Source: Blastocatellia bacterium | Lineage (GTDB): Bacteria > Acidobacteriota > Blastocatellia > Chloracidobacteriales > Chloracidobacteriaceae | Direction: 5' to 3' | NCBI GenBank assembly: GCA_019695185.1 | Contig: JAIBAN010000001.1 | Span: forward strand, 124,001 to 188,000 | DNA: 64,000 nt | Shown: positions 1-64,000 of the stretch, piece after piece | Numbering within the stretch: position 1 is the first letter of the stretch | Layout: each line of letters begins with the position of its first letter | Notes under the pieces: generated by a model | The model's input: the letters and a program-made list of their open reading frames with translations, nothing else | What the model was told of the DNA's origin: nothing | Database searches by the model: none | Program-made: the position numbers and the translations under genes

Positions 1-1064
1 TCAACGGTTTGTTGGGGTTGGCACTCGGTCATATTTCGGTGAGCCATTTTGTGGTTGGGGGTGGAGATATGCCCTCCGGACCGCCACCGGCAAGGATTGG
101 ACTTCTGGGGGCCGACTATGAGATTGCCGCCGGACGGTATCGCTTCAAACGGATTTTCCGAAGCAGCACGTATAGCGACCCGTTGGGAACGAACGCCGCA
201 CCGCTTGACCGTCCGGGTGTGCAGGTCAAAGAAGGGGAATTTCTGCTCAAGGTCGAGGGGCAGGATGTTACCGCCGATAAACCCATCTGGCCTTATTTTC
301 TTTTGAAAAATCCGGGTCCGCTGACAATTACCGTTGGTCCGGAACCAACTGGGGCCAATGCCCGCACCCTGACAGTCTATCCAATTCCGAATGAAACCCA
401 GCTTCGGGTGGCGGATTGGGCGGAAGCCAATCGGAGACGGGTTGAGGAAGCTTCACAGGGGAAGCTTGGCTATGTGTACGTAGCTGATTATGGGGCGGAA
501 ACCCTGAAGCTGATGCGGGCTTTGAGCGGTTACAGCGACCGGGCCGGAATCATTATTGACCAACGATACAATGGCGGAGGCATCACGCCAGATTATCTGA
601 TTGAATGGCTGCGGCGGAAACCAATCTATCAGTACACGTTTCGGGAAGGGGACGACATCGCCACTCCGGTCAATCCCGGTCCGCCTGTTTCGGTGCTTCT
701 GGTCAACCACCAGAATTATTCTGCTGCCGAGACGTTTGCCTTTATGTACAAACTGACCAAAATCGGGCCGCTGGTGGGAAAGCGAACCGGCGGTGGTGGT
801 ATTGGTCCCTATGTGTTTACTCCCCGGTTGCTGGATGGAGGCCGGGTGCAGCTTCCCAATCGGGCGGCTTACAATCCTGACGGAACTTCCTGGGGAATTG
901 AAAACATTGGGGTTGCTCCGGATGTTGAGGTGGAAATACTCCCCCAGGATGTGCTGGCCGGGCGTGACCCACAATTGGAGCAGGCCCTCCGGATGGCCCT
1001 TGAGGCTGCAAAAAAACAGCCTCCTGCTGTTGTGAAGAAGCCGAAATATCCGGTTCACAAGTAA
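1..1064 (+). CDS. S41-family peptidase, tricorn-protease-like C-terminal part (5' truncated)
   Basis: The reading frame is open to the left edge, so this is the 3' part of a longer gene; the TTG at 9 is only the first start-like codon in the fragment. About 350 residues remain. A PDZ-like segment (roughly residues 65-125, GVQVKEGEFLLKVEGQDV) is followed by an S41/ClpP-fold core with DQRYNGGG and NYSAAETFAF; the Ser in SAAE is the likely nucleophile. PDZ followed by S41 without a clear signal peptide matches the C-terminal half of tricorn-protease homologues, which trim peptides after the proteasome or other proteases; this is family knowledge. A CtpA-type secreted protease is the alternative. 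A word-repeat array begins a few bases after the stop codon. Confidence 0.8.
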   Translation, partial: NGLLGLALGHISVSHFVVGGGDMPSGPPPARIGLLGADYEIAAGRYRFKRIFRSSTYSDPLGTNAAPLDRPGVQVKEGEFLLKVEGQDVTADKPIWPYFLLKNPGPLTITVGPEPTGANARTLTVYPIPNETQLRVADWAEANRRRVEEASQGKLGYVYVADYGAETLKLMRALSGYSDRAGIIIDQRYNGGGITPDYLIEWLRRKPIYQYTFREGDDIATPVNPGPPVSVLLVNHQNYSAAETFAFMYKLTKIGPLVGKRTGGGGIGPYVFTPRLLDGGRVQLPNRAAYNPDGTSWGIENIGVAPDVEVEILPQDVLAGRDPQLEQALRMALEAAKKQPPAVVKKPKYPVHK

Positions 1065-1070
1065 GGGCTG

Positions 1071-1220
1071 AGGGTCCAGGGTTCAGGGGCCAGGGTTCAG
1101 GGTTCAGGGGCCAGGGTTCAGGGTTCTCGATGACCAGGAAATTTGAAGCTCTGAATGGGTTTAATTGTCAATTGTCCATACAAAGACCCTGAACCCTGAA
1201 CCCTGAACCCTGGACCCTGA
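1071..1220. repeat. Inverted pair of AACCCTG-word arrays
   Basis: A CAGGGTT-type array (1071-1126) faces its complement, an AACCCTG array (1186-1220), around a core of about 60 bp containing TTAATTGTCAATTG. The right arm ends next to the stop codon of the MglA-like gene. Both flanking genes converge here, so the arms could fold as a transcript hairpin. A similar AATTG core sits in the element at 43653-43998. Confidence 0.9.
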
Positions 1221-1221
1221 T

Positions 1222-1815
1222 TTAGTAGTGTTTCCGGTTTTTGAGGTCTGTCAAAACCAGCCGCGCCGCTGCTTTCAAGGTATCAAAGACACCAATCCCC
1301 TGATTTGCCACTGCTTCTATCACGGGTTCGTTTTTCAGGACGAGTTCCCGCTTCATTTCATCCACCGAAAGGATGTTACGGCCATCCCGTTTGTTGAGTT
1401 GGAGCACGTAAGGGAGCGTCCGAAAATTCAGATTATACTCGGCAAGATGTTCCAGCATGTCATTGACCATGAGGATATTGGCGTCCATTCTTTCGAAATG
1501 GCTGTCGGCGACAAAGATGATTCCATCCAAGCCCCGTACAATCAGCTTCCGGCTGGCTTTGTAGAAAATCTGTCCTGGTACCGTGTACAGATGGAAACGG
1601 GTTTTGAATCCCCGGATTTCACCCAGTTGCAACGGCATAAAGTCAAAAAACAGAGTGCGCTCCGTCTCGGTATCCAGTTTGACCAGTTTGCCTTTTGCGC
1701 TTGGGTCTGACTGTTTGTAAATATGCTCCACGTTGGAAGTTTTCCCGCCTAGCCCCGGCCCGTAGTAAACGATTTTGCAACTGATTTCTTTGGTTGCCAG
1801 ATTGATTGTCACCAT
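1222..1815 (-). CDS. mglA: MglA-type small Ras-like GTPase
   Basis: Cytoplasmic GTP-binding switch of the MglA family, which sets cell polarity, gliding motility or type IV pilus positioning in bacteria that have it. Seen in the 197-residue product: P-loop GPGLGGKT at residues 19-26, a PGQ switch II region in TVPGQIFYKA, and the base-specificity motif NKRD. I start at the ATG at 1815 because AGGAGGT lies nine bases upstream; an upstream ATG at 1860 has no comparable site and adds a non-family tail. The usual partner MglB is not adjacent. The family is clear; the process controlled here is not shown by the sequence. Confidence 0.9.
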   Translation of the reverse strand: MVTINLATKEISCKIVYYGPGLGGKTSNVEHIYKQSDPSAKGKLVKLDTETERTLFFDFMPLQLGEIRGFKTRFHLYTVPGQIFYKASRKLIVRGLDGIIFVADSHFERMDANILMVNDMLEHLAEYNLNFRTLPYVLQLNKRDGRNILSVDEMKRELVLKNEPVIEAVANQGIGVFDTLKAAARLVLTDLKNRKHY

Positions 1816-1930
1816 AGATTGCGACCTCCTTTTTGTTTCAGAGTGAGAAAGTCGCCTCAAATCTCGAAAAAAGATTTTCCAGGAAAGAAATCTTTTGAGT
1901 GAATTGCTTCACTTTGGCTTCGTGGTATTC

Positions 1931-1967
1931 TGAACCCTGAACCCTGAACCCTGAACCCTGCACCCTG
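1931..1967. repeat. AACCCTG-word array before the sigma-like gene
   Basis: About five copies of TGAACCC in one orientation, ending two bases before the ATG at 1970. The array occupies the position where a Shine-Dalgarno sequence would be expected, and none is visible. No complementary arm was found upstream. Confidence 0.9.
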
Positions 1968-1969
1968 TT

Positions 1970-3085
1970 ATGTCGGTTTCACTACACGACCACCAAACCA
2001 CAGTCAGTCCGTTTTATTGGGAGCTGGTAAGGAGATTTGCTTCCGATGCCTTTGCCGTGCGGCATGCGCTGGCGGATGTTGTCTTGCTGCGGGTGCAAGG
2101 AACTGCAGAAGCCGCCGAAGAGACCGACCAGCAGGCCCAGGCAGTGCTGGCGGAGTTTCTCAGCCCGGAACTTAAACAAAGCCGCCGGACTGTGCTTTGG
2201 AACCGGTTGAGTCCGGTGGAGCAATTTCGGGCCGAGCGATTTCACCGATTGAAAGAGGAATTGGAGGAATTCTTTGTTGGTGCCGGTTGCTGGCAAGCCA
2301 AAGGCTGGATGCGGCAAACCCTGGAACGGCTTGGATTTGCTTTGGTGAATGGCGAATTGCCGGTTGAAATCATTGGGGAAGGGGTTATTCGAAACAGTCT
2401 CGAGCTGGCCCGACGATTGCTCCAGGTCGCTCACCTGGTTGAAGAACAACAGTTTGCGGCCTTGCTTGCCCGGTTGCATCCGGACGCCCGGCAGGCAGGC
2501 GAGGAATATGAAAAGCTGCGGGACCGGCTTATCCATTTTTTTGAGGCCCGCCAATGGCAAATCAGTGAGGCCAGGCGCTTTCCCGATGTGAGTCAGGCAG
2601 CCGACGAAGTGCTCAACCGGCTGGCCGAAAAAATTCATGCGGAAACCGAGCGGGCGACACCTGTGGCAGAACGGGTTCAGAATGTGAAGGCTTTTGCTCT
2701 GGGGATGGCCCGGTTGGTCTGGCAGGAGCTGCAAGCCGAATCTTCCCGCTTGCCTGAAATGCCACTGCCCCCATTACCTTCACCGAATCGGTTGCGTCAG
2801 ATGCAGGCGGCGTGTCTGCAAACTCTGAAGGAATCACAACGGCGGTTGCTGATTCGGTATTGCGGCTGCACCGTGCTCGACGAACAAAACGCAGCCCGGT
2901 ACCGCCGCCAGTTGATTGAAGAATTTGGCTTCAAAGATGCCAAAGCCTTGCACCAGAGCATTTCCTATCTGCGCCGGAAACTGGAATGCTGTGTTGCCCG
3001 GCGCATGCAGCAGTTGGCCAAAACCGACTTTTCCGCCACAACGCTTGAACCGGAGGAGGACGCCAATGACACCCTCAAATTTTGA
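1970..3085 (+). CDS. Atypical sigma-70-like protein
   Basis: A 371-residue soluble protein. The middle part (about 170-255, starting YEKLRDRLIHFFEARQW) resembles a sigma region-2 helical bundle, and the C-terminal part (about 275-350, CLQTLKESQRRLLIRYCG then a helical RYRRQLIEEFG segment) resembles region 4. The N-terminal 160 residues are not recognised. The next gene overlaps the 3' end by 20 bases and looks like an anti-sigma factor, which supports a role in regulated promoter recognition. The similarity is at the pattern level only, and a DNA-binding role is inferred. No Shine-Dalgarno is visible because a word array ends just before the ATG. Confidence 0.55.
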   Translation: MSVSLHDHQTTVSPFYWELVRRFASDAFAVRHALADVVLLRVQGTAEAAEETDQQAQAVLAEFLSPELKQSRRTVLWNRLSPVEQFRAERFHRLKEELEEFFVGAGCWQAKGWMRQTLERLGFALVNGELPVEIIGEGVIRNSLELARRLLQVAHLVEEQQFAALLARLHPDARQAGEEYEKLRDRLIHFFEARQWQISEARRFPDVSQAADEVLNRLAEKIHAETERATPVAERVQNVKAFALGMARLVWQELQAESSRLPEMPLPPLPSPNRLRQMQAACLQTLKESQRRLLIRYCGCTVLDEQNAARYRRQLIEEFGFKDAKALHQSISYLRRKLECCVARRMQQLAKTDFSATTLEPEEDANDTLKF

Positions 3086-3467
3086 CCTGCCTGAGCCTTT
3101 TGCCTCCGGGGCCACCATTGAAGACGACGACATCGTGCGGTATCTGCTGGGAACCCTCCCCGCAGCCGACCGCGACCGGTTTGAAGCCTTGTATTTTGAA
3201 GATGATGAGCTATTTGAACGGGTCAAAGCCGTGGAGGAACGGCTCATCCGGGACCGGTTGTTGTTCCGCCTTCCCGAGGCTGAGGAACAACGTTTTACGG
3301 AAACCTATGTGGTTCCGCCCAGCCGCTATCAGCGGGTCACCCTGGCCGAAACCTTGCTTGACGAAGCCACCAAGGAGCTTTCCGCGGATCCGCAGTTTTG
3401 CGATTCCATTGGGTATTTGAATCCCTTGGGGCCTTCAGATAGGGAAAGCGATAACAAAAAAGTCTAA
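3066..3467 (+). CDS. Anti-sigma-like acidic protein, coupled to the sigma-like gene
   Basis: A 133-residue acidic protein. DDDIVRYLLGTLPAADRDRF and the following FEDDELFERVKAVEERLIRD match the N-terminal pattern of acidobacterial anti-sigma-like proteins in which the zinc-binding residues are lost. No transmembrane helix is seen. The start at 3066 is chosen from GGAGGA just upstream and gives a 20-base overlap with the preceding gene, so translation is probably coupled. The likely role is binding and holding the sigma-like partner; this rests on context and pattern, not on a named domain hit. A terminator hairpin follows downstream. Confidence 0.6.
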   Translation: MTPSNFDLPEPFASGATIEDDDIVRYLLGTLPAADRDRFEALYFEDDELFERVKAVEERLIRDRLLFRLPEAEEQRFTETYVVPPSRYQRVTLAETLLDEATKELSADPQFCDSIGYLNPLGPSDRESDNKKV

Positions 3468-3537
3468 TGCTCGAACGGTACGGAAGATTGGGAGCGAGCC
3501 TCTACTCATAAGGTTCTCGCGTAAAGAGTCGTCACCG

Positions 3538-3562
3538 ACATCCACTTCCTGTGGATGTTTTT
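3538..3562 (+). terminator. Rho-independent terminator
   Basis: Perfect 8-bp stem ACATCCAC/GTGGATGT with loop TTCCT, followed directly by a T run. It closes the sigma-like/anti-sigma-like unit and separates it from the kelch gene. Confidence 0.8.
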
Positions 3563-3623
3563 CTTGCTCATCAAGTAAAAAATCGCTTTAGCAGGTTTGT
3601 TCTCCAAAAGGATGGTTTTGGTT

Positions 3624-6600
3624 ATGCACAAGACACTCTTCCGACTTTGGATTATTGCCGTGTTGCTGTTGACGGCAACCCTTTTTTCCCGAAATTCTTT
3701 GCACCCATTGACAACCGGACAGGCTGAAATGGCGGTCGGCTCCGGAACTGGAAACTCGCTGCGGCAATCCTTGACCTTTGCCGAACGGGTCGCCGCTCAA
3801 AAAGCGCTCGAAGCCGTTTATTGGCGTCACCGGATTTGGCCTCGGGAGAATCAAACCGCCAAGCCTGCGCTGGAATCGGTCCTGTCCCAGACTGTGCTGG
3901 AACAAAAGGTCAGGGACTATGTGCAGCAATCCCAGGCTGTGGAGGAATTTCGGCACCAGCCTTTCAGTGGAGAAGAGTTGCAGGCCGAAATCAACCGGCT
4001 GGTCGCTCACACACGGGATACTGCCTTGCTTCGGGAACTTTTTGCCGCCCTCGACAATAATCCTTTCCTGATTGCTGAATGCTTGGCACGCCCCACCCTG
4101 ATTGAGCGTTTTTTGTACAGTTCAGAAAACAAAACTGAAATCCTGAACCAGGTCAAATCAAAGCCAACTGAGATGCGGTTGCCGGTTTTTGCCTATGTGC
4201 TGTGGCAAGAGGATAGCCTTCGCAAAGACGCAACCTGTGATGTTTGGACGCCCACTTTTACCCATAACCAGAACAGCACCCCTCCGCCTTGCTCCAACCA
4301 TAAAGCGGTTTGGACCGGGACAGAAATGATTGTCTGGGGTGGGACAGAGGCCGATGAGGTGAACACAGGAGGTCGGTACAATCCGGCAACCGACTCCTGG
4401 CTGGCCCTCAGTAATATCGCAGCCCCTCCACCCCGGAAGGACCACACAGCAATCTGGACCGGCACGGAAATGATTATTTGGGGCGGTTTTCAAGGTGGAG
4501 CCAATCAGACTTTCAATTCCGGTGGCCGGTATAACCCCGCCACTGATACCTGGACGGCCACCAGTCTGGTCAATGCTCCACAGTCCCGCAGTCGCCATAC
4601 GACAGTCTGGACAGGGACGGAAATGATTGTCTGGGGCGGGCTTGCGACCGGATTGGCCAATACAGGCGGTCGTTACAATCCTCAGACAGATTCCTGGATC
4701 CCTACGACTTTAACTAATGCACCAGTCGCCCGAGCCGAACATAGTGCCATTTGGGCTGGGGCCGAAATGATTATCTGGGGTGGCTGGATCGGAGGTTCCG
4801 GACGGTTACAGGATGGTGCCCGGTATAACCCTGGAGCAGACACCTGGGTTGCCATCTCAACCACCAATGCCCCAGCCAACCGTTCGCTTCACACCGCAAT
4901 CTGGACCGGCACGCAAATGGTGGTTTGGGGTGGCATTGACCCCGGTTTTGCTCCGTTGGGAACCGGAGCCATGTATAACCCGGCAAACAACCTCTGGACG
5001 ACGATGACAACTGCCGGGGTTCCCCTTCCCAGAAGTCAGCATCAGGCTGTCTGGACAGGCACAACAATGATTGTCTGGGGAGGTTTGGGAGCCTTGTCTT
5101 CCGCCGATGTGCTCAACAGTGGAGGACGATTTAATCCGGTTACCAATAGCTGGTCACCTTTGCCAATCAGTAACGCCCCGGTTGCCCGCACCAACCATGC
5201 TGCTGTTTGGACTGGTTCGGAGATGATTGTTTGGGGAGGCTATGCCGGCGGCCCGCTTAACTCAGGAGGCCGTTATAATCCGGCAACCAATAGCTGGCTT
5301 CCAATCAAAACCAATAGTGCGCCAAGTGCCCGGGCCGACCATTGTTCTGTTTGGACTGGAACTGAAATGGTGGTGTATGGTGGCGGATATGGAACCGGAG
5401 GCAAGTATCTACCGGCAACTGACAGTTGGGCACCAATTTCCTCTTTATCGGGTGGGGGAGCTGCTCGGGCGCAGGTTGTTTGGACCGGACTCGAAATGAT
5501 TATTGTCGGGGGCTATAACAATTATTTGCCAGGAGGAGGCGCACGGTATAACCCCACTACAGATACATGGATTTATTTGCCGGAAAATATCGGGGCAAAT
5601 TTACAGGATCATACAGCAGTTTGGACTGGCTCGGAAATGATTGTCTGGGGTGGTGGTTATAACATTGGGCAGCGATATAATCCGGGAACAAACTCCTGGA
5701 GGCAGGCAACAATTACTGGTGCTCCCCAATCCCGCAAGTATCAAACAGCCATTTGGACTGGCTCCGAGATGATTATTTGGGGCGGGTATACGACCGGAGG
5801 GAACACCCCGGTCTACTTTAATGATGGCGGACGGTATAACCCTGTCACGGATACCTGGACACCGGTGGTCCCAACCGCTGAAACGCCCAGTCCGCGTGTT
5901 TTCCATACAGTTGTCTGGACTGGTTCCCGCATGATTGTGTGGGGAGGGAGCAATAGCAGTGGCATTCTGAATTCCGGCGGGGTTTGGGACCCGACAACCG
6001 GCTTGTGGACGGCCACGAACCTGACCGGCGCGCCAACGGCCCGCACTTCGCATACTGCTGTCTGGTCGTCCCAGTTTGGCATGCTTGTGTGGGGCGGGGG
6101 AGTATACCCAAATTATGTCAATACAGGGGGACGGTATGACCTTGCAACTGATACCTGGACGCCCATCAGCACGGTTGGAGCACCAACCCCACGGTATAGT
6201 CACACCGCAGTCTGGACCGGCTCTGAGATGATTGTGTGGGGCGGAGCACGAACAACACTTCCTTATTTATTTGATACTGGCGGCATGTATCGCCCCTGTG
6301 ACATTTCAACGCTCACTCTTTCCCGGTTTTATCCGCTCGCAAGTACCCCTGGGAAGGCTCTGACCCTGAGTGGTTCAGGGTTTGTTTCAGGTGCAACGGA
6401 GGTGTTTTTTGGTGGAACCAGGCTGATTCCGGCTGCCGGGGTCAATGTCCTCAGTGGAACAACTCTGACTGCTGGAATTCCGCTTTCAGGCAGTGGAAAC
6501 GGGAACCTCAATGGGTTTCTGACGGTTCGGGTCAACGGGGTGGATGTAACCACCCAGGCATTTCCCACCAATATTGCAAATCCTTGCGGTGGTACTGCCA

Positions 6601-6833
6601 CCTTTGCGGAATTTGTAGTGGCTGGCGATGTGAACGGGGATGGGCTCATCGCTCAAGCCAATGATTTTGCTCTGGCACGGGGCTTTTCCCAATTTCAGGC
6701 GGTTCCGACGGCAAGGCAACTGCTGGCGGCGGATGTCGTTCCGCTCAATGGCAACTGCCGGGGAGACGGGGTTTTGACGACCACCGATATTACCTTTTTG
6801 CGGGCTGTTTCATTGGGGCAGGCCACTTTTTAG
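3624..6833 (+). CDS. Secreted 14-kelch-repeat protein with C-terminal dockerin-like segment
   Basis: About 1069 residues beginning with a signal peptide (MHKTLFRLWIIAVLLL). After about 200 residues of unassigned helical sequence come fourteen kelch-type blades of about 50-60 residues, each with a variant of AVWTGTEMIVWGG followed by GGRYNPATDSW. Fourteen blades would make two seven-bladed propellers. Downstream lie an IPT/TIG-like region and a pair of calcium-loop-like motifs (AGDVNGDGLI and CRGDGVLTTTDITFL) like a dockerin or EF-hand pair. The start is uncertain between 3612 and 3624; I prefer 3624 because AGGA sits upstream at usable distance. Kelch propellers bind proteins or glycans; the ligand is unknown. 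Confidence 0.85.
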   Translation: MHKTLFRLWIIAVLLLTATLFSRNSLHPLTTGQAEMAVGSGTGNSLRQSLTFAERVAAQKALEAVYWRHRIWPRENQTAKPALESVLSQTVLEQKVRDYVQQSQAVEEFRHQPFSGEELQAEINRLVAHTRDTALLRELFAALDNNPFLIAECLARPTLIERFLYSSENKTEILNQVKSKPTEMRLPVFAYVLWQEDSLRKDATCDVWTPTFTHNQNSTPPPCSNHKAVWTGTEMIVWGGTEADEVNTGGRYNPATDSWLALSNIAAPPPRKDHTAIWTGTEMIIWGGFQGGANQTFNSGGRYNPATDTWTATSLVNAPQSRSRHTTVWTGTEMIVWGGLATGLANTGGRYNPQTDSWIPTTLTNAPVARAEHSAIWAGAEMIIWGGWIGGSGRLQDGARYNPGADTWVAISTTNAPANRSLHTAIWTGTQMVVWGGIDPGFAPLGTGAMYNPANNLWTTMTTAGVPLPRSQHQAVWTGTTMIVWGGLGALSSADVLNSGGRFNPVTNSWSPLPISNAPVARTNHAAVWTGSEMIVWGGYAGGPLNSGGRYNPATNSWLPIKTNSAPSARADHCSVWTGTEMVVYGGGYGTGGKYLPATDSWAPISSLSGGGAARAQVVWTGLEMIIVGGYNNYLPGGGARYNPTTDTWIYLPENIGANLQDHTAVWTGSEMIVWGGGYNIGQRYNPGTNSWRQATITGAPQSRKYQTAIWTGSEMIIWGGYTTGGNTPVYFNDGGRYNPVTDTWTPVVPTAETPSPRVFHTVVWTGSRMIVWGGSNSSGILNSGGVWDPTTGLWTATNLTGAPTARTSHTAVWSSQFGMLVWGGGVYPNYVNTGGRYDLATDTWTPISTVGAPTPRYSHTAVWTGSEMIVWGGARTTLPYLFDTGGMYRPCDISTLTLSRFYPLASTPGKALTLSGSGFVSGATEVFFGGTRLIPAAGVNVLSGTTLTAGIPLSGSGNGNLNGFLTVRVNGVDVTTQAFPTNIANPCGGTATFAEFVVAGDVNGDGLIAQANDFALARGFSQFQAVPTARQLLAADVVPLNGNCRGDGVLTTTDITFLRAVSLGQATF

Positions 6834-6952
6834 GGGTGTGGTAAGTGGCCGGTGAGAGGAACGGAAAAACTGCACACTGATTCACTGTTTTTTGATCCTG
6901 ATTACCTGACACTTCAGACTTTTCACCTTCTATATATTTTCTTGAATGAGGT

Positions 6953-7003
6953 TTGGGCAGTGTCGTCCAGGATGTCGGCGGTACTGCCCAATTTTTTATT
7001 TTT
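6953..7003 (+). terminator. Terminator of the kelch gene
   Basis: TTGGGCAGT pairs with ACTGCCCAA across a 21-base loop, followed by TTTTTTATTTTT. It overlaps the stop of the convergent gene at 6996. Confidence 0.7.
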
Positions 7004-7724
7004 CAACGAGTTGAACCTGAATTGCTGAATAATACAGGCTGGTGGTGCCTTCAAATCCCGAATCAGTTCCAACCAGCAGCCAAAAACTGCCGTCGGCAGC
7101 GGTTGTGACTTCAACCGGGGCCGTATTTTTCAAAACCTTGAATTCAAAGCGGGGGGCAGCACAATTGGAGTTGGTCCCGCTGATATTGCCTGCGACGACC
7201 GCATTGCGCCCCCCTTGGGCCTGGTTTCCTTTATCCAGGTTAAGCACCAACAGGTTTTCCTGAACTTCGCCCTGTGGTTCAAGGGTCGCACCTCCAACCT
7301 TGAGATAGACACTTTCCCCTGGGGCTCCGCCAATCCCGACGCAGTTGGCCGGAGCATTGGTGGCGAATTTGACCTTGAATTGCAATCGGTAGGTGGTGTT
7401 CGGCTTAAATCCGGTCACCCGCCGTTTGAGAAACATAAACAGGTCATCGCTATGGTTGTTTCCTGAGATAAAAAAGCCCTTGGCATTCTTTCCGACTTCT
7501 GCCGGCAGAGGGCGGGATTGGGCCGTCAATTCGTAGAAGGTTTCCTGGCCGGGCGGATAATCAGCAAAGCCGCCGGTCCAGCCTTGCAGGTCCTGTTTGA
7601 ATTTGAAGACCAACTTGTTGGCAGCGGCTTGCCCCGCCGGATTTTGTGCAGCGACAGAAGGCGCAGTCGGGGAAAAGGACGCCAGCCCCACCGCCAGGAA
7701 CAAGGAAAAGAGCATGTTTTTCAT
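6996..7724 (-). CDS. Secreted protein of unknown function, beta-sandwich-like
   Basis: 242 residues with a signal peptide (MKNMLFSLFLAVGLASF, cleavage near AAQN). The mature part has the alternating pattern of a carbohydrate-binding-module-like jelly roll: KFKQDLQGWTGGFADYPPG near the start, NTTYRLQFKVKFATN in the middle and FWLLVGTDSGFEGTTSLYYS near the end, typical of extracellular adhesion or sugar-binding modules. No catalytic motif is visible. AGGAG lies upstream of the ATG at 7724. The function is not recognised and the fold suggestion is an inference. It is followed on the same strand by nothing else, since the kelch gene converges on it. Confidence 0.7.
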   Translation of the reverse strand: MKNMLFSLFLAVGLASFSPTAPSVAAQNPAGQAAANKLVFKFKQDLQGWTGGFADYPPGQETFYELTAQSRPLPAEVGKNAKGFFISGNNHSDDLFMFLKRRVTGFKPNTTYRLQFKVKFATNAPANCVGIGGAPGESVYLKVGGATLEPQGEVQENLLVLNLDKGNQAQGGRNAVVAGNISGTNSNCAAPRFEFKVLKNTAPVEVTTAADGSFWLLVGTDSGFEGTTSLYYSAIQVQLVEK

Positions 7725-7842
7725 GATTTCACTCCTGGTTTTGTTGTTGTGACAGGAAACGGGATTCCCGTGGAAGTCCCTTTGTACGTCATTAGGTCAG
7801 GAGAGGTTGTCCAGGTTTGCAGCCAGCAGGGAGTGAAGCTGC

Positions 7843-8322
7843 TTATTTTTCTTTGCGGAAATAGGCTCCGCCGCTTTTGAGGGAATAGATTTGCGGCTTG
7901 AGTGCGCCCCAGTAGGTTAAAACCTTGCCTTCGGGCGTTTTTTCCAGGGTGAAAAGGCGTTCGTTGGGCTGATACGGCTCGCCGATGTTGTCCTTGCCGT
8001 AGCTGTTCAGAAAAATGTGAATCGTGTTGCCTTCGATTTTCGTGTCACAGGCCATGTGGTTGGCGATTTGAAATCCTTCGGAATCAACCACTGCGGTCAG
8101 AGCGCTGCCCTTTTTGATTATTTTGACGGTATGCAGGACAAATTGTCCGCTTTGGCGGGAACCAAATTCCTCAAACACATAGGAACCCTCCCAATTGATT
8201 TGAGGAGCCGGTGTGACAACCGGGGCGGGCGGCTTGGATTTTTGCCCGGCAGTCAGCGGCAGAACGAATCCGGCAGTGAGTGAAAGCAGGAAACAGGTAC
8301 CTTGGGCAAGACGGTTTTTCAT
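7843..8322 (-). CDS. Small secreted protein of unknown function (possible DUF5991-like)
   Basis: 159 residues with an N-terminal signal peptide (FLLSLTAGFVLPLTAG) and a short Pro-rich linker, then a compact domain starting WEGSYVFEEFGSRQSG and ending in YSLKSGGAYFRK. The layout resembles DUF5991 lipocalin-like secreted proteins, from memory only. Its ATG overlaps the stop of the YggS-like gene as ATGA, so the two are translationally coupled, although one is cytoplasmic and the other exported. No function can be assigned. Confidence 0.7.
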   Translation of the reverse strand: MKNRLAQGTCFLLSLTAGFVLPLTAGQKSKPPAPVVTPAPQINWEGSYVFEEFGSRQSGQFVLHTVKIIKKGSALTAVVDSEGFQIANHMACDTKIEGNTIHIFLNSYGKDNIGEPYQPNERLFTLEKTPEGKVLTYWGALKPQIYSLKSGGAYFRKEK

Positions 8323-9023
8323 GCGCGGTCTCCAAACAAAGCGGTCCCCACCCGGACAATGGTCGCCCCTTCCTCAATGGCAACTTCAAAATCGTGACTC
8401 ATCCCCATCGAAAGCTGTGGTAACGGCGGGTGACCGGGGAATTGCTGCTGGAGGTCATCCCGCATTCGGCGCAATTGGGCAAAATACGGTCGGACAGCTT
8501 CCGGGTCCGGCAGAAACGGCGGGATGGCCATCAGACCTGTCACTTCCAAATGGGGAAAGATGGAAGTTGTTTCAAACAAGCCCACCAGTTCATCCGGGAG
8601 AATGCCGGATTTGGTTTCTTCGTCGCCCACATGGACCTGGAGGAGAACTTTTGTCCGTCTGTTGTGCTCTCCGGCCAGCCGGTCCAGGCGGGCGGCCAGC
8701 GCAATCGAATCCACCGAATGAATCAGGTGAAAAAGTTCCACTGCCGGTTTGGCTTTGTTGGCCTGCAAATGCCCGATTAAATGCCACGTCACACCTTCGG
8801 TTGTGATGTGTGGGATTTTGCCGGCGGCTTCCTGCACCCGGTTTTCCCCAAAATGACGAATGCCCGCCGAGATGGCTTCCTCAATCATCTCGATGGGCTT
8901 CGTTTTGGAAACTGCGACCAGTGTTACATCTTCAACCGGGCGTCCGGCACGAGCGCAGGCACGGGCAATGCGTGACTGCACAGCATCCAGGCGGTCTTTG
9001 AAAGATGAAGGCGTAAGTGACAT
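8319..9023 (-). CDS. yggS: YggS-family pyridoxal-phosphate homeostasis protein
   Basis: 234 residues, the usual length for the family. It binds pyridoxal 5'-phosphate through the Lys in LVAVSKTKP (K40); it has no known catalytic reaction and buffers cytoplasmic PLP, affecting amino-acid and keto-acid pools. Other family motifs are HFGENRVQEA, WHLIGHLQANK, LMAIPPF and LSMGMSHDFEVAIEEG. The C-terminus overlaps the following small secreted gene by four bases. The start at 9023 has a GAGATTT-word array directly upstream and no visible Shine-Dalgarno. Confidence 0.95.
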   Translation of the reverse strand: MSLTPSSFKDRLDAVQSRIARACARAGRPVEDVTLVAVSKTKPIEMIEEAISAGIRHFGENRVQEAAGKIPHITTEGVTWHLIGHLQANKAKPAVELFHLIHSVDSIALAARLDRLAGEHNRRTKVLLQVHVGDEETKSGILPDELVGLFETTSIFPHLEVTGLMAIPPFLPDPEAVRPYFAQLRRMRDDLQQQFPGHPPLPQLSMGMSHDFEVAIEEGATIVRVGTALFGDRA

Positions 9024-9025
9024 GG

Positions 9026-9129
9026 TGAGATTTGAGATTTGAGATTTGAGATTTGAGTTGTCAGAACCGCTTTTCGACAGACATTTGGGAATTATTGAAA
9101 CTCAAAACGCAAAACGCAAAACGCAAAAC
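9026..9129. repeat. Two word arrays (GAGATTT and GCAAAAC)
   Basis: Four copies of GAGATTT (9026-9058) and four of GCAAAAC (9101-9129) with about 40 bp between. The words are not exact complements, unlike most other loci. The space lies between the yggS start and the stop of the DksA-like gene, both on the minus strand. Confidence 0.85.
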
Positions 9130-9132
9130 CGA

Positions 9133-9492
9133 TTAATCGTTGACCAATCCCTGTTCCAGTCGCTCCTGGTAATCAATCGTGTACTTGGCCCAGGGAATTG
9201 CTTCGAGGCGTTTGGGTGGAATCGGCTCGCCCGAACCCATGCAGATACCATAGGTGCCTTCTTCGATCCGGTCCAGTGCGTCTTCGACTTCGGAAAGCAA
9301 TTGCCGGTATTGCTCCATCTGGCGGGCAACCAGCTCCCGATTGGTGTAGGTGGCTGCCGCATCCAACGGGTCTTTGCCTTCCTCTTCACTATTATCTTCT
9401 TTGGGCTGACTGTCGAGATTGAGCGCGACGCTCAGTTCCTGTCTTTTGGCAAGTAATTTTTGTCGCTGTCGTTCGAGCAAATCCTGATCCAT
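9133..9492 (-). CDS. DksA/TraR-family protein with degenerate zinc finger
   Basis: 119 residues from the ATG at 9492, the usual size. The N-terminal half is a charged coiled coil (LLERQRQKLLAKRQELSV), and the C-terminal half carries the family signature EGTYGICMGSGEPIPPKRL followed by PWAKYTIDYQERL. In typical DksA four Cys bind zinc; here only the one in GICM remains and the others are Ser, Thr or Tyr-like substitutions. Family members act in the RNA polymerase secondary channel with ppGpp. Cys-poor DksA forms are known in other bacteria. A longer start at 9564 is possible but adds non-family sequence. No strong Shine-Dalgarno is seen. Confidence 0.85.
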   Translation of the reverse strand: MDQDLLERQRQKLLAKRQELSVALNLDSQPKEDNSEEEGKDPLDAAATYTNRELVARQMEQYRQLLSEVEDALDRIEEGTYGICMGSGEPIPPKRLEAIPWAKYTIDYQERLEQGLVND

Positions 9493-9606
9493 GTTACCAA
9501 ATTCGACTTTCTGTGGTGGAATTTCGGAAACCCGCAAAATAAAAACGACGTGCCGGTTTGTCAACTCTTTTAGGTATATGGTTTTGAGTCCGGCGGGCGG
9601 ATTCCA

Positions 9607-10626
9607 TCAAGAGTCCGGGCTTTTACAGGCTTCCAGGGCAGGAAGCAACTCGGGCTGCACCAAATCAATTTGATGGCCAATAAAAATGGCCTGATTTTGA
9701 AATCCTGGCGGCAAAGGGTACAAAAGCGGCTCAATGTCATAGCGGCCACAGGTGAAATTAAAGAGACACGGCCATTTTTCCCGCCGGAAATGAACAATCC
9801 CTTTGGCTCGATAGATAGCCGGAGGGATGGATTCCAGAAACTGTTCAAAAGCAGCACGTTCAAAGGGAACCGTGCTGGTGTAACTAAAAGCCGCAAGGTT
9901 GGCTTCCTGCAAGTGATTGCCTTTTTTGCGCCCGCCGCCTTTGTGTTCTGCGGCGCTTAGAAACCGTTCCAAAACCTGGGAGCCGTCCGGGGCGGAGGGT
10001 TGCGGGCTGACACTCTGATTTTTGAGTCGTTCCCGGAAACTGGCGGCACTGGTGGCAAACAGCACATCGGTTTCGAGTGCCCCCCGGATGGTTTCAACAA
10101 TCAAGGCGCGGGGATTGATTTTCCGCAGATTACGCCGGACCAGTCCGCGTTCGCGTGCGGTCACCAAATCGGTTTTGTTTAAGACCAGAAAATCCGCTGC
10201 TGCTGCCTGTTCCAATGTGACCTGGCTGGTCTGACAGGCGGTAAAGAAATTGGCGGCGTCAATCACCGTCACGCAGGCATCCACCCGCAGGCCGCAGGCA
10301 TAGACCTCATCCACCAACGGTGTCACTTCGGCGGCTCCGGTTGTCTCAATGATGATGACGTGCGGATTGGCGGTTTCAATGATGGATTGAATGGCCGAAG
10401 CAAATTCCCGGTTGATGGTGCAGCAGATGCACCCATTGTTGAGTTCAATCATGCGCTCGACGTTGGCGCATTCGATGACCTTCCCATCAATGCCAAGGTC
10501 GGCCATCTCGTTGATGATGAGCGCCACCCGGCGACCTTCCAGCCCGTTGCGCAGCACGTGGCCGAGGAGCGTGGTTTTTCCGCTTCCTAAAAAACCGGTA
10601 ACAATGTTGACGGCAGGTCCGGACAT
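9607..10626 (-). CDS. CobW/COG0523-family GTP-binding metallochaperone-like protein
   Basis: 339 residues from the ATG at 10626. P-loop GFLGSGKT (residues 11-18), the metal-binding CICC motif in NNGCICCTI (66-69), ETTGAAEVTP and the guanine-specificity NKTD in LVLNKTDLV mark the G3E GTPase group. The C-terminal CobW_C part contains RAKGIVHF. Members deliver zinc, cobalt or iron to client enzymes. No Zur-like box or metalloenzyme neighbour indicates the metal here. A short basic stretch (HKGGGRKKGNH) lies in the linker. An AACCCTG array lies directly upstream of the start and no Shine-Dalgarno is visible. Confidence 0.9.
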   Translation of the reverse strand: MSGPAVNIVTGFLGSGKTTLLGHVLRNGLEGRRVALIINEMADLGIDGKVIECANVERMIELNNGCICCTINREFASAIQSIIETANPHVIIIETTGAAEVTPLVDEVYACGLRVDACVTVIDAANFFTACQTSQVTLEQAAAADFLVLNKTDLVTARERGLVRRNLRKINPRALIVETIRGALETDVLFATSAASFRERLKNQSVSPQPSAPDGSQVLERFLSAAEHKGGGRKKGNHLQEANLAAFSYTSTVPFERAAFEQFLESIPPAIYRAKGIVHFRREKWPCLFNFTCGRYDIEPLLYPLPPGFQNQAIFIGHQIDLVQPELLPALEACKSPDS

Positions 10627-10634
10627 GGAGTTCA

Positions 10635-10667
10635 AGGTTCAGGGTTTCGGGTTCAGGGTTCAGGGTT
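10635..10667. repeat. Short CAGGGTT-word array
   Basis: Four imperfect copies of TTCAGGG immediately upstream (on the minus strand) of the CobW-type gene. Same word as at 1071-1220, 1931-1967 and 43653-43998. No facing arm was found. Confidence 0.85.
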
Positions 10668-10716
10668 GGTGGGAATAGCCTGTGGAGGGGGTGGCTGTCA
10701 AGGCAGGCGGGTGGAA

Positions 10717-10762
10717 TTGATCAAAAGTGGTTTTGTGCCTACAATGTAAGCACGGTTACATT
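10717..10762 (+). promoter_or_regulatory. Predicted promoter and operator of the mazEF pair
   Basis: TTGATC (10717-10722), a 17-bp spacer and TACAAT (10740-10745) form a good sigma-70-type promoter. A perfect inverted repeat AATGTAA-(6)-TTACATT (10743-10762) overlaps the -10 region, where an AbrB-fold antitoxin would be expected to bind for autoregulation. The sequence is directly visible; the binding is inferred. Confidence 0.6.
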
Positions 10763-10785
10763 CTTTATTCTCAAAGAGGAGCGAT

Positions 10786-11043
10786 ATGCGAACCAAAATT
10801 GTCAAAATCGGTAACTCGCAAGGAATCCGCATTCCCAAAGTGTTGCTTGAACAAAGCCTGATGACAGATGAAGTTGAGCTTGAGGCCCAACCCCGGCAAA
10901 TTATCATCCGGCCTGTTCGTGAAGCGCGGTTTCAATGGACTGAAGCCTTTCAGGAAATGGCTCAAAACGGGGATGATGCTTTGCTTGATGAGGGAGAGGC
11001 AAGTCAAACGGCCTGGGATCGGGAGGAATGGGACTGGGCATGA
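10786..11043 (+). CDS. MazE-type antitoxin, AbrB/SpoVT fold
   Basis: 85 residues. The N-terminal swapped-hairpin DNA-binding domain is recognisable from TKIVKIGNSQGIRIPKVLLE; the acidic C-terminal tail (ALLDEGEASQTAWDREEWDW) is the expected toxin-neutralising part. AGAGGAG precedes the ATG. The stop overlaps the toxin start as ATGA, the usual antitoxin-first arrangement. The complex probably represses its own promoter through the inverted repeat upstream. The closest type is MazE/PemI. Confidence 0.9.
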   Translation: MRTKIVKIGNSQGIRIPKVLLEQSLMTDEVELEAQPRQIIIRPVREARFQWTEAFQEMAQNGDDALLDEGEASQTAWDREEWDWA

Positions 11044-11357
11044 AACGGTTTGACATTTATCTCGTGCATCTCGACCCAACTGTTGGAAGCGAGATTCAAA
11101 AAACCAGACCCTGTGTGATTATCTCACCTGATGAAATGAACCAGTACATCCGAACCGTGATTGTGGCTCCGCTGACAACCAGCAGCAAACTCTATCCAAC
11201 GAGAGTCACGTGCGAGTTTGATGGAAAAAAAGGATTAGTGGTGTTGGACCAGATTCGAACGGTTGATAAAACACGCCTCACCCAAAAACTTGGGGCGCTG
11301 AACTCCACGACACAAGGCGAAGTTTTAACTGTCCTGGCTGAAATGTTTGCTCCTTGA
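11040..11357 (+). CDS. MazF/PemK-type endoribonuclease toxin
   Basis: 105 residues from the ATG at 11040, typical of MazF. Motifs: IYLVHLDPTVGSEIQKTRPC with the catalytic Arg in KTRP, VIISPDEMN, VAPLTTS and the conserved LDQIRTVDKTRL. The family cuts mRNA at short sequence motifs when free of antitoxin. The upstream ATG at 11028 is rejected because it is only one base from GGGAGG. The 3' end borders a truncated copy of the next operon's genes, so the pair may be a recent arrival or the edge of a deletion. Confidence 0.93.
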   Translation: MKRFDIYLVHLDPTVGSEIQKTRPCVIISPDEMNQYIRTVIVAPLTTSSKLYPTRVTCEFDGKKGLVVLDQIRTVDKTRLTQKLGALNSTTQGEVLTVLAEMFAP

Positions 11358-11417
11358 AGCTGGTTCGGCCAGACCTTCGCTGCGGATGTGGAAACCGGGT
11401 TTGAGCGTGTTGTTCAT
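11325..11417 (-). pseudogene. Truncated fourth copy of the zinc-ribbon/PH membrane gene
   Basis: Nine bases after the stop of the third paralogue an ATG (11415-11417) begins a frame reading MNNTLKPGFHIRSEGLAEP. The segment KPGFHIRSEG is identical to residues 6-15 of the paralogue at 11427-12122; in the 30 bases compared I count 28 identical. Similarity stops before the first zinc-ribbon Cys, just short of the mazF stop codon, and the frame then runs antisense into mazF and ends after 30 codons. This is the remnant of a fourth tandem copy cut off at the mazEF boundary. Confidence 0.75.
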
Positions 11418-11426
11418 AAAGCCGAT

Positions 11427-12122
11427 TCATTTCCGCAACAGATGTTCACGAGCCAGTGATTCGACCATTCGGGCATTGTGAACCCCGTAAAATGTGATTT
11501 CGGGCAGAACTCGGCTTCTATGTCTTCGAAAACAGCGCACATTTCCTGAGCCATCCTCGTTGACTGAACACTGAATGTCACTGATTGTCCCAGCCGGAAT
11601 TTGTTTGACTCGGCGGGCGGCGGACTCGGAAATCCGGAGCAGTCGTTTATTGGTAATCGCGTAGATAATTTTTTCCGCTGCAAATCCCTCGAAAGCCGGG
11701 GCAATCATTTTGCCGCAGAAAATTCCGACCCAGAGGGAAACACCCACAAATACCGGAAACCCCTTTCGAAAGAGAAAGAACAAGGAAATAAAACCGGCAA
11801 ACAGCAACATTCCCAAAATGGCAATGCTGAGGCGTTTGGTTTTATGTGCATCGGCCACAAAGGGCTGGCTGACCCACAACACCTGTTCATGTTCGTCAAG
11901 CTGATGGCGCAATTCATTTCTGAGCCTTTCAGGCAATTGGCTGCTCTCAAGATGAATGCCTGCCGGGGCAATGAAAGAATTGAAAAAATCGTTTGGAAGC
12001 GTCTGGCACCGGCTGCAAATGCCTGTTTGTGGGTTGAACCGGTCGGTCTGGTGGCAGACTTCACAGCGTTCGGGACGGCCTTCGCTGCGAATGTGGAAAC
12101 CGGGTTTTACTGAGGTGGTCAT
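11427..12122 (-). CDS. Zinc-ribbon membrane protein with bacterial PH-like domain (paralogue 1)
   Basis: 231 residues. An N-terminal zinc ribbon has Cys at 20, 23, 36 and 39 (ERCEVCHQ...GICSRCQ). Next comes a segment ending in EHEQVLWVSQPF, two adjacent transmembrane helices (LSIAILGMLLFAGFISLFFL and the following FPVFVGVSLWVGIFCG) and a C-terminal part with YAITNKRLLRI, the signature of bacterial PH-like domains. The zinc ribbon should face the cytoplasm. One of three tandem paralogues in an operon. No function is known to me; membrane-associated binding or stress sensing are guesses. Confidence 0.75.
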   Translation of the reverse strand: MTTSVKPGFHIRSEGRPERCEVCHQTDRFNPQTGICSRCQTLPNDFFNSFIAPAGIHLESSQLPERLRNELRHQLDEHEQVLWVSQPFVADAHKTKRLSIAILGMLLFAGFISLFFLFRKGFPVFVGVSLWVGIFCGKMIAPAFEGFAAEKIIYAITNKRLLRISESAARRVKQIPAGTISDIQCSVNEDGSGNVRCFRRHRSRVLPEITFYGVHNARMVESLAREHLLRK

Positions 12123-12123
12123 A

Positions 12124-12822
12124 TCAGATTTGCGTTTTGGGGGAGGATTTTGGCCTTAAAAGCTGGTTGTAAATTACGGAAGCAACATATTGGGGGTTGA
12201 GAAGGCCGGTAAATCTGTCACCCGTGCGGTTCAATACAACGAATCCGGCACCGTTTATAGAAGTTCCAGGTCGAATCGTATCCAGGTTTTGTTGCCAAAC
12301 CGAATGAATTTCCGGTACAGGGTTGTTTTTGACGGTTATTGCCCGAAGATTGGTAATGGCATAAAGGACTGGCTGTGGCCCCACAATGGTTCCTTTGGCA
12401 ACCCAGGCAGACACAATCAAGGCCTGACTGACCAAAAACAAGAAGGTTGTTACGTCCGTACCAAGAGTTGGTTCTGCCGAGAAATCGAAGCCCAAATACA
12501 GCAAAACTCCAAACAAGCCTATCAAAAACCGTTTTTGTTTGGCCAGCGAGGAAAAGGTGTAAGCACGCCCGACCCACAACAGTCGCTCATCACCTGTCAA
12601 AGATTGCTCCAACATCAGTTTTAACTCAGGTGGAAAATCCAGGTTCAACAAATGCAGATTTCGAAGCTTTTGGGCTTCGGGAGCAAGCGGCACCAAAACT
12701 TTCTGGCATCGCCCGCAAACACCTGTTTGCTGGTCAAACTGGTCGGTTTGATGGCAGATTTCACAACGTTCAGGAAACCCTTGGCTGCGGATGCGGAAAC
12801 TGGAATTTACGGATTCAGTCAT
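12124..12822 (-). CDS. Zinc-ribbon membrane protein with bacterial PH-like domain (paralogue 2)
   Basis: 232 residues, same layout as its neighbours: zinc-ribbon Cys at 20, 23, 36 and 39, a GDERLLWVGRAY motif, two transmembrane helices (FLIGLFGVLLYLGFDF and TTFLFLVSQALIVSAWV) and YAITNLRAITV in the PH-like part. Outside the zinc ribbon and the YAxTNxR core the three copies are well diverged, so this is an old duplication. The stop lies one base before the next start, and the gene overlaps the preceding paralogue by four bases, so the operon is tightly coupled. Confidence 0.75.
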   Translation of the reverse strand: MTESVNSSFRIRSQGFPERCEICHQTDQFDQQTGVCGRCQKVLVPLAPEAQKLRNLHLLNLDFPPELKLMLEQSLTGDERLLWVGRAYTFSSLAKQKRFLIGLFGVLLYLGFDFSAEPTLGTDVTTFLFLVSQALIVSAWVAKGTIVGPQPVLYAITNLRAITVKNNPVPEIHSVWQQNLDTIRPGTSINGAGFVVLNRTGDRFTGLLNPQYVASVIYNQLLRPKSSPKTQI

Positions 12823-13508
12823 TGGGGTAACTCACTTCCGGGTAGAAGATGTTCACACACCAGACGCTTCACCTGTTCATGGTCATCAATACCAAAAAAA
12901 CCAAACCTTTTGGAATGCCTTTTGGTTTCAGGATTTTGAAAAATCAAGTCACCGCTCCCGTCTTCATTAAGGACGTGCCGGATGGAGTGCAGGGTTTCCA
13001 GTGTCTGGCAGGTGGTCCGGGTTTTCCAGACATCTTCAATGACCACCAACCGCTGATTGGTGACAGCGTAAACGGTATGCCGGGCTTTTTCCCAATCCCG
13101 CAGGGAGCTTCCTACCCAGTGGGCAACAAAAAACAACAGAAAGATGAACAATGGCAAAAGCGTCTCGTGCCGAACCTCTGCGAATCCCCACGAGAGAACC
13201 AGCACCATCGTCAGGATGGCGTTGATTCCCATATATTTCCAGGTTCGGCGGGAAATCCGATGCGGATTGGGCGTTCCAACCCAGAGCAACCATTCGTCTT
13301 CCGCGAGTTCTTCGGTTAAAACCTGCCGAAACTGTTCCGGAACCGCCACCTGTCGGGGATTGAGCAGTAACCGGGAGTCGTCCTGATAATTGCAGCGGTC
13401 ACATCTGCCGGTTTGGGGGTCAAACCGGTCTTTTTGGTGACAGACCTCGCAGCGTTCGGGAACCCCTTGGCTGCGGATGCGGAAACTGTGATTGACCGAA
13501 GAAGTCAT
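12819..13508 (-). CDS. Zinc-ribbon membrane protein with bacterial PH-like domain (paralogue 3)
   Basis: 229 residues with the same Cys spacing (20, 23, 36, 39), EDEWLLWVGTPNPH, two transmembrane helices (MGINAILTMVLVLSWGF and LLPLFIFLLFFVAHWVG) and YAVTNQRLVVI. The C-terminal part adds NPETKRHSKRFGFFGIDDHE. It overlaps the upstream membrane gene by four bases (ATGA) and the downstream paralogue by four, so all are probably made together and may form a hetero-oligomer. Confidence 0.75.
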   Translation of the reverse strand: MTSSVNHSFRIRSQGVPERCEVCHQKDRFDPQTGRCDRCNYQDDSRLLLNPRQVAVPEQFRQVLTEELAEDEWLLWVGTPNPHRISRRTWKYMGINAILTMVLVLSWGFAEVRHETLLPLFIFLLFFVAHWVGSSLRDWEKARHTVYAVTNQRLVVIEDVWKTRTTCQTLETLHSIRHVLNEDGSGDLIFQNPETKRHSKRFGFFGIDDHEQVKRLVCEHLLPGSELPQ

Positions 13509-14026
13509 GTCGTTTTCGAGCCTTGAAGGTCGAGTTTTGTGGGCAATGGTGTTTTCGCGGAACCGAGCCAGCGTTTCAGGTGTGGCAGAGTCCTTTGGCT
13601 TATAACCTGCAACAACGTGGCCAGGGCAAAGGTAAAAATAATGACGGCAAGAACCTGCTCAAACATCCTGAGCTTTTCCAGGGTGCTTCCCGAAAAGTAT
13701 TCGGCTGCGGTTTGTGGTTCCTCCAGCAGAAAACAAAGATTCCGATACCCATTCAAAACCCCTGCGCCGCTCACCAGAACTGCATAGCCCAATGCCAGCA
13801 GGTTCCGGGAACAGACGGCAATCGCTGCCCAGGCAAGGTACCAGGTACTGGTGCCCGGAGCCGGACAGGCGAACAATTTCATGCCTGCCATTTCAAGCTC
13901 GGTTAAGTGTTGTTGCCATAAAAACGAGATGGAAACAAAGGTAAACACCGTCAATCCGACCACAATCACTTTCGGGTGAACATAACGCCCCATGATGTGC
14001 AGTTTGCTTTGGTTCCGGTTGTTCAT
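13505..14026 (-). CDS. Multi-pass membrane protein heading the zinc-ribbon operon
   Basis: 173 residues from the ATG at 14026. Four hydrophobic segments are visible: VIVVGLTVFTFVSISFLW, WYLAWAAIAVCSRNLLALG (with YAVLVSGAGVLNG), and a last long one in QVLAVIIFTFALATLLQV. The second loop contains CPAPGTSTW. No family is recognised; the layout vaguely resembles DUF2975-like proteins. Its stop overlaps the first zinc-ribbon paralogue as ATGA, which ties it to that unit. The start could also be 14047 or 13993; 14026 has GGAGGG upstream. Confidence 0.65.
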   Translation of the reverse strand: MNNRNQSKLHIMGRYVHPKVIVVGLTVFTFVSISFLWQQHLTELEMAGMKLFACPAPGTSTWYLAWAAIAVCSRNLLALGYAVLVSGAGVLNGYRNLCFLLEEPQTAAEYFSGSTLEKLRMFEQVLAVIIFTFALATLLQVISQRTLPHLKRWLGSAKTPLPTKLDLQGSKTT

Positions 14027-14094
14027 AAAGAAATTAAGACCCTCCATTTGACAAAAGTATTTTACTCTTCCAAAAAAGGGCCGTCATTCGAAAT

Positions 14095-14139
14095 TCTCAG
14101 TCCTCAGTCCTCAGTCCTCAGTCCTCAGTCCTCAGTCCT
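14095..14139. repeat. TCAGTCC-word array overlapping the aminopeptidase stop codon
   Basis: Six copies of CTCAGTC in one orientation. Read on the minus strand (GGACTGA) the first copy supplies the final Asp codon and the TGA stop of the M1 aminopeptidase gene. The same word occurs at 19814-19866, 38887-38905 and 42593-42816. Confidence 0.9.
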
Positions 14140-16045
14140 TCGCTACGATTTCGTCCACTGCCGCCTGGGTAATCGGGTGGTAGCCGGAGCGGGCTTTCGC
14201 ATAAATGGCTTTGGCACGCATCTTTCCTTCCGGGGTTTTGACCAGTTCCTGGTACAGCGGGCGGACGTTGCGGCGACGGCCAATGGTCAAAAGGTAGGTT
14301 TCCAGTGCCGGATATGCCTTCTCATAGCGGTAGGCAATTGCAATCGTCAGCCATTCCAGTGCGATTTCGGCGTTGCCGGTTTCAGTCAGTTTGAAGGCTT
14401 GGTCGAGTTGGGTCAGTTGCTCCGGTTTGAGTTTGGGTTTGATAAAACGCAGGAAATGCACCCACTGTTGAGTGGACCAGTTTTTGGTGGGCAGTTGGAC
14501 GGCGGGCTGTTTTCCTTCCAGCCATGCTGTGGCAGCGGTTTCAACCTGGGCGAAGGCATCCGATTTGGGAACCGGGGCACTGGCCGGAAGTCCCGGCTGA
14601 TACATCCATTCTTTGAGCGGAATTTTGGCGGCCAGTCGGGGCTGCCGGTCCAACAGGTGCTGGTGGAGATAGGCTTCAAAATCCGCCGTGGTAATGCTTT
14701 TGAAGGCAAAATGGTCGAAATAGCCGCGCAAAAACCGGTCGAACTTTTGCCGCCCAAAGGTTTCCTCCAGTTGCCGCAACAAGAGCACGCCTTTTTCATA
14801 AGGCAGTTGGGTTTGTCCGTCTTCGGGGTCGCGGCCTTTAAGGTCAATGTGGAGGATTTCGTCACGGTCTTCAAACGCGTCCAGTTCCCGCTGTAAATCC
14901 TGGCGACCCAGCACGGCTTCCATTTCGGCCCGTTCGCGGCCATAGAGGGCTTCGACAATCCGGCGTTCCAGATAGGTGGTAAAGCCTTCGTTCAGCCAGA
15001 AATCGCTCCAGGTGGCATTGGTCACCAGATTTCCCGACCAGGAATGCGCCAGTTCATGCGAAATCAGCGAAACCAGGCTTTTGTCACCCGCCAGGATGGT
15101 CGGCGTGGCAAAGGTCATCATTGGGTTTTCCATTCCGCCAAAGGGAAAGCTGGGTGGCAGCACCAGGATGTCGTACCGTCCCCAGCGATAGGGGCCATAG
15201 AGTTTTTCTGTTGCGGTCATCATCTTTTCCGTGTCGGAAAATTCAAAGGCGGCTTTTTCCACGACCGAAGGTTCGGCATAGACCCCGGAACGTTTCCCCA
15301 GGGGGCGAAAATCAAGGTCCCCGACGGCCAACGCAATCAGATAGGGCGGGATGGGGCGGCGCAACTGAAAGCGGTAATCACCGTCCTTGACCGGTTTGTA
15401 CTCGTTTTCGGCGCTCATGACCGCCAGCAGGTTGCGCGGCGTCCGGATGCGGGCTGCATAGGTGATGCGCACCTGGGGTGAATCCTGGAGCGGAATCCAG
15501 GTTCGCGCATAAATCGGTTCCGATTGGGAGAAGAGAAACGGGTCTTTTTTCCCGGCGGTCTGGGCCGGTGTCAGCCATTGCAGTCCGGTTGCTGCGGGGC
15601 TGGATTGGTAAGAAATCCTGACATGCTTTGTTGTTTCCGCCACTTGTACCGTGAGCGGCGCGCCCAGGATGGGGTCGCTCGTTCCCAGTGAAAACGTTGT
15701 TTCGGTAAAGGATTTTCCGTCGGCGGATTGCTCGGCTTTGAAAATGGTGAGGGCTTTGGCATCCAGCACCAACGGGGCTTGGCGGTCGGCTCCAGTCCGT
15801 TCAATCGTCAAATCACAGGTGCCGGTCAGGATTTTTTTTTCAAAATCAACCGTCAGGTCAAGCGCCACATGCCGGACGCGCACGGCTTCGAGGTTGGCAT
15901 AGGAATGATGGTCTTGCCGGGAGGATTCCATAGCGGTTTTTTCCGATGTGGATGCTGGTGTCTGGGCCAACATTGTGCCAGACACAGGTGAAAACAGGAT
16001 GGCCAACAGACAGCCCAGGAAAACCCATGAAGAAAAACGTCTCAT
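14132..16045 (-). CDS. Exported M1-family zinc aminopeptidase, leukotriene-A4-hydrolase-like
   Basis: 637 residues from the ATG at 16045, with a signal peptide (WVFLGCLLAILFSPVSG) and GGAG upstream; a longer frame to 16381 starts inside repeat-rich noncoding DNA. Exopeptidase motif GGMEN at 303-307, zinc site HELAHSW with His330, Glu331 and His334, third ligand Glu353 in LNEGFTTY, and a C-terminal helical domain as in LTA4 hydrolase. It removes N-terminal residues from peptides, here probably in the periplasm. The stop codon and last residue come from a word array. Confidence 0.95.
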   Translation of the reverse strand: MRRFSSWVFLGCLLAILFSPVSGTMLAQTPASTSEKTAMESSRQDHHSYANLEAVRVRHVALDLTVDFEKKILTGTCDLTIERTGADRQAPLVLDAKALTIFKAEQSADGKSFTETTFSLGTSDPILGAPLTVQVAETTKHVRISYQSSPAATGLQWLTPAQTAGKKDPFLFSQSEPIYARTWIPLQDSPQVRITYAARIRTPRNLLAVMSAENEYKPVKDGDYRFQLRRPIPPYLIALAVGDLDFRPLGKRSGVYAEPSVVEKAAFEFSDTEKMMTATEKLYGPYRWGRYDILVLPPSFPFGGMENPMMTFATPTILAGDKSLVSLISHELAHSWSGNLVTNATWSDFWLNEGFTTYLERRIVEALYGRERAEMEAVLGRQDLQRELDAFEDRDEILHIDLKGRDPEDGQTQLPYEKGVLLLRQLEETFGRQKFDRFLRGYFDHFAFKSITTADFEAYLHQHLLDRQPRLAAKIPLKEWMYQPGLPASAPVPKSDAFAQVETAATAWLEGKQPAVQLPTKNWSTQQWVHFLRFIKPKLKPEQLTQLDQAFKLTETGNAEIALEWLTIAIAYRYEKAYPALETYLLTIGRRRNVRPLYQELVKTPEGKMRAKAIYAKARSGYHPITQAAVDEIVAKD

Positions 16046-16149
16046 GAAGAAAATGACTCCGGATTGTGGTGAGTTTGGTACAGGTGAAAAGGAAATCTCG
16101 GCACTATACGCATTTTCCCTGATGCCGTCATTGGCATTTGAGATTTCTT

Positions 16150-16284
16150 CATTTGCGATTTGCGATTTGCGATTTGCGATTTGAAAATCCCCCGGCCAGT
16201 TGAGACATTTTTGTTTCAAGGGAATGGGAATACCCCGTAGGCAACAATCGCAAATGGCAAATGGACAATCGCAAATGGCAAATG
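16150..16284. repeat. Inverted pair of ATTTGCG/CGCAAAT arrays
   Basis: ATTTGCG copies (16150-16183) face CGCAAATGG copies (16246-16284) around a core of about 60 bp. It lies in the 330-bp divergent gap between the aminopeptidase and the GAF kinase (16046-16379), so it sits where both promoters should be. I see nothing else in that gap. Related words occur at 22843-22896 and 51350-51391. Confidence 0.9.
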
Positions 16285-16379
16285 AGGAATTTGCTTGTTT
16301 GTCTTTGGTAAAAACACGATAATGTCGCAACGGATCCGACATCCCATCCTTGCCGGTCTTGAATCCAGACGCAGACCTC

Positions 16380-19300
16380 ATGTCAACCCGCCCAATGACT
16401 GAACTTCAACAGGTGCTGGGGGTCGAAGTTTCCCTTCGACGCCTGCATCTCAGTGCGTTTCAGCATGCCTTGCAGGTCCTCAAGGAATGTTGTGAAGAAT
16501 GGTCGCTGGCTCCTTTGTGTCTGCTCCAGACCACCGCCGAAAAGCGCTGGCAGCCGTTGGATGGCATGGTTGACCTGGCAGGTTTTGCCAAAGTTGAACG
16601 GGTCAAGCCGGGCACCAGTACCGGGATGCCGCCCTGGGCGTTTCTTTTTTATGATGCCCAACTGGCCTGTGTCCTCCTGGCGGAAAAAACCAATGGGGTT
16701 GAGGAACAGGAAGCCTTTGGGCTTATCCGATTTGACCATGAACTGGTTTCACGGATGCTGCCCCGGTTGTTCGAAGCCCAGACCACCCCCTTGCACGCCA
16801 AACTGGCCCACCGCATTTCAGCTTCAAATTTTACGGTTGAGCATCTGGAACGGCGTCGTTCCGCCGCTTTGGAGCGGTTTTCCGAATACCTGGCCACAGC
16901 CCTGCCAACCTTGACCAAAAGCAATCCTCCGGTCATGGCCTCGGCCCCACCGCCGCTTTCCATTCCGTATATTGAGGAATTATTGGGGCTTTCCGGCGAC
17001 ACGGCTTCAGGCATGAATACGGCGGCGATGCTCAGTCGGGTGGTCAATGCCACCGCACAACTGACGGATTATCAACTGGTGTTGGTTTCGCTCTTTCGGG
17101 AAGAGTTTCCCTACCGCGATATTATTGGCTGTGAAGCGCTTTCCCTCGAAGTTATCGAACGCCTGAAGCGAACCCCTTTCACCCGCGATGAATTTCGCTC
17201 TATTTTGCGCAGTGGCGTGCAAATCCGGGTGGGAACCCTCGGCTTCGCGGTGTATTTTCCGCCCACCCACCACCACCTGCTGGATAAAGCCCCGCTGTAC
17301 AAAAGTCTGGTGGCCTATGAAGGCGGTGACCAGTATTGGAACAAGGATGACGAACTGTTTGTTCCGATTATCGGGCAAAATGGTGAATATCTGGGTGTGA
17401 TTTCGCTGGACGACCCGCGCACGGGACGCGCTCCGGATGAGCAAAGCCTGCTGCCGGTGATTGCCTTTGCCCGCCAAATTTCGATGATTCTGGAGCGCCA
17501 GCGGGTCGAAAGTGAAATGGAGCGGATGCTCTATCAGCTTTCGGTCAATAACTCCGAACTGGCCGGGCTTAACATGGTGCTTGAAACCACCAGCCGTTCG
17601 ATGGACCGCCAGAGCGTGCTGGATGGCGCACTGAAAACGCTGGAAGTGGTGGACCTGGAAGCCGCCGTCATTCTCACCCTGGACGAAAGCCGCCAGCAGC
17701 TTGAACTGGAACATGCCAGCAACATTCCCGATTCCTTTATCAAGGTCATGTATGAATTCGGGATTGAGTGTTTCACGGTCGGACTCAAAATCATGCGGGG
17801 CGAACTGGAAATCCACGATGTCGCCAATCTGGTGACTTCCTCGCCGCGCATCAAGCAGGCAATCCGGCAGGAATCGGTTCAGACTCTGGTGAGCATTCCG
17901 CTCTTCAGCCGGAACGGCGTGTTGGGCGTGATGGTCATGTGGTCCCATGACAAACGGCAGTTTTCCTCGCAGGATGCCCGGTTGCTGCTCAACATTGGTA
18001 AACAGGTCGGGCTGGCTATTGAGGCCACCCATTTGTTTGAGCGTTCGCAGCGGCTGGCTTCGCAAATGAAAGCGCTGTTTGAGGTGGGTAAGAGCATTAC
18101 CTACCATCTCGCCCTCGAACCGTTATTGGATTCCGTTACCATGAATGCCGGGACGTTGCTCAGTGCCGACCAGGTTTCGGTCATCCTGCTGGATGAAAAC
18201 CAAACCATGACGGCCATTGCCAACTGGTCCCGACCCAAAACCGGCAGCCTCTCACCCGAGGCCGCCGTGCGTGATACGCTTGACCCGGCCCTGCGGGCAC
18301 GGCATTCGACCAATGTGACGATGCTCAGTGTGCCAATTTCGACCAGCCTGCCGGAAACCGGCGAGGAGCGCCAAATCGGGGTTTTCAGTGTGGCCCGCAG
18401 TGCCCAGCGGCATCACCCCTTTTCGCCTGCCGAAATTGAAATGCTCAACAATTTGACATCGCATGTTTCGATTGCGGTGGAAAATGCCCGGACCTTTGAG
18501 GCCGAACGCAAGCGGAGCAAACAATTGACCCTGATTAACGCCTTCCTGGCGGAAATCAACGCCATCCTGGATGTGGGGGGGATGCTGGAGCGGGCGGCCC
18601 AGGTGATTTGCGACAGTTTCGAATATGTCCAGGTTTCCATCAGCCTCTATGACCCGGCTTCCGATACGCTGACCGTGCGCGGGCTGGCCGGAAAAAGTGA
18701 GGACATTGGTTGTTCCATCGGCCAGCAATTACCCCGCCTGCCGGGTATCATCAGCGAGGTCATCGAAACCAGGAAATCCATCACGGTGCCTGATGTCCGC
18801 AAACAGAAAGGCAATTTCCCCGTTTCACTCCAGGCCAAGTCGCGGCTGGTGGTGCCGATTGTCCGGCAGGACACGGTTTGGGGCGTGCTTTCGCTTGAAC
18901 ATGGCGAGCCGAATCATTTTGACCAGAGCGATATGCTGACAGCGGCGATTTTGGCAGACGGAATGGGCGGGGCCATGCGAAATGCCGAACTTTACGGTGA
19001 GGTCATCCGGGCCAACGGCCAGTTACAGGAGTTGATTCGGGTCAAAGACGACCTGGTTTCAATGGTGGCTCATGATTTCCGTTCACCGCTGACGACTATT
19101 CAGGCATTCAGCGAAGTGCTTTCGGACCGGACCCAGGACACCAAAGCCCGCCGCTATCTGGAAATCATCAACACCCAGGCCCGCCATCTGGCCCGCCTCG
19201 CCAACGACACCCTCACTATGTCGCGGCTGGAATCGAAAAAGATGAATTTCGAATTTCACCCGACCAATGTGCGCGATTTGATTGAACTGCTGATTGATGC

Positions 19301-19724
19301 CCGTTCCGGCAGTGAGTCTCCTGTGACATTTGCCACTGAATGGCCGGAGTCTCCGGTGGTTATTTCCGCCGACAGTGCCCGATTGCAGGAAGTGTTTGAT
19401 AATTTGATAGGCAATGCGGTCAAATATTCACCCAACGGCGGGGCAGTCGAAATCAAGGCCGCCTGCACGGAAACCGAAATCACCGTGAGCATCCGCGACC
19501 ACGGCATTGGCATTTCACCGGAAGACATGCCCAAACTGTTTGAAAAGTTCCAGCGGATGACCAATGCCCGCAAAATGAAAATTCCCGGCACCGGGTTGGG
19601 CCTCTATATCTGCCGTTCGATTGTGGAAGCCCACGGCGGGCGCATCGAGGTTGAAAGCGAACTTGGAGCCGGTTCAACCTTCCGGGTGGTGCTGCCTTGC
19701 ACCTCCCACCTGATTGAAAGTTAA
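16380..19724 (+). CDS. Four-GAF-domain sensor histidine kinase
   Basis: About 1114 residues, cytoplasmic, with no transmembrane helices. An unassigned N-terminal part (1-190) is followed by four GAF-like modules (about 200-370, 395-560, 565-715, 720-870), a HisKA domain with phospho-acceptor His898 in MVAHDFRSPLTTIQAF, and an HATPase domain with NLIGNAVKYSPNGG, RDHGIGISPEDM and GTGLGLYICRSIVEAHGG. No receiver domain and no adjacent response regulator are present, so the partner is elsewhere. GAF domains usually bind small ligands such as cyclic nucleotides, haem or NO; none can be named here. The start is chosen at 16380; 16395 is possible. No clear Shine-Dalgarno. Confidence 0.9.
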   Translation: MSTRPMTELQQVLGVEVSLRRLHLSAFQHALQVLKECCEEWSLAPLCLLQTTAEKRWQPLDGMVDLAGFAKVERVKPGTSTGMPPWAFLFYDAQLACVLLAEKTNGVEEQEAFGLIRFDHELVSRMLPRLFEAQTTPLHAKLAHRISASNFTVEHLERRRSAALERFSEYLATALPTLTKSNPPVMASAPPPLSIPYIEELLGLSGDTASGMNTAAMLSRVVNATAQLTDYQLVLVSLFREEFPYRDIIGCEALSLEVIERLKRTPFTRDEFRSILRSGVQIRVGTLGFAVYFPPTHHHLLDKAPLYKSLVAYEGGDQYWNKDDELFVPIIGQNGEYLGVISLDDPRTGRAPDEQSLLPVIAFARQISMILERQRVESEMERMLYQLSVNNSELAGLNMVLETTSRSMDRQSVLDGALKTLEVVDLEAAVILTLDESRQQLELEHASNIPDSFIKVMYEFGIECFTVGLKIMRGELEIHDVANLVTSSPRIKQAIRQESVQTLVSIPLFSRNGVLGVMVMWSHDKRQFSSQDARLLLNIGKQVGLAIEATHLFERSQRLASQMKALFEVGKSITYHLALEPLLDSVTMNAGTLLSADQVSVILLDENQTMTAIANWSRPKTGSLSPEAAVRDTLDPALRARHSTNVTMLSVPISTSLPETGEERQIGVFSVARSAQRHHPFSPAEIEMLNNLTSHVSIAVENARTFEAERKRSKQLTLINAFLAEINAILDVGGMLERAAQVICDSFEYVQVSISLYDPASDTLTVRGLAGKSEDIGCSIGQQLPRLPGIISEVIETRKSITVPDVRKQKGNFPVSLQAKSRLVVPIVRQDTVWGVLSLEHGEPNHFDQSDMLTAAILADGMGGAMRNAELYGEVIRANGQLQELIRVKDDLVSMVAHDFRSPLTTIQAFSEVLSDRTQDTKARRYLEIINTQARHLARLANDTLTMSRLESKKMNFEFHPTNVRDLIELLIDARSGSESPVTFATEWPESPVVISADSARLQEVFDNLIGNAVKYSPNGGAVEIKAACTETEITVSIRDHGIGISPEDMPKLFEKFQRMTNARKMKIPGTGLGLYICRSIVEAHGGRIEVESELGAGSTFRVVLPCTSHLIES

Positions 19725-19730
19725 GGGAAA

Positions 19731-19866
19731 GTCTGGGGAGTCTGGGGAGTCTGGGGAGTCTTGGGAGTCTGGGGAGTCTGGGGAGTCTTGGGAGTCTTGG
19801 GAGTCAACAATTTCTCAGTCCTCAGTCCTGAGTATTGTCCTCAGTCCTGAGTATTGTCCTCAATCC
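19731..19866. repeat. GGGGAGTCT array followed by TCAGTCC-type array
   Basis: Eight copies of a 9-bp word (GGGGAGTCT/TGGGAGTCT, 19731-19805), then CTCAGTCC and a 14-bp variant TCAGTCCTGAGTATTG (19814-19866). The second array runs into the end of the flippase gene and provides its stop codon. The two convergent genes end on either side. Confidence 0.9.
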
Positions 19867-21334
19867 TTTTAATATACCTTATTCCCCGTTGCCAGAACTC
19901 ACCCAGTTTTTTACGTTCCCGCTCATCCAAAAAACCGGTCAGATAGAGCCATAACGGCAGGCTGGTGGCAATCAGGGTATGCAGCACCAGGTCAAGCCAG
20001 GTGGAACTGGTTGAAACGAACCGCGCCAGCCAGTGGAGCGCGATGCTCAGGGCCGCCAGTTGGCCCAACCGCCGCCATTCGTAAGGTACCGGCAGGAACA
20101 TTTGCGAGCCTGCGTAGCGCAACCCGCACAACACCAGGAAGCCAATCACCGTGGCCCAGGTCGCACCCAGCATGCCGTGTTTGGGAATCAGCAGGAAATT
20201 AAGCCCGATGTTGACCGCCGCCGCCGTCCCGTAAATCAACGGATTGATATAGGTTTTGCGTTTCAGGCTGACGCCGACACTGAGCACCTGACTGGCGGCA
20301 TCCAACACGGCGGCCACACACAACAGCGGGACCACCGTGGCGGATTCGACGTAACGTCCGAACAGCCGGAAAATATCAAGCGTCACACAGGATGCGCCCA
20401 GCGCCAGAAACGACGCGCACAAGACTACATAGGTCAGAATCCGGGCGTAATACTCAAGGGCGTCGTGGTCCTTCATCCGCGAAACCTGCATGGAAGGCCA
20501 GACCTGTCCAAACGGTGTCGTCACCAGAAAGGAAACCGCGTTCGAGACATTGTTGGCCATCGCATAAAAGCCGACTTCGCGCTTGCCGTCCTGATAGGTC
20601 GGGGCATAATGCTGGATGAAAAACCGGTCAATGGATTGAAGGGCCAACGAGGACAGCCGCCCAAAAATCAGCGGGCTGCCAAAGGCCAGCATGCGCCGCA
20701 GTTCCTTGAAATCAAACCCAAACGTCAAGTCGCGGTACATCAAGGCAAACAACGCGGTGGTTTCAAAGGCGGCTCCGAGGAGTGTGCCTTTCAGAATACC
20801 ATACACGCTTTCATCCCGTGCCAGAATAAAAAAAAGCACTGCCGTCAATTGCACCAGCAGGGCGGTAAAGGTAACCACCATGTAGCGCACCGAGTCCATT
20901 TTTGAACGCAACACCGAATCCGGCACCAGTTTAATGACCTGGAAAAACGTTGCTATGAAAACCAGTCGGAAATGGGCGTCAAACCGGTTGTCGTGCAGAA
21001 TCAACTGGGAACATTGCGGCGCAAAGCGATACAGCGGCAGCAGCACCGCCAGGCACAGCCCTACCAGAAAAATCAGTGCGGTGGTGGTGACACGCGGACG
21101 TTCCGCCTCGGAATAATCGAAATAGGAGCGCAGCAGTGCATTGCCAAGTCCCAGCGGCAACACAACCGTCAGCACCGACTGGACAATGGTGATGAACTGC
21201 AAGGCACCGTATTCGCCCGGACGAATCTGCTGCACGTAAAGTGGCAGGAGTAAAAACCGGAGTGAACTGTTGGCGACACTTCCCAGGCCGAAAATCAGGG
21301 TATGTTTGGCAGTTGTTTTGATTTTCTCGTAAAT
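19841..21334 (-). CDS. Polysaccharide/oligosaccharide flippase (Wzx/MATE-like)
   Basis: About 497 residues with 12-14 predicted membrane helices; moves lipid-linked sugars across the inner membrane for exopolysaccharide or O-antigen synthesis. The first canonical start is the GTG at 21235, but the same frame continues upstream to a stop at 21371-21373 and reads KHTLIFGLGSVANSSLRFLL, the conserved first helix of these transporters. No ATG, GTG or TTG lies in that stretch; the best fit is ATT at 21332-21334 with GAGGTG upstream, or a CTG or an indel. The C-terminal tail EDNTQD and the stop codon are encoded by a word array. Confidence 0.85.
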   Translation of the reverse strand: MYEKIKTTAKHTLIFGLGSVANSSLRFLLLPLYVQQIRPGEYGALQFITIVQSVLTVVLPLGLGNALLRSYFDYSEAERPRVTTTALIFLVGLCLAVLLPLYRFAPQCSQLILHDNRFDAHFRLVFIATFFQVIKLVPDSVLRSKMDSVRYMVVTFTALLVQLTAVLFFILARDESVYGILKGTLLGAAFETTALFALMYRDLTFGFDFKELRRMLAFGSPLIFGRLSSLALQSIDRFFIQHYAPTYQDGKREVGFYAMANNVSNAVSFLVTTPFGQVWPSMQVSRMKDHDALEYYARILTYVVLCASFLALGASCVTLDIFRLFGRYVESATVVPLLCVAAVLDAASQVLSVGVSLKRKTYINPLIYGTAAAVNIGLNFLLIPKHGMLGATWATVIGFLVLCGLRYAGSQMFLPVPYEWRRLGQLAALSIALHWLARFVSTSSTWLDLVLHTLIATSLPLWLYLTGFLDERERKKLGEFWQRGIRYIKRIEDNTQD

Positions 21335-21525
21335 AGGGCACCTCGGCAGCCAGCGGGAAGTCCTGCTTTTCTATCCTGCCTAAATGCCGGGATGCAAGGT
21401 TTTCCCGACCTGCCTGCAGCGCCTGTCGGCGGGGTGCATCATCACCTCACCCCGTATTTTCTCCCATTTGTCACAAAAGCATTACCTAAAAACAAACGGC
21501 TGATGTACATCACAGTCATCGCCAA

Positions 21526-21669
21526 GTCTCAGAAGTTTTGGAAGTCTTTGGATCCGGTTTGTGACGAGATAACCGTAACTTCAAGGAATCAAGTTAAGGT
21601 TCGAGGTTTTGAGGTTTTCAAGATTCCCTTTTCCTTTTTTCTTTGAATGATTTCCAGGACTTCTGAGAC
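21526..21669. repeat. Element with inverted ends GTCTCAGAAGT...ACTTCTGAGAC
   Basis: GTCTCAGAAGTTTTGGAA (21526-21543) is mirrored by TTTCCAGGACTTCTGAGAC (21651-21669), enclosing about 110 bp with GAGGTTTT direct copies. The arms are single copies rather than tandem arrays. It lies in the 320-bp gap (21374-21693) before the SDR gene; nothing else is recognised in that gap. Confidence 0.6.
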
Positions 21670-21693
21670 CGCCAATCACACGAGGTAAAAAAC

Positions 21694-22839
21694 ATGACGA
21701 GCCGAAGAACATTTCTGAAAAACACGGCGCTGACCTGCGGGGCGCTCGGTGCGGGAACGCTTTCGGATGCACTTGCCCACGGTGCCGAAGCGCCCAAACC
21801 AACCGACAATGTGACCAAAGCCGAAAAACCACTGCGGATTTTGATTTTAGGCGGCACCGGGTTCATCGGCCCGCATCAGGTCGAATATGCCAGGGCACGT
21901 GGTCATAAACTGACTCTTTTTAATCGCGGAAAGACCAATGCCGGAATTTTCCCCGATGTCGAACAACTGCACGGCGACCGGGCCACAGGTGACCTGAAAT
22001 CCCTTAAAGGACGTGAATGGGATGTGGTGATTGACAATCCGGCCACCTTGCCCCGCTGGGTGCGCGAAACCGCCCAACTGCTCAAGGATTCGGCCAAGCA
22101 ATACGTTTTTATTTCGACGATTTCGGTCTATTCCGACAACAGCAAGCTCAACATGGACGAGTCCGGGCCGTTGGCCACGGTTTCCGACCCAAATGACGAG
22201 AAAATCACGGGTGAAACCTACGGCGGGCTCAAGGTTTTGGCCGAAAAAGAAGCTGAAAAAGCCTTTCCGGGCCGCGCAACCGTGATTCGTCCGGGGCTGA
22301 TTGTCGGACCGGGCGATTACTCGGACCGTTTTTCCTATTGGCCGATTCGGATTGACCGGGGCGGGGAAGTGCTGGCTCCCGGTGACCCGACGGACCCGGT
22401 GCAAATCATTGATGCCCGCGATTTGGCGGAATGGTCCATCCGGATGGTGGAACAGGGAGCCATGGGCATCTATAACGCCACCGGGCCGAAAGCGCGGCTT
22501 TCGATGGCGGAAATGCTTTACGGAATTCGGGCCATCACCTCGGCGGATGTCCAGTTCACCTGGGTCAAGGCGGACTTTCTGGCCGAACAAAAGGTCAGTC
22601 CCTGGGGGGACATGCCGGTTTGGGTGCCGCCGGTGGGTGAAACCGCCGGGTTTGCGACTGTGAATTGCAACAAAGCCATCGCCAAAGGCTTGACCTTCCG
22701 CCCCTTGGCGGAAACTTCCAAGGCAACTCTGGACTGGTTCAAAGCCCGTCCCGCCGAACGGCAGGCTAAAGTCCGCGCCGGGATTGACCCGAAACGCGAG
22801 GCGGATATTTTGGCTGCCTGGCACGCCAAGAAGAAATAA
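21694..22839 (+). CDS. Tat-exported NAD(P)-dependent epimerase/reductase-like protein
   Basis: 381 residues. The N-terminus has a twin-arginine signal (SRRTFLKNTALTCGALGAG), so the folded protein is probably exported. A Rossmann domain of the extended SDR type begins at about 48 with ILGGTGFIGPHQ; ISTISVYSD and the YGGLKVLAE YxxxK-like motif follow. Nucleotide-sugar or isoflavone-reductase-like activity is possible, but the substrate cannot be read from the sequence. GAGG precedes the ATG. The next gene is separated by a small inverted repeat and may be co-transcribed. Confidence 0.85.
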   Translation: MTSRRTFLKNTALTCGALGAGTLSDALAHGAEAPKPTDNVTKAEKPLRILILGGTGFIGPHQVEYARARGHKLTLFNRGKTNAGIFPDVEQLHGDRATGDLKSLKGREWDVVIDNPATLPRWVRETAQLLKDSAKQYVFISTISVYSDNSKLNMDESGPLATVSDPNDEKITGETYGGLKVLAEKEAEKAFPGRATVIRPGLIVGPGDYSDRFSYWPIRIDRGGEVLAPGDPTDPVQIIDARDLAEWSIRMVEQGAMGIYNATGPKARLSMAEMLYGIRAITSADVQFTWVKADFLAEQKVSPWGDMPVWVPPVGETAGFATVNCNKAIAKGLTFRPLAETSKATLDWFKARPAERQAKVRAGIDPKREADILAAWHAKKK

Positions 22840-22842
22840 AAC

Positions 22843-22896
22843 CATTTGCGATTTGCGATTGCCCAATGGCACCTGGCACCTGGGCAATCGCAAATG
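22843..22896. repeat. Small inverted repeat of CGCAAAT words
   Basis: TTTGCGATTGCCC pairs perfectly with GGGCAATCGCAAA around a 17-base core containing two GGCACCT copies. It begins right after the stop of the SDR gene and its right arm ends inside an ATG (22894) that I do not use as start. Confidence 0.9.
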
Positions 22897-22905
22897 AAAG
22901 ACCTC

Positions 22906-24237
22906 ATGCACAAGTTTTTGCGGCGGATTGTTGATGTTCAGGAACACGAAATACGCGCCCTGTTTTTTGCGGGCGCTTATTTTTTCTTTTTGCTGGCCAG
23001 TTATTACATTTTGCGGCCCATCCGGGATGAAATGGGCGTGGCTGGCGGGGTGCAGAACCTGCCCTGGCTTTTTACCGGAACCTTGGTTGCAACCTTGGTG
23101 GGCAGTCAGATTTTTTCTGCGCTGGTGGTCAAGTTTCCGGTCAAACGGTTTGTCTCACTGACCTACCGTTTCATCATGGTGAACCTGCTGGTTTTTTTTA
23201 TTTCGCTCAAGCTGGCCGGTTCGACCCAAAACATCTGGATTGGCCGGGTGTTCTTTGTCTGGATTAGCATGTTCAACATGTTCTGGACCTCGGTGTTCTG
23301 GGCCATGATGACGGATGTTTTCCACAACGAGCAGAGCAAGCGGCTGTTTGGCTTTATCGGGGCGGGTGGGACGCTCGGAGGTGTGGTCGGTTCGGCAGTG
23401 ACGGCTTCGCTGGCACACAAATTTGGAACCATCAATTTGTTTCTGGTTTCGATGGTTTTGCTGGAATGCGGCGTTCAGTGCATGTTCCGGTTGCCGTTGC
23501 GGGTGAAATCGGGCCCTGAAGCAGAATCCGAAGTTGAACTGAAAAACCTGGAAAAGCCCATCGGGGGAGGCTTTTTGGCAGGGATTGCCCATACCTCAAA
23601 ATCGCCTTATTTGATCGGCATTTGCGTTTATATGCTGCTCTTTACGGTGGGTTCGACCTTTCTCTATTTCCAACAGTCGCAGATTGTCGGGGCCACCATC
23701 ACCGACCGGGTGGCCCGCACAGCCTTTTTGGCCAAAATTGATTTGGTGGTGAATGTGCTGACTTTGGCCATTCAGTTCTTTTTGACCGGGCGGATTGTGA
23801 AAAACCTGGGGGTGGCGGTAACGCTCATGCTGCTGCCGGTGGTGAGTGTTATTGGGTTTGCCCAACTGGGGCTGCGCCCTGTTTTAATGGCGGTGGTGAT
23901 TTTTCAGGTGGTGCGGCGGGCGGGCAATTTTGCCGTGGCCGGGCCGACGCGGGAAGTGCTCTTCACGGTGCTGGCTCGTGAAGACAAATACAAGGCCAAG
24001 AATTTCATTGACACGTTTATCTATCGCGCCGGTGACCAGGTGGGAGCCTGGACGAGCGGGCTCTTGACGTGGCTGGGATTGACCATTGGCGGAATTTCCC
24101 TGGTGGCCGTGCCGATTTCCCTGGCCTGGCTGGGGGTTAGTCTCTGGCTGGGCCGCAGACAACAGCATCTGGCCAAACAGTCTGTTGCTGAACCGGTTTT
24201 TGTTCCGCCCGTCCCGCTGGTTTCGGATTGTGGCTGA
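22906..24237 (+). CDS. MFS-like / ATP-ADP-translocase-like membrane transporter
   Basis: About 443 residues with ten to twelve membrane helices. HEIRALFFAGAYFFFLLASYYILRP with a short DEMG loop at the start resembles the Tlc/nucleotide-translocase-like MFS group, as do GFIGAGGTLGGVVGSAV and the late DTFIYRAGDQVGAW. In Acidobacteria these are usually annotated as MFS transporters of unknown substrate. The start at 22906 is chosen because the ATG at 22894 lies inside the repeat; the choice changes four residues. No substrate can be inferred from neighbours. Confidence 0.85.
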   Translation: MHKFLRRIVDVQEHEIRALFFAGAYFFFLLASYYILRPIRDEMGVAGGVQNLPWLFTGTLVATLVGSQIFSALVVKFPVKRFVSLTYRFIMVNLLVFFISLKLAGSTQNIWIGRVFFVWISMFNMFWTSVFWAMMTDVFHNEQSKRLFGFIGAGGTLGGVVGSAVTASLAHKFGTINLFLVSMVLLECGVQCMFRLPLRVKSGPEAESEVELKNLEKPIGGGFLAGIAHTSKSPYLIGICVYMLLFTVGSTFLYFQQSQIVGATITDRVARTAFLAKIDLVVNVLTLAIQFFLTGRIVKNLGVAVTLMLLPVVSVIGFAQLGLRPVLMAVVIFQVVRRAGNFAVAGPTREVLFTVLAREDKYKAKNFIDTFIYRAGDQVGAWTSGLLTWLGLTIGGISLVAVPISLAWLGVSLWLGRRQQHLAKQSVAEPVFVPPVPLVSDCG

Positions 24238-24299
24238 ATTCCTGGATGCGCTTGTCGGTTCGTGCAAGAAGGTCGGTTTGATACGACAGCTTGACGCTT

Positions 24300-26861
24300 T
24301 TATTTTTCGGTCATGGTCCAGACTCCATCCCAATCCGGCGGCGGCGGCGAGGGCATAAAATGCCAGCAGCGCTGGATGTGCATCTGAGTTGGCTTGTCAT
24401 CCGGGTCAATCGCACGGGCAGCGTTGAATTCCCGGTTGGCTTTGCCAAATTCGCGTTCCAGATAGAGTTTTCGCCCGGTTGCGTAATGTTCGATGACCTG
24501 TAGTTTGTGCGGTGACAGCGGGCGGGCCAGTGGACCCGTTCGGATGCCGATAAGTTCGTAAATCCGCACCGGTTCGGTTTTGCCTTTGACCCGGATGCAG
24601 TCCAGCTCACGAGCCCAGACCTGTCCCTGACAGGGTCGCCAGGTGTTTTCGCTGATGACAATATCGCAGCCGTAGTATTTGCTCGCCCCTTCCAGCCGCG
24701 AACTTAAATTCACTCCGTCACCAATGGCGGTAAATTCCATCCGTTTGCTTGAGCCGATATTGCCGCTAATCACACTGTCGGAATTGATGCCGATGCCGAT
24801 TTTGAGCAACGGGAGCCCGGCGGTTGCCCGGCGCTGGTTGAATTCCTCCAGTCGGTGGCGCATATCCACCGCCGCCTGCACCGCACACCAGGCATGGTCG
24901 TCAATCACAAGCGGCGAGCCAAACACCGCCATCATGGCGTCGCCGATGTATTTATCGAGCGTTCCCTTCTGTTTGAAAATCGCATCCACCATGGTTTCGA
25001 AATACTCGTTGAGCATCTGAACCACGTCCTCCGGACGCATCGCCTCGGTCAGTTTGGTGTATTCCCGAATGTCGGAAAAGAGGACCGACACATCTTTCCG
25101 GTCACCGCCCAGCCGGGCATCCGCACCACTTTGCAGCAGGCGTTCGGCCAGTTCCTGGGTCATGTAGCGGTACATGGTGCTCTTGAGCCGTTTTTCGTCG
25201 CTGATGTCGTCCATCACGACCAATGCCCCATGAATCTGTTCCGGCACATCCGTGTCGGCCATGGTGTTGATGGAAAGGTGAATGCTGTGCTGGTCTCTGC
25301 CGTCGCTGACCAGGGTCTGTTCCGGGTAATATTGCTGCCGGGCCTTGGTTTCTGCACCAGCCAGAGCATTCTCAAGCCAGCCGACAAAGTCATTGTCTTT
25401 AATGGTAATCAGTTTGCGAATGTCGCGGCCTGTCAAAGCGGTTTCATCGGGCTGGCCCAGCAGGCGGGCCGCACTTTGATTGGCCGCCAGCACGGTTCCG
25501 GTTTTGTCCGTGGCCAGCACGGCGTTTGAGAGGCTGCGCAAAATATCGCGCTGCATTTGTTCCTGTTTTTTGACGGTGGCAAAAAGCTGCGCGTTTTGCA
25601 GTGCCACCCCGGCCTGGATGTTAAACGCCTGCATGAATTCCTGGTCAACCCTGGTAAAACCGGCTTTCCATGCTTCCGGTGCTTTGGGCCAGGAAGCGGA
25701 GTCATAAGGCGGAAACGTGCCCTGCCGTTTTTTATTGATAAGCTGGGTGACGCCAATCAAATCCCCGTCGGCGTTAAAGACCGGCATACAGAGCAGGCTG
25801 CAGGTCCGGTAACCCAGCCGCTGGTCGGTCTGTTTGGATGTTTCCGAATTCGGGTGGTCATACAAATCAAACGGGATATTCACCGGCTGGCCGGTCTGTG
25901 CCACCTGTCCGGCAAATCCGGCGGTGAGCGGAATGCGGATTTCCTGCACGTGGCCGCTGTTGTGGATTTTTGTCCAGAGCTGGCTTTGTTCCCGGTCAAT
26001 CAGCCAGAGGGTACTGCGGTCGGCATGCATCAGCCGTTTGGCCTCATCCATAACCCGTTGCAGGGTTTGTTCCAGGTCCAGACTGCTTTGCCCCAACAAC
26101 CGGGTTGCCTGCATGAGGGCGTTGGCCGCCCGCTGTTTTTGAACGGCTCTGTAAAAGGAACGGGAGGATTCCAGAATCAGCCGGATGATGGGGGCAAATT
26201 CCGAGAAGGTTGCCGTGTCAGCCTCGGAGAAACCGACGGGACTGACCCGTTCTGCCAAAGACCACAGCGGCGTGGCCTCCTCCTTCAATTTGTTTATCAA
26301 CTGAACGACGGCAATCAATCCGCCTTCATCATTGAGGATGGGCAGCGCCAGCATGGAATAGGTGCGATACTGGTTGCGTTTATCAAATTCGCGGGCAATG
26401 ACGGAACGCGGGTCGTCATAAAAATCATAGGGAATGTTGACGGTTTTTTTGAAGGTGGCGACTTCTCCGGCGATTCCCGCCGTGGTGGGCAGGCGCAACT
26501 CCAGCAAATTGCCTTCTTCGTCCTTGGCCACCAGGGACCATAATTCATTTTTCTCCTCATCAAGCAGGAAAATGGTGGTGCGGTCAGCTCCCAGCAGTTC
26601 ACCGGTTTTGAGGGTGATGGACCGCAACATGTCTTCCAGAACAGTATCAAATCCGCCTTTTTCACCCTGGAGCGTATCCAGCAAGGCCAGGGTTTGGTGA
26701 CAGATGCGGAGTTTTTCTTCGATTTCGTGAACGATAAAACCGAACGTGTCTTTGGTGAGTGGGGCGAGAAAGCCGGAAAAATTGCCGCCCGCCAACACAA
26801 ACGTACCCGTGTCGGTCCGGTGGAGCAGGGACATACTCGAAGGAAGGGGTTTGGAATCCAT
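24300..26861 (-). CDS. GAF-GAF-PAS class III adenylate cyclase
   Basis: About 853 residues, soluble. Two GAF domains (about 75-265 and 275-440), each with the NIPYDFYDDP or NIPFDLYDHP motif, then a PAS domain (about 455-570) and a class III cyclase domain (about 585-765). Metal-binding Asp597 in LFSDIREY and Asp641 in YIGDAMMAVFGSP, purine-selecting Lys637 in LDKYIGD and the pair in EFTAIGDGVNLSSRLEG point to ATP as substrate. The product cAMP would feed CRP-type or GAF sensors such as the histidine kinase nearby; that link is inferred. A C-terminal tail of about 80 residues is TPR-like. Start ATG 26861, no strong Shine-Dalgarno. Confidence 0.92.
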   Translation of the reverse strand: MDSKPLPSSMSLLHRTDTGTFVLAGGNFSGFLAPLTKDTFGFIVHEIEEKLRICHQTLALLDTLQGEKGGFDTVLEDMLRSITLKTGELLGADRTTIFLLDEEKNELWSLVAKDEEGNLLELRLPTTAGIAGEVATFKKTVNIPYDFYDDPRSVIAREFDKRNQYRTYSMLALPILNDEGGLIAVVQLINKLKEEATPLWSLAERVSPVGFSEADTATFSEFAPIIRLILESSRSFYRAVQKQRAANALMQATRLLGQSSLDLEQTLQRVMDEAKRLMHADRSTLWLIDREQSQLWTKIHNSGHVQEIRIPLTAGFAGQVAQTGQPVNIPFDLYDHPNSETSKQTDQRLGYRTCSLLCMPVFNADGDLIGVTQLINKKRQGTFPPYDSASWPKAPEAWKAGFTRVDQEFMQAFNIQAGVALQNAQLFATVKKQEQMQRDILRSLSNAVLATDKTGTVLAANQSAARLLGQPDETALTGRDIRKLITIKDNDFVGWLENALAGAETKARQQYYPEQTLVSDGRDQHSIHLSINTMADTDVPEQIHGALVVMDDISDEKRLKSTMYRYMTQELAERLLQSGADARLGGDRKDVSVLFSDIREYTKLTEAMRPEDVVQMLNEYFETMVDAIFKQKGTLDKYIGDAMMAVFGSPLVIDDHAWCAVQAAVDMRHRLEEFNQRRATAGLPLLKIGIGINSDSVISGNIGSSKRMEFTAIGDGVNLSSRLEGASKYYGCDIVISENTWRPCQGQVWARELDCIRVKGKTEPVRIYELIGIRTGPLARPLSPHKLQVIEHYATGRKLYLEREFGKANREFNAARAIDPDDKPTQMHIQRCWHFMPSPPPPDWDGVWTMTEK

Positions 26862-27115
26862 AAAAAAGAGGCAAACGGTGAAAAACAGGTTGAACCTGCC
26901 GTTTGCAAAACAGAGATAAAATAAAGGCAAACCTGGAAGCACCGTAGATGCTTATACACCGTGACAGGACAAAATACCAAATTCCGGCAGAGGGTTTTTT
27001 ATTCCGATTTTCTCATGGCCCCAGCTCAACCGGAAAACCGCTTGACGTGTTTCCCAAGAGGGCATACAAACACGGTTTTGTCCGCAAATTCCTTCAAAGG
27101 AGCATCGCACTTTAT

Positions 27116-27961
27116 ATGGTAGCAACGTTTGCAGTGATCGGAGCCGGGACCATGGGCAATGGCATTGCCCAGGTGGCCGCCCGTTCAGGGTTATCCGTCC
27201 TCATGCATGACATCAAACAGGATTTTTTGGATCGCGGCCTGGCAACGATTGATTCAAGCCTTCAACGCGACGTGAAAAAAGAACGTCTGACTGAGGAAGG
27301 AAAGCAGGAAATCCTCAGCCGGATTCGTCCTGTGACGGATTTGGAAGCCTTGGCCGAAGCCGATTTTGTCGTTGAAGCCGCCACCGAAAATTTTGAAATC
27401 AAAGCCAATATTTTTCGCCAACTGGACCGCATCACCCGCCCCGAAGTGATTCTGGCGACCAATACCTCCTCGATTGCCATCACGAAAATTGCTGCTGTGA
27501 CCAAACGCCCGGAAAAAGTCATCGGTATGCATTTCATGAATCCGGTTCCGGTCATGCAACTGGTCGAAGTCATTTGCGGGTTGGCCACCGATGAAGCCAC
27601 CAAAACGGCGGTTGACGAATTGTGCAAACGGTTTGGCAAAACCGCAATTGCCTGTCAGGACGCGCCGGGGTTTGTGGCCAATCGGATTTTGATGCCGATG
27701 ATTAACGAAGCGATCTTTGCTCTCGCTGAAGGCGTCGGCACTCCTGAGGCGATTGACGGCATTATGAAGCTCGGGATGAACCATCCGATGGGGCCGCTGA
27801 CGCTGGCTGACTTTATTGGACTGGATGTTTGTTTGGCGATTATGGATGTGCTATACGATGGCTTCCGGGATTCAAAATACCGTGCCTGCCCGCTCCTCCG
27901 GCAATACGTCGCCGCCGGTTGGCTGGGCCGTAAATCCGGGCGCGGGTTTTATAAGTATTAG
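27116..27961 (+). CDS. hbd: 3-hydroxybutyryl-CoA (3-hydroxyacyl-CoA) dehydrogenase
   Basis: 281 residues, the usual length. Interconverts 3-hydroxyacyl-CoA and 3-oxoacyl-CoA with NAD(P), in fatty acid degradation or butyrate/polyhydroxybutyrate metabolism. NAD-binding [11 protein letters not shown] near the N-terminus, [40 protein letters not shown] with the catalytic His, and [16 protein letters not shown] near the C-terminus. I start at 27116, where AAAGGAG is upstream; the longer frame from 26948 has no family sequence. No other beta-oxidation gene is next to it, so it is an isolated gene in this window. Confidence 0.95.
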
Positions 27962-27970
27962 CGTTCAGCC

Positions 27971-28076
27971 GTCAGCTTTCAGCTTTCAGCTTCGGTGGTG
28001 AAACCCTGGTTGTCTCAAGACAGCCCGCAATCATTTCCAAGCTGGAGGCTAAGAGCTGCACGCTGAAAGCTGAAGA
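27971..28076. repeat. Inverted pair of CAGCTTT words
   Basis: GTCAGCTTTCAGCTTTCAGC (27971-27990) faces GCTGAAAGCTGAAG (28061-28075) around a core of about 70 bp. It fills the gap between hbd and the TPR gene on the same strand and ends just before the Shine-Dalgarno of the TPR gene. Confidence 0.85.
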
Positions 28077-28082
28077 GGTTCT

Positions 28083-29309
28083 ATGGTTTATTGTCAGCAA
28101 TGCGGAAAACGGAATACCAGCGGGCGACATGAATGTATCTATTGCAGCGCTCCGTTGATGGTGGTGACGGTGCCGCCGGCGACCTACTATGATGGAGCGC
28201 CGGTCTTTACGCGCCTCGAAGAACACTTGCTGGAACGCGTCACGGACCTGGAAGGCCGGTTGCTCAAACTTTCCGGCCATTTTTTGAAAATGCTTGATTT
28301 GTTTGAGCGCAAAATTGAATGTGACGCCCAGCACGAACATCTGCTCAAAAAACTGATTTCCGTTTTGGCAACTGACTTTAAGCTTGATTACGCCAAACTT
28401 GGGATTGACCTCCCGCATGATGAAAAGACGACCGTCAAGGCGAGTCCGGAACCTGCCTCTTCAACTGCCCTTCTAGCCGAGCACATCATTGCCGGATTTG
28501 GCGGAAAATCCAAAAAAAAACAATTCGTGGAGCTGGTCCGACAGGGACTTAAAATCATGGCCGACGGGCAACCGGACCAGGGCATTGGGTTGCTGGAACA
28601 GGCTGTCGCCTTGGACCGCAAGAATGCGTTGCTGCATTTCTTTATTGGCAGCCATTACTTTCATACGAAACGGTTTCAGCAGGCTGAAGCCCCTTTGCGG
28701 GTGGCAGTCGAGCGGTCGCCCGACCGGGTTGAAGTCCGTCTCATGCTGGGGGTGATTTGTGCCGAAGCCGGAAATATCGCCGGAGCCCAGGAATTTCTCA
28801 AACAGGTGCTCAAACAGCAAAAAGACTGTTTTATGGCGCTCTATACGCTGGGGCGGATTCTGGTCGGGGCCGGCCAGTTGCGCGAAGCGTTGCCCTACCT
28901 CAAACGCGCCCTGGGAGTAAACCCGTCACCGGAAATGTACTATTTGGTGGGGCATGCCCAGCTCAAACTTGGTTCCTACAGTCTGGCCGCGCGTCATCTC
29001 CGCAAAGCCATTGAACTGGACCCGCAGTTTGACGATGCGCTCTATCACCTGGGCTTGGTGTGCCTCAAACGGAATCAGGTTTCGCAAGCCCGCAGCTATT
29101 TTCAGGCAGCCTATAACATCAAGCCGGTCAATCGGTATCGAGCTGCTTTAAGCGCTGAAAACGGAGCTGAATTGCCCGTGGCACCTCCGTTTGAAGCCAC
29201 CACGCTGGCCACTCAGAAAAAAGTGGTCCGCACCGGCGAAACCGGGGTGGAAGACCCGTTTGCGCACATTCTGAACGAAGCCCTCAATTCAATCAGCAGC
29301 AGGCAGTAA
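28083..29309 (+). CDS. Zinc-ribbon TPR-repeat protein
   Basis: 408 residues. N-terminal zinc ribbon with two CxxC-type pairs (CQQCGKRN and CIYCSAPL), a helical linker (about 40-120), then at least five TPR-like repeats (about 155-350), including LFHxx-style helices such as AEAPLRVAVERSPDRVEVR and ARHLRKAIELDPQFDDALYH. The C-terminal tail is polar. It is probably a cytoplasmic scaffold; the binding partner is unknown. GAAGAGG lies upstream of the ATG. Zinc-ribbon proteins also occur at 11.4-13.5 kb and 35.8 kb, apparently a common N-terminal module in this genome. Confidence 0.85.
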   Translation: MVYCQQCGKRNTSGRHECIYCSAPLMVVTVPPATYYDGAPVFTRLEEHLLERVTDLEGRLLKLSGHFLKMLDLFERKIECDAQHEHLLKKLISVLATDFKLDYAKLGIDLPHDEKTTVKASPEPASSTALLAEHIIAGFGGKSKKKQFVELVRQGLKIMADGQPDQGIGLLEQAVALDRKNALLHFFIGSHYFHTKRFQQAEAPLRVAVERSPDRVEVRLMLGVICAEAGNIAGAQEFLKQVLKQQKDCFMALYTLGRILVGAGQLREALPYLKRALGVNPSPEMYYLVGHAQLKLGSYSLAARHLRKAIELDPQFDDALYHLGLVCLKRNQVSQARSYFQAAYNIKPVNRYRAALSAENGAELPVAPPFEATTLATQKKVVRTGETGVEDPFAHILNEALNSISSRQ

Positions 29310-29550
29310 TAATTGAGAATTGAGAATTGAGAATTGAGAATTAAGTTCTCCGGCAAATGTTTTGAGGTGTAAAGATCAGGATTTTCCTTGTTGGTACAGG
29401 CTTGTTTCAAGTTTTTATACCTCAGCATTTTTGCCAGAGAGCTTAGCTTTATCACAAGTGCCAGGCAATTTGACCCAACTTACCTGGAAACTTTAATCCG
29501 GGCCGATAGGAAATTCTCAATTCTCAATTCTCAATTCTCAATTCTCAATT
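29310..29550. repeat. Inverted pair of GAGAATT/AATTCTC arrays
   Basis: Four to five copies of GAGAATT (29310-29343) face five to six copies of AATTCTC (29512-29550) around a unique core of about 165 bp. The right arm runs directly into the ATG of the amidohydrolase gene, leaving no Shine-Dalgarno. The clearest element of its kind in the window. Confidence 0.95.
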
Positions 29551-30873
29551 ATGAAAACAACACGCATCATCAACGGGACTTTGCTGACTTCCGGCCCCAG
29601 GCATCAAACGCTGCGGGCCGATTTGTATGTAACGGGGCGGCGCATCAGCCACATCGGAACGGTTCCGGCAGAGGCCGACACCACGATTGACGCCTCCGGC
29701 TGTGTGGTGATACCGGGTTTTGTTCAATCGCACATCCATCTGTGCCAAACCCTCTTTCGCGGGGCGGCGGATGATTTGGAACTGCTTGACTGGTTGCGGT
29801 TGCGGATTTGGCCCATGGAAGCAGCCCATACGCCTGACAGTTTACGGGCCTCGGCGCAAATGGCAATCGGTGAGATGATGCGGGGCGGCACCACGGCGGC
29901 ACTCACCATGGAGACCGTCAAGCACACCGAAGCCGCCTTGCAGGTCGTTGAGGAAAGCGGTTTTCGGGCGGTGGTAGGGAAATGCATGATGGACAAGGGG
30001 GCCGAAGTCCCTGCCGGATTGCAGGAAAAGACGGATGCTTCGCTCACTGAATCCGTACGTTTGATTGAAACCTGGCACGGACGGGATGAGGGCCGCGTGC
30101 GCATGTGTTTCGCTCCGCGTTTTGCGATTTCCTGCACCGATGCACTCCTGCGCGAGGTTGGTAAACTGGCTGCCGCACGAGGCGTCATGGTCCACACCCA
30201 TGCCTCGGAAAACCGTGATGAAATTGCGATTGTGGAAGGTGAAACGGGGCTGCGCAATATTGCCTACCTGGATTCGGTGGGAATTACCGGCGCACATGTA
30301 GGCTTGGCACATTGCATCTGGGTGAATGACATGGAGCAGGACATTCTGGCTCACACCCACACCCATGTGCTGCATTGCCCATCGTCAAATTTGAAACTTG
30401 GCTCCGGTATTGCGCCCATTGTTGAAATGCGGAAACGGGGGATTTCAGTTTCCATCGGGGCTGACGGTGCGCCCTGCACCAACCGGTTGGATGCTTTTAC
30501 CGAAATGCGCAGCGCGGCGCTGCTTCAGAAAATGCGCCTGGGGTCGCAGCATCTGACCGCCCTCGAAGCCTTTCAAATGGCAACCTGGCAGGGAGCCTGC
30601 GCCATTGGTCAAGCGGACGAAATCGGCAGCCTGGAAATCGGAAAGCGGGCTGACCTGGCGGTGGTCAATCTCAACACACTCCATGCCGCGCCCCACCCGG
30701 ACCCGGTTTCCGCTTTGGTTTATGCGGCGGCAGCCAGCGATGTCCGCGATGTTCTGATTGACGGTCGGATGGTGGTTCAGAATTCCGAACTGAAAACCCT
30801 CAATGAAGCCGAGGTTTTGGCTTCCGTCCGGCGGGAATTTGCCGCTCTGACGGCACGAGCCGGAATCGTCTGA
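29551..30873 (+). CDS. Amidohydrolase, 5'-deoxyadenosine/S-adenosylhomocysteine-deaminase-like
   Basis: 440 residues. Metal ligands His61 and His63 in SHIHLCQTLFRG, later HTHASEN and AHCIWVND, and the catalytic Asp in GADGAPC. The motif LFRGAADDLELLDWLR with IWPMEA is characteristic of the adenosine-type deaminases (5'-deoxyadenosine, S-adenosylhomocysteine, methylthioadenosine) and the related TrzN/guanine-deaminase group. It hydrolyses an amino group from a purine or triazine ring with one metal ion. The substrate cannot be separated further by eye. The start abuts a word array with no Shine-Dalgarno, so an internal start is conceivable. Confidence 0.9.
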   Translation: MKTTRIINGTLLTSGPRHQTLRADLYVTGRRISHIGTVPAEADTTIDASGCVVIPGFVQSHIHLCQTLFRGAADDLELLDWLRLRIWPMEAAHTPDSLRASAQMAIGEMMRGGTTAALTMETVKHTEAALQVVEESGFRAVVGKCMMDKGAEVPAGLQEKTDASLTESVRLIETWHGRDEGRVRMCFAPRFAISCTDALLREVGKLAAARGVMVHTHASENRDEIAIVEGETGLRNIAYLDSVGITGAHVGLAHCIWVNDMEQDILAHTHTHVLHCPSSNLKLGSGIAPIVEMRKRGISVSIGADGAPCTNRLDAFTEMRSAALLQKMRLGSQHLTALEAFQMATWQGACAIGQADEIGSLEIGKRADLAVVNLNTLHAAPHPDPVSALVYAAAASDVRDVLIDGRMVVQNSELKTLNEAEVLASVRREFAALTARAGIV

Positions 30874-30880
30874 GAACAAG

Positions 30881-31030
30881 TCTTGAGAGTCTAGGGGGGC
30901 TAGGGAGTCTAGGGAGTCTAGGGAGTCTGGGAATCCTTGTCACCTTGTCACCTTGTCACCTTGTCACCTTGTCAGGTTTTTTGACTCCCAAGACTCCCAA
31001 GACTCCCAAGACTCCCAAGACTCCCAAGAC
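30881..31030. repeat. Composite array: TAGGGAGTC, CACCTTGT, GACTCCCAA words
   Basis: A TAGGGAGTC array (30881-30933) and a GACTCCCAA array (30982-31030) are inverted relative to each other; between them lie five copies of an 8-bp word CACCTTGT (30936-30974). The right arm ends just past the stop of the convergent CHAT gene. Period 8 and 9 rather than 7, otherwise the same architecture. Confidence 0.9.
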
Positions 31031-31033
31031 CAC

Positions 31034-34000
31034 TTACCGGTACTCTCCCTGCAAAACAAACGCCGCCCAATAGTAAGGCGATTGATAGGCTTTCTTTTTC
31101 ATGAGGGACAATTGGGCCAGTTGAAGCGCTGCTGCCGGGGATTTTTTCTCTTTGAAAACGGCATGATAGAACGCTTCCATTAACTCGACCGTAGCCCGGT
31201 CACTCACCTTCCATAAACTGGCCATCACACGGGTTGCACCGGCATACATAAAACCCCGTGACAGCCCGACCACTCCTTCGCCACTCATCTTTTTACCAAG
31301 TCCGGTTTGACAGGCTGAAAGCACCACCAGCTCGGCAGGTAGATTCAGGTTGTAAATGTCATTGGTCCGGAGAAATCCATCCACCGGCTGGCCGTTTTTA
31401 TCGAGCATGGAGAGAACCAGAGCCGAGAGTTCGGGGCGCTCGGTATCAAGCACTCCGTGGGTCGCAAAATGGAGATAGCGGTACTGACTGAGGCCGGGGT
31501 CCAGGGCATGCACCCGACTGGCATCAAAGTCGAGCCATTCGGTTGCAGGTTCGTCTCCAGCCAGTTTCCGGATTTGGTTGGCTTCGCGGCGAGTGCCCGG
31601 CAAGCGATAAATCCGGCTTTTTGCACTGTCTTCCGGGCTGCCGTCAGGTTGGACGGTCCCTATCGGAGTCAGGTTCCGATTCAGCAGTGTGGAAAACCGT
31701 TCCTGTGATTGATTGTCGGTTCCGGGTGTCGTTGAGGGCAGGGAGGCAGTCACCTGCCGCAGCGATTTTAACCGGATGTCGTGCTGATTTTCAAAAACCG
31801 GGTCAGCCAGGATGGCAATCAGTTTTTCGGCTGGTTTCCGCTGACTTTTTTCCCTTCGTGCCACTGCCAGAGTTGAGGCAGAGGGCAGCATGACAATTTC
31901 ATGACTGGCAATCAAAGGAGAAGAAAAGTTTTGAGTTTTGGTTTTTGGGTTTTGGGTCTGTGGTTCCTCAAAACTTAGAGGGTGGGGGAGCGCAGCAAAC
32001 GGCACGTATTGCAAGGCATTGTCCGCGACCACCAGCCAGCGTTTGACGGTCAGCCGAGTTGCTGCCGGGGCGAAAATCAGTTGGCTGAGTTGCAATGCCT
32101 GAGCGGAAAACTCAGCATCGGCCTTCATGACACGGGCCTGATATTGGCCAAAGGTTTCCTGTGGGCGACTTTGGCCGCGTGCCTGAATGGAATCAAGCAG
32201 GGGACGGGCAATTTTTTCAATTTCCTTTTCGGGCGGAAGTTCATAGCTGGTGCAATCGGTTTGCGTAACGACCCACAGGTAGCTGTGACGTTTGCCCAAA
32301 GCATATTCCACCAAAACTGTGTCGGAATCCAAAATGGACTGTTGAATTTCCGCCAGCCGGAGCGGTTGCGGTTGTGTCAGCGCCGCATACTGCGGACTGA
32401 CCGTCCGAATCTGGTTCTGCAAGGTTTTATAACTTTCCAGCAGTTCGTCATAGCGTTGCGTGACCTGAGTTTCTTCTGCTGGTGTATGCGTGCGGAGCAG
32501 AACTTTGGTGATGGCGCTTTGCTGCTCGGCAATCTGTTTTTGGAGCGTTCGTTCCCGTTCCAACAGGACGGGCGGGACGCCTTGGCGAATATCCGCCCGT
32601 GCCTCAACCAGAAACTCCAACAGGGTGCGCGCACGCGCCTGCTCACTTTTTTCAAAGGCCAGCCGGTCAAATCCTGCATTTGGGTTTTGCCGATGCAGTT
32701 CCATCAATATTTCAAGATAAAGCTGATAGTAGGTTTGCACCTCGGAAAAAAAGGAAGCCCGATTGGTCAGGCCGACATTGGAGCGCAAGGTTTCCAAAAT
32801 CGAAACCGCCTGTTCAACATGGGGCAATGCCTGGAGGAATTTCTTTTCGTCAAACTCCAGGAAAGCAAGTTGAAAAAGAGACTTGGCTTCGTCTTTTTTC
32901 TCTCCGATGGTCCCCAGGATAGTCACCGAACGGGAGAGGGCCTCACCGGCACGTAAATAATCCTTGGCATCGGCATAAATAATCCCAATGGAGAGCAAAA
33001 TGGCCCCTTCCCAGCGTTTGTCATTCGTAGCGCGGGCCAGTGTCAGTGCCTGTTCCTGTACGGTCAAGGCCCGGTCGTTCTGCTTGGCCCGGCGGTACAG
33101 AATTCCAAGATTATTCAGGATGCGCCCTTCCAGACTCTTGTCACCGATTTCCCGCACGGTTTTGAGGGCGATTTCCAGGTGTTCGGCTGCTTTCAGATTG
33201 TCGCCCTGGATGGCGTATTCCGTTCCGATGTTGTTGAGCAAATTAGCCATGCCCCGCCGGTCCCCGGTGTTTTCCCGGACCTTGAACGCCCGCTCGTAAA
33301 ATGCCAGGGCGGCTTTGCTGTTATTGATATGTGAATTGACAAAACCAAGGTTGTTCAGAACGCTGCCGAGGAAATCGGGATTGTCCAGTTTTTCGGCAAA
33401 ACCGAGCGCCCGTTCAAATGATTCGATGGCTTTCTGATATTGGCCGCGCCGGTCCAGCTCCAGTCCCAACGAGTTGTAAATGCGGGCTTCCAGCAGGTGA
33501 TTGCCACTTTTTTGAGCGGCTTTGAGGGCTGCTTCACTGAAAGAAAGAGCTTTGTCCCGTTCACCCAGGTCGGAATAGACAATGGCAAACGCTTGCAGAA
33601 TGGAGCCCTCCAGTTCGGCGTCGCCATGCGTGCGGCACAGCTCAAGGGCTTTGGTATATTGCTCCAGGGCAGGTTGGCGCTCGCCCAGGTTTTTAAGTGC
33701 ATTGCCCATATGAAGGAGCGTTGTAGCTTCCGCCTTCCGGTTGCCCAAGGTTTGTTGCAGGTGCAGGGCTTGGGTAAAAAAATCTTTGGCTTTTGTGCTC
33801 TCGCCCAAATCCTGATACACGTTTCCGCTTCCAGCCAAAGCCTGAGCCACACCGGATTGATTTCCGGCTTTCTGATAAAAGGTGCGGGCTTTTTCAAACA
33901 GTTCCAGGGCTTGCCGGCGGGTTTCTTGAGTGCCTTTGCGGGCAGCTTTTTCGGCCTGCTCACAGAGTTCATCCGGGTTTTCAGACCCCGCCGGAGCAGG

Positions 34001-34159
34001 TTCCTGCCAGCCGCTGCTGGCCCGGCAGCCTGATTCAGTGGCCGGTAGGTGAAGTCCGCCGCAACCCATGACGGCACCGATAATCAGTCCAAACCACAGT
34101 CGCCGAAGCCACGTCATGGATGCCTGAAGAGGGGAAAAAAGGGACAGGTTGGTTTTCAT
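31034..34159 (-). CDS. TPR-CHAT caspase-like protein, probable lipoprotein
   Basis: 1041 residues. The N-terminus has a hydrophobic segment ending GAVMGCGG, a lipobox-like site, so membrane anchoring at Cys33 is plausible. About 14 TPR units follow (residues 60-480), then a coiled linker and a C-terminal CHAT domain (about 720-1041) with catalytic His901 in LHFATHGV and Cys950 in LSACQTGLG. CHAT proteins are caspase-like proteases; in bacteria some act in defence or programmed death, but many acidobacterial ones are of unknown role. A repeat-derived insert (QTQNPKTKTQN) lies inside the CHAT region. No toxin or effector gene is adjacent. Confidence 0.92.
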   Translation of the reverse strand: MKTNLSLFSPLQASMTWLRRLWFGLIIGAVMGCGGLHLPATESGCRASSGWQEPAPAGSENPDELCEQAEKAARKGTQETRRQALELFEKARTFYQKAGNQSGVAQALAGSGNVYQDLGESTKAKDFFTQALHLQQTLGNRKAEATTLLHMGNALKNLGERQPALEQYTKALELCRTHGDAELEGSILQAFAIVYSDLGERDKALSFSEAALKAAQKSGNHLLEARIYNSLGLELDRRGQYQKAIESFERALGFAEKLDNPDFLGSVLNNLGFVNSHINNSKAALAFYERAFKVRENTGDRRGMANLLNNIGTEYAIQGDNLKAAEHLEIALKTVREIGDKSLEGRILNNLGILYRRAKQNDRALTVQEQALTLARATNDKRWEGAILLSIGIIYADAKDYLRAGEALSRSVTILGTIGEKKDEAKSLFQLAFLEFDEKKFLQALPHVEQAVSILETLRSNVGLTNRASFFSEVQTYYQLYLEILMELHRQNPNAGFDRLAFEKSEQARARTLLEFLVEARADIRQGVPPVLLERERTLQKQIAEQQSAITKVLLRTHTPAEETQVTQRYDELLESYKTLQNQIRTVSPQYAALTQPQPLRLAEIQQSILDSDTVLVEYALGKRHSYLWVVTQTDCTSYELPPEKEIEKIARPLLDSIQARGQSRPQETFGQYQARVMKADAEFSAQALQLSQLIFAPAATRLTVKRWLVVADNALQYVPFAALPHPLSFEEPQTQNPKTKTQNFSSPLIASHEIVMLPSASTLAVARREKSQRKPAEKLIAILADPVFENQHDIRLKSLRQVTASLPSTTPGTDNQSQERFSTLLNRNLTPIGTVQPDGSPEDSAKSRIYRLPGTRREANQIRKLAGDEPATEWLDFDASRVHALDPGLSQYRYLHFATHGVLDTERPELSALVLSMLDKNGQPVDGFLRTNDIYNLNLPAELVVLSACQTGLGKKMSGEGVVGLSRGFMYAGATRVMASLWKVSDRATVELMEAFYHAVFKEKKSPAAALQLAQLSLMKKKAYQSPYYWAAFVLQGEYR
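31925..31957. repeat. TTTTGGG-word array inside the CHAT coding region
   Basis: Imperfect copies of GTTTTGG/TTTTGGG on the plus strand, encoding the polar insert PQTQNPKTKTQN on the minus strand. In frame, and in a loop upstream of the catalytic His. Confidence 0.7.
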
Positions 34160-34349
34160 GCTGCAATTATCACAATGTCAGTGAACGGAACGGGGGCAAG
34201 GCTGAATGAAGGTGAGGGAATCACAAACAGCCAAAAGGGTTGTCCTGCCGCTCACGATCTTTTGGTAAAGCCGAATATCTTCATCCGATGTGCTTTTTTC
34301 AAGTAAAATACAGGTACTTGTTTTTACTCTTAAACCTGACGGAGCGTGT

Positions 34350-34997
34350 ATGGACAACCAGCAACTGGAACATATCCAGGCCGGATATGACCTTGTGGCG
34401 GAAGAATATGTGGCCCATATCTTCAATGAACTGGAGGGGAAACCGCTTGACCGGGAGTGGTTGACCCGGCTGGCTGCACAATGGAAAGGCCAGGGCACGA
34501 TTTGTGACCTTGGCTGTGGGCCGGGACACATTGCCCGCTTTCTGCATCAGCAGGGAGCGCAGGTTGTCGGGATTGACCTTTCACCCGGCATGATTGAACA
34601 GGCCCGCCGATTGACTCCGGAAGTGGAATTCCATACCGGCAACATGCTGGCGCTCGACGTGCCGGATGAATCCTGGGTGGCCATCGCCGCCTGCTACGCC
34701 ATCGTCAATCTTCCGCGAACGGACCTGCCGACGGTTTTTCAGGAGTGTCACCGGGTGCTGAAACCCGGCGGCTGGTTGATGCTCGCATTTCATATAGGAA
34801 CCGAAACCGTTCATCAGGCTGAGTTATGGGGAAAGCCCGTCAAGCTTGATTTTCTCTATTTCGAACGGGCCGAAATTGGGGAAATGGTTCAGGCTGCCGG
34901 ATTTACACTGCTGGAATCTCTGGAACGCGACCCTTATCCGGGAGTCGAGTATCCAAGCCGCCGGGCATACCTGCTGGCTTGCAAAGTGGATTCTTGA
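34350..34997 (+). CDS. SAM-dependent methyltransferase, class I
   Basis: 215 residues. Motif I DLGCGPGHIARFL with the acidic residue at the end of strand 2 (VVGIDLSP), then VLKPGGWLMLAF post-III. This is the Methyltransf_11/25 type; substrate unknown. I start at ATG 34350 because GGAG is a few bases upstream and the longer frame begins in noncoding sequence shared with the CHAT promoter region. It is divergent from the CHAT gene (190-bp gap). It may be co-transcribed with the next gene 79 bp downstream, but nothing ties their functions. Confidence 0.9.
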   Translation: MDNQQLEHIQAGYDLVAEEYVAHIFNELEGKPLDREWLTRLAAQWKGQGTICDLGCGPGHIARFLHQQGAQVVGIDLSPGMIEQARRLTPEVEFHTGNMLALDVPDESWVAIAACYAIVNLPRTDLPTVFQECHRVLKPGGWLMLAFHIGTETVHQAELWGKPVKLDFLYFERAEIGEMVQAAGFTLLESLERDPYPGVEYPSRRAYLLACKVDS

Positions 34998-35075
34998 GCT
35001 GACTGGAGCGCAAGCATCCCGCTTGCATGATTGGAAAAGAGCGGCGCAGCCGTTCCAGAGCCGAAAGGTGAATCC

Positions 35076-35561
35076 GTGACTGTCCGGTTTGAATGTCAGT
35101 TGATGGAAGAAGGGTGGTTAAACTGCCGGCTCGAAGTGGATGACCAGTCATTTGGCTGGGTTCCGTCGTATCTCAGTGATTCGATTCCCGCGTTGCTCCA
35201 GGCGACAACGGATGTGCTGCTGGGCCGGGAAGCCTTTCCTGTGCTTTTTCAGGATGAACCTGGAGAGTACCGGCTTCGTTTATGGCGCGTGCCACAGTCG
35301 AATCCGGAACTGGTTCATCTGCGCATCATTGCCATGAAGGATACATTCAGCCGTTATGGTGATGGTGCCAGACAGGTTGTTTTTGAAGCCGAGCGCCGCC
35401 TGCGCACGTTTGCCGGGCAGGTGTTGGCCTCAGTCCAAAAGATGCTTGCCGAATATGGGGAGGACGGTTACTTTCGCTGCTGCCATTACCGGTTTCCCCT
35501 CAAGGATTTTCAGGAACTGGAGCAAGCCCTCCGGCAGACCAAAAAAACAGGAAAACCATGA
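35076..35561 (+). CDS. Hypothetical protein, coupled to a CxxxxCxxCH protein
   Basis: 161 residues from a GTG at 35076, chosen because GAAAGG is upstream at good spacing; an earlier TTG at 35031 adds nothing recognisable. Predicted alpha/beta, acidic, soluble: SFGWVPSYLSDSIPALLQAT then LRLWRVPQSNPELVHLRII and a C-terminal helix. No family is recognised. Its stop overlaps the next start by four bases (ATGA), so the two are very likely a functional pair. Confidence 0.7.
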   Translation: MTVRFECQLMEEGWLNCRLEVDDQSFGWVPSYLSDSIPALLQATTDVLLGREAFPVLFQDEPGEYRLRLWRVPQSNPELVHLRIIAMKDTFSRYGDGARQVVFEAERRLRTFAGQVLASVQKMLAEYGEDGYFRCCHYRFPLKDFQELEQALRQTKKTGKP

Positions 35562-35815
35562 AACGGTATCATCAGGAACGGGAACGAACAAAACGGAACT
35601 ATCAGCAGCATTTGAGTGTGCTGGGCCGGTTGGTGACGATTGCCGGAGGTTTTGAACCTGGCCGGTTTCGGAAACGCAAGCCAATCGGATGCGGTCGGCC
35701 CCGGTGTCGTCTCTGCCATTATGATAAAATCTATGGGATTCCAACCGTACAGGACCGTATCCGGCAACAGCGATATGCTGATTCGCTCCGCGAGTTTCTG
35801 GATGATCTGGTCTAA
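35558..35815 (+). CDS. Small basic protein with CGRPRCRLCH motif
   Basis: 85 residues, strongly basic in the first half. RKRKPIGCGRPRCRLCHYDK has three Cys and a His spaced like a zinc knuckle; IYGIPTVQDRIRQQRYADSL follows as a helix. The pattern suggests nucleic-acid or ribosome binding, but I cannot name a family. Coupled by ATGA overlap to the 161-residue gene upstream, and followed 32 bp later by the kinase-PilZ gene. Confidence 0.7.
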   Translation: MKRYHQERERTKRNYQQHLSVLGRLVTIAGGFEPGRFRKRKPIGCGRPRCRLCHYDKIYGIPTVQDRIRQQRYADSLREFLDDLV

Positions 35816-35847
35816 ATCTTAAAACCCCGATGCCACATTGAATAACT

Positions 35848-37194
35848 ATGAAAATCTGCCCCACGTGTCATACCTGCTACGACGATACTGCCCGTTTTTG
35901 CACGCTTGACGGGAATTCTTTGGCGGAATCATTGCCCGGTCCCCGCGTTCTCGAAGCCCGTTACCAGTTGACCAAATGTATTGGCCAGGGTCGCCTGGGT
36001 GATGTCTATCAGGCGACGGACCTGACCACGGTGCAACAGGTTTCCGTCAAAGTGCTGCCGCCGAATCTGTTTACCACTGCCGCTGCCGAATCGTCTTTTC
36101 GGGCTGAAGTCGAGCGGCTTGCAAAAATTTCCTCACCTCATATTGCCGCCACGTTGGCTTTTGGATTGCTGCCGAATGCCGCCACCTATCTGGTCAGTGA
36201 GTTTGTCGAGGGGCGGACGCTCCGCGAAGAACTGAAACAGGACGGTCTGATGGACCTCACCAGGGTGTTGGAAATCACCCGCCAGGCTGCGCTTGGGCTG
36301 TCGGTTGCGCATGGGGCCGGGGTCCTGCATTTGGACCTGAAACCGGAAAACGTGATGGTGATGGCCGATGCCCAAACCCAGGAATTACGGGTGAAAGTGG
36401 TGGATTTTGGTCTGGCCCGCCTGAAAGACGCCTTGGGCGGTGCGGTGGCAACCGATTCGGGGTCGGTCATTATCCGGATGCCGCATTACACGTCACCGGA
36501 GGAAGGAACCGGAATGCCGGTGGATGGCCGGTCCGATGTCTACAGCCTGGGTATTATTCTTTATGAAATGCTGACCGACCACGTTCCGTTCCGGGACAAA
36601 TTCCCGATGAAAGTGCTGATTATGCACGCCACCAAGACGCCTGAACCACCGCGTTCGCTCAATCCCAAAATTCCTGCCGAAATTGAAGCATTGGTTTTGA
36701 AAATGCTGACCAAGGAACCGGATGGGCGTCCGGCCACCATGCAGGCCGTGGCGGATGCGTTAAGCAAACTGATTCCCGCCCATAATCCGATTTTGTTTGC
36801 AGCTCCGGTTGCCCCGCCGGTTCCGGCCCCGGCCCCGGCAGCACCTTCGCTCAATCTTCCGCTCCGGTTGACGATTATTGATGCTGATGATGAAGGGAAC
36901 AAATCCCGCACCATTCCGGGAACGGTCCAGGATGCCAGCCCGCAGGGAATGCGGATTCAGACCGGCACCGTGGCCACCGGCCAACTGAATATCATCAAGG
37001 ACCATACGGTGGCGTTCAAAAATCGGCTTGACATTGCCGTGGACCTGCCGGGCGGGACGGTCAAAATGGATGCCTTTGCCGTGCGCTACAACCGGGCTCC
37101 GGATGGTATGAACTGGACTGTGTTCATTTATATCAAGGACATGGCGCGGGCTGACCGGCGGCTGTACGAGCAATATCTGAAAACCGTGGGATAA
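35848..37194 (+). CDS. Zinc-ribbon Ser/Thr protein kinase fused to a PilZ domain
   Basis: 448 residues, no transmembrane helix. N-terminal zinc-ribbon-like CPTCHTCYDDTARFC (4-18), a kinase domain (about 38-310) with glycine loop IGQGRLGDVYQA, Lys68, catalytic loop HLDLKPEN (161-168) and DFG (186-188), a Pro/Ala linker, and a C-terminal PilZ-like domain (about 336-448) with QDASPQGMRI matching the c-di-GMP pattern [DN]xSxxG. HRD is HLD, a non-RD kinase, so activation-loop phosphorylation may not be needed. Probably a Ser/Thr kinase regulated by c-di-GMP; the linkage is inferred. The arginine-rich part of the PilZ motif is not obvious. Confidence 0.88.
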   Translation: MKICPTCHTCYDDTARFCTLDGNSLAESLPGPRVLEARYQLTKCIGQGRLGDVYQATDLTTVQQVSVKVLPPNLFTTAAAESSFRAEVERLAKISSPHIAATLAFGLLPNAATYLVSEFVEGRTLREELKQDGLMDLTRVLEITRQAALGLSVAHGAGVLHLDLKPENVMVMADAQTQELRVKVVDFGLARLKDALGGAVATDSGSVIIRMPHYTSPEEGTGMPVDGRSDVYSLGIILYEMLTDHVPFRDKFPMKVLIMHATKTPEPPRSLNPKIPAEIEALVLKMLTKEPDGRPATMQAVADALSKLIPAHNPILFAAPVAPPVPAPAPAAPSLNLPLRLTIIDADDEGNKSRTIPGTVQDASPQGMRIQTGTVATGQLNIIKDHTVAFKNRLDIAVDLPGGTVKMDAFAVRYNRAPDGMNWTVFIYIKDMARADRRLYEQYLKTVG

Positions 37195-37207
37195 CCTGAC
37201 ATTTCCG

Positions 37208-38173
37208 TCAGCTCGCCCGAATACATTGATTGGTAACCGGAAATGCTTCGCGGCTGATTTTTCCGCTGGGGTCGGTCAACCAGACCACCACCGTGTAGAT
37301 ACCCGGTTCGTCCCGATTTAATTTGAGGGTGGTGCGAAACTCGGTTGGGGTGGTCATGGTGACCGCCCCGGTTTCAACGTTGGTGCCTGCCTTTTCCCTC
37401 GTGGCCAGACCGACGCGGGTGGCAGGAAGTCCGTAATTTCGGGGAGCCCGCAACCAGGCAATAGCGGGCGGTGTGGGCAGCGGTTCGAAAAAAATTTCAA
37501 TCTGTGAAAGCTTCAATTGCGGGTTGAGGATTTTTCCCGTTAGCGGGAGTGCTGTTTTCCGTTTGGCTTCAACCGGCAACGGGGAAACTTCCACATACCG
37601 ACTGAGATATTCCTCCGCATAGCAGAGCGAGCCGTTGATAAGCGCAAACCCAATGCCCACATGGGTATGTTCGGCCCGTAAAATGGTCTTCCGATGACCG
37701 TCGTGGGGCGGTTTTTCCTCATACATGCTGAGGTGCAGGTCGGCCAGATACTCAACTAGGTCAGCTTCCTCAAGGGTATTGACCACTCCGAAAATTCCCG
37801 CCACATTTTCGGCCACTGCTTCCGTTCCGCCTGCAAACGAATACCGCATATAAGGTTTTTTCCCGTCGGGGCTCCAATGTCCGGCGTAAGCCAGTTCCGC
37901 CATTTCACGGGCATGGACGGTGGCAACTGTGGTGGCCAGGTCATCCAGTTCGACCGGCGGCACATCGGCGGCGGCTCGTTCCTGATTGATACGTTTGACA
38001 ATCCGTTCAGGAATGGAGGTTTTGCCTTCCGCTTTCGGGCGGCAGGTTTTGAGTCCCGCCTGCGGGCGGCTGTCAGGCGCGAGCAAAATTCCCAAACCCA
38101 GGAAAAACAAAAAAAACATTCTGATGGGGAAACGAAACGCCCGGAAATTGGTAGGATTGAAGTGAGTGTGCAT
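37208..38173 (-). CDS. Secreted CAP/SCP-domain protein
   Basis: About 321 residues from ATG 38173, with a signal peptide (IRMFFLFFLGLGILLA). The CAP fold (about 55-190) shows a first helix with NQERAAADVPPVELDDLA, then VHAREMAELAYAGHWSPDGKKP, DGHRKTIL and the late GIGFALINGSLCYAEEY. The pattern fits YkwD-like bacterial CAP proteins. The remaining 120 residues form an immunoglobulin-like or beta-rich C-terminal part. CAP proteins are mostly of unknown biochemical role. The start could be the TTG at 38209 or the ATG at 38119. Repeats with hairpins lie directly upstream. Confidence 0.85.
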   Translation of the reverse strand: MHTHFNPTNFRAFRFPIRMFFLFFLGLGILLAPDSRPQAGLKTCRPKAEGKTSIPERIVKRINQERAAADVPPVELDDLATTVATVHAREMAELAYAGHWSPDGKKPYMRYSFAGGTEAVAENVAGIFGVVNTLEEADLVEYLADLHLSMYEEKPPHDGHRKTILRAEHTHVGIGFALINGSLCYAEEYLSRYVEVSPLPVEAKRKTALPLTGKILNPQLKLSQIEIFFEPLPTPPAIAWLRAPRNYGLPATRVGLATREKAGTNVETGAVTMTTPTEFRTTLKLNRDEPGIYTVVVWLTDPSGKISREAFPVTNQCIRAS

Positions 38174-38190
38174 AAAAGGAAACACCGGCC

Positions 38191-38316
38191 ACCTGAAGGC
38201 GGAACTCAAAACCGCCGCCTAAAGGCGGAACTCAAAACCGCCGCCTAAAGGCGGAACTCAAAACCGCCGCCTAAAGGCGGAACTCAGAACCGCCGCCTGA
38301 AGGCGGAACTCAGAAC
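38191..38316. repeat. Five 26-bp tandem units with CCGCC/GGCGG hairpins
   Basis: Units of CGCCGCCTAAAGGCGGAACT + CAAAAC, each carrying a perfect small palindrome CCGCC-TAAA-GGCGG. Copies show TAAA/TGAA and CAAAAC/CAGAAC changes that keep the stem. Located between the start of the CAP gene and the end of the 2OG-oxygenase gene, whose 3' end (stop at 38310) overlaps the last unit. Confidence 0.95.
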
Positions 38317-38876
38317 AATTTGCCTGGCTGACGATACATGATGTCCGTCCGGATGACGTATTTGACACCGGTTTTGACTTCGCAGCCTTCGTGAATCAGC
38401 GGATGCTGAAACAAAACGCCAAGTCCGGTAAGTGGTCTGATGGAAACCGGGGGAACCACCAGGAAACTGGTTTCACCGCCGGTAAACGCCTCATTCAAGT
38501 AAACCAGGAATGTATACCAGCTTCGTTCGTAAGCGTTTCGCTGAAAGGCCCCATCCGCATGGGGAATAAACCGCATACCCGGTTTATAACGATAACAGCG
38601 GAACATTTCATTGGCCCCGGCCAGGGTCATGCCTCTGAATTCGGCGGGCAGATGCTCCCTGACTCGTTCCAGCAAGAGGTCCGCCAGTGCCATATCCGTG
38701 AAAATTACCCGTTCATTATTGCGGACATTGGTTTTGATTTGTGCTCCATGCAGCGTGTTGACCGTAGCTAAAACAGGCTGGGCTGCTTCAATCCGGTCAA
38801 TCAGAACCCGGCATTCAGCCGGAGACAGAACTTCCGGAATTTTCAGGATATAGGGGTTTGCATCATCCAGGTCCAT
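38310..38876 (-). CDS. 2-oxoglutarate/Fe(II)-dependent dioxygenase (prolyl-4-hydroxylase-like)
   Basis: 188 residues, soluble. Iron ligands His106, Asp108 and His162 (HADG ... IHEG) and the 2-oxoglutarate-binding Arg176 in KYVIRTD form a full active site; FRCYRYKPGMRF precedes. Typical of the P4Hc-like 2OG-Fe(II) oxygenases, which hydroxylate protein or small-molecule substrates. The substrate is unknown. The gene lies upstream of the CAP gene on the same strand; a NorD-like gene ends upstream. Confidence 0.93.
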   Translation of the reverse strand: MDLDDANPYILKIPEVLSPAECRVLIDRIEAAQPVLATVNTLHGAQIKTNVRNNERVIFTDMALADLLLERVREHLPAEFRGMTLAGANEMFRCYRYKPGMRFIPHADGAFQRNAYERSWYTFLVYLNEAFTGGETSFLVVPPVSIRPLTGLGVLFQHPLIHEGCEVKTGVKYVIRTDIMYRQPGKLF

Positions 38877-38905
38877 GCGCCTTTTCCTCAGTCCGCAGTC
38901 CTCAG

Positions 38906-41900
38906 TTAAGTGGTCAACCGCCGGTAAATTCCGGGCAAGCGTTCGGGCAGACTGAGCACGTCGTCAATAATCGTGTAGCCCACTTCACCGTACAAGTCCT
39001 GCAATTCCTTTTCCGATTCCCGGTCAATCGTAATGCAGAAACTGGTCACGCCTATCACCTGCGCCTGCCGGAGCGCCACCCGCACATCTTCGCGGGCATA
39101 GCGGGCATCGCCATAGTCGTGGTCATAGGGCCGTCCATCCGAAAGCAGAATCAGCAGTTTGGTGCGGGCATCCTGTTGGCTCAGGCGGGCTGAGGCATGG
39201 CGCAGCGCCGCTCCCAAACGGGTATTGTTTTGGTACGTCACGCCGCCAATCCGTTTTTCCGTGACCTCCGAATAGGTTTCGTTGAAATCCTTAATCACGT
39301 AAAACATGACGTTGCGCCGGCCTTCGCTGGTAAAGCCGTAAATCGAATACACATCGCCCACGGCTTCGAGTGCCTCGCTCATCAGCACCAGCCCTTCTTT
39401 TTCAATGTCAATGATGCGTTGGCCGGGCCGGGTATAGGGCATGTTGGGAAACCGTCCGATGGTCCGGGCGGTTGAGCTGGACATATCAAGCAGGAACGAC
39501 ACCGCCACATCCCGTTGGCGGCGCAAGCGGCGAACGTACACCCGTTCGTCCACACTGCCGGTGGTCCGGCGGTTAATCACATTGTCAACCAAAGCGTCGA
39601 AATCAAAATCCTCTCCGTCAAGTTCGCGGGGAATCTTGCGCAGGCTCTCCGGTTTCATCATCTGAAACTGACGGCGGATGGAACTGAGCATGCCGCCATG
39701 CCGCGAGCGGGCCACCTCGACAAAGACCCGCGAACCTTCCGGATTGCGCCGTTCGATGACGCGGCACCAGTTGAGCCGGTAGTCATTCAGTTCACGGTCC
39801 CATTCATCGTAGAAAAATGCCTTGTCGTTGGGGTCCAGCTTCTGTTCGTTGGCTTCGCGGTCCTGTGACAAGGAAGCCATGACATCTTCGAGCGGGGGCG
39901 GTGACTCCTGGCGGTCGGACGCCCAAAAATCAAAAGCCGAGTTGGGCGTCTGGCCCTGGTTTTTGTAGCTTGTGCTTTGCGGTTGTGTTTCTGTGGGGGA
40001 GTTTTCCGCTCCCGTGGTCTGACCTTCACCGTTCTGGTCCTGGTTGGCCGATTCAGCCTGCGGTTCCTGGCTTTGAGAGCGTTCTTCAATCAGGCCGTAG
40101 ACCTGTCGAACCGCCTGCAACGTGTCGCCGACCGTGGCCCCCGGCTGGTCCAGGTATTGCAACAGGATTTCCTCCAGCGGCACAACAATGGTGGCATAAT
40201 CGCGCCGGACCTCGGCAGTCGTCCCGCCGCATAATGCGAGTTCAAACAGGATTTCATGCCACAGGGCATCGGTCGGCAGTTTTTCAAGCTGGGGGCGTTC
40301 GGCCCGCAGCCGTTCCCCGACAAAATCCAAATCCCGCCGGATTCCGCGATAGGCCCGGCGCAACTGGCGGTCAATCCTGCCGTTTTCCAGGGTTGTGAAC
40401 AGGCGCAAAGCCAGTTCGGCTTGGGGAAAATGTTTGAGCACCACTGAATAATTGACATTCGCCCGTTTACGCGGAGCGTTGCGATAGCGGTCAAAAAGCT
40501 CCCGCTGGATGGCCAGCAGGTCGGGCGTATCCTCCACATAGGTGCCAAATTCCAACTGCCCGGCAGAATGCGCCGCCAGCACTTTGTAAAGGCGAAAATT
40601 TGTGTCCTCGTCCGGAAAATCGGCAATCAGGGAAGGGAGGTAAATGGTCTTGCCGTCGCTGATGCGGGCCTGTTCGGGAATGCCGGTCAGGGGGCTGACC
40701 GTGAGACTTTTGCCGGTCAGACCTTCCACATACAGCCGGAGTATCTGGGAAACCTGTTCGAGCGAAACGCCGCCGTCGCGTCCGGTCAGGGCCTCGCGGC
40801 TGGTACGTGATTCAAGTCCGTAATACGCCTGCGCGCTACGGCTGTCTTTCGGATACAGTTCCAGTCCGCGCAACGCCCAGATGCGAAACTGATCCAGCGA
40901 AGCCCGCTGCAACGCCTGCGGGCTGGCTTTGAAGCAGGCAATTGCCGAAGTGACGTTATAACGGCCAATTTCCGCCACCACGTCCATCACTTTCTGGACG
41001 GTTTTGCCGGTTTGTTTCGGATTTTGGTGCCGGGCCAACTGGCTTACCACCGGGGTGCTCATCTGCAAAAACTGGTAACTGGTTGCATTACCCTGGGTCG
41101 AAATGACAAAGCTGAAACGGGTCCATTGTTCATAAGCTTCGGGGCCGGCCAGTGCCAGCACGCTGCCGGCGGCCCGAAAATACTGGAGGGCCAGTCCGCC
41201 GCTCCGGTCCAGAAACAGCCCCGTATGATTCAGCAGGCGACCCATGTAAGAGGCCGTCTCTGCGGTCATGGATTCCGGTATGGCCAGAAAAAACTCGGCT
41301 GCCGTTCCACCCGAACGATGAACAAATGAAGCTGTCAGTTCCAGGATGCGCTCGACCAGTTCGTCATCGGGGTCAAACTGGTGCAGGTGCGCCGCAACTT
41401 TGGGAGCCTGCCGCAGCAGGTCAAAACTGTGTTTGACGGAATGGCGGGCGACCTCGGAGGCAATGGTAAAAATGCGTTGCAGAACCGATGTGTCACCCAT
41501 GGCCTGCACGACATGCGGAATCAGTTTGAATGAATCCACGGCAACTCTGGTCGAAAGCGAAGCCTGTTTGGTGCAGAGGGTCAGGGTCCGTAAGCGGTAC
41601 GACTGCGGCAGGGCAGCCAGGGTTTCAGGGCTGGCTGTGAAATATTCGTGAGCGGCCTCGATGTTGGTCGCGGCCAGCCGTTTGCCTGCCTCGCCCCAGG
41701 TTTTTAACTCAAAGGTATTGAGCAGCCGTCCGACTTCCGGAGCAACCCGGAAAAATTCGAGTGCCGTTTTGAGGGAAAGCCCGGTCAGTCCGGCCCCGAT
41801 TCCCATAATAAAAAGTAAACGCTCCGACGGCATCCGTTGCAGTTTGGGAGTCAGTGTTTCGACTGCCTCGGAATGCTCGCCTTTGAAGAGATTTGCCAGC

Positions 41901-41926
41901 TTTGTTTTTAATTGTCCGTCAGCCAT
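38906..41926 (-). CDS. NorD/CobT-like VWA-domain protein
   Basis: 1006 residues. The N-terminal 330 residues are helical. The middle part (about 370-500) has [12 protein letters not shown] and [16 protein letters not shown], typical of NorD/CoxE-type activator proteins, and is followed by an acidic, Gln/Glu-rich linker (about 620-690). The C-terminal VWA domain (about 805-1006) has a MIDAS motif DMSSST and [19 protein letters not shown]. NorD acts with a MoxR-type AAA ATPase (NorQ) to insert metal or activate nitric oxide reductase; neither NorQ nor a reductase is in this window. The role is therefore likely a related MoxR-VWA system. Confidence 0.85.
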
Positions 41927-42055
41927 AGACCGCGATTGTACTGGATTTAACCAGGGCTTGTCAGGGTGTCAACGGCGGACTTTTGCAATCAGGTAAAGTG
42001 TGGGACAATACGCTCATCCAGCCGCATTTTTTCAAGGTTTACAGGTAGGTTTGCC

Positions 42056-42586
42056 ATGCAGGTCTTCAGTCAATCCCGTCGTGTGGTGCTGTTCGGATGT
42101 GGTGTGCTTCTGTGGGGTCTGTTGCTGCCAATTCAGGCCAGATTTCAGACCCGTTCCAGACAGGATGGCCCCAGCCGGTTTGAATTGGAAAATCGGGCCC
42201 GGATGGGCATCAAATTTGAAGAAAACCAGTATCGTGAATTGTTGGAAACCTGTACTGAACTGGAAAACACAGTGAAAAAATTTACTGCGCATTTTCCTGA
42301 AGCCCCGCCTCCTGAAGCCCCTGCCTTTACCGACGAAGACATCAAGGATTTCAAGAAAATCGAAAAACTGGCCAAAAAAATCTGCTCCAGCCAGGGTGAA
42401 CCTGACGATGATGCCGAAAAAAAATTACCTGAAAACTTTCCCGAACAGCTCAAAATGCTTTCCAATTCCAGCCAGGAACTTCATGTGCAGGTCAGAAGAA
42501 ATACCCGCCATACCATTTCAGTAGGCGTCATTACCCGTGCTTCGCGCATCATTGCCCTGATGAAACGCTGGGTGGGACGGCGTTAA
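42056..42586 (+). CDS. Small exported protein of unknown function
   Basis: 176 residues from ATG 42056, with AGGTAGG upstream. Signal peptide or anchor VVLFGCGVLLWGLLLPI. The mature part is a long helical, charged segment (YRELLETCTELENTVKKFT then DIKDFKKIEKLAKKIC) ending in a helix-breaking basic tail (RRNTRHTISVGVITRASRII). No conserved motif is recognised. Coiled-coil-like, so perhaps a periplasmic scaffold. It is followed by a word array and then the VWFA gene. Confidence 0.75.
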   Translation: MQVFSQSRRVVLFGCGVLLWGLLLPIQARFQTRSRQDGPSRFELENRARMGIKFEENQYRELLETCTELENTVKKFTAHFPEAPPPEAPAFTDEDIKDFKKIEKLAKKICSSQGEPDDDAEKKLPENFPEQLKMLSNSSQELHVQVRRNTRHTISVGVITRASRIIALMKRWVGRR

Positions 42587-42592
42587 GGGCAC

Positions 42593-42816
42593 AGGACTGA
42601 GGACTGAGGGAAACCAAGGACTGAGGACTGAGGACTGAGGACTGAGTGGATGGTAAACATGAATATGTACCTTTCGAGTAATTTGAGAAACAGTATTTGT
42701 CGGAGTTGTTTTGTTTTGAGTGGATTCCTGCTGCTCACTTCCGTGTTTTGGCCTGTGAAGACGTTCCTTCCTGATAGGGTTTCCTGCTCAGTCCTTAGTC
42801 CTCAGTCCGCAGTCCT
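42593..42816. repeat. Inverted pair of TCAGTCC arrays spanning the VWFA gene start
   Basis: GGACTGA copies (42593-42647) face TCAGTCC copies (42787-42816) around a core of about 140 bp. The right arm lies inside the coding region of the VWFA-related gene and encodes SVLSPQSAVL; the left arm ends just before its ATG. Confidence 0.9.
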
Positions 42817-43651
42817 GTGCGCAACCACGCAGGAAAGTGACACGCTCCGCATTAACACGGAACTGGTTTTGTTGAATGTTTCCGTTTCGGATGAAAAAGG
42901 CAAATATGTTACCGGAATGAAGGAAGGGGACTTTGAAATCTACGAAGACGGGGTTTTGCAAAAGCTGGAGCATTTCACTGCGGAAGATACCCCGTTTGCG
43001 GCTGCGATTCTGATTGATTCAAGCGGCAGCATGAAAACCAAACTGGGCCGGGCGAGGGTGGCCGCCGCACGGTTTCAGGATTTGATTCGAACTTCGGACG
43101 CAGTGGCCATTTACAGCTTTAATTCAGTGGTGGAACGGGTCCAGGAATTTTCTTCCGAGCATGACGTTTCAAACAAATTGTGGAACGTCGAAGCCCGTGG
43201 AGCCACCCGGCTGTTTGATTGCCTCAATGTCAGCCTGGACGGTTTGGCCGAACGCAAGGAAACCCGACGCGCCGTGGTCATCATTTCGGATGGTGAAGAC
43301 ACCAACAGCGGCGTCACCTTTAAGCATATGCTGCGACGCGCACTGGACGAAGACGTACTGGTTTATTCGGTGGATTTGGTGGACCCGGCTTCCATGGCCC
43401 GTGACGCAGCCGGTTTGCAGGCTGGGCGAATGTTGCAGGAGTTGGCGGAAAAAACCGGTGGAAAATACATTCGCTCTCCCGGCGGACAACTTTTGGATCA
43501 AAAGTTTGAAGAAATCGTAAAGGAACTACGCCAACAGTACACACTTGGCTTTTATCCGAAAGACAGTTCGCAAAATCGCAGCTATCACAAACTTGAAGTC
43601 AAACTCCGGCGTCCGGGCCTGCGTTTGCGGACCCGGCAGGGATATTACTGA
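42650..43651 (+). CDS. Exported VWFA-related protein (acidobacterial type)
   Basis: 333 residues. Signal-like N-terminus, then a domain opening with LRINTELVLLNVSVSDEKG, typical of VWFA-related acidobacterial proteins, and a VWA domain with MIDAS DSSGSM (123-128), TRLFDCLNVSL and ISDGEDTNSG. The core ends in KLEVKLRRPGLRLRTRQGYY. VWA proteins bind protein partners through metal coordination; the partner is unknown. Residues 46-57 are encoded by a word array, and the start codon is within the same element, so the N-terminal 60 residues are odd. No Shine-Dalgarno is visible. Confidence 0.85.
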   Translation: MVNMNMYLSSNLRNSICRSCFVLSGFLLLTSVFWPVKTFLPDRVSCSVLSPQSAVLCATTQESDTLRINTELVLLNVSVSDEKGKYVTGMKEGDFEIYEDGVLQKLEHFTAEDTPFAAAILIDSSGSMKTKLGRARVAAARFQDLIRTSDAVAIYSFNSVVERVQEFSSEHDVSNKLWNVEARGATRLFDCLNVSLDGLAERKETRRAVVIISDGEDTNSGVTFKHMLRRALDEDVLVYSVDLVDPASMARDAAGLQAGRMLQELAEKTGGKYIRSPGGQLLDQKFEEIVKELRQQYTLGFYPKDSSQNRSYHKLEVKLRRPGLRLRTRQGYY

Positions 43652-43652
43652 G

Positions 43653-43998
43653 CAGGGTCCAGGGTTCAGGGTCTAGGGTCTAGGGTCCAGGGGCTTTTTA
43701 ATTGAGAATTGAGAATTGAGAATTGACAATTAAAACCCATCCGGAACATCAAATTTTCTGGTATTCGAAAACCCTGGACCCTGAACCCTGAACCCTGGAC
43801 CCTGAACCCTGAATCCTGAACCCTGAACCCTGGACCCTGAACCCTGAACCCTAGACCCTGAACCCTGGACCCTGAACCCTCAACCCTGAACCCTGAACCC
43901 TGAACCATGAACCCTGAACCCTGAACCCTGAACCCTGAACCCTGAACCCTGAACCCTGAACCCTGAACCCTGAACCCTGAACCCTGAACCCTGAACCC
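43653..43998. repeat. Long AACCCTG-word element with nested GAGAATT copies
   Basis: A forward CAGGGTT/TAGGGTC arm (43653-43692), a nested ATTGAGA array with GACAATTAAAACCC (43700-43737), then about thirty copies of AACCCTG (43770-43998). The right arm ends directly at the ATG of the GT9 gene. It is the longest such array in the window. Any ORF read across it is made only of repeated heptapeptides. Confidence 0.95.
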
Positions 43999-43999
43999 T

Positions 44000-45127
44000 A
44001 TGAACTCCGATTTCCGTGCCATGGACAATGATTATCCGCCACAGCAAAGCGGGCAATGGCGCAACGAACCTGACCCTCCGGTGGATGCCCTGCAACGGGT
44101 CCGTTTCCGGAATATTTTGGTCATTGACATGGGGACGCTGGCAGATGTGGTGTTGAGTGTACCGGCGTTGCGAGCCTTGCGGACGAATTTTCCCGAAGCC
44201 CTGCTGACGGTGGTCACCGGCAGTGTGCAGGGCGAAGTGCTCCGGTTGGCAGGACTGGCTGACCGGTTGGTCACGCTTGACCACCAAGGGTTAAAACAGG
44301 ATAACCCGTTGCTTTCCGGGCTGCGGATGACCCAGACCCTGGCTCAAATCGGGCTGCGCCAATTTGATGTGGCGGTGGATTTGAATTCGTTTCGGGAAAC
44401 CGGCTGGTTGACCTGGGCTTCCGGAGCCAAAGAAAGACTGGGGCTCCGTCATCCTAAAGGAAAATTTGAGTTTCACTATACGGCACGGCTTCAATCTGAT
44501 TCCCAAACCAAACATTTAGCGGACCATTACGCTGATGTGGTGGAAGCTTTGGGCATTCAGATTCTGGACCGCCATCCCCGCCTGCCCATTCAGCCCGGAG
44601 CAGATGCCGTGATTGAAAAACGACTGAAACATGCCGGATTCAAGCCCGGCGAACTGCTCGTTGGCTTGTATCCGGGTTCAACCACTGGTGGAAAGCTCTG
44701 GCCGGTTGAACGTTTTGCTGAAATCGGTGCCCGGTTGGCGGTCAATTACAATGCCCGTGTCGGAGTCCTGGACCGGACCCGGAAATCTGCCAGGGTTCAG
44801 CGCGTGGTGGCCCAGATTCGGACCGTCAGCCAACATCAGGCAGTGGGCCTCTCAGGTTTGTCAATGGTTGAAATGCTGGCGGCAATGGCTCGCTGTACGC
44901 TGGTCATTTGTGCGGATGTGGGCATGGCCCAGCTTTCTGCGGCAGTGGATACGCCCACGCTGGTTTTGACCCAAAACGCGCCCGGAGTTTTTCGCACAAG
45001 TCTGCGCGGGGCACGTCACCGCTGGGTTTCCAAACCTGATTTGAATGACATTGTGCCGGATGAAATCTATGAACTCGCCTGTGAAATGCTGCAAACCAAC
45101 CGGACTGGTGCCCTGTTTGAGCGATAG
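44000..45127 (+). CDS. GT9-family (heptosyltransferase-like) glycosyltransferase
   Basis: 375 residues, soluble GT-B fold. The N-terminal Rossmann half has FRNILVIDMGTLADVVLSVPA; the C-terminal half has LLVGLYPGSTTGGKLWPVERF and LVICADVGMAQLSAAV. The signature PGSxxxxKxWP and the late D-x-G-x-x-H-like site (here DVGMAQL, lacking His) match the GT9 family of ADP-heptose:LPS transferases. The missing His in the DxGxxH pattern is notable; activity may differ. The ATG at 44000 or 44021 could be the start; a word array abuts the first, and no Shine-Dalgarno is seen. Confidence 0.9.
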   Translation: MNSDFRAMDNDYPPQQSGQWRNEPDPPVDALQRVRFRNILVIDMGTLADVVLSVPALRALRTNFPEALLTVVTGSVQGEVLRLAGLADRLVTLDHQGLKQDNPLLSGLRMTQTLAQIGLRQFDVAVDLNSFRETGWLTWASGAKERLGLRHPKGKFEFHYTARLQSDSQTKHLADHYADVVEALGIQILDRHPRLPIQPGADAVIEKRLKHAGFKPGELLVGLYPGSTTGGKLWPVERFAEIGARLAVNYNARVGVLDRTRKSARVQRVVAQIRTVSQHQAVGLSGLSMVEMLAAMARCTLVICADVGMAQLSAAVDTPTLVLTQNAPGVFRTSLRGARHRWVSKPDLNDIVPDEIYELACEMLQTNRTGALFER

Positions 45128-45397
45128 CCGGACTTTGCCGGGGTTGGGCTAAATTTTCCTTCCAAAAATCTTCAATTCGGAGCATGCTATGGCAAACGAG
45201 CACACATTCGTTTGGAATTCTTATTTTGTACCGAGATCAAGTATAAAAATTTGAGTTGTTCCACCTCGCGCAACAAAAGACCGTTTCAGACCGATTGGCC
45301 TGAAAAAACGGCATAACTCCAATCTGATAATTTGTTTGCCACAAGACACCTTCATTGGTGTTTGTCTGTCTGTTTGTCAAAGTAGGGGTTTCATACT

Positions 45398-48300
45398 ATG
45401 AAGCACGACCCGCATTCCAGCCATGCGGATTCCAGTTCGGCTGTAACTTTTCCTGAAATGCCTTCTCCGCCAGCATTTGAACCCAGCCCGGTTTATTGGG
45501 GCTGCTCCCTGGATTTGGCTGGCACGGTGACCAGTTGGCCACCCGCAGCCGAACGGATGATGGGGCACTCCGCCGCAGAAATTCTGGGCCGGCTCTATAC
45601 TTCTTGTTTGGTTTTTCCTGACGTGGTTCCGGGAAAGACCCATCATATCTTGGAAACAGTTATCGCCAACGGTTGTTACAAAAACATTGGATGGCAGGCC
45701 CGCAAAGAGGGGGGGGCCTTGTGGGCCGAGGTAACGGTTTTTCCTGTTTTTGATGGTACCGGCCAGCCGGCGGGTTTTTCCCTGTTGGTGCGGGACCTGA
45801 CCACACATCTGATGCAGGGCCTCACGTCGCAGGAGCCGGACAGATTCCTGCTGGAAGTCATTAACATGGCTATGGATGGTGTGATTGTGGTGGATGAAAA
45901 TCACTGCATCACGCTTTATAACAAGGCATCCGAACGCATGTTTCAGTGTCCGGTTGCTGAGGCGCTGGGGCAGCCGTTGAACCGGTTTATCCCTGAACGA
46001 TATCGTGCCGCCCATACCCGTCATATTGAAGAATTTGCCCAATCCGAGCCGGATTCGCCTTTGACACGGCGGAAAATCCGCATTGTCTGGGGGGTCCGGG
46101 CTAATGGCGAAGAGTTTCCGCTGGAAGCCTGGATTTCCAAAATTGAAGTGGAGGAAAAAAAACGCTTTACCGTTGTGCATCGGGATATTTCCGAGCGATT
46201 GCAAGCTGAGACACGGTTGCAAAAAAGCCAGGAGCTAAATCAGGCAGTGCTGGATTCCCTTGATGCAAACATCGCCGTGCTTGATCGCAACGGAATCATA
46301 ATTGCAGTCAATCGGGCCTGGATGGGGTTTGGGGAGAAAAACGGACTGGACCCGGAGCAAGCGGCGGTTTGGGTCGGGACCAGCTATTTTGGCTGGACGC
46401 AAGAAAACGAGGTCCACTCAAGCGCCGACTTTGATGTGAGCGTTGCGGTTGCCGGAATCCAATCGGTTTTAACCGGCGAAGCTGCTCACTTCAGTTGTGA
46501 ATATCCCTGCCACAGTTTAACTGAAGAACGCTGGTTTTTGCTCAATGTAACCCCCCTCAACCGCCAGGATGGCGGAGCAGTCGTGGCACATATTGATATT
46601 ACCGCCCAAAAGGAAATGGAACTGGCGCTCCGCAAAAGCGAAGGAAAACTCAACGAGGCACAACGTCTGGCACATCTCGGCAGTTGGGAGGTAGACCTGC
46701 GGTCCAACACTACCTCGTGGTCCGAGGGGTTACATCAGCTTTTGCGACGGGATTCCGCCTTGGGAGTGCCCGACACCGAGGAATTTTGGCAGATGGTTCA
46801 TCCGGCTGACCGGGACGCCGCCCGACAGGAATATGAAGTGTTTCTCCAGACCGGCACGCCGTTGCACCACACGTTTCGGCTGGCGGGGCAGGACGAGAGT
46901 ATCCGTTGGATTGAGGCCCGTGCCAAAGCTGACCGGGATGTAACCGGACAGCTTATCTATATTCGCGGTACCAATCAGGATATTACCCAGCAGCAGTTGG
47001 CGGTGACTGCCTTGGAACGGAGTGAAGAACGTTTTCGCGCATTGGTGGAACAGGCGGCGGATGCGTTTTTCATCCATGACCTGGATGGACAGTTTTTGGA
47101 TGTCAACCGCCAGACCTGCGAGAGCCTGGGATACAGCCGGGAGGAACTGCTGCACATGGTAGTGACCGACGTGGAACAGAACTTCTCTCTGGCCGAAGCC
47201 AAAGAGGTCTGGAAAAACCTCAAGCCAAATCAGCCGATAACAGTCCAGGGACGGCTTCAACGCAAAGACGGGTCCAGCTTTTCGGCTGAAGTTCGTGTCA
47301 ACCGGTTGCAGTGGCAAGGGCAACTGCTGGTCATGGGGTTGGTGCGTGATATTACGGAACGGGTGCTGGCGGAAACTTCCCTGCGGGAAAGTGAAGAACG
47401 GTATCGGCGGCTGGTTGAGGTTTCGCCGGATACCATTTTTATCAACCGTGACAACAAAATTGCCTTTATCAATCAAAGCGGCTTGAATTTGCTGGGGGCT
47501 GCCCGACCCGAAGACATTCTGGGAAAATCACCGTTTGAGATTTTTCACCCGGATGACCACACCCTCATTCGAAATCGTGTCGGACGGCTGCTTAAAACCA
47601 GGGAAGCGGCTCCGCTCATTGAGGAACGAATCGTCCGTTTGGACGGTACTGTGGTGCCGGTGGAAGTTGTGGCCGCTCCGATTGAAAGCGACGGGATACT
47701 GGCGATTCAGGTGGTTCTGCGCAACATCACCGAACGCAAACGGGCGGAACGACGCATTGCCACTCAAAATGCCATCAGTCGGGTGCTGTCCACCTCGGAT
47801 TCACTGTTGGAAGCTGCTCCGGCACTGATTCAGGCGTTGTGTGAATCGGAAGGCTGGGAATTTGGGGCAATCTGGGAATATGACCGGAATGCCAAAGTGC
47901 TGCATCCAATCGGCATTTGGCATTTGCCGGAAACTAAATTTGAATCTCTGGTGCGGAAAACCAGACATATCACCATTCCGGAAGGGGCTGTCCTGCCAGG
48001 GAAAATCAGGGCGTTGGAAAAGCCTTTGGAGTTTTCGCTGGCCGATGTGGACCAGGAGTGGGTGCGCGGACAGGAAGCCCAGGCTGCCGGATTACACCAT
48101 GCCTTTGGGTTCCCCGTCTGGGTCTCCGGTGAGGTGGGGCTGGTGCTGGAATTTTTTACCGGTCAGAGGGAAAACCTGAGTGTTGAATTGCATGAACTGA
48201 TTGCCGCCATCAGCAGTCAAATCGGGCAGTTTGTGGAACGGAAGCGGGCTCAGGATGAGGTCGGACGGTTTCTGGCCTTCAGTCCGGTGGTGTTGTATAC

Positions 48301-49771
48301 CCTCAAACTCCAGAATGGGGTGTTACACCCAACCTGGACCAGTAAAAACGTCTATGACCTGACCGGATTTACCCCCAGTGAGACGAACGTGACAGGCTGG
48401 TGGGAACAACACCTGCATCCTGATGACGAGAAACGGGTGAGTGAATCGCTGCCAAACCTGTATGAGTTAGGCAATACGGTCCAGGAATATCGGTTCCGGC
48501 ATAAGGATGGCAGTTATTTTTGGGTTCGGGACGAAAAACGATTGGTCGCCGATGCGGTCGGGGCTCCAGTTGGCATCGTTGGTTCCTGGTCAAATATAAC
48601 CGAACGGATTCATCTGGAGGAACAGTTCCGGCAGGCGCAAAAAATGGAGGCAATCGGGCGGCTGGCGGGCGGCGTGGCCCATGATTTCAACAACCTGCTG
48701 ACTGCCATCATTGGTTATTGTGACTTGCTCTTGTTCAAAATGCCGGCGGATGACCGGAATCGGCGCTACCTGGCTGATATTCGCAGTGCCGGCGACCATG
48801 CCGCCAACCTGACCCGCCAGCTTTTGGCCTTCAGTCGAAAACAGATTCTGGAACCAAAGGTGGTGGACATCAACGACAGCATTGCCCGAATTGAGCGCAT
48901 GCTGCAACGTCTGATTGGTGAGGACATCTCGTTTAGTTCGGCACTGGACCCTGCGGTGAGCCGGGTCAAAGTGGACCCCGGACAACTGGAGCAGGTCATC
49001 ATCAATTTGGCGGTCAATGCCCGCGATGCCATGCCGCAAGGGGGCCGGTTGACCATCGGAACCCATGATGTCGAAGTGGATGCGGATTACTGCCGGATAC
49101 ACTCCGACATTCGTCCAGGCCGCTATACGATGCTGACCATTTCTGACACTGGGATAGGGATGACTCCTGAAGTCAAAGCCAATGTTTTTGAACCGTTTTT
49201 TACCACCAAGGAACCAGGCAAAGGGACTGGTTTGGGGCTGGCCACCGTCTTTGGCATCATCAAACAGAGTGAAGGTTCAATTGAGGTGGAAAGCCAGGTC
49301 GGAGTCGGCACCTGTTTCAAAATCTATCTGCCTGCTCTGGAGGAAAGACTGAGTTTCCCCATTTCTGACGGCGAGGAACCCCTGGTTGTTCCGGGTTCCG
49401 AAACCATTCTGCTGGTTGAGGATGAGGCGGTGGTCCGGCGCATCGCCAAGTTGACGCTGGAATCATTTGCCTATCGGGTTCTGGAAGCAGAGAATGGACG
49501 GCAGGCGCTTCAGGTGGTGGAACGTCATAACGGGCCGATTGACCTGCTGGTGACAGATGTGGTGATGCCTGAGATGAATGGGCGAAAGTTAGCTGAGATT
49601 TTGAAAGACCGGATTCCACAGTTGAAAGTGCTTTATATGAGTGGTTACACGGATGATGCGGTGGTTCGGCATGGCATCATCGAGTCCAATATCGAGTTTT
49701 TGCAAAAACCATTTTCTCCGCGTACCCTTGCTCACAAAGTCCGGGGAATGTTGGATGAGCGCCGGAATTGA
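45398..49771 (+). CDS. Hybrid histidine kinase with seven PAS domains and a GAF
   Basis: 1457 residues, cytoplasmic. Domain order: six PAS modules (about 25-140, 145-270, 285-405, 415-520, 530-650, 655-770), a GAF (about 780-940), a seventh PAS (about 950-1065), HisKA with phospho-acceptor His1095 in [15 protein letters not shown], HATPase (about 1190-1310) with [10 protein letters not shown] and [24 protein letters not shown], and a receiver (about 1335-1455) with acceptor Asp1387 in [13 protein letters not shown]. The output probably passes from the receiver to a separate partner. No response regulator is adjacent. The signal cannot be read; PAS domains sense redox, light or ligands. Confidence 0.95.
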
Positions 49772-49792
49772 ACCTTGCCTGGAAATCAGGGG

Positions 49793-49831
49793 ACAACCAA
49801 AGGCGGACCATTCCGGTCCGCCTTTGGTTGT
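49793..49831. terminator. Bidirectional hairpin between convergent genes
   Basis: A perfect 17-bp stem (ACAACCAAAGGCGGACC paired with its complement) with a 5-base loop. It lies between the stop of the hybrid kinase and the stop of the lytic transglycosylase gene. The T run is short on both sides, so it may work as a barrier rather than a classic intrinsic terminator. Confidence 0.8.
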
Positions 49832-51198
49832 TATTGGCTGGAAACTGTGGTGACGGTTTCGGTTGGGGATGGGGCGGCTTTGCGTCCACGTTTTTTGCTT
49901 ACCTGCCGAGTGGAAGTCCGGGGCGTCATAGCTGACATGGCGACCAGCGCATTTTGCATGCTCGTCCGGGAACCACGTGGAACCCGCAATTGATAGGGAG
50001 CCGGAGGTGTCACATTCTGGAGCAGTTCCGGGTTCAGCGTGCGCAATGTTTCAAGCGGTGTTCCGGTCAGATTGGACAGTTCCCGCAAATCGGCAGTGGC
50101 AACCAAGGGCATGGTTTCATAGGTCAAGGGCGGGTCGGCTTTGAATTCAATCCCATAGCGGTCCGGATGTTTCGCCACCAAAATGATGGAGAGTATTATC
50201 GGCACATAGTTGCGGGTTTCCTGCGGCAGCAATCCGGCCCGGTGCAATGTCCAGAAATCTTTGCTGTGACTGCGGGCGATGGCTTTGTCCACATTGCCTT
50301 CGCCGCAATTGTAAGCCGCCATGGCCAACAGCCAGTCGCCATAACGGTTATACAGCCAGCGCAAATACCGGGCTGCGGCCCGCGTGGGTTGTTCAATGCC
50401 GCCCCGTTCGTCAATCCAGGCATTTTGAATCAGCCCGAACCGGCTGCCGGTGGCGGGCATAAACTGCCAGATGCCATAGGCGGCGGCGGTTGAAAGCGCA
50501 TTGTTGCGCCAGCCCGATTCCGCCTGCGCCAGCCAGATTAAATCCAAGGGGACCTTTTCCTCGCCAAAAATCCGGCGCGACAGGTGGAAAAACCGCCCTG
50601 CCCGCCGCAATCCGGATACCAGGGTGGGGCGGCCTTTGGGGCCGGTAAAATAGCGGACAAACCCGCGTACTTCCGGCGTTGTCGCCTGGGCGTCGAAATC
50701 CAAATCATTGAGGATTTCGGTATCGCTGCCAACTTCAGCCGTGACATCAACTTCGGCCAGCAAATCCAGCGGGGAAGGGCTGAAGGTTTGCTGTCCCCAG
50801 CCGACTTCGTTTTGCTGCATGTGCAGGTCATAATGGCGAATCCGTTCAATCAACTGGACGTAGTAGGTGTTGAGCGCCGCATTGGAACGGGTTCCCGCCC
50901 CTGATTCAAGCAGGGTGTCGAGCGACAGGTTGAAATATTCGCGGGCAGTATCAAAGCGGCCCTCGTCGAAAGCGCGAGTGCCAAGCAGGAAGTAATTTTC
51001 GGCTTTTTGGGTTAATTGTGTCACCCAGGCCGGCGTCTGGCCGGGCGTTGACTGAACTACCGGAGTATAACTGCCGGAAGCCGGGGTTTGGGCCAATCCG
51101 GTTCCTGCCGTCAGAAACAACCCAACCAAAGCCAGGCAAAGGTATTTATGAAAACGAGCCAAACTCCGGGTTTGACTGAACGGATGAAAAAGTTGCAT
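49831..51198 (-). CDS. Exported MltD-type lytic transglycosylase
   Basis: 455 residues with a signal peptide (LCLALVGLFLTAGTGLAQ). The SLT fold has catalytic Glu227 in AQAESGW, then AYGIWQFMPATGSRFGL and MAAYNCGEGNVDKAI. It cuts peptidoglycan with formation of 1,6-anhydro ends. A short LysM-like segment follows near LRELSNLTGTPLETLRTLNP and NVTPPAPYQLRVPRG, and the C-terminus is basic. Between the signal and the SLT domain lies a helical region with aromatic residues (AENYFLLGTRAFDEGRFDTA), perhaps TPR-like. A role in cell-wall remodelling is inferred. Confidence 0.93.
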   Translation of the reverse strand: MQLFHPFSQTRSLARFHKYLCLALVGLFLTAGTGLAQTPASGSYTPVVQSTPGQTPAWVTQLTQKAENYFLLGTRAFDEGRFDTAREYFNLSLDTLLESGAGTRSNAALNTYYVQLIERIRHYDLHMQQNEVGWGQQTFSPSPLDLLAEVDVTAEVGSDTEILNDLDFDAQATTPEVRGFVRYFTGPKGRPTLVSGLRRAGRFFHLSRRIFGEEKVPLDLIWLAQAESGWRNNALSTAAAYGIWQFMPATGSRFGLIQNAWIDERGGIEQPTRAAARYLRWLYNRYGDWLLAMAAYNCGEGNVDKAIARSHSKDFWTLHRAGLLPQETRNYVPIILSIILVAKHPDRYGIEFKADPPLTYETMPLVATADLRELSNLTGTPLETLRTLNPELLQNVTPPAPYQLRVPRGSRTSMQNALVAMSAMTPRTSTRQVSKKRGRKAAPSPTETVTTVSSQ

Positions 51199-51349
51199 GA
51201 GGCTTACGATCTGTTGAAATATGAATTCAGGTTAGTATGAGGGCTGTAACGCCCGACTGTCAAAAAAGTTCGTTCTTCACCAAGAGCAATTGTCATTTGC
51301 CATCGGCTATTCCTTTGCGCACCAAAAACAATTCAGGCTGATAAATAAC

Positions 51350-51391
51350 AATGGCAAATGGCAAATGGCAAATGGCAAATGGCAAATGGCA
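51350..51391. repeat. AAATGGC-word array
   Basis: Five to six copies of AAATGGC upstream of the thioredoxin-like gene, with a single facing TTTGCCAT at about 51296-51303. Related words occur at 16246-16284 and 22843-22896. The gene downstream keeps its own Shine-Dalgarno (GAAAGG). Confidence 0.9.
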
Positions 51392-51423
51392 AAACAGTTT
51401 CCCTGTTTCTGAAAGGAAAATAA

Positions 51424-52020
51424 ATGGCACGTACACTTTCAATTATGTTGGATTTGGGCACCAAGGCCCCGGATTTCTCCCTGCTGGATGTGGTTTCCGG
51501 CCAAACCGTATCGCTTGAAACCTTTGCCGGGAAAAAGGCACTCCTGGTGATGTTTATTTGCCGGCACTGCCCCTTTGTCAAACACATTCAAGCGGAACTG
51601 GCCCGCCTGGGACATGACTACGGCGGGCGCGAAGTGGGCATTGTGGCCATCAGCTCCAACGATGCCGGGGCTTATCCTGACGATGGTCCGGAAAGTTTGA
51701 AAGCGCATGCGCTGGAACAGGGTTTCGCTTTTCCCTACTGCTATGACGAGACCCAGGAGGTCGCCAAAGCTTACAGCGCAGCCTGTACTCCGGATTTTTA
51801 TCTGTTTGACGAAAAACGGGAACTGGTTTATCGCGGACAGCTTGATGACAGCCGTCCCAAGACTGAAATTCCGGTGACCGGGCGCGATTTGCGGGCTGCC
51901 ATCGAGGCCGTTTTGGCTGGTCAGCCGGTACCGGCCGAGCAACGGGCCAGTTTGGGATGCAATATCAAATGGCGTCCGGGAAATGAGCCTGATTATTACG
52001 GGACGACCGTTCAAAGTTAG
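51424..52020 (+). CDS. Thioredoxin-like / AhpC-TSA-family protein
   Basis: 198 residues, no signal peptide. LGTKAPDFSLLDVVSGQTV at the start, active-site motif CRHCPF with Cys46 and Cys49, then VGIVAISSNDAGAYPDDG, and SAACTPDFYLFDEKRELVY with the conserved cis-Pro. The C-terminal GCNIKWRPGNEPDYYG is typical of a widespread thioredoxin-like group. It catalyses thiol-disulfide exchange, probably in the cytoplasm. AAAGGA precedes the ATG. It is the only gene on this strand here. Confidence 0.93.
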   Translation: MARTLSIMLDLGTKAPDFSLLDVVSGQTVSLETFAGKKALLVMFICRHCPFVKHIQAELARLGHDYGGREVGIVAISSNDAGAYPDDGPESLKAHALEQGFAFPYCYDETQEVAKAYSAACTPDFYLFDEKRELVYRGQLDDSRPKTEIPVTGRDLRAAIEAVLAGQPVPAEQRASLGCNIKWRPGNEPDYYGTTVQS

Positions 52021-52116
52021 AGGGTATGGGGTTTAGGGGCTGTTTACTGCTGAGAGGTTTGGGAAGCCAACGGGGATTTTATACAAGGCTCAACCCTGCG
52101 CTGGGCCCCGAACTTC

Positions 52117-53085
52117 TTAGTTTCCCGGCACCGGTTCAAATTCGATCAGACGGTTGGTCACATCAAATCGGATCCGGAACGGTCGCAAGGCATCCCGTCC
52201 CAACAAAAGCGGGGTATCGCCGGGAACTGCGGTGAGAATGTCAGTTGGAATCCGATTGAGTTCAAATGACTCGATGTGAATTGAAAGGGGCCGCACCCGC
52301 TGGACTTGAAATCCCTGTCCATTGACATCATGAACCTGCCGCCCTGCCTGTCCGGCGGCTGGGTTCACTACGCCCAGGGCCTCTGTCATTGTGCGTGGAA
52401 CCGCCAGTCCAAATTGGGCTCCGGTATCAATCAAGGCATTCCAGCGATGATTGACCCGGACGTAGGGACGACGGTCCTGACCGTTGGTCAGCCAGCGGAC
52501 CTGTGCCCCGTCACCTGCAATCCGTCGTTGGTTGGGTGGTTCGGCCATAGGGTCAAACGCACCGATGCGGCTGGCAGGAAAATCCAGGATAAACCCCAGA
52601 GGTTGATAGGCTTCCGCAGGATCCAGAATCCCATCCACTCCGGCTGGCAAATCGGTTGTCACTCCCACTTTTCCTCGATTGGGAAGCAGGTTGGAGGGGC
52701 CTCCCAAAGCCAGTTGTCGCACGGTCACAAGGTCCACTGAACTGGTTTGGAGGGCGGCGGCTCCCTGAGTTTGCACTTTTCGTCCGGTTGAAACCACCCG
52801 CGCCTGTCCCGCCACCCGTTGGGAAAGGAGTGTCATGCCAGCCCCGGTATCAATCATGAAGACAAATGGCCCCACGTTATTTACCCAGGTTTTGATTTGC
52901 AGGCCCCGGTGTGTATCTTCCCGGAACTCAACCGGTGCCGGGAGGGAGACAATTGATGCTGCCAGGGGTTCCCGTTGGAGGGAAGCCAACACCGGATTTG
53001 CTCCCAATTCGAAGATGGTTCCGGGTAACAACAGCACAGCGGTCAACATGAGACAGGTTGATTTCGGGAATATGTTTTTCAGCAT
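52117..53085 (-). CDS. Exported retropepsin-like aspartic protease with two DTG motifs
   Basis: 322 residues with a signal peptide (CLMLTAVLLLPGTIFELG). Two catalytic-type triads: Asp79 in MIDTGAGMTLL and Asp220 in LIDTGAQFGLAV, each followed by an alternating hydrophobic segment, so one chain may form both halves of the active site as in pepsins. LLGRDALRPFRIRFDV near the end matches the retropepsin-like group. Its substrate is unknown. A regulatory inverted repeat lies directly upstream. Confidence 0.88.
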   Translation of the reverse strand: MLKNIFPKSTCLMLTAVLLLPGTIFELGANPVLASLQREPLAASIVSLPAPVEFREDTHRGLQIKTWVNNVGPFVFMIDTGAGMTLLSQRVAGQARVVSTGRKVQTQGAAALQTSSVDLVTVRQLALGGPSNLLPNRGKVGVTTDLPAGVDGILDPAEAYQPLGFILDFPASRIGAFDPMAEPPNQRRIAGDGAQVRWLTNGQDRRPYVRVNHRWNALIDTGAQFGLAVPRTMTEALGVVNPAAGQAGRQVHDVNGQGFQVQRVRPLSIHIESFELNRIPTDILTAVPGDTPLLLGRDALRPFRIRFDVTNRLIEFEPVPGN

Positions 53086-53120
53086 GATGACGGGTCAGAA
53101 GGGTTGTGGTAGGTGGTTGC

Positions 53121-53195
53121 CTCCAAGGCAAAAACGGAAGTGCCATCCTTTTCCCAAAGAGATTACATTCCGAACTTCCGTTTTTGACCTTGGAG
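53121..53195. repeat. 21-bp imperfect inverted repeat upstream of the aspartic protease
   Basis: CTCCAAGGCAAAAACGGAAG + T at 53121-53141 is mirrored at 53174-53195 with one extra A, enclosing 32 bases. It lies 36 bases upstream of the start of the protease gene and 78 bases past the stop of the glycine-zipper gene, so it may act as a leader hairpin, an operator or a mini-element. Confidence 0.75.
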
Positions 53196-53237
53196 GGCTT
53201 CCCCGAAAATTGAGTTCTGATTTTGTTGATGAAACTG

Positions 53238-53263
53238 GCTTCACCGGGATTGCCCGGTGAAGC
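53238..53263 (-). terminator. Candidate terminator of the glycine-zipper gene
   Basis: Perfect 11-bp stem GCTTCACCGGG/CCCGGTGAAGC with a 4-base loop, ten bases past the stop codon on the minus strand. No clear T run follows, so confidence is limited. Confidence 0.5.
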
Positions 53264-53272
53264 GCCTGCGAT

Positions 53273-53815
53273 TTAGTGGCGTTTCCGAATCCCGTAAGTG
53301 TAGAGGGCGGAGCCGCCCCCACCTGCCAGGGCTCCAATCGCGGCACCTTTTTTACCACCTGCCAAGCCGCCAATGGCAGCTCCGACGCCCGTGCCGATAC
53401 CGACGGTCAAAATGTCGCGGTGACGGTTCCAGAAAGAGGATTTCTGCGGAGCTTCTTCATACGTGTAATAGGTTCGTTGGGGAGCGCTGCTCCGCACATA
53501 GGTTCTGGTCCGACTGGTGCGAGCCGGGGCAGAAGTGGTTGCCACTGCGTTGGATGGGGCTCCATTGAGCGGGGTGATTTGATACCCTTGTCCTGGCGGA
53601 AGCTGGACCGTGACCGGAGCGTCCGGATTGGGCACCGTTTGCGGTTGGGTTGCGACCGGAGCGGGGGCCGGTGTCGGTTGCGGAGCCGGGGCCGTGACCG
53701 GAGCTGGTTCTGCGGTTGAGGTCTTGGGTTTGGCCGTGTAGGCACCAACCACGCCTCCGAACAACGTAAGCGCCAGCCCTGCTGCAATCAACTTGTTTTT
53801 TTCCGAAGCAAACAT
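53273..53815 (-). CDS. Glycine-zipper membrane/envelope protein
   Basis: 180 residues. A signal-like N-terminus (LIAAGLALTLFGGVVGAYTA) is followed by a Pro/Ala-rich stretch (about 40-70), a Thr/Ser-rich linker and a C-terminal glycine zipper GIGTGVGAAIGGLAGGKKGA then AIGALAGGGGSALYTYG. The zipper matches the YMGG-like family found in outer-membrane or envelope proteins. No enzymatic motif is present. The AGGAGAG upstream of the ATG fits. Confidence 0.85.
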   Translation of the reverse strand: MFASEKNKLIAAGLALTLFGGVVGAYTAKPKTSTAEPAPVTAPAPQPTPAPAPVATQPQTVPNPDAPVTVQLPPGQGYQITPLNGAPSNAVATTSAPARTSRTRTYVRSSAPQRTYYTYEEAPQKSSFWNRHRDILTVGIGTGVGAAIGGLAGGKKGAAIGALAGGGGSALYTYGIRKRH

Positions 53816-54223
53816 AAGGTTCTCTCCTGGGATTTCAAGCCCGGTGGCTGGTCCGGCATTCGTCTGAAAAAGGGTGAATGGTCAAAAAACAGGTTTTCAC
53901 CTGATGGCTGACCATTCACACTCTACCACGAAGCACAATGAGCCAAACGTGCTCGAAAGTGGAATCAACGATGGAAAGATCGTTTGCTCAAGTGTGTTAC
54001 AAGTGCCGTGCCAGACATGGAGCTGGACTAATCTTTGCCTGATTTTGTTGGTAAAAAACAGCCAGGAAAAGGAAAAATCCTGCAAGTGCCGTACAATCTG
54101 TATTTTGCAAGCTGAACTGGAAAAATCCTTACACACGATATGGTGTAGTTTTTCTACCATATCGCTCAATATCAGTGAGTCTTCTGCAGGGGGAATTGGG
54201 GGAAATGAAGGCAATAAAAAAAT
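53816..54223. other. Noncoding gap of about 400 bp
   Basis: Lies between the glycine-zipper start and the TonB-receptor terminator. Open frames here run through the terminator hairpin or into the receptor gene and have no conserved motif, so no gene is called. It presumably holds the promoter of the glycine-zipper gene; I cannot point to a clear -35/-10. Confidence 0.6.
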
Positions 54224-54286
54224 CGAGGGCCGGTCAGGTGCAACCATACTTGCCTGGGGTTTGCCTGACCGGCCCTCGGTTTTTTT
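54224..54286. terminator. Bidirectional intrinsic terminator
   Basis: A perfect 15-bp GC-rich stem (CGAGGGCCGGTCAGG paired with its complement) encloses 25 bases, with TTTTTTT right of the stem on the plus strand and a matching A run on the left. It terminates the receptor gene on the minus strand. Confidence 0.9.
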
Positions 54287-57245
54287 AGAATACGACCCGA
54301 ACACCAAACTGAGCCTGTCGTGGCGGGAAGGCCCGCCGGAAATTCGTCGATAGAACAATATAACGCCCGTCTTCCTGTGGTGGGAAGATGAACCTTCCAG
54401 CCGCATCACGAGGAATCGTGCGATTAAATTCCCGGATGTTGGTTTTGTTCAAGGCATTGAACATTTCAGCCAGGAAAATCACCTTCAGCCGTTCCCGGTT
54501 GATGACCTTCCGGCTGACGCGGAAATCAACAGTGGCAAAGCCGGGAGCAATCCCTGCATTCCGCGAGATTCCCGTTGGGCGGTCATTTTGGTCACCGTTT
54601 CGGTTGAGGTCCACTCCGGCCAGCAGGTTCCAGGGGCGGCCTGATTGCAGATTGATGATGGTGGAAACCGTAAAATCACGGAAAACCGGGTTTTTGGTGT
54701 AGCTCAATTCCCAAGTCCCATTAGCCACAAAACGGTGAGGCACATTTTGAATCGAAAGACTGCGCTCGGCTGAAAGATTTAACGGGTCATTGAATTCCTG
54801 GAGCGGATTTCGGAAATCAAAGAAATTGTCAATCGTTTTGGAGAAGGTGTAATTCACATTAAACCCAATCCGGTTTGAAAGTTTCCGGTTGGCTTGTAAC
54901 GTCAGGCCATGGTAATAGCTGTCATAGGCAGACTCATAGTCAAGAAAGTTTCCTCTGGTTGGGTCGAGTCGGCCGCCAATGGTACCAAGCTCGGGCCGAA
55001 CAATCGGGTTGGTGTTGCGAACTGCTAAAATACGAAGGCCCCGGGCAAAATTGTAAGTGGCTGTGAGCAAGGTGTTTTTCCAACGGTATTCAAGCACCAG
55101 ATTCGCTTGTTGGGAGTAAGCGTGCTTGAAATTGTTGTCAATGCCGGACCGGCTGGCAAATTGTGGATTAAAATTTAGGTTCGCTGGAAGTTTGGATGGG
55201 TCAGGGTAGCGATGGCCTGGTTGAGCAAAAGCCACCACCCCGTCGGCAAAAGGCAGGTTGACGGTAACCCGGTCATCTGGTTTGGAGAAGTAAATCGGAG
55301 TCGTAATTGGGACTGCAAAGAAAATACCGTACCCTCCCCGAATGGTAAAATTTTGTAGCCAGCCGGGTTTATACGAAAAGGCTACGCGCGGGCTGAAATT
55401 TCCGGATGTTGGTGGAATGAAGGTGGTTCGGAAAAGATCGTACCGCACTCCAGCTTTCAGCAGAAGGTTAGGGCGAAACTTGAAATCATCCTGGATAAAG
55501 AGTGAGAAGAAGTTCTGGGTGATATTAACCAAATCTAGGGATTGGAATCCTTGCAAAAACGTTGTGGGGTAGGAGAGTTTTGCTAAATCCCTTCCTCTAA
55601 GCACTGAAGTAGCTGGCAGCTTGGCTTGCAATTGCTGTAAATAGGCAGTTTGCGCAGGTGTGCGAGTGGCAGGGTCAAACGTTTGCAAAACGGTGAACGG
55701 AATTGACGGAATCGAAGGGACCCCTAGACGGGTTGAGAGGTCTGAAATCGAGGCAAAAGTGATGGAAGCCAACTCAACATTGGGTTGCCGTTGGTCGGAA
55801 TTAACCCGCACATAGTCACCTCCAAACTTAATCAAATGTCTGCCGCGTGACAGAGATGTAATATTGACTGCCTGAACCGTGGAGGTTTTACGAACCTGGG
55901 GCAGGGTTGTGCTGGGCCCCAGGGTAACCGTTCCTTCCGGTGCTCCTGTCAACCGTACAAAGGAAAGGTCTGGGGCGACCGGGGTAATATTCTGGTCCCG
56001 TTTGTTGAATAAAAACCGGGTTTCATTTACCAGGTTATATTTGTTGCTTGAATAGGTATTACTGACTGCTCCCGAATGGTCTCTTAGTTTCTGGACTCCC
56101 GCTACGGTGTCCGCCACCAACCCGCCAAAGGGTTCAAAAGCACCGTTTTCAGTTCCGGCATAGTTGTAGCGAAACACCAGGAAATTGCTGGATGAGGTTT
56201 GCCAGTCAACCCGCGCCAGACCGTTGTTGGTTTTAATGACAAAGGGCACCGCACCGTTCGTGGCCCGCAACCCCAGCCGGAAAATTGAGTCCAGGGTTGC
56301 CTGGCGGAGGGTCACCACATTGTTTTGGGTGATATCAAGCCGCTCAAAGGAACCAAAATAAAAAGCCTTGCTTTTGGCAATTGGTCCGCCGACAGTGCCG
56401 CCAAATTGATATTGATTATAGGGCGGTTTAAACGGCGTCAGTGATTCACGGGCACTTAAGGTGTCGTTGCGGACATAGAAAAAACCGCTTCCGTGAATGT
56501 CACTGGTGCCCGATTTGGTGACAATATTGACAATTCCCCCCAAAGCCCGCCCAAACTCAGCCGAATATCCATCGGAAACCACCTGGAATTCGCGCACGGC
56601 TTCCTGACTGAAAGTGGACCGGACACTGCCCGAAGTCGTATCGTTGTTATCCAACCCGTCAATGGTCACATTGTTGTAGCGGGGCGTCTGGCCATTGAAT
56701 GAAAGTCCGGACGTGGCGGTGACACCTTGTCCTGGCAAGGCGTCAGGGGTTACACGGGCCGCTGTTTGGGCGAAATCGAGAAAATTGCGTTGATTGATTG
56801 GGAGACTGTCGATGCTTTCATTATCAATATTGGTGCTGTTTTCGGTTTTGGATTCATTGGTGGTTTCACTGGCTTTGACTTCCACCACATCCACTGAACC
56901 AACTGGCTGGAGGGTGAACTGGACCAATCCTGTAGTCCCCAAACTGAGATTCAGTCGCTGGATGTTCAACGCAAACCCTTCCAGTTGGACCTTGAGTTCA
57001 TAGGTTCCAGGCGGCAGTTGCAAAAACTGGTATTGCCCGTCTTCGCTGGCTTCGACCGTGCGCTCAATCTTGGTTTCAATCTGCCGGGCCAAAATAGGGG
57101 CACCAGCAATGGCTGCACCTGTTGAGTCTTTGACGCGGCCAACGATGGAACCGGTGGTGGAACCACTTTGGCCCCAGACAAAGGGTGAAACCACCAAACT
57201 CAGGACAACAAGTACAATCAGCTTCACGAGTGGCGGGGTTTTCAT
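54285..57245 (-). CDS. TonB-dependent receptor with carboxypeptidase-regulatory domain
   Basis: About 986 residues from ATG 57245 (AGGAGAG upstream). Signal peptide LIVLVVLSLVVSPFVWG, then a carboxypeptidase-regulatory-like beta-sandwich (about 30-115, GSIVGRVKDSTGAAIAGAPI), a plug domain (PINQRNFLDFAQTAARV, NNVTIDGLDNND, FGRALGGIVNIVTKSGT) and a 22-strand-type barrel ending in GVRVVF, with the C-terminal Phe typical of outer-membrane proteins. Acidobacterial receptors of this kind import glycans or other large nutrients; the ligand cannot be read. No SusD-like or transporter partner is adjacent. Confidence 0.93.
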   Translation of the reverse strand: MKTPPLVKLIVLVVLSLVVSPFVWGQSGSTTGSIVGRVKDSTGAAIAGAPILARQIETKIERTVEASEDGQYQFLQLPPGTYELKVQLEGFALNIQRLNLSLGTTGLVQFTLQPVGSVDVVEVKASETTNESKTENSTNIDNESIDSLPINQRNFLDFAQTAARVTPDALPGQGVTATSGLSFNGQTPRYNNVTIDGLDNNDTTSGSVRSTFSQEAVREFQVVSDGYSAEFGRALGGIVNIVTKSGTSDIHGSGFFYVRNDTLSARESLTPFKPPYNQYQFGGTVGGPIAKSKAFYFGSFERLDITQNNVVTLRQATLDSIFRLGLRATNGAVPFVIKTNNGLARVDWQTSSSNFLVFRYNYAGTENGAFEPFGGLVADTVAGVQKLRDHSGAVSNTYSSNKYNLVNETRFLFNKRDQNITPVAPDLSFVRLTGAPEGTVTLGPSTTLPQVRKTSTVQAVNITSLSRGRHLIKFGGDYVRVNSDQRQPNVELASITFASISDLSTRLGVPSIPSIPFTVLQTFDPATRTPAQTAYLQQLQAKLPATSVLRGRDLAKLSYPTTFLQGFQSLDLVNITQNFFSLFIQDDFKFRPNLLLKAGVRYDLFRTTFIPPTSGNFSPRVAFSYKPGWLQNFTIRGGYGIFFAVPITTPIYFSKPDDRVTVNLPFADGVVAFAQPGHRYPDPSKLPANLNFNPQFASRSGIDNNFKHAYSQQANLVLEYRWKNTLLTATYNFARGLRILAVRNTNPIVRPELGTIGGRLDPTRGNFLDYESAYDSYYHGLTLQANRKLSNRIGFNVNYTFSKTIDNFFDFRNPLQEFNDPLNLSAERSLSIQNVPHRFVANGTWELSYTKNPVFRDFTVSTIINLQSGRPWNLLAGVDLNRNGDQNDRPTGISRNAGIAPGFATVDFRVSRKVINRERLKVIFLAEMFNALNKTNIREFNRTIPRDAAGRFIFPPQEDGRYIVLSTNFRRAFPPRQAQFGVRVVF

Positions 57246-57595
57246 TGTCTGCACTCTCCTGGATGACGTGTCCACCTACCAGCAGTATCTGTGGTAAATG
57301 GCTTTGGGGAATGGGGTTCCGCTCAACCTCGAAGGAAATCCGAAATTTGGGCACGTTGCTGTTTCAGATCTGCGTGAGAGGCGGAATTTTCTTGTTCTGT
57401 GACGGCTGAATGCAAAGCGGGTGAAATCGGATTGGGCGGGAGTGGTTGGGGAACTCCTACCTCGTTGCAGAGGAAAACTGGAACTGCAACCCTGGTTATT
57501 CCCTTTGCCCGAATGATATTTCACGGTTCGCCAGCTCCTTTGGCAAAGAGACCCGAACCGAAAACACGGCGCTGATGGGCGCTGGATAGGCTTGG
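57246..57595. other. Noncoding leader of the TonB receptor gene
   Basis: 350 bp between the receptor start and the end of the NRPS gene, both on the minus strand. It likely carries the receptor promoter. I see no word array, riboswitch or clear operator. Confidence 0.5.
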
Positions 57596-60500
57596 TTACG
57601 GGCCGGCTAAAACCTCAGTTAGCAATTTGGCAAAAAACTCAAGGTTCGGTTCTGCCAGAATTGTGTAGTGATCACCAGGGACATCCAAAATCTCGACTGG
57701 TTGATTGGTTAGATCAGACCACCCCATGCTTTGGTCAAAAGGACGAGCAAAAGAACGTTCACTGGCGCGAAACAATGTTATGTGACTTGGATAAGATTGC
57801 GGAATGTAATTTTGAACCGCCCGAATATTAGCCTTGTAAACACGAAAAAGTCCACTCATCTGCTGAAGATCAGCATCCGGGGGCATGATATTGGAGGCTT
57901 TGGCGGCACGCAAAACCTGGGCGAGGCGGGTTTCGGTATCCAGAGCTGCGTGTAATTCGGGAGGTAAGGTGAGTTCTTTGGCGAAACGTCCTCCCAAATC
58001 AGCCGCGAAGGCAAAGACCAGAGCTGCCTCATCCTGAATTTCCTGACGGCCATGTTTGGGAGCCCAACTGTCAAAAAGTGCCAGTTGGGTGATGGATTCA
58101 CCTTGCCGAAGAAGCTGCTGGGCCATTTCAAAGGCGATCACTCCACCCAGCGACCAGCCCCCCAGGTGATAAGGGCCTTGGGGTTGCACTGCCCGAATTG
58201 CCTGAATGTAGGTTGCCGCCATATCTTCAATGCGGGTCAACGGCTTTTGAATGCTGTTCAAGCCAAGGGCCTGCAACCCGAAAAACGGTTGCTCCTCCCC
58301 CAGTGCCTTGGCCAGCCCCAGGTAACAAAGAACGTTCCCTCCCACGGGATGCACGCAAAAGAAACGAGGTCTGGTGCCGAGCGGCTGAATTGCGACAAGT
58401 GGGGACCAGGCAATGGAAACCGTCCGCTGGCCCCGTACCAGGGAAGCCAGATACTCAATCGTGGCACCTTGAAACAAAGCTGCCAGGGGAACGATTTCAC
58501 CAAACTGGGCTTCGATTTGAGTCATGAGGCGGACCGCCAGAAGCGAATGCCCTCCCAAATTGAAGAAATTGTCCTTGACACTGATTTGCTCAACCGCCAG
58601 CAATTCCTCCCACATCCGAATGAGTTCAAATTCAACCGTGTCACGGGGGGCAACATAGGTTTCACGCAACACTTCATGCTGGGCTTGAGGTTCGGGCAGC
58701 GCGGTCCGGTCCAATTTCCCATTTGGCGTCAACGGGAGGAACTCCAACGGGACCAGGGTGGCCGGAACCATGAAATCCGGCAATTTTTCCCGCAATGCAC
58801 TTTGGATTTCAAATTTCGACTGTTGCAAGGTGTCCAGCCCGGCTTGCATAGTTTCAGGTTTCAGCACTACATAGGCTACAAGGTTTTTTTCACCCATCGG
58901 GTTGGAGCGGGCGACGACCACGGCCTGTTCTACCTGTGGCTGTTCAGCCAGAACCGATTCGATTTCGCCCAGCTCAATCCGGAAGCCCCGAATTTTCACT
59001 TGCTGGTCAATCCGGCCCAGGAATTGAAGATTCCCAGTGGGCAGCCAGCGAGCCAAATCACCCGTCCGGTAGGCCCGCAGCATGGCAAAACCCTGCGGCA
59101 TGCGCAAACACAGACGGGGGAACCGTTCGCGGGTCAGGTCACCCCGATGAAGATATTCGCGGGCCAAGCCAGTTCCGGCGAGGTACAGTTCTCCGGGGAC
59201 CCCAAGGGGAACCGGATTCTGGTACTCATCCAGGATAAAAACCTGTGTATTTTGAATCGGTTGTCCAATTCCGGAGGTGGTATCACCGGCAGTCCACTGG
59301 GCGACCGTTGCCCAGATGGTGGTTTCCGTTGGGCCGTAGGCGTTGAAAAACTTCCTTCCAGGTGCCCAAAGGGCTGCCAGTTCAGGGGGGCAAACTTCAC
59401 CGGCGACAATCAGGGTCGAAAGGTCAGGGAAGTCACCGGCAGGAAGGGCGGCCAGCGCCGAAGGGGTCAACGTGATACAGGTCACTGCCTGTTCGCGCAG
59501 CAACCTGGCCAAGGCCGGGCCGGGCAACAACGTTTCTTTGCGAGCCATACAGAGTGTCCCGCCATGGGCCAGCGCCATTACAATCTCAAAAATCGCCGCA
59601 TCAAAACTGAATGAGGCAAATTGCAGCACACCCCAATCGGACCGGACCCCGAAAATTTTTTGCTGCGCTGCAATCACGTTGACGAGGCCACGATGCTCAA
59701 TCAGAACCCCTTTGGGTTTGCCAGTCGAACCACTTGTGTAGATGACGTAAGCCGCCGAATCAGGTGTGGCCGCTGGAGGGAGATTTTCTTTTGCTTCCCG
59801 GGCTACGACATTCCAATCCGAATCGATGCAGAGGAGCCGGGCTTGATGATAGGGCAGATGTTCAAGCAGCGAATCACGGGTAATCAGAACCGGAACCTGA
59901 GAATCAGACAACATGAAGGCCAGCCGGTCGGTTGGATAATCCGGATCCAACGGAACAAATGCGCCACCGGCCTTGTGTACGGCAAGCACGGCAACCAGCA
60001 CCTCCAGTGACCGCTCCAGACAAATGCCTACCAGGGTCTCTTGGCCAATCCCGATTTTTTGCAGCAGGCGGGCCAGTTGATTGGCCCGTTCGTTCAGTTC
60101 CCGATAGGTCACCTGTTCGGTTTCAAAGGAGGCGGCGATGACATAGGGTGATTGTTCGGCCCAGGCTTCAAACAATTGATGGAAACAACGGTCCTGGGCA
60201 AACTCCGCCGTCGTTGCATTCCACTCCACCAGCATGTGTTGACGCTCGGATTCAAGCAGCAGCGGCAATTCGGACAATCTGGTGTCCGGCTGGGCCATGA
60301 TTCCTTGGGCCAGTTGCAGGAAATGCCCTGCCAGGCGTTCAATGGTGGTCGGGGAGAAAAGGTCTGTATTGTATTCCAGCCGGACTGTCAACCCTGCATC
60401 CATTTCACTGGCAATCAGGGTCAAGTCAAACTTTGCCACTCCGGTTTCGACCGGAATCCGGGTGCAGGTTGCTTCGGGCAATTCAAGGGTGGCAGTCGGT

Positions 60501-61705
60501 GTATTTTGGAAAACAAACATGACCTGGAAAATGGGGGGGCGGCTCAGGTCACGTTCAGGGTGTATCTCTCCAACCAGTTTTTCAAACGGCAGGTCCTGAT
60601 GAGTGAACGCCTCAAGGGCTGTTTCCCGGACTTGATGCAGAAACTTCCGAAAAGTGGGATTGCCTGCCGCATCTGTCCGCAGCACCAGGGTATTGACAAA
60701 AAAACCAATCAGGTTTTCAACCTCCACCCGGTTCCGGCCTGAAATCGGGGTTCCCACGATAATGTCGGCAGACCGGTTGTAGCGGACCAAGAGGGTTTTG
60801 AAAACCGCCAGCACCACCATAAACAGAGTGCATTGTTCCGTGTGGGCCAACTGGCGCAACTCGGCGGTCTGGCCTGCCGTCAGTTCAAATTGAAAATGGG
60901 CCCCGTGAAAGGTTTGGACGGGTGGACGAGGAAAATCAGTTGGCAACTCCAGCACTGGCAAAGGGCCGTGCAGTTTCTGCCGCCAGTAGGTAAGTTGGGT
61001 TTCAAGTGCTTCACCTTGCATCCAGCCCCGTTGCCATTCGGCAAAATCAGCATACTGGATGGTCAGTTCAGGCAAGGCCGCCGGATGTCCGGAAAGGTGG
61101 GCCTGGTAAAAGGCTGAAACTTCACGGTAGAAAACCCCCATGGACCAGCCGTCGGAAATAATGTGATGCAGGGCCAGCAGCAGCACATATTCGGATTCAG
61201 CCATTTGAATCAGCCGGACCCGAAAGAGCGGGCCCTGGCCTAAATCAAAAGGGTGGCGGCTTTCCCGCCGGGCTGCCTGCCCGACCCAGGCCTCCATGAG
61301 ATTTTGTCGCGCCGGTTGGACCGCCGGCAGGTCTTCCAGTTCTGTCTCAAGGTTAAACACCGGCAGGGAAAAAGTGAAATCCGGATGAATGACCTGAACT
61401 GCTTCACCGGTTTCAGTGTGAAAGGTGGTACGAAGCGATTCATGCCGTTCAATGACTTGGGTCAAGGCTGCTTCCAGCGCTACCCGATGCAGCCGGCCCT
61501 GCAGTCGTAGTGCCGAAAAGATGGTATAGACACTGGCTTCTGTTTGTAATTGTTCCAGTATCCAGAGCCGTTGCTGGGAAAACGAGATTGGCAGGACAAA
61601 GACTTCCTCTGTGCCAAGCAAAAACGAACGCTCGTACACCACATCCAATCGGGTGAAATCAAACAGCCTCGTTTCTTTTTCAGCGTCTCCTGGAGAAGTC
61701 GTCAT
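57596..61705 (-). CDS. Single-module nonribosomal peptide synthetase (C-A-PCP-TE)
   Basis: 1369 residues. Condensation domain (about 40-480) with HHIISDG at 180-186; adenylation domain (about 500-1000) with YTSGSTGKPKG, FNAYGPTETT and NGKLDR; carrier domain (about 1025-1100) with the pantetheine Ser1054 in GGHSLL; thioesterase (about 1115-1365) with Ser1185 in GGWSLGG, Asp1212 and His1346. By alignment to GrsA the eight-residue pocket reads D-A-F-T-I-A-A-I with W next and Lys at the end, closest to Phe/Tyr-type codes. A condensation domain first and a thioesterase last, in one module, suggests acylation of one amino acid from an outside donor or a second protein. No phosphopantetheinyl transferase or tailoring gene is in the window. 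Confidence 0.95.
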   Translation of the reverse strand: MTTSPGDAEKETRLFDFTRLDVVYERSFLLGTEEVFVLPISFSQQRLWILEQLQTEASVYTIFSALRLQGRLHRVALEAALTQVIERHESLRTTFHTETGEAVQVIHPDFTFSLPVFNLETELEDLPAVQPARQNLMEAWVGQAARRESRHPFDLGQGPLFRVRLIQMAESEYVLLLALHHIISDGWSMGVFYREVSAFYQAHLSGHPAALPELTIQYADFAEWQRGWMQGEALETQLTYWRQKLHGPLPVLELPTDFPRPPVQTFHGAHFQFELTAGQTAELRQLAHTEQCTLFMVVLAVFKTLLVRYNRSADIIVGTPISGRNRVEVENLIGFFVNTLVLRTDAAGNPTFRKFLHQVRETALEAFTHQDLPFEKLVGEIHPERDLSRPPIFQVMFVFQNTPTATLELPEATCTRIPVETGVAKFDLTLIASEMDAGLTVRLEYNTDLFSPTTIERLAGHFLQLAQGIMAQPDTRLSELPLLLESERQHMLVEWNATTAEFAQDRCFHQLFEAWAEQSPYVIAASFETEQVTYRELNERANQLARLLQKIGIGQETLVGICLERSLEVLVAVLAVHKAGGAFVPLDPDYPTDRLAFMLSDSQVPVLITRDSLLEHLPYHQARLLCIDSDWNVVAREAKENLPPAATPDSAAYVIYTSGSTGKPKGVLIEHRGLVNVIAAQQKIFGVRSDWGVLQFASFSFDAAIFEIVMALAHGGTLCMARKETLLPGPALARLLREQAVTCITLTPSALAALPAGDFPDLSTLIVAGEVCPPELAALWAPGRKFFNAYGPTETTIWATVAQWTAGDTTSGIGQPIQNTQVFILDEYQNPVPLGVPGELYLAGTGLAREYLHRGDLTRERFPRLCLRMPQGFAMLRAYRTGDLARWLPTGNLQFLGRIDQQVKIRGFRIELGEIESVLAEQPQVEQAVVVARSNPMGEKNLVAYVVLKPETMQAGLDTLQQSKFEIQSALREKLPDFMVPATLVPLEFLPLTPNGKLDRTALPEPQAQHEVLRETYVAPRDTVEFELIRMWEELLAVEQISVKDNFFNLGGHSLLAVRLMTQIEAQFGEIVPLAALFQGATIEYLASLVRGQRTVSIAWSPLVAIQPLGTRPRFFCVHPVGGNVLCYLGLAKALGEEQPFFGLQALGLNSIQKPLTRIEDMAATYIQAIRAVQPQGPYHLGGWSLGGVIAFEMAQQLLRQGESITQLALFDSWAPKHGRQEIQDEAALVFAFAADLGGRFAKELTLPPELHAALDTETRLAQVLRAAKASNIMPPDADLQQMSGLFRVYKANIRAVQNYIPQSYPSHITLFRASERSFARPFDQSMGWSDLTNQPVEILDVPGDHYTILAEPNLEFFAKLLTEVLAGP

Positions 61706-61917
61706 GAAACGTCAAGTAATATCAAAATGGCGATTGAGTGGCGTGGTTCCCTGGCTCGCGGTACAAAAACACCGCAGGATCACATGTGTGAGAAATTTTT
61801 AGGATGGCCTGATTGTGAAAATGTCCAGAAAACGCCTCTGTGTAGCTGAACTTGCATGTGAACCGCAAGTCTGAATGTCAGCCCAAGTGTTAAAAATTGT
61901 CAAGTCGTTATGCCAAG

Positions 61918-64000
61918 TTACCGGGGTACCAGGACAACTCGCAAACCCAGGCTGCGGCTATAGTACTCAGGCAGATTCCCAGTTCGATTGCCAGACCGGC
62001 AATAAACGGTTGTGTCGCGCCAGCCACCACCCCGAATCACCCGGAATGTACCGGTGACAGGTCCATGCGGGTTCGCTTGGGGGCTGTGCTGGTAATAGGT
62101 TTCCTCAAACCAATCCAGGCACCACTCCCAGACATTTCCATGCATGTCATACAGGCCCCAGGCATTGGGCAGAAAACTTCCAACGAGGTGCGTTCGGAAG
62201 CGTTCATCACCGATGGGGGCTGCGCTGTAGGGATACATGGTGTTAAAGGCCCCCCAGTTGGAAGTCATCTCTGGGCCAAAAGCAAAGGGGGTTGTCGTTC
62301 CTGCTCGTGCTGCATATTCCCACTCGCTTTCGGTTGGCAATCGATAATGCCGTCCTGTCTTTTGTGTGAGCCGGGCGCAGAATTCTACTGCCTCAGCCCA
62401 AGTAATTTGGTCAACTGGAAAATTGTCCCCTTTGAAAAACGAAGGATTGTACCCCATGACAGCCTGCCATTGAGCTTGAGTCACTTCATACTTGCTTATA
62501 AAAAACGGGTCCAGCGTCACTTCATGTTGTGGGCCTTCATCCTCACTTCTGCCTTTTTCCTCTGGGGGAGACCCTTGGAGTAAGTTCCCTCCTGATAAAG
62601 CAATCATCTCCAGAGTAACCCCAGGAGCCAGTTCTTCAGGATAAAACTGTCCTTTTTCTTTCCGACGTTCCAAAATCTCACCTTTTGCATCCAAAGACAC
62701 GGTTTCGAACTCGAAAGTTTTCAACCGAAGGGGTTGTGGTAATGGTGGTATCCCACTGACCCTCGCTGCCAGGGTGTTACTTGGTTTGGCTGTCGGGCGG
62801 GGTTTGACCGGAACTGTCAAGTCGGGATTGGGAGCCAGACGCTCACCAACCAACCGGACAGCCACCCGTTCAGTCAGAATCCTGGTAATTTCTTCGGGGT
62901 TGCGGGTTTCCAGTTCGATTGGATATAGAAATGCCACTTGGTCCTGTCCAGCGGTGGCGATACGGCTTCCGTCCGGACTAAAGGTTACGCTCAAGAGGGG
63001 GGAATGGTCCTGATTGAACCAAAAGAGCAGTTTTCCGGTGGCAACATCCCAAACCCCAGCAGTTTGGTCAACACTGGCGGTCACCAGGAAGTGGCCATCG
63101 GGGTTGAAACAGACTTGGTTGACCTGTGATTTATGCCCGGTAAATTCGCCGACCACCTGACCGGTTTCGACTTGCCAGATACGGATGGTATTGTCTGCAC
63201 TGGCGGTTGCCACAATTTTTCCATCAGGACTGAAGACTGCCGAGGTGATTGCATTGTGATGCCCTGCAAAGGTCATCATCAATTGCCCTGACCAACTGTT
63301 CCAGATTTTTGCTGTTTGGTCAGAGCTGCCCGTCAAAATCTGGGACCCGTCCGGACTGAACCTGGCTGAGTTGAGGCTGCCTTGATGTCCAGTGATAGTC
63401 AGCAGGAGGTTTCCAGTCACGGCATCCCACACTCTGGCGGTGCGATCCAGTCCACTGGTGACAATCCGTTTTCCAGTTGGATCAAAGGTGGCAGTCGTAA
63501 CACTGCCTTGGTGACCTGCAATAGTCATAAGGACATGGCCGGTAGCATCCCACACTTTGGCGGTTCCATCATAGCTGGCAGTGACAACCCGCTTTCCATC
63601 CCGGCTGTATTCTGCTGTATTGACCGTGGCCTGGTGCCCTGCCAATGTGAGAACCACTTGCTTATCCGCTACATCCCAGACCTTGGCCGTGTTGTCCGCA
63701 CTGGCCGTGACCATGTGGGATCCATCCGGACTAAAGGCAACTGATTCCACAAAGTTTGCATGTCCTTCGTATCGCCTTGGCGGCACTTCTTCAATCTGAT
63801 TCAGACATTGTTTGAGCAAAAACCTGACGACACTGGAGTCATTTCCGCCACGATAGACTTGATCCAGATACGCCAGGGCATTTTCAAATTTCCCTTCAAG
63901 GCATTGTAAGCGGGCCTGCTCTTCATACTGTTTGAGGAGTTGGAGGCGGGCCTCCCGGCGCTGGGTTTCAGCTTCGGTTTTTTGGGTTTCAGCGATTTGC
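61918..64000 (-). CDS. WD40-propeller protein fused to FGE-sulfatase domain (5' truncated)
   Basis: The frame runs through the right edge, so the N-terminus is missing; the visible part has about 694 residues. A coiled coil (EARLQLLKQYEEQARLQC) at the edge leads into seven WD40 blades of about 42 residues each (variants of GHQASVNTAxFSPDG and TAKVWDxxTG), enough for one propeller, a Pro-rich linker, and a C-terminal FGE-sulfatase/SUMF1-like domain (EVTQAQWQAVMG, RLPTESEWEYAARAGT, NVWEWCLDWF, VIRGGGWRD). The FGE fold often serves as a binding or catalytic module in such fusions. A kinase or nucleotide-binding domain may precede it. Confidence 0.9.
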   Translation of the reverse strand, partial: QIAETQKTEAETQRREARLQLLKQYEEQARLQCLEGKFENALAYLDQVYRGGNDSSVVRFLLKQCLNQIEEVPPRRYEGHANFVESVAFSPDGSHMVTASADNTAKVWDVADKQVVLTLAGHQATVNTAEYSRDGKRVVTASYDGTAKVWDATGHVLMTIAGHQGSVTTATFDPTGKRIVTSGLDRTARVWDAVTGNLLLTITGHQGSLNSARFSPDGSQILTGSSDQTAKIWNSWSGQLMMTFAGHHNAITSAVFSPDGKIVATASADNTIRIWQVETGQVVGEFTGHKSQVNQVCFNPDGHFLVTASVDQTAGVWDVATGKLLFWFNQDHSPLLSVTFSPDGSRIATAGQDQVAFLYPIELETRNPEEITRILTERVAVRLVGERLAPNPDLTVPVKPRPTAKPSNTLAARVSGIPPLPQPLRLKTFEFETVSLDAKGEILERRKEKGQFYPEELAPGVTLEMIALSGGNLLQGSPPEEKGRSEDEGPQHEVTLDPFFISKYEVTQAQWQAVMGYNPSFFKGDNFPVDQITWAEAVEFCARLTQKTGRHYRLPTESEWEYAARAGTTTPFAFGPEMTSNWGAFNTMYPYSAAPIGDERFRTHLVGSFLPNAWGLYDMHGNVWEWCLDWFEETYYQHSPQANPHGPVTGTFRVIRGGGWRDTTVYCRSGNRTGNLPEYYSRSLGLRVVLVPR

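Follow-up and report, generated by a model that had tools for sequence, protein, structure and literature searches.

A zinc-ribbon module from a coupled membrane-gene cluster recurs across an order of Blastocatellia and adjoins its ubiquitin-like gene

A run of tightly coupled membrane genes of unfamiliar composition raises the question of whether the operon, or some part that its products share, is the proper unit of interest. The window analysed here is a stretch of 64,000 nucleotides from a Blastocatellia bacterium, in which a first-pass annotation had pointed out three related zinc-ribbon proteins following a multi-pass membrane gene. The coupled set comprises four genes, all on the minus strand, at 14047-11427 of the window, and is followed by the remnant of a further gene:

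13505..14047, minus strand: first gene of the set, a 180-aa membrane protein with about three TM segments and without a zinc ribbon (ORF list)
12819..13508, minus strand: paralogue 1, 229 aa, with zinc ribbon, TM hairpin and PH-like part (ORF list, AlphaFold2, Foldseek)
13389..13484, minus strand: ribbon module of paralogue 1 (FRIRSQGVPERCEVCHQKDRFDPQTGRCDRCN)
12124..12822, minus strand: paralogue 2, 232 aa, with zinc ribbon, two TM segments and PH-like part (ORF list, sequence comparison)
12703..12798, minus strand: ribbon module of paralogue 2
11427..12122, minus strand: paralogue 3, 231 aa, with zinc ribbon, two TM segments and PH-like part (ORF list, sequence comparison)
12003..12098, minus strand: ribbon module of paralogue 3
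11417..~11358, minus strand: truncated beginning of a fourth ribbon gene (MNNTLKPGFHIRSEG...), which ends before the Cys pairs

Our analysis confirmed the first-pass observation of the cluster. Two ATGA overlaps of 4 bases and one 1-base gap couple the four genes, and the paralogues share an identical cysteine spacing (C-x2-C-x12-C-x2-C), two hydrophobic segments each and the reported YAxTNxR core in the form YA[VI]TNxR. They have diverged, as stated; we measured 33-35% identity among the three. The multi-pass gene ahead of them is likewise real, with about three TM segments, and the cluster end placed at 14026 had to be corrected because it falls inside that gene, which has no relative in any locus compared. 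The composition does match no described system, in that no Pfam or NCBIfam model reached its cut-off with the four proteins and PADLOC returned nothing for two proteins. The further proposal of a self-contained operon specifying one membrane complex is unsupported: versions with a bacterial PH-like (bPH) part occur at three further loci of the same genome, and the ribbon occurs on some 34 other proteins. Unlinked copies had been named beforehand as the finding that would speak against linkage of these genes, and these further loci supply them. The operon is the wrong unit of interest; the ribbon is a genome-wide tag that the first reading overlooked, as it did the link to a ubiquitin-like (Ubl) locus.

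Downstream of paralogue 3, the fourth ribbon-gene remnant breaks just ahead of a mazF stop. A mazEF-like pair occupies window positions 10786-11357 on the plus strand, and the 3' end of its toxin gene abuts the truncated ribbon-gene start, as if the ribbon cluster had been cut by the pair's insertion or deletion.

Searching the source genome with paralogue 3 returned 45 places, most of them alike only over the N-terminal ~40 residues, and a profile of this stretch identified 42 strong copies before the matches fell to noise. The module spans 38 residues, R-C-[ED]-[IV]-C-H-Q-x-D…C-x-R-C, and both of these motif halves are kept in 42/42 copies. It lies within the first 40 residues in 41 of them and is C-terminal in the remaining one. 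The proteins that carry it range from 63 to 613 residues and are otherwise unrelated, mostly membrane proteins: bPH-like, ankyrin with TM, pilin-like, multi-TM and ribbon-only. Pfam, applied to 40 ribbon proteins, recognised ankyrin repeats alone, in 5 of them. Among 137 copies from several genomes the four Cys were retained in 136-137, the H in 137, the D in 136 and both R in 133-134; the module contains no conserved lysine. We regard it as nearly certain that the ribbon is a module. At six loci (L030, L018, L014, L069, L087 and L088) it stands ahead of pilin-like proteins with a common C-terminal ending like 'DCFYLDETGVIRHSG'.

The density of K+R in 98 proteins with N-terminal ribbons was 0.136 before the first TM segment vs 0.077 after it (Wilcoxon p 3.6e-5), a positive-inside asymmetry from which the ribbon statistically faces the cytosol. 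Binding of heme c at the CXXCH sequence was considered and rejected, since the positive-inside asymmetry places the module in the cytosol and no hydrophobic signal precedes it. When homologous pairs within a genome were compared, ribbon identity averaged 0.67 vs 0.31 for the rest of the protein, with the ribbon the more conserved part in 107 of 110 pairs; in the 30 closest pairs the module had a pS of 0.53 and a pN of 0.12. These values indicate that purifying selection maintains the ribbon and that the attached parts drift fast. The 131 attached parts fell into 84 clusters; between the two genomes with >40 ribbon copies there were only three reciprocal pairs.

For the window's paralogues, the attached part is PH-like. 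An AlphaFold2 model of paralogue 1 (alignment of 9 sequences, pLDDT 83.6) predicts a ribbon, then two long helices forming a TM hairpin, then six strands and a helix. The best solved matches of this model in Foldseek were bacterial PH domains, 3dcx (E 5.8e-4, prob 1.0) and 3hsa, so that paralogue 1 is predicted to have a bacterial PH fold. The DUF1696 structure 3dcx and the PuhB family NF040894 resemble it in this fold with weak sequence similarity, but in the window's proteins the PH-like part is preceded by an N-terminal ribbon and a TM hairpin. An assignment as the PuhB photosynthetic assembly factor was rejected because the NF040894 match (E 7e-11), at 42.3 bits at best, is far below the curated cut-off of 110 bits. 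The PH-like ribbon version occurs at four loci in the source genome and once in one relative. At one of the loci (L009, on contig 78 of genome G000) a ribbon-less bPH paralogue adjoins a ribbon-bearing one, and this natural plus/minus pair indicates that the module is detachable.

We found the ribbon in 14/14 genomes of the order (Blastocatellia, probably Chloracidobacteriales), at 2-46 copies: 42, 46, 38, 17, 16, 12 and 4-5 in individual genomes, while seven genomes belonging to one genus, probably Chloracidobacterium, have exactly 2 apiece. In a sample of 396 genomes from the phylum, clear matches were restricted to the seven members of the order. The 389 other genomes held no convincing ribbon apart from one diverged look-alike, two further matches being broken frames. 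The look-alike (L221, genome G310) belongs to another order, reads CPVCHRSD...CLRC (E 1.9e-6) near the start of a two-TM protein, and comes from a genome in which no Ubl was found. A pattern scan of 84,980 species placed the module at 38 confirmed loci, all in MAGs of Acidobacteria/Blastocatellia; one of these is labelled Actinomycetota, but its scaffolds are named WN_Acidobacteria. The same wide contig scan with a full paralogue as query gave no match. Ubl and E2 genes were present, single-copy, in 14/14 genomes of the order and in 0/25 genomes from other orders of the class, so that ribbon, Ubl and E2 are exactly co-distributed.

One ribbon protein is common to all 14 genomes. This core copy, ~100 residues long, crosses the membrane once, with an N-terminal TM helix, and ends in the ribbon; its basic residues lie after the helix, so that here too the ribbon is placed on the cytosolic side. 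Genes for E1, the ribbon protein and Ubl are contiguous in that order on one strand in 13/14 genomes, and in the 14th ribbon and Ubl are adjacent and the contig ends before E1. It is the only ribbon in a conserved setting and is retained in the two-copy genomes. The full set E1-ribbon-Ubl-E2-JAB is found at one locus (L206) with no gap of more than about 180 bases and at another (L212) with one gene inserted, while the source genome has the set split between contig 34 (E1-ribbon-Ubl) and contig 82 (E2-JAB).

The assignment of these genes draws on several matches. E1 is of the ThiF family (PF00899 at E 4e-50, 8e-53 and 3.5e-47) with a GAGALG motif. E2 matched UQ_con under the cut-off (E 2e-4 to 1e-3), homologous outgroup E2s (30-37%) scoring above it, and its active-site region HPHVWPDGK[IV]C was recovered by pattern in 13/14 genomes, with the 14th unmatched by pattern. 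Ubl is a single domain of about 80 residues, above the Rad60-SLD cut-off in 2/3 tested copies; its end reads IFLNTRGG (NTRGG in 14/14), three genomes stopping exactly there and the others continuing for +1 to about 20 residues. A JAMM peptidase is encoded in 14/14 genomes (PF14464, a distinct part of the Prok-JAB profile), often adjoining E2, with its motif HTHPGFGVFMSGTD intact in the 7 sequences read and PF01398 matching at E 1.8e-9. The PADLOC E1-E2 and JAB models matched the core-locus proteins weakly. Judged by sequence, the core locus thus appears to hold the E1, UBC-type E2, diglycine Ubl and JAMM of a prokaryotic E1-E2-Ubl-JAB conjugation system, and the core ribbon copy very probably acts with it.

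Ahead of the first Cys, the module carries a strand, [FL]-x-[IV]-[KR]-x-[EQ]. A matrix of the strand alone ranked the C-terminal tail of E2 (FVIKRV) and residue 3 of JAB (FVIKKV) within its top ~0.01-0.02%; the protein-level chance is 0.01-0.03 for each, the likeness having been noticed first and the test being post hoc. A top-0.1% match within the first eight residues occurred in 5/375 control proteins. In E1 the strand is weak and confined to some genomes, and most outgroup E2 and JAB proteins lack it. These matches are suggestive, and the strand may offer a lead to a SIM-like Ubl- or partner-binding element.

The E2 has scattered relatives (30-37%) in other parts of the phylum, in loci of the form E1-Ubl-E2-JAB or E2-JAB with a Prok-RING_1/TM2 protein. 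The E2-bearing Acidobacteriota genomes outside the order have no ribbon module, so the ribbon is not required for such conjugation systems and, given the makeup of those loci, seems to have been added, in this order alone, to a system of an older kind. In one outgroup locus (L219:3460-7392) a JAB with TM, an FHA-like TM protein, a Prok-RING_1 protein with TM2, a GYF-like membrane protein and E2 form one run, a membrane-bound RING/E2/JAB cluster. Its Prok-RING_1 + TM2 protein resembles the core ribbon protein as a membrane-anchored zinc finger in a bacterial E2/JAB locus, but is a true Prok-RING_1 match in a genome without the ribbon module. Another (L216:5265-7728) is a compact E1-Ubl-E2-JAB operon near what, by eye, are apparent type VI secretion genes.

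Known zinc modules did not account for the ribbon. RING and Prok-RING E3s have two zinc sites with eight ligands in a cross-brace; the four Cys of the ribbon can bind a single zinc only, which excludes it as a RING. Among the matches listed for 33 module copies there was no RING or Prok-RING family and one chance-level FYVE/PHD-type match (E 0.027), and Foldseek found no counterpart of the ribbon fold. RING and A20-type ubiquitin fingers were rejected, the resemblance being one of the knuckle with no sequence or fold match. MJ0042 (TIGR02098) and Zn_Ribbon_1 are small N-terminal ribbons that recur on unrelated proteins within one genome. The present ribbon shares that genome-wide N-terminal recurrence but differs in spacing, and the four window proteins matched neither model. 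MJ0042 fingers have the spacing C-x2-C-x19-C-x2-C, and an MJ0042 finger was rejected on this ground and because TIGR02098 did not match the window proteins. We know of no Ubl-locus link for such tags.

The conjugation parts, by comparison, are of a known kind. In a reconstituted archaeal cascade, the tail of the Ubl is cut back by JAMM, activation falls to E1 and carriage to E2, and transfer is completed by a small zinc protein (PMC5654768). The operon concerned, E1/E2/srfp(RING)/ubiquitin/Rpn11 of Caldiarchaeum subterraneum, is similarly compact, with an E1-like and an E2-like protein, JAMM, a small zinc protein and a Ubl tail past the diglycine (PMC5654768). There the zinc protein is a RING-H2 with shown E3 activity (PMC5654768), whereas the present order has a four-Cys ribbon tethered to the membrane, in 2-46 copies per genome. 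The E1/E2/Ubl/JAB operons described from bacteria (Iyer 2006, PMC1779556; BilABCD as summarised in PMC11354881) share the ThiF-type E1, UBC-type E2, Ubl and JAB; the present system differs in having one copy of each in every genome of the order, a single-domain Ubl, separate E1 and E2 and the extra ribbon protein. Our search of the open-access literature found no ubiquitin-like system described for Chloracidobacterium and no description of the ribbon family or of its coupling to a Ubl locus.

The explanation that we favour, though tentatively, is that the ribbon is the cytosolic docking module of an order-specific Ubl system and that the further ribbon proteins are its membrane adaptors. The ribbon, with its preceding F/L-x-I/V-K/R-x-E strand, would be the docking module for conjugation by a set that, per genome, would consist of a single E1, a single UBC-type E2, a single Ubl with a mature RGG end and a JAMM peptidase. 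The single-TM ribbon protein between E1 and Ubl would be a core, membrane-tethered E3-like factor, and the 1-45 further ribbon proteins per genome would be membrane-anchored adaptors, whose variable parts (PH-like, ankyrin, pilin-like, multi-TM) may select a client or a location, with the ribbon bringing E2~Ubl or Ubl to the membrane's inner face. The window trio would then be three adaptors whose PH-like heads have diverged and whose synthesis is coupled to that of an orphan membrane protein. The analysis itself establishes the module, its distribution, the core locus, the selection on the ribbon, its cytosolic side by statistics and the PH-like fold by prediction; physical recruitment by the ribbon, E3-like activity and use of the Ubl system by non-core copies, the window's included, are what we infer here. 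That non-core copies use the Ubl system seems somewhat likely; an E3-like or adaptor role for them, rather than a substrate tag, takes about two thirds of that likelihood and is accordingly a possibility short of even.

The absence of the module from E2-bearing Acidobacteriota outside the order, its one-zinc, non-RING build with no Foldseek counterpart and the weakness of the strand in E1 count against this explanation. So does the diverged look-alike, which comes from a genome that yielded no Ubl and fits a ribbon that is a general, order-specific cytosolic module for protein-protein contacts or metal/redox chemistry, with the Ubl locus as one use among others and the window genes unrelated to Ubl. 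N-terminal zinc ribbons are indeed common on bacterial membrane proteins. We nevertheless consider a general module rather unlikely, given the exact co-distribution of the ribbon with Ubl and E2 and the position of the sole universally kept copy between E1 and Ubl, even in two-copy genomes. A different role within the Ubl system would be that of a degron or sorting tag, by which bearers are recognised as substrates, tagged with Ubl, and then sorted or turned over. A constant tag beside attached parts that change fast, and the presence of ribbons on many chemically unrelated proteins, would be expected of such a mark, with the core copy as a possible anchor of the machinery. However, the module lacks a conserved lysine, and the invariant core copy between E1 and Ubl behaves as a component and not as a client, which makes the substrate tag distinctly unlikely.

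The window cluster could also be a bPH-type membrane assembly, a chaperone or scaffold like PuhB or YdbS, to which the ribbon is incidental. The PuhB-like E value, the predicted bacterial PH fold and the ribbon-less paralogue beside a ribbon-bearing one all accord with this, but the ribbon is the most conserved part of these proteins and the PuhB score falls far short (42 vs 110 bits), so that we judge such an assembly very improbable.

Bacterial ubiquitin-type systems are known as compact operons, often with a link to defence and with E3s few or absent, and many-membered families of E3-ligase-like adaptors are normally thought eukaryotic. All genomes of the present order carry a Ubl system in which a membrane-tethered ribbon partner lies between E1 and Ubl; alongside it, the ribbon domain of this partner has undergone a lineage-specific expansion. 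If the expansion is functional, the origin of E3 diversity becomes testable in a free-living bacterium. That the order independently evolved the eukaryotic pyramid, with one E1, E2 and Ubl serving up to ~45 diversifying, mostly membrane-bound E3-like adaptors built on a one-zinc, non-RING ribbon, is an idea we hold as rather doubtful. Even if the expansion is not functional, the ribbon still tags dozens of unannotated membrane proteins throughout the order, and the open-access literature yielded no description of it.

Elsewhere in the window, most tandem repeats have a 7-base period with many different units (AACCCTG, CTCAGTC, AATTGAG, AATGGCA and others). They lie at window positions 1071-1126, 1186, 1930, 9026, 9098, 10630, 14096, 16151, 16246, 29311, 29512, 42593, 43653, 43700, 43770-43999 and 51350, the array at 43770-43999 having 33 copies. 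A similar-looking repeat array is present in a relative (G003, L208).
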